DNA of 33,071 nucleotides from an uncultured Thermogutta sp. (lineage in GTDB: Bacteria > Planctomycetota > Planctomycetia > Pirellulales > Thermoguttaceae), in assembly GCA_937128505.1 (NCBI GenBank), contig CAKZMM010000105.1, positions 1-33,071 of the forward strand. Reading direction: 5' to 3'. Within the stretch, counting starts at the first letter, position 1; the number at the start of each line of letters is the position of its first letter. The position numbers and the translations under genes were made by a program. Below are positions 1 through 33,071 of this stretch, piece by piece. The notes beneath the pieces are model-generated. The model searched no databases, was not told the DNA's origin, and saw only the letters and a program-made list of their open reading frames with translations.

Positions 1-388
1 CTTATAAGCAATTTCCCACCTACAATCAAGACGCACACACAACGCCGGTAAAAGGCATAGCCAGATGTACAATCAAATCTACAAAAATGGTAGACTTAAA
101 CTTTTTTGTCTATTTAGACGCTTTTTTGATGGGTTCCCGGGCTAGGGTACGAAGGACCCGTAGGTTGCTTGGACGAGATCCACTTCGGCCGTTCTGTCGG
201 GTCGGCTTTGCCGCAGCGAATTGCGTTTAATGCATCGGGTGGATTGAGTTTCGCATGATAAGGGGTGTATGGACGAGGGAGATAGGGCATAAATTATGCG
301 GAAATAATCCTCCGCACTTAAACCGGAGGGGGCGCCGGTACCGCTTTGACCATTTGCTCCTTTTCGCCGCGCAATTGGAGCTTTACCT
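1..388. other. Gene-free left edge
   Basis: No convincing gene lies here. The first 130 bases are AT-rich and include runs of T around positions 100-127; the rest is of mixed composition. A short reverse-strand open frame overlaps the start of the next gene but has no recognisable domain and no good ribosome binding site. The promoter of the URO-D gene is presumably in this stretch, but I see no clear -35/-10 pair. Confidence 0.5.
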
Positions 389-1480
389 TTGGACGCCACG
401 CTTGCTTACAAACCCAATCTGTCCGAGGTGATTGAACGGTTAAGGGCTCTTTTTTCAGGCCAAGCCCCGGACCAAGTGTTTGCCGTTTTCAACGTTCCCA
501 CGCGAGCTCTTGAGGAGTTTGGTCGCAGGTATCCGGAAGGGTATTGTGCTGCGCCGCAATTGGTCGATCGCCTTGCATTTTGGGATCAACATCTGGCCGA
601 AAGACGGGGGCTGGAAGACGACTCCGTTCCCGCAGCTTACCTCAGTGAATTCGATCAGGGGCTGTACGGGGCCTTGATCGGGGGCCAGGTCCAATATATG
701 GCTCATCCCGACAACGGATGGATCTCCTCGATGGTATCCCCGGTCCTGAAAAGCTGGGACGACCTGCCGCAGCTTGCTTTCCATCCGGATCATCCGGCGT
801 TTCAGAATTATTTGAAGTGGCTCGATGCGTTCGCGGAAGCGGCCCGGGGAAAATTTGCGATCAGCCACTTTATCCTCATCAACGGACTGAATTTCGTGTT
901 CGAACTTGTCGGGGCAAGCAATACGTATTTGGCCCTCTATGAGCATTCCGAGGAGGTTCGCCAAGCAATCGAACTGGCGTTTGTTGTCAACCGAGCTATT
1001 CACCGATCGTTTTTCGAACGCACTGAGCTCATTGCCGGTGGCACGGCAAGCAACATGGTTCAATGGATGCCCGGCCGGATTATTTCGGAGAGTGTCGATC
1101 CGTTCCACATGACCAGCGTGGATTGTTTCGAAAAATGGGGCCGGGAACCTGTGGAAAGAATCTTCTCTGAATTCGACGGCGGCGTGCTTCATCTGCATGC
1201 CAATGGCCGCCACCTGTTAGCCGCGATTGCTACCATTAACGGCCTACGAGCGATTTATCTCGGTGATGACCGGGGATATCCTCCCGCGGTCGACGTCCTA
1301 GAAACGCTCCGCCCCCAGGCTGCAGGGCTGCCGCTCGTTGTTCACGTACCGTGGGCAAGATTTGTGGAAAAGCTGAGGGCGCATGAGCTTCCTGGAGGGG
1401 TACTGTATCACGTCAGCGGCGCCCCAGATGTGGATGAAGCGAACCGATTGATGGAGCAGGTACGAGCCTATCGGGCGTAA
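389..1480 (+). CDS. Uroporphyrinogen decarboxylase (URO-D) superfamily protein
   Basis: This 363-residue cytoplasmic protein has the overall pattern of the URO-D/MtaA/CmuA superfamily, TIM-barrel enzymes that decarboxylate uroporphyrinogen or transfer methyl groups to corrinoids and thiols. Seen in the sequence: a central segment with GGTASNMVQWMPG, a later DGGVLHLHANG strand (a His-containing barrel strand typical of the methyltransferase-like members), and a C-terminal SGAPDVDEANRLMEQV helix like the end of URO-D barrels. There is no signal peptide. The start is TTG at 389, preceded by GGAG eight bases upstream, so an unusual start codon is supported by a good ribosome binding site. It stands alone in its orientation. 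Planctomycetes carry many such paralogues beside sugar-catabolism genes; a role in haem synthesis is unlikely because it lacks the usual N-terminal RQAGR-type motif of HemE. Substrate unknown. Confidence 0.75.
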   Translation: MDATLAYKPNLSEVIERLRALFSGQAPDQVFAVFNVPTRALEEFGRRYPEGYCAAPQLVDRLAFWDQHLAERRGLEDDSVPAAYLSEFDQGLYGALIGGQVQYMAHPDNGWISSMVSPVLKSWDDLPQLAFHPDHPAFQNYLKWLDAFAEAARGKFAISHFILINGLNFVFELVGASNTYLALYEHSEEVRQAIELAFVVNRAIHRSFFERTELIAGGTASNMVQWMPGRIISESVDPFHMTSVDCFEKWGREPVERIFSEFDGGVLHLHANGRHLLAAIATINGLRAIYLGDDRGYPPAVDVLETLRPQAAGLPLVVHVPWARFVEKLRAHELPGGVLYHVSGAPDVDEANRLMEQVRAYRA

Positions 1481-1492
1481 GCCCCGCGAGTC

Positions 1493-1512
1493 TCGACTAG
1501 GCTATCAGTCGA
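1493..1512. repeat. Short perfect inverted repeat after URO-D gene
   Basis: TCGACT and AGTCGA form a 6-bp perfect stem with an 8-base loop, 13 bases after the URO-D stop codon. There is no T-tract, so it is at best a weak or factor-assisted transcription end or an mRNA 3' stabiliser. Confidence 0.3.
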
Positions 1513-1606
1513 ACCTGCCAACTTCGTCTAGACTAAAAGTCGAAACGGAGCAAAAATCGCTTGAATCATACGCTGAGCTCTTTCCGCACCGGTCATTCGG
1601 TCCGCA

Positions 1607-3079
1607 TTACACTTGCTCGGTCACCACATACGGCTCGCGATAATCTCGTGTTAAGAGCTTATCAGCTTCCGGATTGCCAATGAATTTCTCCGCGGCAGGG
1701 TCGTACCGAAGGTCAGCGCCGAGCTGATATGAAATTTTCTCAAGGTTTACTCCGAGGGTCCCTTGCAACGTGGTGGTTATCGTATCCCAGGACTTCGCAA
1801 TCTCTGGATGCCATTCGAGAACTTCCGGACGCGTCGTCCCCCCTACTTGTTGGCCTAACCGCCACGAAATGTTACCCAAATGGCAAAGTGCACTAGACAA
1901 GTGCGCCTCAAGAATATCCGCATAGAGTCCGGCGGGATTCTGCTTCTGGATGCACTCGATCAAGTTGGCAAATGGGTCGCCGGAACGTTTTTCGAAATCC
2001 ACATCTAACTCCACCGGCTCATTCTTGCCTTTGGGATAGAACTTTCCGTCGCGGATGACGCCTTCGTCGGTTAAAAACTCGTTATCCACTTTCTGGGGGT
2101 AAACTTTTCCATCGACACCTTTGCGGCCGACCAGCCCGACGATCTCGAAAACAAGCAGCACACCATCAAAATCGAACACCGTCAGATGCATATTTGGCGT
2201 CTGGCCCTGGTCTTTAAAATTGTGCTCTGGCTCATCGACCCAGCGGTCCCCCAGGCTGATTACCCGATTCGGTCCCGTTTTTCCAGTGGCCGCCATAATT
2301 GCCCACCGGGCCAAATCCATCTGATGAACCCCCTGATTGCCGATTTCCCCGTTGCCCGCATCCCAGAACCAATGCCAGTTGTAGTGGACCAAGTTTTCGT
2401 GATACGGTTGCTTCGGGGCCGGTCCCAGCCAAAGATCGAAATTCAGCTCCGGCGGAGGCTCTTTGACCGGTTTATAGCCAATCGTCCAGCGTGGTTTCGA
2501 GGCGTACGCTTTTGCCATCACAAGCTTGCCGTATTTGCCGCTGGCTACAGCCGCGATCTGCCTGACCCAAGAGCTCGAGGCTCGACTTTGAGTGCCGTGC
2601 TGAACAAGTGTCGCATATTTCTGAGCCGCCCTCACGCATTGTCTTCCTTCGAAGACGTTGTGACTGCACGGCTTCTCCACATAGACGTGTTTGCCTTTTT
2701 GGCAAGCCCAAAAGGTCATCAAGGCATGCCAATGGTTGCAAGTGGCGATCGAGATGACATCGAGATCGCCGTCGGCCAGTGCCTCGCGGATATCTTGCAC
2801 ACATTTCGGGGAGGCGCCCCGACGTTTGGCAACTCGCTCCACATTCGGCGCGAATAATCGAGAATCCGGGTCGACTAAATAGGTTACGTCCGCATTCTCC
2901 ATTTTCAGGAAGGCATCGATGTGGGCTTGGCCGCGTCCGCGGATCCCGGCAACAGCGACTTTGATCCGCTCATTCGCGCCCAAGATTCGAGCGTAGGACT
3001 TCGCGGTTCCCAGGAATAGGCCCGAGCCAATACCGGCAGAGAGCGTCCCGAGAAAATTTCGGCGAGTTCGACCACCCAT
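1607..3079 (-). CDS. Gfo/Idh/MocA family oxidoreductase with Tat signal
   Basis: A 490-residue NAD(P)-dependent oxidoreductase of the Gfo/Idh/MocA family, which oxidises or reduces sugars and cyclitols. Residues 5-11 (TRRNFLG) followed by a hydrophobic stretch form a twin-arginine export signal, so the enzyme probably folds with its cofactor and is exported. The Rossmann fold starts at residue 41 with VAVAGIRGRG; the family hallmark EKP is at residues 135-137 (YVEKPCSHN), and HxxxCNHWHAL lies before it. The C-terminal half (GNGEIGNQGVHQMDLARW) is typical of the large planctomycete secreted subgroup. The ATG at 3079 has a strong AAGGAG seven bases upstream, which fixes the start. It is convergent with the URO-D gene. 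Exact substrate unknown; the family calls for glycan or sugar modification. Confidence 0.93.
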   Translation of the reverse strand: MGGRTRRNFLGTLSAGIGSGLFLGTAKSYARILGANERIKVAVAGIRGRGQAHIDAFLKMENADVTYLVDPDSRLFAPNVERVAKRRGASPKCVQDIREALADGDLDVISIATCNHWHALMTFWACQKGKHVYVEKPCSHNVFEGRQCVRAAQKYATLVQHGTQSRASSSWVRQIAAVASGKYGKLVMAKAYASKPRWTIGYKPVKEPPPELNFDLWLGPAPKQPYHENLVHYNWHWFWDAGNGEIGNQGVHQMDLARWAIMAATGKTGPNRVISLGDRWVDEPEHNFKDQGQTPNMHLTVFDFDGVLLVFEIVGLVGRKGVDGKVYPQKVDNEFLTDEGVIRDGKFYPKGKNEPVELDVDFEKRSGDPFANLIECIQKQNPAGLYADILEAHLSSALCHLGNISWRLGQQVGGTTRPEVLEWHPEIAKSWDTITTTLQGTLGVNLEKISYQLGADLRYDPAAEKFIGNPEADKLLTRDYREPYVVTEQV

Positions 3080-3545
3080 GGGTAATCTCCTTGGGAAAAG
3101 TTAAAGACCCTAATCTCGACAACGAAGAATTCGTATCAACCTCGTACCGCGCAATTTCGTCGCTCTATCGACCTGATCCAGAGTTTTGTGTTTTTACACT
3201 GAAAGCGATGTGGCAAGACGCAGCGCAGGCTTGCCTGCTTGCCCGAAACTATTGCCCATTACCGGCAAAACCGGTCTCAAAAGGGTTACTCTTACGAAAG
3301 AGTATCGGTAGCGCATGGTCGCGATGAATGGCGGCTATGGCGGTCGCTAAGCGGGGTCAAAGACCGCCGATACACAAAGAGAGCTCCGGTACACAAATCG
3401 CTCAGTCAAACTTCTGCATTTATTTGGCACACTACGAAACCCAACGACACACTGACCCCATCGCCCCAACACTAACGGTTGGGCCTAGTTCTACGGTGCC
3501 AGAGCTTTATGGTGTTGGTCAGGCACGCGCGGTTATGGGAGCGTT
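3080..3545. other. Gene-free spacer with inverted repeats
   Basis: No gene is visible. The stretch holds the Gfo/Idh ribosome binding site, a 9-bp imperfect tandem duplication at 3328-3345, an inverted repeat GGCGGTC (3339-3345) / GACCGCC (3362-3368), and a hairpin CCCAAC (3465-3470) / GTTGGG (3478-3483). The last lies about 60 bases after the stop of the reverse-strand yjbQ gene and might help end its transcript, although no T-tract follows. Confidence 0.4.
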
Positions 3546-3968
3546 CTATTCGCCGATAATCTTAATCAGCACGCGCTTAGGACGGCGGCCATCAAATTCG
3601 CCATAAAAGATTTGTTCCCAGGGTCCAAAATCAAGCTTGCTGTTCGTGATAGCAACGACGACCTCGCGCCCCATAATCTGACGTTTGTGGTGGGCATCCG
3701 CGTTGTCTTCGCCGGTGCGATTGTGCGCGTAACGCTCCGGGGAAGGGTCAAAAGGGGCAAGGTGCTCTAACCAAATTTTGTAGTCGCTGTGCAGGCCCGG
3801 CTCATCGTCATTGATGAAGACCGACGCCGTGATGTGCATCGCATTAACCAGGCACAACCCTTCCTTAACCCCGCTTTTTCGCACAGCGGCCTCGACCTGG
3901 CGGGTAATATTCACGAAATCCATCCGCTTGGGAACATTCATCGTCAAATATTCAGTGTACGACTTCAT
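3546..3968 (-). CDS. yjbQ: YjbQ/UPF0047 family protein
   Basis: A 140-residue cytoplasmic protein that matches the UPF0047/YjbQ family over its full usual length. Members are small trimeric beta-proteins annotated as secondary thiamine-phosphate synthase; true physiological role is poorly established. Diagnostic stretches are SYTEYLTM near the N terminus, [14 protein letters not shown] in the middle, the histidine-rich [19 protein letters not shown] segment, and the terminal [18 protein letters not shown]. The conserved histidines in these stretches are the expected metal or phosphate ligands. I chose the ATG at 3968; a GTG two codons upstream (3974) is possible, but both have only a weak GAG-type ribosome binding site. 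It is apparently monocistronic. Confidence 0.9.
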
Positions 3969-4946
3969 GTCCACAATCTCAAGAACTTTCTGGGAACGGA
4001 TACTGTTTTACGCCTCTTCTGCGTGCTCTGCTTCAAGCTCCCCTATTGGGGAAGAATTCCTGCGGTAAACATTCTTCTTGTGCGGTTGATATTCCCCTTC
4101 CCACCCTTAAGCTGAGCAAAATTATCTTTCGAAAATATGTACTTATAAATCCTGTTCACCGCGGGTACTCACCTTGGAAATCTTGCCCGTCGTCAAGCTT
4201 GCTTGTTGCGGCTTGTTAATTGTGTCATGTTGATCAACAGACGGACTATCCGCGATTGCATCAGAGGCTCGTGGGTATCTTTGCTCAAAAAAGCGGCGCG
4301 AAAGCTTGTATGCTTTGCGGGCAAAGTGTCTATGCTTTACGGGCAAAGCCTGGGTGATCACTGTCCAATCTTTCGAGCGTGTCTTCTATTGCTTCCACTG
4401 CGAATTTTGATGCAAATTTGACAGCCAAGCGATTGACTCCGGCAAAGCTCACGCCGTTCGCATCCTCCACCCTCTCGCGTTTGCACTCCTAATGTGTAAA
4501 TGTGTAGCCGCAAGCCGGACTCAACGCAAGCAGGCACCAGCCCAGTTATGCATGGCTGAAACCTTACTCTGTACGGCGGAAAACTTGGGTAAGAGGCAGG
4601 AGTTCAAAAAAAACGTTAGGAAGATTGAGAATCACACGTGCTCCGCTTAAGATAAGAAAGGCTGCCGACTTTCTCGCTCGCCGGGGACTTGCGTAGAGCC
4701 AGTGAAATGAACTCACTCGCCGCGGTAACACGCTCTAGAGCGTCAAATAAGAATCTGCTTGCGTTTTGGAATCTGCTTGCCTTGATACGACACATTCGCA
4801 GCCGGGAGAAACGAATGAAAACGTGGTCAAGGCTGTTGCGCGGCATAATGCTACTTTTGCTGCGCGGGCTTCATCATGCGTGGTTTTCCCTCCGAACGGG
4901 ACCGAACCATCGAGTGTCACTTCGCAATCATTGCGGGGGCGAAAGA
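3969..4946. other. Spacer before the HzsA-like gene, with two tandem duplications
   Basis: No supported gene. It contains a 22-bp imperfect duplication at 4309-4352, each copy able to fold as GCTTTG-CGGG-CAAAG, and an 18-bp duplication at 4751-4786 (12 bases exact). An alternative start of the next gene lies inside it: ATG at 4815 has GGGAG six bases upstream, so its last 130 bases may be translated. Confidence 0.4.
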
Positions 4947-7900
4947 ATGCGCATTTGTATGGGACTAGGGGTTTTGCTCTGGCTGGGTTGGTCGCTAACA
5001 AGCACGGGGGTTGCCGGAGGTGGTGTCCCGGAAAGCATTGCTCGACTACAGACTGAGTTTTCGCAGATTGACCCTCAAGCGGATGCGGAAATGCGTTCCA
5101 AATTGACGGCGCCACTCCTTTTCGTCAAGAAGCATTCGTACACCGGCATTCACATCTACGACACTTACTACAAATGGCCGCCGGGTGGGGGTGGGATTTA
5201 CATCCTTGAAAACCCTTCTGCCCCACGAAGCCAGTGGCGAATTCGTCCGGTCATTGATCCGACCACCCCCGAAACGCTCGGCGAAGGGGTTTACAATCAT
5301 CCGGAACTTTCTTACGACGCCACGCGGCTACTTTTCTGTTTCAAGGGGCAACCCGATGGGAGTACCAGCATTTATGAGATTGGCATCGACGGCCGGGGTC
5401 TGCGACGTTTGACCAATCCGGAGCCTTACTGCGGCTGCTACCAAGGGAGTTTCGCAGGACAACACGATATTGCCCCCACCTATTTGCCGGATGGTCGAAT
5501 TGCTTTTCTCTCCACGCGGCCGAGCGGACTGGTTCCCTGCTTCAACTCCGGAGTAGCTATTCTCCATGTGATGAATGCCGACGGTTCGGATATTCGGCCC
5601 ATTTCCGTGAACAATGTGAACGAGTTCGACCCGAGTGTACTTCCGGATGGTCGTATTCTGCTGGGACGGTGGGAGTATATCGACAAAAACGCACTGACCG
5701 TCCAATCCTTGTGGACCGTGCGCCCTGATGGGACCGACGAAACGGCCCTTTTCGCGAACAATATGGTACTTCCGGAAGCGGTACTTGATGCCAGACCGAT
5801 GCCCTCCGGGCGGGAGATCGTGGGCACTTTCGCCAAGCATAATGCCCCGCCGCGGGGATCAATCGCCCTGATCGATCCGCGGCGCGGGAAAAATGCTATG
5901 GAGGCGATTTTCAACTTGGAACATCCTGAGGATCCGACTTTCGATCGCGGAGAGTCTTGCGAACCTTGGCCCGTGGATGACGATTTGATCCTTTTCAGCG
6001 GGCGACCTGCGGGGTTCCAACGGAATATATTGGAAATGATCGATCGCCGGGGGAGAAGAGTGGTGCTTCTGGCCGATCCGGAGATCTGCCTTCACTCTCC
6101 CATGCTTGTGCGACCGCGACCGATCCCGGCATTTATTCCGGAAATGGTGGATCGGAAAGCCCGAACCGGCTATTTCTTCGTCCAGGATATATACCAAGGC
6201 TTGACCGGCGTGCGCCGGGGCGAAGTGAAGTACCTTCGGGTGATCGAGGAAACGTCGCGCACCAGTCCGCGGCCGGCGGATCCCAATCCCTTTAACCAGA
6301 CTTATTTAATCAGTGCGGTGCTCGGCTGGAGCGCGAAGAATTTTCTCGGGATTGTTCCCGTCGAGGAAGACGGGTCGGCCTATTTCGAGGTGCCTTCGGG
6401 CCGAGCGGTGTACTTGCAGGCCCTAGACGGTGAAGGACGTCTCATTCAAAGTATGCGCACCTTCGTTCAGGCCGCTCCAGGGGTTACCCGATCTTGTATT
6501 GGTTGTCACGAACCCAAGGCGATTGCTCCTTCCGCGCAGTTTCGGTTTGCCAAGGCGATCGGTCAGCCGCCGCGTCGCTTGAAGCCGGAAAGCTGGGGCT
6601 CCGGACCAATCGATTACCCCACGATGATCCAGCCGATCTTCGATCGGCACTGTGTTCGCTGCCATGGGGGAGCGGAGGGTGTCGCGGCAGGGCTGGATCT
6701 GACCGGCGGATGGACGGAGTACTTCAGTATCAGCTACGAGAATCTCACGGGACGGCGCCGCACTCAATTGGTGGCGGATCTGGTGGCGGGAATTGACTGC
6801 ATGAACGGTACAGCTTTTTACTCGGTGCAGATTTTCCTTCCGCGCAGCCACGGGTCGGCCATCGCTCCTTTGGCAGAGGCAATCACGACTGGTTGCGGAG
6901 CCAAGAATACTTCCCTTTCCCGGGCGGAGCGGGATCTGATTATGGCGTGGATCGATACTAACGCCATCTATCACGGGTTATGGGATTTTGCGGAAGCCCA
7001 CACCACGCGGGGTTGGGCCGAAGCCCGCGATGCCCTCATCGCGGAGATGCATCAAGCCGGCTGCATGGGCTGCCACGGCACGGCGGATGGCAAGCCCCTG
7101 TATTTTGAAAGCGATTGGTTCAACTTGAAGCACCCGGAATGGAGCCGAATCCTCCGCGCTCCGTTGCCGCCGGGCGCCGAGGGCTACGGACTTGGGCTGT
7201 GTCGCAATCGCCCGGCCGATCCGCGTCGACAGCGGACGCGGATTGTCCGCGACGTTTACCATCATGCGATTTTGCCGCTGGAAGCCTTTGCACCGCAGGA
7301 ATTTTTGCCGCCGGATTTAAGCGGGGAACCGGTCATCAGCTTTACGTCCACCGCCGACCCCCATTATCAGGCGATGTTGGCCATCATCCGACGGGCTCAA
7401 GCCACCGCTTTGAGCCTCCCCCGGGTGGATATGCCGGGAGCTAAGGTCACGCCGGGGACCTTCCGGCAATTCGTCCCGCCGGTGGTTCCCGAGGTGGCAC
7501 CCCCGCTTCAAGCGGAGGTCGATCCCTTTGGTCGGGTAAGGCTAACTTGGCCGCGCTGCACCCAAACGTGGGGCCTAACCTGCGAGGTCCACCGCTCGCA
7601 ATCGGCCGGCTTTACCCCCAGCAGTGAGACGCTGCTGGCGAGCACTCCACGGTTCGAGTTTTGGGATGAAAGCCCGCCTCTGGGGCTAGTGCATTACGCG
7701 TTAGTGATGACGAGCCCCGAGGGTCGCGGCCGACCATCCTACATCTCGCTAGCAGTACCGGAGGTGCCACCTCCCGCACCGCCGAATGTCCGAGCCACGG
7801 GTGCTCCGTACGCGGTTCGCCTGGAGTGGGAGTGGCTGCCTGGCACACCGCTCAAGTTTCAGATCACCCGAGCGGAGTCGGCCGATGGGCCCTTTGTGGC

Positions 7901-8654
7901 GGTGGGACCGGCGGAAATCCGCGGCAATTCCTACATCGATTTTCCGCTGGAACCGGGCCGGCGTTACTGGTATCAGCTTCGCAGTGTCAATGTGCGTGGG
8001 CAAGTGGGGCCACCATCGGAGGTCGTTTGGGCCGAATCGGAGCGGATCGACGAACCGATCTTCTCCGTTGAGTTTGCTGGCTCCCCGCTAGGAAGCCTCG
8101 CCGGTGGAAGGTCGCTTTCGGGGGTGCTCCACGGGCAGGCCGCATGCGAGGATGGGGCACTGCGTCTTACCAGCACTGGACATGCGAGCTTCCCGAATCA
8201 AGATTTGTGGCAAATAGCTCAGCCAATTAGTGTCGAATGTTGGGTTTATTTCGACCGGATGTCGCAAATGCCGGTGGTCATCAGTTTCGGCCATTGGCGG
8301 CAAGCAGGGTGGTTTCTCCAGGCAATCGGCGGACGCTGGCGTTGGCATGTCGGCGGGATTGACTGCGACGGCGGTCAAGTGCCCATGGGCCGATGGGTTC
8401 ATTTGATCGGCTCGTTCGACGGCCAGGTGGCCCGGGTCTTTCAAGACGGGCGGCAAGTGGCTCAGCAAATGGGCCAGGCTAGCTCAGCGCTTTGGCAAGG
8501 GCCGTTGGTGATCGGTCAATACAGCGGTGGGCCGGCTCCACCTTACCAGGTGCTGGGACGTATCGCTGGTGTGCGGATCTATCATCGACCCATCACAGAG
8601 CCGGAAGCAGCGATTTTGGCTCAAACTCCTCCCCCCGTTATAACTCACCGATAA
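4947..8654 (+). CDS. HzsA-like multi-haem protein with FN3 and LamG-like domains
   Basis: A 1,235-residue exported protein (from ATG 4947). Order of parts: signal peptide (about 1-25, GLGVLLWLGWSLTSTGVAGG); TolB/PD40-like beta-propeller repeats (about 90-450, with PDGRIAFLS- and PDGRILLG-type strands); a region resembling the hydrazine synthase alpha subunit middle domain (about 450-520); three c-type haem motifs CIGCH (517), CVRCH (569) and CMGCH (706); two fibronectin type III-like domains (about 847-940 and 940-1031); and a concanavalin/LamG-like domain (about 1039-1233). Non-anammox planctomycetes have many such HzsA-related proteins of unknown function; they should not be read as hydrazine makers. 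The start is uncertain: ATG 4815 has the better ribosome binding site, ATG 4947 gives the better signal peptide. It is probably periplasmic or surface-bound, for redox or carbohydrate-linked work. Confidence 0.85.
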   Translation: MRICMGLGVLLWLGWSLTSTGVAGGGVPESIARLQTEFSQIDPQADAEMRSKLTAPLLFVKKHSYTGIHIYDTYYKWPPGGGGIYILENPSAPRSQWRIRPVIDPTTPETLGEGVYNHPELSYDATRLLFCFKGQPDGSTSIYEIGIDGRGLRRLTNPEPYCGCYQGSFAGQHDIAPTYLPDGRIAFLSTRPSGLVPCFNSGVAILHVMNADGSDIRPISVNNVNEFDPSVLPDGRILLGRWEYIDKNALTVQSLWTVRPDGTDETALFANNMVLPEAVLDARPMPSGREIVGTFAKHNAPPRGSIALIDPRRGKNAMEAIFNLEHPEDPTFDRGESCEPWPVDDDLILFSGRPAGFQRNILEMIDRRGRRVVLLADPEICLHSPMLVRPRPIPAFIPEMVDRKARTGYFFVQDIYQGLTGVRRGEVKYLRVIEETSRTSPRPADPNPFNQTYLISAVLGWSAKNFLGIVPVEEDGSAYFEVPSGRAVYLQALDGEGRLIQSMRTFVQAAPGVTRSCIGCHEPKAIAPSAQFRFAKAIGQPPRRLKPESWGSGPIDYPTMIQPIFDRHCVRCHGGAEGVAAGLDLTGGWTEYFSISYENLTGRRRTQLVADLVAGIDCMNGTAFYSVQIFLPRSHGSAIAPLAEAITTGCGAKNTSLSRAERDLIMAWIDTNAIYHGLWDFAEAHTTRGWAEARDALIAEMHQAGCMGCHGTADGKPLYFESDWFNLKHPEWSRILRAPLPPGAEGYGLGLCRNRPADPRRQRTRIVRDVYHHAILPLEAFAPQEFLPPDLSGEPVISFTSTADPHYQAMLAIIRRAQATALSLPRVDMPGAKVTPGTFRQFVPPVVPEVAPPLQAEVDPFGRVRLTWPRCTQTWGLTCEVHRSQSAGFTPSSETLLASTPRFEFWDESPPLGLVHYALVMTSPEGRGRPSYISLAVPEVPPPAPPNVRATGAPYAVRLEWEWLPGTPLKFQITRAESADGPFVAVGPAEIRGNSYIDFPLEPGRRYWYQLRSVNVRGQVGPPSEVVWAESERIDEPIFSVEFAGSPLGSLAGGRSLSGVLHGQAACEDGALRLTSTGHASFPNQDLWQIAQPISVECWVYFDRMSQMPVVISFGHWRQAGWFLQAIGGRWRWHVGGIDCDGGQVPMGRWVHLIGSFDGQVARVFQDGRQVAQQMGQASSALWQGPLVIGQYSGGPAPPYQVLGRIAGVRIYHRPITEPEAAILAQTPPPVITHR

Positions 8655-9571
8655 GCTTTTGTGTAGAACAATCATCAAAATCAACTTAGTGATAATCACC
8701 CCGGGGCTTGGACCCAGTAATAAAGCAAATTTGCTCACCTTTTCTAAGTTCATTAACCCGCCTACATTCACCAGTTTATTGAAGCTAGCTGCCCGTACCA
8801 CATCTCCGCACGGTTTGAAGGAAGGATGCTCGGATCAAACACGCTGTGTGAGAGTTGACCGCACCTCAGCACGGGACGAAGGCGGAGTTTACCCACCACT
8901 ACGGGACACCAATTCTGTACACCAATTCTGTTCCGTTTCGGTCGCGGAGCCATCTTCCGCGAACTATTGCGGCAATCCTCGGAATCGAAAAGTCGGCTCG
9001 TCGGAATCGCAAAGAGAGATCCTGCGAATCGCAAGAGTCAGATCACAGGGAGCGAAACTCCCTATCCGCCCCGAAGCGATCAAATCAGATTCTTACGGAA
9101 GTGAAAGAATTGCCAAAGGAAAAGAATTGCTATCGCTTTGCACCTAAGACACCCGTAATCAGCGGAAAAGCTAACTTTTTGCCAGCAGAATTGGTGTTGT
9201 TTGATCGACGGCAAGCGCTTTACGATTCGGGGAAGAAAGCAAAGTCTCGTTAGGCCGCGAGCGATTTGAAGCGATTCAAAAGAATTTAGGGTTCGGTAGC
9301 GGGGGTTTGCGGCGGGACTGGCACCGGCTTGGCCGAACGGAACTTGACCCGGGCATTGTGCCTTCGCCGCGTTGGCAGGCTTTGTCCCGGACACGTAGTT
9401 CGCCGCTCCTTGCTCTAAGGAATAAGTTGTTTACGCACGAAAATTGTTTCCGCGCGAAAAGCACGGCAAGCGAAATCATGTGACGACAGTACTCGCCTCC
9501 ATCCTTCGGGGGTGAGGTGAAGGCAAGCACAACCGGACCGCACGAGTTCTGAAAAAAGGAAAGAACCCGCG
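8655..9571. other. Gene-free spacer rich in short duplications
   Basis: No open frame here resembles a known protein. It contains an exact 13-bp tandem duplication (8906-8931), a three-copy degenerate repeat of 22-24 bp built on GGAATCGMAAAG (8979-9046), a 16/17-bp spaced repeat of AAAGAATTGC (9103-9130) and a 10-bp imperfect duplication (9261-9280). The ribosome binding site of the DUF4254 gene is at its right end. Confidence 0.45.
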
Positions 9572-10216
9572 ATGGAGTCGCTGTTTTTTGTGTCCAAAAA
9601 TCTTTCGGTGGCAGATCGGGTCGCCAGCATCACCGAATTGCACCGCACCTGTGTGAGCCTGTGGCATCAACACCCGGTGGAAAACCGCTACGAGGGCTTT
9701 CTCCATCTGGTGTGCGAGCAACATTTGCAGAATTACCTCTTGTGGCATGAGGAGGATAAAGCCCGGGATTCCCTGGCCAGCGACGCCGAAATTGCGGCCG
9801 TCAAGCGGCGGATCGATCAGCTCAATCAACGCCGGAATGATTTGATCGAGCAGTTGGACCTATGGATCCTCCACGAGTTGGAGGAAGCCGCCATCACCTG
9901 GCAGACGCATGTCCCGCTCAACACGGAAACGCCCGGGAGTGCCATTGACCGGCTTTCCATTCTTTCGTTGCGGATCTATCACATGGCGGAGCAAGCCGAG
10001 CGTACGGATGCGGATCCGCACCATCGAGCCCGCGCAAAAAGCCGGTTATGCGTACTCAATCAGCAGCAGACCGACTTGCAGGGCGCATTAACCACATTCC
10101 TCCAAGAGCTCTTCTCCGGCCGAAGACGCTTCAAGCTTTACCGGCAAATGAAGATGTATAACGATCCCACCTTAAACCCCTACCTTTACGGAGCGCAAAA
10201 GCGGCTCGCCGGGTAA
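9572..10216 (+). CDS. DUF4254 family protein
   Basis: A 214-residue protein of the DUF4254 family, uncharacterised but often found near glycosyltransferase and cell-envelope genes in planctomycetes and Bacteroidetes. The signature [15 protein letters not shown] at about 117-131, followed by RIYHM, is the most conserved stretch of the family; [25 protein letters not shown] (shown here only in part as [11 protein letters not shown]) precedes it. Predicted mostly alpha-helical, with no signal peptide or membrane segment; the segment [16 protein letters not shown] looks like coiled coil. The ATG at 9572 follows AGGAAAG with about eight bases between. It converges with the lipoprotein gene. Function unknown. 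Confidence 0.85.
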
Positions 10217-10281
10217 TCTGCTGCTTCTTGCAGTTGAGGTTTTTGACATTACGCACAAGGTGTCCGTGTCGGCGGCGATCG

Positions 10282-10310
10282 TGAGCGTTCACGGGGGTAC
10301 GTGACGCTCA
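10282..10310. terminator. Hairpin between convergent genes
   Basis: TGAGCGTTCAC (10282-10292) pairs with GTGACGCTCA (10301-10310) through ten base pairs with one bulged T. It lies between two convergent genes and overlaps the stop codon of the reverse-strand lipoprotein gene. No T-tract follows on either strand, so a terminator role is only suggested by position and stem strength. Confidence 0.35.
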
Positions 10311-10889
10311 AGGTCCGATGAGGCGGAAAAATACAAGCGGATTATCCCAATTGAAAAGCACTCCGTATTCGCCGGAGGTGATCTTCTGATAATGAGTCGG
10401 TCGGAGGGAGCCGAGAGTGACATTCCCTTTATCGTCGATTGAGCCAGGAAGCTCGCCCCGACGAACCAACTCGGCAAATTTTTCGGTGTTCGGCGCCCAG
10501 GCCAAAATCATTTTATCCTGTTTTTTCAAGCGGAAGAAAATAAACTTGGTGTCTGTACTATTCGGGGGCTGCAAGCTGGCGAAGATCCACTCCCCCGAAT
10601 TCCGGAGATAGACTTTTTGGGTTGCCAACTTTAGCAGCGGTGCAGGCGCGCCAGGCGTTTCGTTATTACGGTGATGTCTTTCGATGCCTGCCACCAGAAG
10701 AACTCCCCGTGCAGGATCCTCCACCTGGAAGAAAACGGGCCCATCGGGCAGGAACCAATATCCGTCCCATTCCTCAGGCACAATCGGGAGCGGACTCTCA
10801 CCGAGGGGACTCGTGCAATAAGTGGCGGCACACCCAGCCAAACTGACCAGGCTTATCGCCCCCAATACGGCTGCGAATTGACGCACCAT
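10308..10889 (-). CDS. Predicted lipoprotein of unknown family
   Basis: A 193-residue predicted lipoprotein. The first 20 residues (MVRQFAAVLGAISLVSLAGC) form a classic lipoprotein signal with the lipobox LAGC and the lipidated cysteine at 20. The mature part contains WDGYWFLPDGPVFFQVED, GEWIFASLQPP and FFRLKKQDKMILAWAPNTEKF, suggesting a small beta-rich domain. I do not recognise a family. The start at 10889 is chosen because GGAGGAAAG stands just upstream; the longer open frame starting at 10949 has no such site and would bury the signal peptide. It is likely an envelope-anchored protein; no operon partner. Confidence 0.75.
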   Translation of the reverse strand: MVRQFAAVLGAISLVSLAGCAATYCTSPLGESPLPIVPEEWDGYWFLPDGPVFFQVEDPARGVLLVAGIERHHRNNETPGAPAPLLKLATQKVYLRNSGEWIFASLQPPNSTDTKFIFFRLKKQDKMILAWAPNTEKFAELVRRGELPGSIDDKGNVTLGSLRPTHYQKITSGEYGVLFNWDNPLVFFRLIGP

Positions 10890-11194
10890 TGGCTTTCCTC
10901 CGGCAACAAGCTCGATGGATCGGCTTCGGGGTAATTGCCCGGGGCGCATGGCACCGAGGCACCGCTAAAACCCGGGAATAGTTTTCCGAGGGGCCATCCC
11001 TCTATAGCCAGTTTACCCCGCAATTTGCTGCCGGAAAATACTTAGCCTAAGTTTTCAGCCTATCGCCAAATAGGGGGTTTCGCGGGATGATCCGCTTCCA
11101 GAACCTGGCTCCCCTCGCAAAAGGCCCGCTTCCGAAAATAAGGTATGCGGCAAAAAAGGGGAATCCTTTCAAGTTGTTCGAGCGGCCAAACTCA

Positions 11195-12610
11195 TCACAG
11201 GCAGCGGAGGAACGCCACGAGATCCTGCTTTTCCTGCTCCGAGAGTTTAGTGCCCAGCACCAGATTGTGGAATTCCACGGTATCTTCCAACGTCAGCAGA
11301 CGGCCGTCATGCATGTAGGGGGGCGAATCCTTGATTCCCCGCAAAGGAAACGTTTTGATGGGACCATCCCCCGTCATCATGTGTCCTAGGACCATGTGCG
11401 GTTCGAAGAAGCGCTCCGTGCGGAAATTATGCATGAGGTTATCCGTGTAATACGGCGGATGGTGGCACTCCGCACAACGGCCCTTTTCGAAAAACACTTT
11501 CTGACCGCGCAATTCTTGAGGCGTAGCTTTGGCAGGATCAAGCCGCCCCAGCACATCCAGCTTCGGTGCCGGGGGGAAGTCCAAAAGGGCCATGAATTCA
11601 GCCATGAAGTGAACTTGGCTTGCGCGTTCGAGGATATTCACCCCTTTTTTCGTGGCCATCACCGGGTCGCCGTCGAAATAGGCTGCCCGCTGTTCGAATT
11701 CGGTGAAATCCTCGACACTTTTCAATGCCCGCTGCGAGCCGAAAAGTCGCTGAATATTCACGCCGCGAAGTGACGGAGTATCCAAGCGGTGACGGAATTC
11801 TTGAGGCCGGATGTCGCCTACCAAATGGGTCGCCCCATTCGTATGTCCATTGACGTGGCAATCAAAACATGTCACTCCTAAGTGAGGCTTTAAGCTGCGA
11901 CGGTCGTCCGTGGCATTGAATTGCTGCTGTGGAAACGGGGTAACCAACAGTCGAAGCCCCTCCAACTGTTTCGGGTTCAAAATCCCGTTAAACAACTCGA
12001 AATAGTTTTGAATCGTAACCAGTTGACCCTGCGATACATCGCCCAAATCCGAACGGGTGGTCAAATAGATTGGTGGGGGAAACTCCGGCAACAAATGGTC
12101 GGGCAAATCGAAATCCAAGTCGAATCGCGTCAAATCGCGCCCTTCTTGCCGCTTGATCTCGTCAATGTGCGATTGCGGGAAGACCATGCCCCCTTCTGGA
12201 TGATTCGGGTGCGGAAGCGGCAAGAAACCCTTAGGCCAAAGCCCCTGTTTACGGATTTCCTCCGGGGACATTTCCGCCAATTGCTGCCAGGTGACTCCCG
12301 GCGGAAGCTTCACCCGAACACCCCCTTGAATCGGTTTGCCCCGCGACATGGTGACGCCAGGGACCGGCCGATTGCTCAAATCGTATCGCTCCTCCAGCAA
12401 CCGCATGTGCTGCTCGCGGATCTTGGGCTTTTCGGCCTGCATCCGCTTGACAATCGTTTCAAAATCGTCCGCGGGAACCACTGAACTGTAACTCGATGGA
12501 CGTTTCGCCTCGGTGGCCTCGGTGACCCAATAGGCACCGAGGACGCCAAAAGCCACCCCGGCTGCAACGAACCATCCCAACAGTAAACGAAGACGCTTGC
12601 CCGGTGACAT
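11195..12610 (-). CDS. Dihaem cytochrome c peroxidase/MauG-like protein
   Basis: A 471-residue exported dihaem c-type cytochrome related to cytochrome c peroxidases and MauG. An N-terminal hydrophobic segment (about 7-28) acts as a signal anchor. Two haem-attachment motifs are present: CFDCH (248-252) and CAECH (379-383). The terminal region, FPLRGIKDSPPYMHDGRLLTLEDTVEFHN (here only part: PPYMHDGRLLTLED, about 430-443), is characteristic of the CCP/MauG C-terminal haem domain, with the methionine and histidine as possible axial ligands. The first 240 residues do not look like a standard CCP N-terminal domain. ATG 12610 has a strong GGAAGGAGGG ribosome binding site; a start 21 codons upstream has none. 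Likely periplasmic, reducing peroxide or oxidising a partner protein. Confidence 0.88.
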   Translation of the reverse strand: MSPGKRLRLLLGWFVAAGVAFGVLGAYWVTEATEAKRPSSYSSVVPADDFETIVKRMQAEKPKIREQHMRLLEERYDLSNRPVPGVTMSRGKPIQGGVRVKLPPGVTWQQLAEMSPEEIRKQGLWPKGFLPLPHPNHPEGGMVFPQSHIDEIKRQEGRDLTRFDLDFDLPDHLLPEFPPPIYLTTRSDLGDVSQGQLVTIQNYFELFNGILNPKQLEGLRLLVTPFPQQQFNATDDRRSLKPHLGVTCFDCHVNGHTNGATHLVGDIRPQEFRHRLDTPSLRGVNIQRLFGSQRALKSVEDFTEFEQRAAYFDGDPVMATKKGVNILERASQVHFMAEFMALLDFPPAPKLDVLGRLDPAKATPQELRGQKVFFEKGRCAECHHPPYYTDNLMHNFRTERFFEPHMVLGHMMTGDGPIKTFPLRGIKDSPPYMHDGRLLTLEDTVEFHNLVLGTKLSEQEKQDLVAFLRCL

Positions 12611-13401
12611 GGTAAAACCCTCCTTCCATCCAAGAGCCAACCCCGAACTGACTAACACCAATCGAAACACCATGAGTCTGTTCCACCGCGCGTCTGCCTA
12701 GCGTGTAAAAAGCTGACCTTAAGCCTGCGGCTTTCGCTGCTTTAGTGGCCACAAGACGCGGTATCGCCCCACGCGCTGTATCCTCCTGCACGGAGAAATC
12801 CCCAAAGCCTCATCCGCTTTGGTTCCAAGTTGCTCCAAGAGGTTTCCGATAGCGCAAGGATCTCCCGCAAGGCAAATCCGCGATCGCCCCGCCCTTGGCA
12901 TCAAAATGCGGCGGGAGCAATTGCCGGGTTAGATGTAGAAACTACACCTTCACTCGGCGGAAGACTTGTACCCCGGTAGCTTGCCGAGGCGTTACGGAGC
13001 CTTTTCACCCAAAACGATTCCGTTGCGCGCAGTATTTCCCCGGCCCTTAAAGCACTTTGAAACTCGGCGCATATTTCCAAAGAGGAAAAGCGCCCCCGTG
13101 GCGCAGGAGCCTTAGGAGCCCTAACGTCGAAGATGGCCGCAGCAAAAGCAGCGGACTCCTAAGCTCTCAATCAAATCGACCTTCACACCGGCTGCGATTG
13201 GCAGTCCCTTTACACCTGGGTTAACCCAAGCTTAAGGTGCGCTACTGCTGAGTCTTACTGGCCAATTGTCGCGAGATCTTTTGAACGATGCCAAGTTTTT
13301 CGCTATTAGAGTGGATACCAACCTGGAGGTATTCTTTCCGAATAGATCGTTGTGTCCCTCGTAATCCGCCATCTTTGAGCTTTCGGCGAGAACAACCCGG
13401 C
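12611..13401. other. Gene-free spacer
   Basis: About 790 bases without a supported gene. The open frames here are short and lack domains and ribosome binding sites. I see no tRNA, riboswitch or clear terminator. It contains the upstream region of the dihaem protein gene and the downstream region of the PerR-like gene. Confidence 0.4.
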
Positions 13402-13923
13402 CTAAAACTGGGGTACATTCCAGGCGGAGGATTGGTCGGGTGAACTCGACGACTTTTGGACGCTCTCCTCCGCTTTGGGTGGCGCTTGCGAACGGCACCG
13501 CTTGCAGAGACCCACGAACTGAACCGAGTGATCCAAGACCTCAAATTCCGAGCTAAGCCATGCCGGCGCTTCAACTTGATCAAGGTGTGGATCCAAAATG
13601 TCTACGACCGACCCACACCGAAAGCACGTGGCATGGTGATGCCGGCTCACCCGAGCGTCGAACCTCACCGGCATACCCGTATGGTGGAGCTTTCGCACGA
13701 CGCCCATCGCTGCCAACGTTTCCAGAACGCGATAAACGGTGGTCAGCGACAGTTCGGGCATTTTGGAGCGAAGATCTTCATAAAGCTGATCTGCCGTCGG
13801 GTGATCTTCGCGCCCCAAAAGGGCCTCCAGAACTAGCCGCCGCTGAGATGTAAATCGCACCCCTTGCTGGCGACAAAGTTGTTCAAACTGAGCCAGTCGT
13901 TCTACGATCTCGTTTGGATCCAT
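13402..13923 (-). CDS. Fur-family transcriptional regulator, PerR-type
   Basis: A 173-residue metal-dependent repressor of the Fur family. It has an N-terminal winged helix (about 1-85) with TTVYRVLETLAAMGVV as the recognition region, then a metal-binding dimer domain. Every regulatory metal ligand of Bacillus subtilis PerR has an equivalent with an offset of four: H41, D89, H95, H97 and D108; the two CxxC pairs of the structural zinc site are C100/C103 and C140/C143. Aspartate at the D104-equivalent is typical of PerR rather than Fur, so peroxide sensing is likely. The extra 25 C-terminal residues are Ser/Pro/Gln-rich and probably disordered. The start at 13923 is set by the promoter just upstream; a longer open frame from 14016 would overlap that promoter. 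Confidence 0.9.
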   Translation of the reverse strand: MDPNEIVERLAQFEQLCRQQGVRFTSQRRLVLEALLGREDHPTADQLYEDLRSKMPELSLTTVYRVLETLAAMGVVRKLHHTGMPVRFDARVSRHHHATCFRCGSVVDILDPHLDQVEAPAWLSSEFEVLDHSVQFVGLCKRCRSQAPPKAEESVQKSSSSPDQSSAWNVPQF

Positions 13924-13939
13924 CGTATTGTCTCTTAGG

Positions 13940-13968
13940 AGTCTAGCAGAAATGCAAAGTATTGTCAA
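13940..13968 (-). promoter_or_regulatory. Sigma70-type promoter of the PerR-like gene
   Basis: On the reverse strand TTGACA (13968-13963) and TAGACT (13945-13940) are separated by exactly 17 bases, a consensus -35 box and a good -10 box. The predicted transcript would start about ten bases before the ATG, giving a very short leader. It sits at the edge of a strongly AT-rich stretch. Confidence 0.6.
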
Positions 13969-13993
13969 GTGGTTTTTTTGTGCTGATGACAAT
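13961..13993. promoter_or_regulatory. Inverted repeat overlapping the -35 box
   Basis: ATTGTCA (13961-13967) and TGACAAT (13987-13993) form a perfect 7-bp inverted repeat with 19 bases between. One arm covers the -35 box of the PerR-like gene. This placement suits an operator, possibly for autoregulation; it is not a match to the known Bacillus PerR box. Confidence 0.35.
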
Positions 13994-14573
13994 TCATTCA
14001 ACTTGTTAAAAATCACAAAAAACTGGAAAGAAGGCTCTACTGCAACAATAGTAAATTGCCGAATTTTACAACATTTTTCGTTGAATTCATTAAATTCACT
14101 CGGCCTTAATCACTTAGATTCATCGGACCTTATTCACAGGGACATATTCGCGAGGATTTGCAATCGCATTGGGGGCCCCGGTGTGAGATGCCGAAAGCCA
14201 CGTTAACTCGGGCGTCTAAGATCACCGCTTTGTGGACTATGACAGGATCAGAACTGCTCTCCCCGAACGGCATCCTTTGGGGCGCGATTGTAAATCTTCT
14301 AATCAACTTTGAGCCTTCGTGAGGCGAATTCCCGATTGCGGTGAAATTCGCAGTACACTCGGCCATAAGGAGTGCATCTGCCAATTCGTGCTCGCGCGAG
14401 AATACGCGAGAATACCCGACTGGGCTGAAATTTGCAGCAGATTGCGCCGGCTGAGGCCGTTTGTTTCCTGGGAACCGCGTGATTAGACTATCTGCGCGCT
14501 AAGGTTGTGCCTAGGTGACTACCAAGGCAACGTAGGAATTTAGGCAGCTCACGCACTCAAGGGAGGTTTCTTC
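13969..14573. other. AT-rich spacer between PerR-like and GH29 genes
   Basis: Positions about 13970-14130 are clearly AT-rich compared with the rest of the window and contain a palindrome GAATT-CATTA-AATTC (14083-14097). Further right there is a degenerate direct repeat of about 30 bp at an offset of 84 bases (from 14326 and from 14410) and an exact 10-bp tandem duplication at 14396-14415. No gene. Confidence 0.4.
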
Positions 14574-16079
14574 ATGTGCCCTGGGATTGAGTGTTTCGCA
14601 AATTCAGAAATTCAACACACTAACACGAGAAACCTTGGATGCCATTCAGGTTGCTCCTTTACCGCCTTCGGGGATCTTCTCCGGTGGATTGTCCCCCGGC
14701 TTCTTTGCGGGCCCGACTTCCCTCACGGCATAGTCCTGATCCTGGGGTTTTGGCTGCCAATTATCGTTTTCTTCGGGAGTGTGGGACAGGGGATGTCGGG
14801 CCGAGTCCTCGCTGAGGAAATCCCGCCGCCGGCCGCGGAAAGTTTAGCGCGTTGGCAGGCGATGAGGTTCGGCCTTTTCATCCATTGGGGACCGGTGAGC
14901 TTGAAAGGGACGGAAATCGGCTGGTCGAGGGGGGCTCAAGTCCCCATTGAAGAGTACGACAAGTTATACCTTCAGTTCAATCCGACATTGTTTAACGCCG
15001 ATGAGTGGGTCGCCCTAGCGAAAGCCGCAGGGATGAAATACCTCGTGATTACCTCGAAGCACCATGACGGCTTTTGCATCTGGGATTCGGCCTACACCGA
15101 TTACGACATTATGAGTACGCCCTTTAAACGAGACATCTTGCGCGAGCTTTCGGATGCCTGTCGCCGCCAGGGGATTGTTTTTTGCACCTACCATTCGATT
15201 TGTGATTGGTACCATCCGGATTATCCTCTCGGTTCGCCGGGAGGGCGCAAGCCAAAACCGAATCCCAATATGGAGCGGTATGTGGAATACTTGCACAACC
15301 AAACTCGGGAAATCATCCAAAAATATGGTCCCTTAGGCGTGATGTGGTTCGACGGCGAGTGGGAGAAACCTTGGACGCACGAGCTCGGCCTCGCCATGTA
15401 CCGGCACATTCGAAGTTGCCAGCCGGATATATTGGTGAACAATCGGGTCGATAAGGGGCGTCGAGGAATGGAGGGGGTTACCGCCGGTCGAGAGTATGCG
15501 GGCGATTTCGACACACCGGAGCAGAGGGTGGGGGCCTTCAATCGCGAGCGTCCTTGGGAGACGTGTATGACGCTGGGGCGGCAATGGGCTTGGCGGCCGA
15601 ATGACGATATCAAGTCGCTGGGTGAGTGCTTGCGGATTCTTCTGCAAACCGTGGGTGGGGATGGCAACTTGTTGCTCAATGTGGGGCCAATGCCGGATGG
15701 TCGCATTGAGCCGCGGCAGGCCGACCGCCTTCGGGAAATTGGGGCTTGGTTAGAAAAGTACGCTGAAGGCGTCTACGCGACGCGGGGCGGTCCGTTTAAA
15801 CCGGGCGATTGGGGCGCGTCCACATGCAAGGATAGCCGGATTTGGTTATACGTCCTGAAATGGCCTGCAGAGGGAGCACTCATTTTACCAGCGATTGAAG
15901 GGAAGATTCTTTCGGCCACTCTCCGGTCACCAGCACCGACCGGTACCGAGGTAGAACTTAAGCAAACAAACCAGGGTATAGAGATCCGGCTTCCCGCGGA
16001 GGCCCGGGATCCATTGGTGAGCGTTATCGAGCTGACTGTGGCAGGTAGCGCCATCGAAATTCCGCCAGTAGGAACTTGA
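14574..16079 (+). CDS. GH29 alpha-L-fucosidase
   Basis: A 501-residue exported alpha-L-fucosidase of glycoside hydrolase family 29, which removes terminal fucose from glycans with retention of configuration. Seen: FGLFIHWGPVSL (about 99-110) and SKHHDGFCIWDS (161-172), the substrate-binding histidine strands; GVMWFDGEWE (255-264), where D260 is the catalytic nucleophile; and GGDGNLLLNVGPMPDG near the end of the barrel, which is a strong family signature. A beta-sandwich follows at the C terminus. The N terminus is unusual: about 50 residues with several cysteines precede the hydrophobic signal segment (about 51-80). Yet the ATG at 14574 has AGGGAGG seven bases upstream, so I keep the long start. 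It is monocistronic. Confidence 0.92.
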   Translation: MCPGIECFANSEIQHTNTRNLGCHSGCSFTAFGDLLRWIVPRLLCGPDFPHGIVLILGFWLPIIVFFGSVGQGMSGRVLAEEIPPPAAESLARWQAMRFGLFIHWGPVSLKGTEIGWSRGAQVPIEEYDKLYLQFNPTLFNADEWVALAKAAGMKYLVITSKHHDGFCIWDSAYTDYDIMSTPFKRDILRELSDACRRQGIVFCTYHSICDWYHPDYPLGSPGGRKPKPNPNMERYVEYLHNQTREIIQKYGPLGVMWFDGEWEKPWTHELGLAMYRHIRSCQPDILVNNRVDKGRRGMEGVTAGREYAGDFDTPEQRVGAFNRERPWETCMTLGRQWAWRPNDDIKSLGECLRILLQTVGGDGNLLLNVGPMPDGRIEPRQADRLREIGAWLEKYAEGVYATRGGPFKPGDWGASTCKDSRIWLYVLKWPAEGALILPAIEGKILSATLRSPAPTGTEVELKQTNQGIEIRLPAEARDPLVSVIELTVAGSAIEIPPVGT

Positions 16080-16107
16080 GCCGGCAGAAATCCGCTTCGG
16101 GGGAAAT

Positions 16108-16137
16108 TGATCTCCTGTCGGATGATCTCCTGTCGGA
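16108..16137. repeat. Exact 15-bp tandem duplication
   Basis: TGATCTCCTGTCGGA occurs twice without a gap, 28 bases after the fucosidase stop codon. Confidence 0.8.
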
Positions 16138-16284
16138 AAATCGGCGACCGCTGCGCACTGATTGCGCCAGGGTGGTTGGAGCCGATTACGCCGATGCGAT
16201 CCCGCGTGTGCGGGACACCATGGCACCCCGAGAGTAGACACTCCCTGCATCGAGGATCAGCCCTCAGACGAAAGGCTGCGTCAT

Positions 16285-16352
16285 ATTCCATTGCGGCACC
16301 TCAGGTGTCTCAACGATCATTCCATTGCGGCACCTCCGGTGCGTCAAAGATC
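16285..16352. repeat. 34-bp tandem duplication with hairpins
   Basis: Two 34-bp copies match at 30 positions. Each contains a small hairpin: CACC-TCA-GGTG in the first and GCACC-TCC-GGTGC in the second. The second copy has a compensating extra pair, so the stem may be under selection or may be chance. Confidence 0.7.
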
Positions 16353-17227
16353 ACCTTTCTTAATACCCTCTAAAGGTCTTAAACTTTCGACGCTTGCGAC
16401 GCTTGCCCGGGGGCTGTCGTGAAGGGCTCGGGTGCAATGGCGGATGGCGTTATTCTTCTCTCGATTTACCGATTGTTTTCCCCCGGTGATTGATGGGGTG
16501 GGTGCCGGTAATGTCCCGGCCTCAATTTAGCCGTTTACTCCGGGGGTGGGGGTAATGAGAAGTAGGGGCCTCAGAAAGTACTCCGAAGCACTTTGATCGA
16601 GTTTCCCGCGACACCGTTGCGTTAACAGGGATTGAGCCGAGGATTAACAGGGATTAAGCCAATCATTGCCCAATCCCAGGAATATGCACCTTTGGCGGTT
16701 GGTCCCGGGTGATGACTACGCCAATCGCAATGTCCTTCATACCCCCCCACGCGGGAAACATTCCGGGCCGCTTTTACGGAGTTGTACCCTCCGAAAAAAG
16801 TAGCACAGTCCGGAGAGTCAACTTGTTCGTCAAAGCCGAACCAAAACCCCGTGGATAGCCCGATAGTGGCTGGCCAAGGAGATACAAGGAGATAAGCGGA
16901 ACGGGTTCAATAACGAAAATGGGTCGTGATGCGTGAATCGAAAACGTAGCCCCCAGAACGATCCGGTTTAAAAGCGCATCAGATTAAGGGGCGAACGATC
17001 CAGCCTTCTTAAAGGGCTTCTCCTGAGGTGATAAGGGACTCTTTTCGGCTTTTTGCTTTTGTCGCCTTGCCTTCCAGTAAACCGCGGCAATAATTCATGG
17101 TTTTCTTCTGGCGGCCAGGCAAGCCTCAAAAAGTGGAAGCTTAGGGGCGAGCTCAAACCGGCCGCGTGTTTAAGGACGATCGATTTTAGGCGTAAGAGTA
17201 CCCATCAATTCAAGGAGATTGACCGCG

Positions 17228-17713
17228 ATGTTAAGTCAGAAGTTGCTCGATGCGCTGAATGACCAGCTCAATGCCGAGTATTATTCCTCGTACCTTTACT
17301 TGGCGATGTCGGCTCATTGCGAGGCAGAAAGCTTTCGAGGGATGGCCCATTGGCTCCGCGAGCAAAGCAAGGAGGAGATGGAACATGCGATGAAGTTTTA
17401 CGATTTCATCCTTTCTCGGGGAGCCAGGGTGCAATTGAAGGAGTTGCCCACACCTCCGAATCATTGGGCTTCGCCGCTTGCCGTTTTCGAGGCGACCTTG
17501 GCTCACGAACGACATATCACGGAGCGGATCCATAAGTTGCTGGACCTGGCAGTTGCCGAACATGACCATCCCGGCCAGGTGTTCCTGCACTGGTTCGTAA
17601 ACGAGCAAGTGGAGGAAGAGGCCGCGGCGCAGCTCATCGTCGATCGGATGAAAATGGTGGGAGATTCGCCTGGTGGACTCCTGATTTTGGATCGGGAGCT
17701 CGGTGCACGGTAA
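17228..17713 (+). CDS. ftnA: Bacterial non-haem ferritin
   Basis: A 161-residue ferritin that oxidises Fe(II) at a dinuclear site and stores iron inside a 24-mer shell. With ATG 17228 as start, the residues align without gaps to Escherichia coli FtnA numbering: E17, Y24, E50, H53, E94, Q127 and E130 are all present, so the ferroxidase centre is complete. There is no haem-binding Met52 of bacterioferritin, and residue 52 is Glu, confirming the non-haem type. AAGGAG stands ten bases before the ATG; the earlier in-frame TTG at 17219 touches that site and is not usable. The gene is monocistronic and lies about 3.3 kb from the PerR-like regulator, a possible regulator by analogy with other bacteria. 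Confidence 0.95.
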   Translation: MLSQKLLDALNDQLNAEYYSSYLYLAMSAHCEAESFRGMAHWLREQSKEEMEHAMKFYDFILSRGARVQLKELPTPPNHWASPLAVFEATLAHERHITERIHKLLDLAVAEHDHPGQVFLHWFVNEQVEEEAAAQLIVDRMKMVGDSPGGLLILDRELGAR

Positions 17714-18749
17714 TTTCCCGCGAGTTTCTCGCACTGGTTTTAACTATACGAGAAGGGGATTTTTCCCCAATACTACGCGTAGAGCATTGTGAAGCGAACG
17801 GGGTGAATTGCGGCGGCAAATCCCCCGGAAATAGTGGTTTTGTGGGGTCGATTGATCCCGTGTCGATTCCTGTTCTCCCGACTCTACTGTTACCCTGCGT
17901 TGCTTACCGCTGCTGTATGCGACGAGCGACGCTATTGAGCCTTGTTTTTTGGTTTGGTTTGATCGGCTCCAATTCACCTAAACTCAAGGGGTCCCTACCG
18001 GCAAGTCTGTGACACTCGCATATTTTCGGAGTAGCCCGGAACCACATGATTGCGGTTGCGGCAATCCGCCGGTAGGTTCTGCCGCAGAGTCGTTGTAGCC
18101 GAGACGGCACGAAAGTATTGACGATGGATGCAGTTTTTTGGCACCATTAGACTGAAGAAAATTTCGGAAAAGCGGGGTGTAACCCGGGGTGATGCCGCGG
18201 TTAGCAACGGTTAATACGTGATCGGCCAGGCTTAGTCACTGTCAGCCAAATTTGTGGCCGTGAAAAGCCTTCTCTTTTTTGGCGTAATCCGAGGTCCGGT
18301 GGGAGCCATATTGAGCCCTTGCCTTCTAATTGGATGAAGATCGCGGGTGGAGGGAATGTGACACCGAGGAATGGGCCCAAACTGGGTAGATCCCGCAACT
18401 TTTGATCACGGCGCGCGACTTCCCGAGGGCCTGCCGAAAATGTAGAAGTACTTGTTGAGCCGCTTTTTTCGAAAAGATAAAAAGATTAATCTGAGTGTGT
18501 TATCAATTTCCCGGGGGGTTTAGCCTCGTAGCGCGGGGTGATTGGCCGCATTGGCTCGCCGTTTCCGCCTTCTACGCGCGTTCTCAGGGAGACAGAGTTT
18601 GCGGCATTAATCGGGCGGCCAAAAGTCTCAATTCTCGAATTGGTCATTCAAGTCTTCCGATATGTTGCCGGGAGTGATTCAGCTTAAGATGCGCCGTGCC
18701 TCATTTAATAACTTCTTAATATGGACCGCACCTAATCTGGCCGGTAAAG
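17714..18749. other. Gene-free spacer with hairpins
   Basis: About 1 kb with no supported gene. Right after the ferritin stop are two small hairpins, GCGAG-TTT-CTCGC (17720-17732, followed by a T-run) and GGGGA/TCCCC (17755-17768). Further on, TGCGGCA (18057-18063) pairs with TGCCGCA (18080-18086), followed by GCCG-AGA-CGGC (18098-18108). I looked for a tmRNA near smpB and did not find its conserved ends. Confidence 0.4.
17720..17739 (+). terminator. Possible ferritin terminator
   Basis: A 5-bp stem GCGAG/CTCGC with a 3-base loop starts seven bases after the ferritin stop, followed by ACTGGTTTT. The stem is short, so strength is uncertain. Confidence 0.4.
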
Positions 18750-19271
18750 ATGAGCAAGAAAGATCGCTCGGGAAAAAAAGGAGCGGGAGCCTCCGAAAAG
18801 GCCTCGGTTAGCTCGAGGGAGGGGGCGATTAAGCCGGTCGCGGAGAACCGGAAGGCCCGGCATAAGTTTCAGGTTATCGATAGCTTAGAGTGCGGGATGG
18901 TGTTGTTGGGTAGTGAGGTGAAAAGTTTGCGGGCCGGAAATGTCTCGCTAGATGAAGCGTACGCAAAGCTTCGGAATGGCGAGCTGTGGCTTTTGGGTTG
19001 TCACATTGCAGAATATCCCGAGGCAGGACCCTTTAACCATGTGCCAACACGCCCCCGAAAGCTCCTCTTGCATCGCCGCGAGCTTCAACGTTTTGCGACT
19101 CGGGCCGAAGAAAAAGGCTTCACTCTCGTGCCTTTGAAGATCTATTTCCGGCGGGGATTCGCCAAGGTGTTGCTCGGGTTATGTCGTGGGTTGAAAACAC
19201 ACGATAAAAGAGAGGCGATGAAGCGCCGGGAAACAGAAAAGCAGATCCGCTCGGCCATGTATCGGCGTTAG
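18750..19271 (+). CDS. smpB: SsrA-binding protein SmpB
   Basis: A 173-residue SmpB, the protein that binds tmRNA and brings it to stalled ribosomes for trans-translation. The core shows the expected order: NRKARHKFQVIDSLECGMVL-type start (about 33-52), GSEVKSLRAGNVSLDEAY, the HIAEYPEAGPFNH strand, RPRKLLLHRREL, then KIYFRRGFAKVLLGLCRGLK and the positively charged tail THDKREAMKRRETEK, which enters the mRNA channel. The first 30 residues are a Lys/Ser/Gly-rich extension longer than in E. coli. The ATG at 18750 has only a weak GGTAAAG ribosome binding site. No ssrA gene was seen nearby. Confidence 0.97.
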   Translation: MSKKDRSGKKGAGASEKASVSSREGAIKPVAENRKARHKFQVIDSLECGMVLLGSEVKSLRAGNVSLDEAYAKLRNGELWLLGCHIAEYPEAGPFNHVPTRPRKLLLHRRELQRFATRAEEKGFTLVPLKIYFRRGFAKVLLGLCRGLKTHDKREAMKRRETEKQIRSAMYRR

Positions 19272-19280
19272 TTCCGTGCG

Positions 19281-19313
19281 GAAGGAGAATAAATTCTCGT
19301 TACTCCTTCTTTC
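19281..19313 (+). terminator. Likely smpB terminator
   Basis: GAAGGAG (19281-19287) pairs perfectly with CTCCTTC (19303-19309), nine bases after the smpB stop, followed by a short T-run (TTT). Confidence 0.5.
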
Positions 19314-19891
19314 AGTCGATTGATCTTTCGCGGGGAAGTGTCGCGATTGTCTGTGTTTGCGACATAATTCAACTTCCTTTTCGTTAGCTGGCATTAATCA
19401 CCTGCCGCGACGCGGTGGTTTGGTGTTTTCAGTTAGCGGTGATTTTGCAGCGAACCCTACCCCCCTTCTTCCCAAATTTTTCTTGTGGTGCCCGGGATGA
19501 GTGCACCTTTTTCCCAGTTTTACCCGTGGAGCGCTGGGACATCACACTTTTCTGGCCGTTCGGGAGAGTTTGCGCTCGATGGTTGGACTCGAACGGCGGT
19601 CTGATAACTGCGCGAATGTAGCTTCCAACCGAGTAAAGAAATTTCCAAGTGTCGGTTCAATTGTCCCACGGATGCCGCTTTTAACACATCTCAACGTGTT
19701 GAGGCCGCATCATGATTTTGGATTGCCGAATGTCTTCGAAGGTCCTCATAAATGTATCCTTCGACTAAATTTGTGTCGTTCGAGTCTGAACCGTTACCCT
19801 TAATTGATGCTCGACCTCAAACACAATCTTGATTATCGGACATGAGATGTATTGTGCTTGGCTTACCAATCTTTCGGCATCAAGGAGAAAC

Positions 19892-20019
19892 TAAGTTTCT
19901 AAAGAATTTGATCAAACGAGATTTCTAAAAAATCTGGTCAAACGAGATTTCACTAAGTTTGTAAAACGAAGTTTCCAAAGGATTTGATCAAACGAAGTTT
20001 TGAGAGAATTAGATGTAAC
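19892..20019. repeat. Degenerate 26-bp tandem repeat array
   Basis: Five consecutive units: 19892-19917, 19918-19943, 19944-19967 (24 bp), 19968-19993 and 19994-20019, with traces of a sixth starting at 20020. Most begin GAGATTTC or GAAGTTT and end in TCAAAC or a variant. Units 1 and 4 end in the palindrome TTTGATCAAA; unit 2 contains AGATTT-CTAAA-AAATCT, a perfect 6-bp hairpin. The unit length is not a multiple of three, so it is not a protein repeat. Confidence 0.75.
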
Positions 20020-20642
20020 GAAATCTCGCACCTTAGAGAGAAAGTATGTGCAACGATCAGGACATCCGGAGGGAGCCGTGGGATGGAATGATGTCAAAAC
20101 GATACCTAATTGCGGCCTGAAATCAAAACGGCGCAAATAGATGACTAACTTAGCGAATATAGTGACATTAAGAGTTCTGCGCGCTACCCCGTTCTTTTCT
20201 ACCCCAGGACTCAAACCGTGATTCGTCAGACCTTCTGCCGCCCATTGCTGCATTTTTTGCCAAATCCTTCTCGCATGGACCTTACCCGCTGCGGCTCGTT
20301 GTGGGGAGGTCACGTCAACGAGATCTCTTGGTCCCGTGCGTCCTCAACCCATGTTTAGGGACGGAAGCGACGGGCTAATTTTTGGAGAGCGATTTTTACG
20401 GCCAAAACTCAGATATGTACCTCAGTTTTCGCGTGGTTTTCCGTCATTTTATTGAGCGCGGCCCCCCGCCTTTTTTGGAAGGAATTTGTTGCTATTTAGT
20501 TATCCTAACAAGATTCGTGGGTGATCGATACTTATGGGGTGTTTTTCGTCTCGAGTTCGCAAAACTTTTTGCACTCTTTCGACGTAAGTATTGATAACCT
20601 GACTAGGCAATTTTCTTTGCGGCGGGAAGCAGTTGGTCCCGA

Positions 20643-20840
20643 CAGGAGCAGTTCAAATTGAACGTCCTGAACGCCGATAGCGCCGCGTGAGGCCGCGGTT
20701 TTGCAGTCTCGATCGGTGCGCTTCGGGAAATAGTGAAAGCGACCGCGGTGAGGGGAGCGGGCCTTAGGGGGAGGAGGCCGTCTTGAGGGGCGCGAAGCCA
20801 TCAAGTTGGCTGTGATCGTTATAACTGCTACTCAGCCAAC
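20643..20840. ncRNA. Possible structured RNA island
   Basis: Within an otherwise AT-rich spacer about 200 bases are GC-rich and can fold into a row of helices: CAGGA/TCCTG plus GTTCA-AAT-TGAAC (20643-20669); CCGCGGT (20693-20699) with ACCGCGG (20742-20748), enclosing and abutting CGCTT (20719-20723) with AAGCG (20737-20741); and GTTGGCT (20805-20811) with AGCCAAC (20834-20840). Most stems are perfect. It is not recognisable as tmRNA, RNase P RNA, SRP RNA or a known riboswitch. It lies about 230 bases upstream of the ABC operon, so it might be a separate RNA or part of a long leader. Confidence 0.3.
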
Positions 20841-20921
20841 AGGTTGCTTCTTTGCAAATTGGATTTCAATTTTCTATTCTGAAAGTTTGAAGTCGGAACT
20901 AATTATCCAGGAGACCATTAT

Positions 20922-20951
20922 AAGAATCTGTTGGCCAAGAATCTGTTGGTT
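20922..20951. repeat. 15-bp tandem duplication upstream of the ABC operon
   Basis: AAGAATCTGTTGGCC is followed directly by AAGAATCTGTTGGTT (13 of 15 identical), about 120 bases before the ABC ATPase start codon. It could be part of a regulatory region. Confidence 0.7.
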
Positions 20952-21071
20952 ACTTTTGAGGTAAGGTTTGAATCATAGTAGCATTTGCGACGCGGGAGTC
21001 ATATTTCGCTTTCTCGGAGTTTTTCGGGGTTTTGTGTCCCTCTTACTTAGTTTCTGGGTGATCCTAATCCG

Positions 21072-21776
21072 ATGCTCGAACTGCAAGAAGTCAAGAAATC
21101 GTTTCCTCAGTGGGATGGTACGCGGCTAGAGATCCTGGATATCCCCTACTTTAGCATGGAGGCTGGCGAGCAGGTTGTCTTGGTCGGTAAGAGCGGTAGT
21201 GGAAAGACGACTTTGCTGCACATCATTGCTGGTATCAGCAGACCGGACAGCGGTTACGTCCGGTTTGATGGTTGGGATATTACGCTTCTGAGCGAGGCAG
21301 AATGTGACCGTTTCCGGGCCAAGAGGATCGGTTACGTCTTCCAAACCTTCAATCTTCTCCCGGGCTTCACTGCTCTTGAAAACGTCTTGTTAAGCATGAC
21401 GTTTGCCGACGGTTGGCCGGACAAAGCCCGGGCCAAATACCTGCTGGAGCGTGTCGGGCTCGGTCACCGTCTAACCCACAAGCCGCCAATGCTCTCCGTC
21501 GGTGAACAGCAGCGGGTGGCTGTGGCGCGGGCGTTGGCCAATAATCCGCGACTCATTCTGGCCGATGAGCCCACGGCAAACGTGGACACCGGCCATCAGC
21601 AGCAGATTATCGATCTGCTTCGGGAGACTTGCGAAGAAGAAAAGGTCGCGCTCCTTCTTGTAACCCATAGTCCGGAGGTGGCGCGACAGTTCCCAAAAAT
21701 AGTGCGCTTGGAAGAGATCAACCAGGTGGGAAAGCGACCGATCATGGAACCGGTTGATCATCAGGTCGGTAGTTGA
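21072..21776 (+). CDS. ABC transporter ATP-binding protein (LolD/MacB type)
   Basis: A 234-residue ATPase of the LolD/MacB/FtsE branch of ABC proteins. All motifs are present: Walker [10 protein letters not shown] (39-47), Q-loop Q91 in [11 protein letters not shown], signature [10 protein letters not shown] (141-150; the usual SGGE is SVGE here, with the key second Gly kept), Walker B LILADEP (161-167, E166 catalytic) and switch H199. This branch drives mechanotransmission rather than ordinary transport. The ATG at 21072 has only a weak upstream site. It is the first gene of an operon with the FtsX-like permease (20 bases downstream) and the HCxxC membrane protein. Confidence 0.95.
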
Positions 21777-21796
21777 GAGCACGTGAGTAGCTGACG

Positions 21797-23347
21797 ATGA
21801 GTCTTTGGAAGATTGCTTGGCGGAGCATGGAACAGCGGGCCTTAGCCTCGTGGCTGACGGCGATTTCCGTGGCTTTCGGGGTGGCCTTGGTCGTGGCCGT
21901 TTTGGTGATCCATAGCGTGGTGGATCGCTCCTTTCGCCGTGGGGCTCAGGGGTATGACCTGATTGTCGGCGCCAAGGGCAGCTCGCTCCAATTGGTGTTG
22001 GATACGGTTTTTTACCTCGGGCAACCGGTGGATACGATTCCTTATAGCTACTATCGCGAGTTCACCGAAGGGCGTTTCGTGCCAGCAGTCCGGGTAGCCA
22101 TTCCGATCTGCACGGGTCACGACTATCAGGGATTTCGCGCGGTGGCCACCACGCCTGAAATGTTCGACCGACTAACTTATCTGGACAACCGGCCTTACGA
22201 GTTTATCGAAGGGCGAAATTTCTATACCGAAAACCCGTTCGAGTGTGTAGTCGGTTATACGGTGGCCCGAAAGTTAGGCATTAAGATTGGGCAAGAGATT
22301 CGGCCCACCGGTCAGGGGCAAGTGGGGGGAGCAGTCCATGAAGATGAGCCCTTCACTGTGGTGGGGATATTGGCCCCGACGGGAACCCCGAATGACCGGG
22401 CCATTTTTCTAAACTTGGAGGGTTTCTTTCAGTGTGAAAGCCATGTCGCGGGACCCAGTTTTGAAGAGCAGGTTTTGAAAGATACGACCTTTTCAGCTAG
22501 CGGCTCGACTGTTTCCGGAAGTACACCGAGTTTTCCGGCCGATAGTGATCGGCCCACTGAACCAGCAGAAATCAGGTCCGTGGAGGAATCTAGTTCGGCG
22601 AAGTTGAACGCGGGGAATGAAGCGGATTCCGCCGCGAAAATAAACTCAGCTCGTGATCCGGCTTCGGCAGGGGAGGGAGCCGCCGGCCACACTGATGGCC
22701 ATTCCCCGGAGTGGGGCGAGGCTTGTACCCATCATGATCATGGGCATCATGATCATGGGCATCATGATCATGCTGATTCGGATGAACACAGGCGGCTGAG
22801 TGCCATCCTGGTGGTTACGGATATCGACAATAATGCGCAGCTTGCCATGAGTTTGCCCCGGGTAATCAACGAAGAGCCGTTTGCCCAAGCCGTGCATCCG
22901 GCACGGGTCATCGCGGAGCTTTTCGACGGTATTGTCGGCAACGTGCAGCTCCTGCTGCTAATTTTGGCTATTTTGGTCGTGATTGTGGCCGGTATCGGCA
23001 TTATGGTGAGTATCTACAATTCCATGAGTGAACGCCGGCACGAGATCGCGATCATGCGGGCTTTGGGGGCCAGCCGTAGCACTGTGATGGCCATCATCCT
23101 CACCGAGTCGATTCTCCTATCGCTGGGAGGCGGTTTGCTGGGGACATTCATGGGGCACACTTTGGTCGGGTTTTTGAGCCCGGTGATCGCCGAGCAAACC
23201 GGGGTGATCGTCCGGGCCTTTGACTTTCAGCTTGTGGAACTGGTGTTGATTCCGGGACTCATAGTTTTGGCGACCATTGTCGGCTACTTACCGGCAGTGG
23301 CAGCTTATCGGACGGACGTGGCCAAAGCGTTGATCGCTGCCCCGTGA
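21797..23347 (+). CDS. FtsX/MacB-type permease with His-rich insert
   Basis: A 516-residue permease partner of the preceding ATPase. Topology: TM1 (about 17-39), a large extracytoplasmic MacB-like domain (about 40-375), then TM2 (382-404), TM3 (430-455) and TM4 (480-502), the FtsX arrangement, with ERRHEIAIMRALGAS, the coupling helix motif, at about 408-425. The extracytoplasmic domain is interrupted at about 225-335 by a low-complexity Ser/Glu/Ala-rich linker that ends in a histidine-rich tract from residue 312, (HHDHG)n with three units plus flanking His, encoded by an exact 15-bp DNA repeat. Such tracts usually bind Zn, Ni or Cu. A similar ATPase-permease pair is known from Pseudomonas (the PA4063-PA4066 zinc-linked cluster, from memory). 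The His tract suggests metal sensing or capture; the substrate is not known. Confidence 0.88.
   Translation: MSLWKIAWRSMEQRALASWLTAISVAFGVALVVAVLVIHSVVDRSFRRGAQGYDLIVGAKGSSLQLVLDTVFYLGQPVDTIPYSYYREFTEGRFVPAVRVAIPICTGHDYQGFRAVATTPEMFDRLTYLDNRPYEFIEGRNFYTENPFECVVGYTVARKLGIKIGQEIRPTGQGQVGGAVHEDEPFTVVGILAPTGTPNDRAIFLNLEGFFQCESHVAGPSFEEQVLKDTTFSASGSTVSGSTPSFPADSDRPTEPAEIRSVEESSSAKLNAGNEADSAAKINSARDPASAGEGAAGHTDGHSPEWGEACTHHDHGHHDHGHHDHADSDEHRRLSAILVVTDIDNNAQLAMSLPRVINEEPFAQAVHPARVIAELFDGIVGNVQLLLLILAILVVIVAGIGIMVSIYNSMSERRHEIAIMRALGASRSTVMAIILTESILLSLGGGLLGTFMGHTLVGFLSPVIAEQTGVIVRAFDFQLVELVLIPGLIVLATIVGYLPAVAAYRTDVAKALIAAP
22730..22771. repeat. 15-bp repeat encoding the His-rich tract
   Basis: CATCATGATCATGGG occurs twice exactly (22730-22744, 22745-22759) and a third time without its last codon (22760-22771). 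Being in frame, it can expand or contract without breaking the gene. Confidence 0.9.
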
Positions 23348-23577
23348 GGGTGAGAGCAACCGAATCGCGCGCGATCACTTGCCGACTTGGTCGGTGGGGT
23401 GATCCTTGTAACCGGAGGATGATTTGCAGGACATTTTTGCGGTGGAATCATCGCCCTTAAAGGCGGAGTTACCGCAAGCTTGTGCGGACGATTTTGGCAA
23501 TTAATCTCGGCGGGGGTTTGCCGCGTTAGGGAACTGGAAATAATGGCTGCGATGAATCCCTGGAACGGAGAGTGACG

Positions 23578-24288
23578 ATGTCGCAGGATGTCATGACCGG
23601 GACCTTCCGACCGTTGGTAGCGGACCGGTCCCTTCGAAGGCAGTTCGAACGAGCGGGTATATCTCGTTACCGCAGCGTAAGTTTGGCTGCGGTGCTCAGC
23701 GTGGTGTTGGGCAGTTTATCCATCCTTAGCGTATTCAGTTGGTTATTCCATTTCATACCTCTGACGGCGCTGGGAATGTCGCTTTGGGCGCGCTACCGCA
23801 TTAGTCGGCGGCCGGAAATCCTCACCGGAAGTGGCATAGCGACTGCCGGCATTATTATCACCTTGGTGACCTGGAGTGTGGGAACCGTCGGCCTGCTCTA
23901 TTTGTTATCGAAGGAAGTGCCCCACGGATATACCCGGCTGACCTTTGAAATGCTTCTTCCAGGGGACTTGAAATCCGGAAAGTTTGTGCCCCCGGATATC
24001 GAAAAGCTCGAGGGGGAGAAAGTGTTTTTGAAGGGGTACATTTACCCGGGCCGGCAGACGATCAACTTGAAGAATTTCTTGCTGGTTCCTACGATCGGTC
24101 ACTGTAAATTTTGTACATCTCAGATTGCGCCACACGAAATTGTGCAGGTTGAATTGGTGGGGGATCTGAAGACCGAATACACGAGCTATCCTACCCGGGT
24201 AGGGGGAAGGCTCCGAATCGACAAGGATGTGGCCGAAGGGAAAGCCCACGGACTCCCCTATAGAATCGAGGCCGACTACATCCGTTGA
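23578..24288 (+). CDS. Membrane protein with C-terminal DUF3299-like domain
   Basis: A 236-residue protein. Residues about 33-70 and 83-110 are hydrophobic and likely form two or three membrane helices, with a DUF4190-like look. The C-terminal half (about 120-236), outside the membrane, has GEKVFLKGYIYP and LLVPTIGHCKFCTSQIAP (HCxxC at 175-179), then VELVGD and a final beta-strand. This resembles the DUF3299 domain of the Pseudomonas zinc-linked ABC cluster, a similarity I judge from pattern only. The HCxxC motif could bind a metal or be redox-active. The ATG at 23578 follows GGAG by seven bases; a GTG six bases earlier is less likely. It is about 230 bases downstream of the permease gene, same strand, so probably co-transcribed. 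Confidence 0.65.
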   Translation: MSQDVMTGTFRPLVADRSLRRQFERAGISRYRSVSLAAVLSVVLGSLSILSVFSWLFHFIPLTALGMSLWARYRISRRPEILTGSGIATAGIIITLVTWSVGTVGLLYLLSKEVPHGYTRLTFEMLLPGDLKSGKFVPPDIEKLEGEKVFLKGYIYPGRQTINLKNFLLVPTIGHCKFCTSQIAPHEIVQVELVGDLKTEYTSYPTRVGGRLRIDKDVAEGKAHGLPYRIEADYIR

Positions 24289-24553
24289 TGTTGTCCGCGA
24301 CATTTGAGTCGGCCGAACGGGTGAGGAGTTGGATCCGTCTTCTAGTGAAGCGAGTCTCTGTAGACGTCGAACCTTCTTTCCTTCAGCGACTTTTCCGCCG
24401 AAAGCAGGTTATTTTGAGCGGATGGGTGCCATTGCTTAACTTTGCGGGTGTGTCTCTGATCAACCGTTCGGAGCAAAACTTTTAGGAAGCTCAAGCTCAG
24501 ACGGTGGTTATGAAACGCGCCCCTTTCATGGGTGGAAAATCGGCGGACGACCT

Positions 24554-26380
24554 TTACTGAAGCTTTTGCCTGACCGCTTGTGCCGGTCGGTCCTCGGCAA
24601 TTGGGAAAGTGACCGGTGCTTCTTCGCGCACGGGAACAGTAAAGTAGAAGCGGCTTCCGCGGCCGGGTTGCGATTCCACCCAAATCTGCCCCCCGTGGCC
24701 TTCGATAATTCGCTTACAGATGGCTAGGCCGATTCCGAGGCCGGCACGATCGCGCGCCTGTCCACCCCGCTGGAACATTTGAAAGATCCGCGGTTGCGAC
24801 TTCGGATCGATGCCGATTCCATTATCCTCGACACAGAATTTCCAAGCCTCCGGAAGTCGTTGGATCCCGACGTGGAGGCGTGGCGGCTGATCCCCGCGAA
24901 ACTTGATGGAATTGGCTAGCAGATTCTGGAACACTTGCACTAATTGAGGGTGGATTCCCTGCACAGTAGGTAGGGGTTCGTCATAGGTAATTACGGCACC
25001 GCTTTGCTCAATCGAGGCACGCAAGTTTTCCTGGGCTTCGTGGAGTACCTGGTTAATGTCCACAGGTTGCAAGGGTTCACCGCGCCGCCCCACCTTACAA
25101 AAGGCCAGTAAGCCCATAATCAACTGGTGCATTCGTTGAACTCCCTGGCGGATGAACTGCAAGTATTCTGCGGCACGGGAGTCCAGCTTTTCGCCGTAGT
25201 GGTGAGCCAAAAGATCGGCAAACCCACCGATTACCCGTAGGGGTTCTTGCAAATCGTGACTTGCGGCATAAGCGAACTGCTCCAGATCGGCGTTGGATCG
25301 CTTGAGCTCCTCTACCGCCTCAGCCAGCCCTCGCTCGACCTCCTTACGGACGGCTATCTCCTGACGTAATTGTTCGACGGCACGGCTAAGGGCGTCGGTT
25401 CGCTGGCGGACCCGCTCGTCGAGTTCATCTCGGGCTTGCCGCAGCAGGTCGACGGCCCGTTGCTCCGCCGTGATGTCCCGGATTACCCACAGCATATGCG
25501 GCTCTTGAGCGAAGATGAACGGCCGGGCACAGTAATCGATCGCTAGCCGGGCCGCATCCGGTCGTCGAACCCAGGAGACCCCGTGAACCACTTCGCCTTT
25601 TTCCAAAAGGGCAAGCGATTGCTTAAATTCCTTGCGAAAATCGGGATCGATCCACTCCTCCAAGAATTTGCCCTTTAATTCCGTGGCATGGACCCCAAAA
25701 AGGCTGCATGCTGTGGGGTTTACCTCCTCGATGCGGCCGGAAGGGTCCGAGAGAATTAACGACTCCGTGACTGCATGAAAAATTATGCGATATCGCTCCT
25801 GCCAGAGCCGCTGGGCAAGTTCAGCCCGCTTTCGCTCCAGAGCTTCCGCGAAGGCAACCGCTAAGTCTTCCAGGTCGGCAAGCTGTTTGGCAGTGTATCC
25901 ACCCGCCCGATTGGCCACGGCTATCTGCCCGAAGGTTTGATCGCTGTGCTTCAAGGGAACGGCGAGAAAACAATGGATCTGAGGATGACCGGTCGGAACG
26001 CCTACAGAATCCGGGTCTTTACTTAGGTCATTGACGTAAAAAGATTTTCCGGTCAGTAGAGCCCGGCCGAGCACGCCGCGGATTTCCATATCTCGCAGGG
26101 CTCGAACTGCCAACCCTCGCTCGATTTGACAGGCCTCCCAACCGGGATCGCTCAGAGCGATCGTGTCGAACTTTCCGCGGCGATTGATTTCGCCGATCAG
26201 CCCGAAAGGACTTCCGGTGATCTGTTCGGCAACGCGGAGGCAAACCCGGGCAACTTCGCTGTCGCTATCGCACCGTAAGGCTTCCTGAAGAACCTGATTC
26301 ACCCCCTGCAAAACGGTCATCGTCGGGGGAGGAGCCGCCGTTGGTTCGCTCTGAGGCCTGCTGGGGTTGGATGCCGACAT
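24554..26380 (-). CDS. GAF-PAS sensor histidine kinase
   Basis: A 608-residue cytoplasmic sensor kinase without membrane helices. Order: GAF domain (about 22-183), PAS domain (about 194-310), a coiled coil (about 303-368), a HisKA dimerisation domain with phospho-acceptor H375 in AYAASHDLQEPLRV, and a HATPase domain with N-box N490 (FQNLLANSIKF), G1 VEDNGIGIDP (517-526) and G2 GLGIGLAICK. The H-box with SHDLQEPLR is typical of phytochrome-like and bacteriophytochrome kinases, but the GAF lacks an obvious chromophore-binding Cys in the usual place. The signal is unknown. No response regulator is adjacent, so it is an orphan. ATG 26380 has a GGAATG-type weak ribosome binding site. Confidence 0.93.
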   Translation of the reverse strand: MSASNPSRPQSEPTAAPPPTMTVLQGVNQVLQEALRCDSDSEVARVCLRVAEQITGSPFGLIGEINRRGKFDTIALSDPGWEACQIERGLAVRALRDMEIRGVLGRALLTGKSFYVNDLSKDPDSVGVPTGHPQIHCFLAVPLKHSDQTFGQIAVANRAGGYTAKQLADLEDLAVAFAEALERKRAELAQRLWQERYRIIFHAVTESLILSDPSGRIEEVNPTACSLFGVHATELKGKFLEEWIDPDFRKEFKQSLALLEKGEVVHGVSWVRRPDAARLAIDYCARPFIFAQEPHMLWVIRDITAEQRAVDLLRQARDELDERVRQRTDALSRAVEQLRQEIAVRKEVERGLAEAVEELKRSNADLEQFAYAASHDLQEPLRVIGGFADLLAHHYGEKLDSRAAEYLQFIRQGVQRMHQLIMGLLAFCKVGRRGEPLQPVDINQVLHEAQENLRASIEQSGAVITYDEPLPTVQGIHPQLVQVFQNLLANSIKFRGDQPPRLHVGIQRLPEAWKFCVEDNGIGIDPKSQPRIFQMFQRGGQARDRAGLGIGLAICKRIIEGHGGQIWVESQPGRGSRFYFTVPVREEAPVTFPIAEDRPAQAVRQKLQ

Positions 26381-26612
26381 ACTATCATTCCGATCCGGTC
26401 TGCAAAGACGACGTCTCGGGGCTAATCAAGACTTGATTCGAACTGCCCGAGACCTGCTCCCTTGTCCGGCACCAGCAGCGGCGTTACCGCTGACCACACT
26501 TGAAACAATGGCTGGTGCCTTGCGTCGCTTCGCGAATCGCGTTTCTGGCGAGCGCGAGGTGAAAAGTTTCTTCAAATACACGAAACACCCGATACCTACC
26601 ACTACCTCTATT

Positions 26613-28871
26613 CTACTCGCTTTCGGTCAGGTCCGTCACCTCCAAAAGTGAATGAGAAATCACAAGGCCGGGCTGGCCGGAGTTCTCGGAGGTATATCGT
26701 TTGAGGCAGCCGAAGGTTTTCAGAACCTGCACGGCGAAGTTTTCGAAATCTTTCGAGGCGGACTCTTGTTCCGATGGTTCACTGGCCAGAGGTGGTCTTT
26801 GGACGAGCGCCCGGACGCTAAACAGAACCCAGGGCTCTAACACCTGCGAAATGCCGTGGAGATCCGCGGTGGTGGCCCCCAAACGGGGGGTCTCAGGATC
26901 CGCAATTACTCCGGCAGGCTGTAGCGGGGTACTTTCCAAGAGTCTCTTCGCATGATCTACCGTCAAACAGAGTACGGCAACGTCGGAACCAATAGCGAAA
27001 GTGACCCCCACGCGCGGGTCGAGCTTAAATTCCTCACTGATCTCCGCCGGCAAATTCCAGTACAGAATGGTACCGAAGGCACTCTCTTCGCAGGATGTCG
27101 GCCGAAGATTCAGGTCTTCAAACGGAAATATGTCGTCGTCAAAGCCTTCGCGAATCACTTCCTTCAGTTGGTCCCAAAGCTTTTGGTATTGAGCAATCGC
27201 CTCCCGGAATTTACCCGCATCGCTTAAGCCAATCACCAAAGCTACTTCCGGATGCGGCAGTCCGTCTGGGCATTCCTCCGCGGAAAGAAAGCTCGGCACG
27301 GTTCGCATTCGGGCATCGACCACCAGCCCCCACTGGCCCATTTCCAGGGCCGGCAGGAGCAACCGCCGGTTGACGCGGTCTAAATCTGCAAGAATAGACC
27401 GACAACGTTTCTTGAAGCGCCGGTACTGTTGTAGGCGACTGGGCTCGCCGGGATCTCGCAAATCCTCCGCATCCTTAAGGGATCTTTCGACGACGTGATC
27501 TATCACACCGGCTACATAGTCTGCAAGGGCGAGGAGTAGATCATACTCCGTAGAAGTAATAGGGATGTACCCAGCAGAGCCCAGAAGCGGCTTTCCACCG
27601 AAATGGTCGAGTAACCGCAAGGTACGATTCTCTGGCACCGGCGTTTCGTGCCAATCGAACTGCCACTCTTCCACTCCTCTTGGGGTCAGATAGTTGCAGC
27701 TTACGCTCGGTCCTACCACCGGGAGCGCTGGTCGCATCTTTTCTACCAAAGGGATAAAGCCAGTTCTCAAATAATCTATAAGTTCCTGATATTCCTCCAT
27801 GCCTTCCGGAAGCTTCCCGAACGACTCGTTGACTTCAACGACTGCTAAGTCGAAAACCCTCGGGGAGTAATACGAAAGCTCTAGGAGCTCGCGGCTAATG
27901 TACCGTGTGGAGATCCATATTTGATCCGCGAACTCGGCCAACCGTGCCATCGCAGGCTGATCGGCCAAAAGCGGACCCTGTCCGAGCCGTGCCAAAAAAG
28001 AGGTGTCCGGCCCGAGCGATAGCATCACATAGTCATCCCGCATGCCGAAGGCAATCACCAATTTCAACTGCTCCAGATGCTCGATGATCTGGTCGAGCAA
28101 CACGGCATCCTCGCCAAGGGCCGCTTTTAGATCCTGGATCTGCCATTCCAAGTCATCCCAAGGCAACATCCGCCCATCGAGAGTGATTGTTTGATACCTG
28201 GCTCCAGCGATGGTCTCCTGATTCAAACGACCGGCAAGCTCCGGTATCGAAAGGCTGGCAAAAGTCAAAAAACCCTGGAGGGCCATGAGATATCGGCTCG
28301 CACGCTGTGTATCCTTGACCTTCCAGCCAACAAGAATCCGCGGTATGCGGATTTTCTCTCGATGCCTAGCAAAAAACCGAATTGTGAAGATTTGCTCGAG
28401 TCTGTCGGCGCCCGGTTCTTCATAGTCCCACAGACCCGATAGCGCGTTCGATAGCGCGTTGAGTTCCGCCAACGGAATCAATTCACGATCCCCCGCCACG
28501 AAAACCTCTTGCGCATGCATATCGGTTAAAAGTTCCAGTACGGCCTGAACCTGGGGATTGGCCAAATAACTCTTCACTTGCTCTAGCTGAGAGTACAACT
28601 CGGGCTCCAATACCTCAGGTAATCGATTCCAAAACGGGTGGTGGATGAGGCGGTCGTAAGCTCGGCTTGAGCGAACCCGTTCCGCCAACTCTCCGAGGTT
28701 GAAGACCGCTCCATAGAAGCTAACGTCGGCGGGGATAAATTCGAGCGAAGTCCCCGGCTTGACCAACCGTTCGGCACTAGCGGACGGCGTGGCCAGACAC
28801 ATCGCCGTCAAAGCTGCGACTACAAGGGCTAGTAACCACCTTTGCGCTCGCGAAGGGGCCTGAAATCGCAT
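26613..28871 (-). CDS. Large secreted protein of unknown family
   Basis: A 752-residue exported protein with a clear Sec signal peptide (1-33, cleavage after ASA) starting at ATG 28871, which has GGAGGAGC just upstream; the longer frame from 28925 has no such site. I do not recognise a domain. The start (SLEFIPADVSFYGAVFNLGEL) is like planctomycete proteins that begin a mature chain with a beta-alpha unit of this kind; the middle contains long amphipathic helices, and the rest is rich in Glu, Leu and Arg. The pattern suggests a soluble, helix-rich periplasmic protein. It is just downstream of no partner gene and is convergent with none; the next gene on the same strand is the histidine kinase about 230 bases away. 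Confidence 0.8.
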   Translation of the reverse strand: MRFQAPSRAQRWLLALVVAALTAMCLATPSASAERLVKPGTSLEFIPADVSFYGAVFNLGELAERVRSSRAYDRLIHHPFWNRLPEVLEPELYSQLEQVKSYLANPQVQAVLELLTDMHAQEVFVAGDRELIPLAELNALSNALSGLWDYEEPGADRLEQIFTIRFFARHREKIRIPRILVGWKVKDTQRASRYLMALQGFLTFASLSIPELAGRLNQETIAGARYQTITLDGRMLPWDDLEWQIQDLKAALGEDAVLLDQIIEHLEQLKLVIAFGMRDDYVMLSLGPDTSFLARLGQGPLLADQPAMARLAEFADQIWISTRYISRELLELSYYSPRVFDLAVVEVNESFGKLPEGMEEYQELIDYLRTGFIPLVEKMRPALPVVGPSVSCNYLTPRGVEEWQFDWHETPVPENRTLRLLDHFGGKPLLGSAGYIPITSTEYDLLLALADYVAGVIDHVVERSLKDAEDLRDPGEPSRLQQYRRFKKRCRSILADLDRVNRRLLLPALEMGQWGLVVDARMRTVPSFLSAEECPDGLPHPEVALVIGLSDAGKFREAIAQYQKLWDQLKEVIREGFDDDIFPFEDLNLRPTSCEESAFGTILYWNLPAEISEEFKLDPRVGVTFAIGSDVAVLCLTVDHAKRLLESTPLQPAGVIADPETPRLGATTADLHGISQVLEPWVLFSVRALVQRPPLASEPSEQESASKDFENFAVQVLKTFGCLKRYTSENSGQPGLVISHSLLEVTDLTESE

Positions 28872-29629
28872 CGAATTGCTCCTCCAGTGATTGGACCGGA
28901 AATACCGAACCTTCAAAATCTCCATTTAACACACCGCGGCTTGAAAGGGGCGATACTCCCTTGCATCGCGGAGGGCTTTCGCTTCTTATGCAATAATAGC
29001 TGCAATAAAAGCGCGGGGCGGGCGGCCATAAATTATCGAAGCCAAATCTACTTTCCTAGCCTACCAAATGCCGGCTTTTTGTCGAAAAGGCCCTAAGCCC
29101 CCGATTTCCAGCGGACATGAACTTCCGAGCCGCCGCGCGGATGCCGGACCTCTTGATCGCCCCATGCGCTCCGCTTTCCGAGCATAACTCGAGGGCCGGG
29201 GTCTATTACCCGCTGAGAACCTGCCGGTTGATTTTATAACCTCGGCTTTTCTCCACGGCAAGCCACAAGCAGAAAGAGTTGAGCGAATACCGCTGGATTA
29301 CCAGAAAAATAAAAAGCGGTTTTTCGCCCGAGTGCATGAGTTGCTCACATCTGTGATAGCGACGGTGAATCTATCGGCAGCTTCTCGCCGCCTCGCGCGG
29401 GAGGTAGCCTCGAAACTAGATCTCGTTTCAGGAAGGGGAGAGCGTACGGTGTCATGCACGAATTCACACCCGGCGAGGGTCAACCAGCGTGACCTCTGAA
29501 TTCAAAACCTTGTCTTTTATGCCGGGGTAATACGTCCTGAATGCTCGAGAACCGACAGGAGAGTTTTCATCCTTTCCGCGGGCAGCCTGCCGCGATAAAC
29601 CATCACTCCACTCATAAATGAGGAAAGAC
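28872..29629. other. Gene-free spacer
   Basis: About 760 bases without a supported gene, separating two reverse-strand genes. No clear promoter, terminator or RNA gene was found. The left end has an AT-rich stretch with TAATA/TATTA motifs around 28990-29010 that could hold the promoter of the secreted-protein gene. Confidence 0.4.
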
Positions 29630-30571
29630 TCAACGATCTGTTTGTCTTTCGCCGCCGGTAAACTTGGGCCTGCGACCACCGGAAGCGAATTTTTTTAGCC
29701 ATTCCCATATGTCGGTCCAGACTGCTGCCGCAAGAAAGCAAACATTTTGTGCATATCGGAGGCCCAATCGACGCGGCTCTTGCAGAAGTCGGTGGAGCCA
29801 TTCGGCTCCAAGAAGTTGCATCCAACGCGGGGCGCGAGAAATTCGCCCCGCGTAGAACTCGAAGGATGCCCCCAATTGAACGGCAACCGGTACCCCCAAT
29901 TGCTCGATAAATTGGGCTAGCCAACGTTCACCTTTCGGTTGTCCGAACGCCACCAAAAGCAGATCGGGACGGGCTTGTCGGATACGCTCAAGGAGCGCGT
30001 CGTGCTCCTCCCGGGTAAGAGCCTCCAGATCCGGCCACTCAACACCAACGATTTTAAGCGATGGATGAAGCTCCCGCGCTTGCCGAGCTACTTGCGCGGC
30101 AACCCCTGGGGGCCCGCCAAGCAAACACACTCGATATCCGCGGGCCGCCGCCCGGTCGAAAAGAAGCCCCAACAGGTCAGCACCCGTCACCCGCTCGGGT
30201 AGGGGTCGCTTGCCGAGCCTCGAGTACCAAACCAGGGGCATTCCGTCAGCCACCAGGAACGCCGCCTTGGCGTTAACCGCTTGAAGCGACGGATCTCGCG
30301 CACAAAGCATCGCATAATTTAAATTCGCCGTGATAAAAAAGCTCGGTTCGCCGCGGACAATGAGATCTTCGATTCTCTCTAGCGTTTCGCTGACCGTCAA
30401 ACGAGCAAGCGGCAGGCCGAAGATCGTCACGGTTTCCGGCATCTCCCCAACAGACCCCGAACTGCTCGGCGGTTCGCCGGTATAAGGGGTAGCGTTACCG
30501 TTGGGAAGGACGATGGGCAACTCCTTCTGCCCGGTTACCTCCTCGCAAGGTGTTGAAAGACGGGGGAACAT
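29630..30571 (-). CDS. WecG/TagA/CpsF family glycosyltransferase
   Basis: A 313-residue GT26 glycosyltransferase of the WecG/TagA/CpsF family, which transfers N-acetylmannosaminuronic acid, N-acetylmannosamine or a related sugar to a lipid-linked acceptor in surface polysaccharide synthesis. Seen: FFITANLNYAML with T81 and N83; VADGMPLVW with D109, the catalytic-base region; ERVTGADL (126-133); GQPKGERWLAQF; and the tail GASFEFYAGRISRAPRWMQLLGAEW followed by an amphipathic C-terminal helix for membrane attachment. The first 45 residues are an unusual Pro/Ser-rich extension. ATG 30571 has AAGGGAG at good spacing. No other polysaccharide genes are nearby, so the pathway is undefined. Confidence 0.92.
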   Translation of the reverse strand: MFPRLSTPCEEVTGQKELPIVLPNGNATPYTGEPPSSSGSVGEMPETVTIFGLPLARLTVSETLERIEDLIVRGEPSFFITANLNYAMLCARDPSLQAVNAKAAFLVADGMPLVWYSRLGKRPLPERVTGADLLGLLFDRAAARGYRVCLLGGPPGVAAQVARQARELHPSLKIVGVEWPDLEALTREEHDALLERIRQARPDLLLVAFGQPKGERWLAQFIEQLGVPVAVQLGASFEFYAGRISRAPRWMQLLGAEWLHRLLQEPRRLGLRYAQNVCFLAAAVWTDIWEWLKKFASGGRRPKFTGGERQTDR

Positions 30572-31530
30572 CGCGGGGCTCCCTTTCCGAGGTTAGATCG
30601 GCCAGTTCGTACTCATGGAACTGAGAATTAGCTTTGAATCGTTGGGTGACTTTTCGGAACAACTTGCCAAGTAGGTTTGGCTGGTCTTTCGGCAGACGGC
30701 CTCCCGCAGGAACAGATTCGTTCGCTCGGCAATCAGTGACCAGCGTCCATTGCAGTTTAGCTTGTAGAAAAGGGGCTTTCCCCATACACGCGGGGAATAA
30801 GGGAGTTTGATAGCGCGTGGTCAGTGGCAGATCAGGCTTTCCCCATACACGCGGGGAATAAAGTACTGACTTCTCGAGGCAAACGGTACGGAGCGGTCTT
30901 ACCCACGCTCGCAACAGATCATTCACTCGAGCCGATCACCGCAATCCCGTTTTGCTTCTCGAGGAATTAAGTCTAAAACCTTCATACGCTGCCAAATGGG
31001 ATGGATCGCCGCAACCGTAACCCTCATACCTCGCGTGCAGTTTTCATGGATTCTGCCGACTTTAACGGTAGTACGTGTTCGAGGGGCAACTTCCGTATAA
31101 AGGCTCGGAACAAACCGCCGAATCAGATTACCGGGTGGGCTCCGGCGGTTCGCTCGACCCTTATTTCACTGAGGCAAAAGTCGAGCCGAAACATGGGAGA
31201 CTACGGGAACTATTCCGGATGGAAACTGGTTAGGATTCACGGGTGATGCTCAGCCGTGATCTGCCCGTAGTTATTGGAGCAGAGCGGTAGGATCCCGGGT
31301 AGAGAATCCCACTAAGGCCGCCGCCAACAGTGCCGCAAACGCAAGGAACGTCATCAAAAGAAAATTCCCGTGGCCGAAACTCGCTTGCAAAGCCGAATTG
31401 CGGCCCCCGACGAGAAAGCGTTTCTCTAGCGAAAAAGACTACCCCAAACCCGTGCGAAACGGCAGCCAACCCATGCAACAAGCAAATAAATCCGCTTAGG
31501 CAACCGAAAAGTGACCCCGGAGAATGATCT
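30572..31530. other. Gene-free spacer holding a CRISPR
   Basis: About 960 bases with no supported gene; open frames here are short and lack domains. The only recognisable item is the two-repeat CRISPR at 30772-30861. No cas gene, leader or further repeats were found. Confidence 0.5.
30772..30861 (-). CRISPR. Two-repeat CRISPR-like locus, type I-E-like
   Basis: Two copies of a 27-base core (GGCTTTCCCCATACACGCGG + GGAATAA) lie at 30774-30800 and 30835-30861. The start-to-start distance is exactly 61, which equals the 29-bp repeat plus 32-bp spacer of type I-E systems. Read on the reverse strand the repeat begins TTATTCCCCGCGTGTATGGG, close to known I-E repeats (for example Thermus). With 29-bp repeats the spacer is 30801-30832. 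Within the repeat TTCCCC and GGGGAA can form a 6-bp stem. No cas genes are in the window, so it is orphan or a remnant. Confidence 0.6.
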
Positions 31531-32508
31531 TCAAGGACTGTCGGGCAAAGGAACGGGGGCGGGAGTTGCCTCCCCTCTGGTGGCCCGGCTCCGAAGCACA
31601 CCATCGGCATCAAACCACATGGGATCGATACAGATGAAGCGGCCCCAACCGATCCGCTCGAATTGTTTCTGATGATACACATGCCACAGGTTGCCTGCGC
31701 CGTCGCGAATTACGCACCCATGACCCGGTCCAAAAACCCCAGCTCCTCGGCGCACAATCGGGTTACCTGAGAATTTGGTGAACGGTCCCAAGGGGTTCGT
31801 ACCAGTCGCAAAGCCGACGGCATAATCCGGCCCATCCGCGCCACTACCGGAGTACAGGAGATAGTAACGACCTTGGTACTTGAGCATCCACGGCCCCTCG
31901 GTCACCTGCCCATGAGCCTTTTCCCAAGTTTCTGTGGGTTCCAGGATTTTCACCGGCTCACCTGCCGGCCGTAATGGGTCGGCCATCTTCTGCACATGAA
32001 TCCGAAATCCCGGTAGCTTCACATAATAGAGGTAAAGTTGGGCATCGTCATCGCGAAATAAATGGGCGTCGATGGCCTCGGAGACTAAGATGCCTCGATC
32101 CTCGAATTTCCCGCGAGGGCTGTCCGCCACGGCCACCCCCACCTTTAGGCTCGCCGTGTAGTACAAGTAGAAACGGCGATCCTCCGCATGAGAATAAACG
32201 TCGGGGGCCCAAGCCCGCGGCAAAGGCGAATCAAACACCCGTGGACCTTTCTCCCAGCGGACCAAATCGCGGGATAGCCACACATCGAACCCACGACTAT
32301 CGCCCGTGGCATATAAGTGATAGACCCCGCCGTGCAGGAGTACCATCGGGTCGGCCAAATCCACGTTAGGGATCACCGGGTTGACGTACGTCGGCTCCGC
32401 TGAACAAGATTGGGCCAACCCTACTGCTACCCCGAGGACGGCACCCAACGTGATAAAGGCGGCAATTGACCCCTGCTTAAAGTCCTGGCGAAAACTCGAG
32501 GCTAGCAT
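31531..32508 (-). CDS. GH43 family glycoside hydrolase
   Basis: A 325-residue exported enzyme of glycoside hydrolase family 43 (arabinofuranosidases, xylosidases, galactanases), a five-bladed beta-propeller. The signal peptide is about 1-37 (ending QSCSA). The three catalytic acids are recognisable: base D53 in LADPMVLLHGG, pKa modulator D147 in SEAIDAHLFRDDD, and acid E204 in QVTEGPWMLK. APDVYSH (about 101-107) and GHGCVIRDGAGNLWHVYH match conserved strands. ATG 32508 follows AAGGTG; a GTG three codons earlier is less likely. It is monocistronic, with a reverse-strand terminator-like hairpin upstream that insulates it. Substrate not predictable; it may act with the GH29 enzyme on complex glycans. 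Confidence 0.93.
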   Translation of the reverse strand: MLASSFRQDFKQGSIAAFITLGAVLGVAVGLAQSCSAEPTYVNPVIPNVDLADPMVLLHGGVYHLYATGDSRGFDVWLSRDLVRWEKGPRVFDSPLPRAWAPDVYSHAEDRRFYLYYTASLKVGVAVADSPRGKFEDRGILVSEAIDAHLFRDDDAQLYLYYVKLPGFRIHVQKMADPLRPAGEPVKILEPTETWEKAHGQVTEGPWMLKYQGRYYLLYSGSGADGPDYAVGFATGTNPLGPFTKFSGNPIVRRGAGVFGPGHGCVIRDGAGNLWHVYHQKQFERIGWGRFICIDPMWFDADGVLRSRATRGEATPAPVPLPDSP

Positions 32509-33071
32509 GGCTAACACCTTACAGCTACGACGGAAGCTGGCACCAGTTTGAGTCTAAGCCTACAACCGCCAATCCTCGTTTGACGGACAATCAGAAAGTC
32601 CCTCCCCTGGCAAAACCTGCGGCAAAGGCACTCGGCAAACCCGATTTCTAATCGCCGAATAAATCTCTTAAAAGCCAATGGGAGCACAATAAAAAATTAA
32701 GTTGGCCTTTTCGCTTCGAAAGCGGAAGCCAACCTGTTTATCTCCGCGGTTCTTTTCCTGAGGCAGGAACATCATTCGGAAGGAAGTCGTTCCGAAATGA
32801 CGCGATTCTCCGAAGACAGGCTCCAGGATTAAACTTTCACACCGTCCGGACCGGATGCGGCATTACGGATGCGATTTAGGGTTCATCCCTCGGAAGGCCA
32901 AGACGACGATCTCCGTATCCCTCCCCGTCCGTATCCCTCCCTGACGGCCTCCTGCTTACTTACGAAGCCGACGTTCAACGTCCGGTTTAAGCTTCCGCGA
33001 TGAACTACGGGGTGGCAATTTGCCAATCGAGGGGACCGGCCCTGACAACCTGTCAGCGATTTGGTTTCGCC
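32509..33071. other. Right-edge spacer with hairpins and a duplication
   Basis: No gene. It contains the terminator-like hairpin (32683-32733), a second hairpin TCATTCGGAA (32772-32781) / TTCCGAAATGA (32790-32800) with one bulge, and a spaced duplication TCCGTATCCCTCCC at 32912-32925 and 32928-32941. Confidence 0.4.
32683..32733 (-). terminator. Rho-independent-like terminator, reverse strand
   Basis: GTTGGC (32701-32706) pairs with GCCAAC (32728-32733), and CGCTT with AAGCG inside, giving a long stem with a CGA loop. On the reverse strand it is followed by TTAATTTTTTATT. It would end a leftward transcript coming from beyond the window before the GH43 gene. Confidence 0.55.

Follow-up and report, generated by a model that had tools for sequence, protein, structure and literature searches.

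The closest described counterparts of the operon analyzed here are the zinc-linked Zrg systems, ZrgABCDE of Vibrio and PA4063-PA4066 of Pseudomonas. In published work, operons encoding ZrgA, an ATPase, a permease and a DUF3299 protein are zinc or Zur regulated. The gene order is DUF2796 (ZrgA)-ATPase-permease-DUF3299 in Pseudomonas aeruginosa and Fur-DUF2796-ATPase-permease-DUF3299 in Phaeobacter. The role of the system is disputed, with the Vibrio papers arguing for zinc import and the Pseudomonas paper for pyochelin-cobalt export.

In the window, by which we mean the whole 33,071-nucleotide stretch of DNA that was analyzed, all genes of the operon lie on the forward strand. An earlier note on this DNA had claimed a LolD/MacB-type ATPase, which is borne out by the open reading frame at 21072 to 21776 (234 amino acids; Pfam ABC_tran, E 8e-35), a ZrgC-like member of the LolD/MacB/FtsE class. 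The second gene (21797 to 23347; 516 amino acids) encodes a ZrgB-like permease of the FtsX/MacB type (Pfam MacB_PCD, E 9.7e-18, and FtsX, E 5.7e-16). The third gene (23572 to 24288; 238 amino acids, GTG start) encodes a ZrgE/PA4066-like protein with an OB-type fold, whose DUF3299 match (PF11736; E 1.5e-05, 25.6 bits) is above the Pfam gathering cut-off of 22 and whose DUF4190 match (E 6.6e-07, 29.4 bits) is below the Pfam cut-off of 35. Its top Foldseek match is 4hsp (PA4066), with an E value of 6.4e-07, and the two long helices in its model suggest that it is membrane anchored. The HCxxC protein of the earlier note is this DUF3299 protein, in which the motif reads HCKFC (residues 177 to 181; 24100 to 24114, forward strand); the first cysteine of the motif, C178, is invariant across three alignments. 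Of 196 genomes of the host order, 192 have a match to the permease at E ≤ 1e-15, and an ATPase homologue shares its locus in 56 of the 59 loci examined from the host phylum.

Based on these assignments and on the comparisons below, the operon is a counterpart of the Zrg system without the His-rich ZrgA. The earlier note's link to the zinc-regulated Pseudomonas cluster holds, with the permease and the DUF3299 protein related to PA4065/ZrgB and PA4066/ZrgE, respectively. Both systems encode a ZrgC-like ATPase and a ZrgB-like permease in separate adjacent genes and, as part of the operon, a DUF3299 (ZrgE) protein; both include a His-rich module, and their permeases have Asp/His positions in common. 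In contrast to Zrg, however, the window has a His-rich loop within the permease instead of ZrgA, it has H108 where Zrg has Asp, it has no His at 171/172 (absent from the window's genus), and its DUF3299 protein is longer, with a DUF4190-like part and with HCxxC replacing the ACIHxPPPP of Zrg. The window permease is 27 to 36% identical to 45 Zrg-type permeases, and in the tree the permeases of the host phylum form the sister group of the other Zrg-type permeases rather than being nested among them. No match to ZrgA (DUF2796, PF10986) was found in the genome itself or in any of 117 genomes of the host order, with a model that recovers 6 of 6 known cases. We tentatively favor, at somewhat less than even probability, the reading that this operon encodes a Zrg-type mechanotransmission machine of the MacB/LolCDE class for handling a transition metal, most likely zinc, outside the cytoplasm, with its His collector in cis.

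The AlphaFold2 model of the permease (pLDDT 80.5) has four long helices, which we take to be the transmembrane helices, and its fold matches 5xu1_M (Z 23.2), LolE 9rlc_E (Z 21.0) and MacB 5gko_A (Z 18.5). Scores against the equivalog models for the well-described families all fall below the cut-offs. For MacB, the permease scores 39.7 bits and the ATPase 152.3 bits against a cut-off of 966; for LolCDE, LolD (the top NCBIfam model for the ATPase) gives 202.8 bits against 307.75 and LolC/E gives 43.3 against 362.45; for FtsEX, FtsE gives 169.9 against 264.85 and FtsX gives 36.2 against 255. The window system resembles MacB, a type VII ABC mechanotransmission system, in its permease fold and large extracytoplasmic domain, but differs from it in having the ATPase as a separate chain, a His loop and a DUF3299 partner. 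It resembles LolCDE in its separate LolD-like ATPase and LolE-like permease fold, but has one permease gene instead of two and a different partner protein. In the NosDFY-NosL copper assembly machinery, an ABC motor serves metal delivery outside the cytoplasm; the likeness to the window operon is in that idea alone and is not a claim of sequence relation.

The His-rich extracytoplasmic loop of the permease (residues 214 to 331; 22436 to 22789, forward strand) contains 13 His in 118 residues, compared with 6 His in the remaining 398 residues (binomial P of 3e-8 against the protein's own background). Residues 230 to 315 and 317 to 320 have pLDDT values below 50 and are flanked by ordered helices, and this disordered segment sits between the first and second long helices, which by family resemblance are probably TM1 and TM2. 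The earlier note had described a His tract in an insert of about 110 residues; the loop indeed exceeds by about 90 residues that of relatives accompanied by ZrgA, which typically has about 30. It had also placed an (HHDHG)n tract at residues 312 to 331, and we find the repeat from 312 to about 326 and a His-dense tract up to 331. Many relatives, as well as members of other phyla, carry a His-rich insert at one and the same permease position. At least 5 His are present in the loop of 32 of 55 host-phylum homologues (54 of the 59 loci plus the window; L113, L114, L118, L119 and L123 were omitted because of merged or doubtful open reading frames). This overturns the idea that the architecture is unusual, and a loop unique to this genome was likewise rejected, given its recurrence in loci both inside and outside the phylum: the transporter is of the already known Zrg type, and a His-rich part within its permease is common. 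Judging by titles, abstracts and terms, we found no publication describing Zrg-type permeases with a His-rich loop.

An alternative that we consider doubtful is that the tract has no role in metal handling: it would be a low-complexity spacer, neutral and prone to slippage, in a loop that tolerates such sequence, and the transporter would work without it. The HHDHG motifs are encoded by a perfect 15-bp tandem repeat (22730 to 22772, forward strand; 2.9 copies, 100% match by TRF), the loop is modeled with low confidence, and it ranges over the 55 homologues from 6 to 197 residues and from 1 to 40 His; two relatives of the same genus have 7 and 4 His in the loop, both without the HHDHG repeat. 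Homologues without the tract, which the earlier note had raised as a case against a metal role, are common (23 of 55 have fewer than 5 His), and because 22 of these 23 show no second His-rich open reading frame nearby on the same strand as a replacement, the tract is not essential for the family as a whole. Against a neutral spacer, several phyla show an enrichment in His, and not length alone, at this site, and the His loop nearly excludes ZrgA within one locus. The loop shows no pattern with respect to a nearby CPFC protein, since loci with 23 to 40 His also have one; in this genome, the sole match to the CPFC protein has an E value of 0.098 and internal stops.

Among 86 Zrg-type loci outside the host phylum, 21 have the His loop only, 58 have ZrgA only, 1 has both and 6 have neither (Fisher P of 1e-13, ignoring phylogeny). 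In a separate draw of loci, 20 of 20 ZrgA loci have at most 2 His, no ZrgA was seen at two loci with 9 and 10 His (of which one is incomplete upstream), and four complete loci have neither His loop nor ZrgA. Trees were built from 22 of the 59 host-phylum loci and 68 of the 86 others (18 near-duplicates removed) and from 4 host-phylum and 64 other loci (22 removed, four of these truncated or divergent). These contain only 3 to 4 independent contrasts between loop and ZrgA, of which about 2 of 3 are in the expected direction, 1 shows no difference and none is opposed, and the sign test is not significant. With so few contrasts, a cis/trans swap of the His module between permease loop and ZrgA is suggestive but not proven. 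The claim that the His module has been fused into the permease in place of a separate protein thus stands as to placement, given the absence of ZrgA from the host order and the near exclusion in the 86 loci, but not as to fusion: the loop is low complexity and disordered in the model, with no second folded domain, and we rejected its identification as a fused ZrgA. ZrgA is encoded elsewhere in the genome in 8 of 20 cis-type genomes. Of six such loci examined, four adjoin a second ATPase and permease and two do not, and these two ZrgAs could serve the cis permease.

As a control, we read 30 loci from 65 FtsX matches in 7 genomes, several of them only partly, of which 5 were Zrg type and 25 were other FtsX permeases. 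Among the latter, no 30-residue segment contains more than 4 His in 23 of 25; the two others peak at 5 and at 8 His, the latter figure coming from a stretch whose reading is uncertain. At least 5 is reached by 2 of the 5 Zrg-type permeases. Although this control is weak (2/25 versus 2/5), it gives no support to the idea that FtsX permeases in these genomes are His rich in general. A sequence pattern for the two middle His occurs in 0 of the 25 FtsX permeases of other types, which come from the genome and its relatives, but this pattern also misses the window's genus.

The permease family also shares a set of Asp/His positions. Ligand-type residues occupy window positions 108, 171, 181 and 214 in 45, 45, 46 and 45 of the 46 rows of alignment A6, respectively. 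The column of His108 (22118 to 22120) holds Asp in 45 of 46 rows, and that of His181 (22337 to 22339) holds His in all 46. His216, where the loop begins (22442 to 22444; these three codons are on the forward strand), is His in 36 of 37 host-phylum rows of alignment A4; in A6, the matching His of 45 of 46 rows sits two columns earlier. Both structure alignments omitted host-phylum loci. The occurrence of these positions (window 108, 171/172, 181 and 214/216) across the family, in the extracytoplasmic domain, suggests that the permease itself handles metal.

In the metal-handling reading that we favor, the cytoplasmic ATPase would power motions of the extracytoplasmic domain of the permease, and metal, most likely zinc, would be handled on the external side of the cytoplasmic membrane. 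The extracytoplasmic domain would present the near-invariant Asp/His positions, and the disordered loop from H216 onward may gather or buffer metal beside this site, the role proposed for the separate His-rich ZrgA in proteobacteria. The Cys site of the DUF3299 protein, HCxxC here, might then serve either to take up this metal or to supply it. Metal binding, the choice of metal, its direction, the DUF3299 transfer and the coupling to ATP are all steps that we infer. The His-rich region of Vibrio cholerae ZrgA is reported not to be essential, which counts against this reading. A broader proposition, to which we give roughly one chance in four, is that evolution freely shifts the His collector between ZrgA or unrelated His-rich lipoproteins and the permease loop, the permease being a metal-handling mechanotransmitter that has a conserved Asp/His site and is neither an importer of ions nor an exporter of the drug type.

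The MacB-like permease fold would also suit an exporter of a metallophore or metal complex, with the loop handling metal at the outer exit, which we regard as improbable. In the P. aeruginosa study, intracellular pyochelin and cobalt rose when a znuA zrmB strain also lost PA4065, and its authors propose pyochelin-cobalt export, but the V. cholerae work interprets the Zrg operon as importing zinc. Upstream of the ATPase, one rhodobacterial cis locus encodes a protein annotated as biotin/lipoyl-type, and a second has a similar open reading frame by eye; beside the window operon, however, no MacA-like adaptor gene was seen. To our knowledge, DUF3299 and the conserved His set are not features of MacB, which also counts against such an exporter. 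Very unlikely, in our judgment, is a zinc importer with the loop as a tethered substrate-binding module: the loop is found where ZrgA is absent, but we know of no transporter of the MacB/LolCDE fold that imports ions, and the genome already encodes two ZnuA-family proteins, on other contigs. In the literature on ZrgABC, zrgA loss impairs low-zinc growth of Vibrio parahaemolyticus and, in a znuA-deficient background, of V. cholerae, whereas the P. aeruginosa study argues against import.

A simple search for Zur-like palindromes drew a blank upstream of the operon; the result is weak, because nothing near-perfect turned up at the Fur-family/ZnuA region either. Aligning the upstream region with that of two loci from the same genus gave no information. 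For the Fur-family gene at 13402-14016 of the window, PerR/Fur models score best and Zur lower, all under the cut-off, so this gene does not speak for zinc control. The results lend weight to neither side on the metal-sensing role that the earlier note had proposed. By eye, there were no zinc-gene neighbors at cis-type loci outside the host phylum.

Natural ZrgA-free versions with the His-rich part in cis, in an order in which the permease is nearly universal, offer a simpler system for testing the role of Zrg, and the Asp/His residues listed above are named targets for mutation. Unrelated His-rich lipoproteins were seen at two distant loci of the host phylum.

The three-gene arrangement described in the earlier note is confirmed by ORFs, Pfam matches and repeat finding. 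It consists of an ATPase gene (21072-21776, + strand; Pfam ABC_tran), a permease gene (21797-23347, +; MacB_PCD and FtsX) and a third gene (23572-24288, +; DUF3299 over the cut-off and DUF4190 under it), and the HHDHG tract of the permease is encoded by a perfect 15-bp tandem repeat unit of 2.9 copies (22730-22772, +). LolD is the nearest NCBIfam family for the ATPase, and the C-terminal part of the permease is near several FtsX-type families, but all these scores are far under the curated cut-offs, and therefore the operon was not filed as LolCDE, FtsEX or MacB. Residues 214 to 331 of the permease contain 13 His among 118 residues, compared with 6 in the remaining 398. The AlphaFold2 model of the permease, built with 45 homologues, has a pLDDT of 80.5, with very low confidence at residues ~230 to 320, between ordered helices; among solved structures, its fold is nearest to those of 5xu1_M (Z 23.2), LolE 9rlc_E (Z 21.0) and MacB 5gko_A (Z 18.5). 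The model of the third protein, with a pLDDT of 77.6, combines two long helices, interpreted as probable transmembrane segments, with a beta domain. That domain best matches the fold of 4hsp, the structure of the DUF3299 protein PA4066 (E 6.4e-07), and next those of OB-fold proteins. On sequence alone, 4hsp is a weak match to the third protein (E 0.12).

A tblastn search of plasmids with the permease gave 114 records, none of which reaches 80% query coverage. Among them are a Pseudomonas aeruginosa operon annotated DUF2796-ATPase-permease-DUF3299 and a Phaeobacter inhibens operon annotated Fur-DUF2796-ATPase-permease-DUF3299; DUF2796 is ZrgA (PF10986). Together with the fold match to PA4066, the P. 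aeruginosa operons among the permease relatives bear out the proposed likeness to a zinc-linked Pseudomonas cluster. According to published work, the five zrg genes of Vibrio parahaemolyticus are 76- to 206-fold up in zinc-deficient medium, PA4063 is a zinc-binding periplasmic protein with two His-rich loops, and PA4063-PA4066 is Zur-regulated, with pyochelin-cobalt export proposed; in Vibrio cholerae, ZrgA is interpreted there as a zinc importer's binding protein, with a His-rich region that is dispensable. Unlike these systems, the window operon is without ZrgA, and because of this we file it as a ZrgA-less Zrg variant rather than as a Zrg member. Its best-supported role is metal handling, in a broad sense that covers sensing, import or export.

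The suggestion that the His-rich loop is an unusual architecture does not hold: a His loop in the permease is a common alternative to a separate ZrgA. Of 196 Pirellulales genomes, 192 contain a permease match (E ≤ 1e-15); at the looser E ≤ 1e-10, which may take in other FtsX permeases, the count across Planctomycetota is 153 of 294 genomes. The 59 planctomycete loci fetched contain an ATPase homologue in 56 cases and a DUF3299-protein homologue in 39. When loop His were counted in 54 of these loci plus the window, 32 of the 55 rows had at least 5 and 23 had fewer; within Thermoguttaceae, 16 of 20 relatives have at least 5, and two Thermogutta relatives have 7 and 4. No ZrgA was found among 117 Pirellulales genomes. 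For 22 of the 23 His-poor homologues, no same-strand ORF with 8 His per 30 residues occurs elsewhere in the locus, the sole exception being L121. His-rich lipoprotein-like ORFs, by eye unlike ZrgA, lie directly 3' of His-poor Zrg-type permeases at two distant loci of the phylum (L114:3435-3959, - and L121:3367-3918, -) and resemble a trans module of a different type. At another locus (L113:4523-7408, +), the ORF of a Zrg-like permease reaches 961 aa, with a much longer stretch separating the two halves.

Outside the phylum, we analyzed 86 loci, comprising the best 80 of 400 in named genomes, ranked by similarity to a rhodobacterial permease with the loop (not a random sample), and six plasmid loci. 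In this set, 21 loci have at least 5 loop His and no ZrgA, 58 have ZrgA and fewer than 5 loop His, 1 has both (Idiomarina tyrosinivorans) and 6 have neither (Fisher P 1e-13, ignoring phylogeny); DUF3299 is present in 83. One of the 21 loop-only loci, L156, is cut upstream, and its whole genome has no ZrgA. Two of the six neither-type loci are cut at a contig end, and all three whose genomes were searched whole have ZrgA elsewhere. At another of the six (L126:3905-6584), an IS6 transposase lies next to a truncated Deinococcus Zrg-like permease, and a CPFC protein that is DUF3299-like by alignment is encoded upstream. A second draw took 274 genomes of the class to which Idiomarina belongs, and 31 of them, including the query genome, have a permease match; among the other 30 loci, ZrgA occurs in 20, all with ≤2 loop His. 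Two have 9 and 10 His with no ZrgA in view (the 10-His locus is cut upstream), and 8 have neither, 4 of them being cut upstream. By eye, the four uncut loci have no ZrgA-like or His-rich ORF beside the permease genes in the coding direction, and one has a ZnuA-like His-rich ORF ~3 kb away.

In two trees, built from 91 and 69 rows, permeases with the loop are scattered over several places. Independent loop/ZrgA contrasts number only 3 on well-supported branches and 4 on all branches; ~2 are as expected, 1 shows no difference and none points the opposite way, and a sign test does not reach significance. By eye, the same upstream neighbours recur in three Idiomarinaceae loci: one has a ZrgA-like gene before the ATPase and 5 loop His, while the gene is absent from the two with 8 and 6. 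A whole-genome PF10986 search, which recovered ZrgA in 6 of 6 positive controls, found it in 8 of 20 genomes whose permease has the loop and not in the other 12. Six extra ZrgA genes were fetched from such genomes; four lie beside a second ATPase and permease, and two (Woodsholea, Aquisalinus) do not. Within ~1.5 kb of these two there is no ATPase or permease match, and the Zrg-type permease of both genomes carries the His loop.

In an alignment of the window permease with 45 homologues from outside the phylum, H181 is His in all 46 rows. The window is the sole exception at residues 171 and 214 (His in 45 of 46 each) and at residue 108 (Asp in 45 of 46). Of 37 planctomycete rows, 29 have His at 172, 20 at 181, 30 at 183 and 36 at 216. 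The window permease keeps H181 and H216, has H108 for Asp and has no His at 171/172. Across 55 rows, H108 occurs in 8 of 9 rows without the 171/172 His versus 5 of 46 with it; because all 13 H108 rows are the window or its family, this association may reflect few evolutionary events. A pattern of two middle His is found in 44 of 59 planctomycete loci, 76 of the 86 others (best 80 of 400 plus six plasmid) and none of 25 other FtsX permeases, and has no match in Thermogutta itself. From these residues we infer a putative metal site within the permease.

In the DUF3299 protein, C178 is invariant across three alignments. The motif there is HCxxC or xCxxC in Thermoguttaceae and CCF in other aligned members of the phylum; in proteobacteria it reads ACIH, then PPPP, and in an aligning Deinococcus protein that the Pfam model does not match, TCPFC. 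ORFs that carry a CPFC-type motif close to the N-terminus occur in 17 of 39 loci outside Thermoguttaceae and in none of 20 within it; examples beside the permease are L094:2014-3699 (-), L097:5853-7433 (+) and L100:2972-4459 (-). These ORFs are mostly 400 to 620 aa, with CPFC followed by a TL/TF..E stretch. No Pfam family is over cut-off in the three scanned, nor in rhodobacterial L129:7279-8322, whose start resembles them.

Elsewhere in the window, a 26-bp tandem repeat (5.3 copies, 72% match) lies at 19888-20022, between smpB and the operon. A Fur-family gene (13402-14016, -; nearest the PerR/Fur models, under cut-off) lies ~3 kb from a ferritin gene (17219-17713, +). On contig C58 of the same genome (L226), a Fur-family gene adjoins a gene for a His-rich member of the ZnuA family and one for an ABC ATPase, and a directly repeated ~26-bp sequence is located upstream of the ZnuA-family gene.
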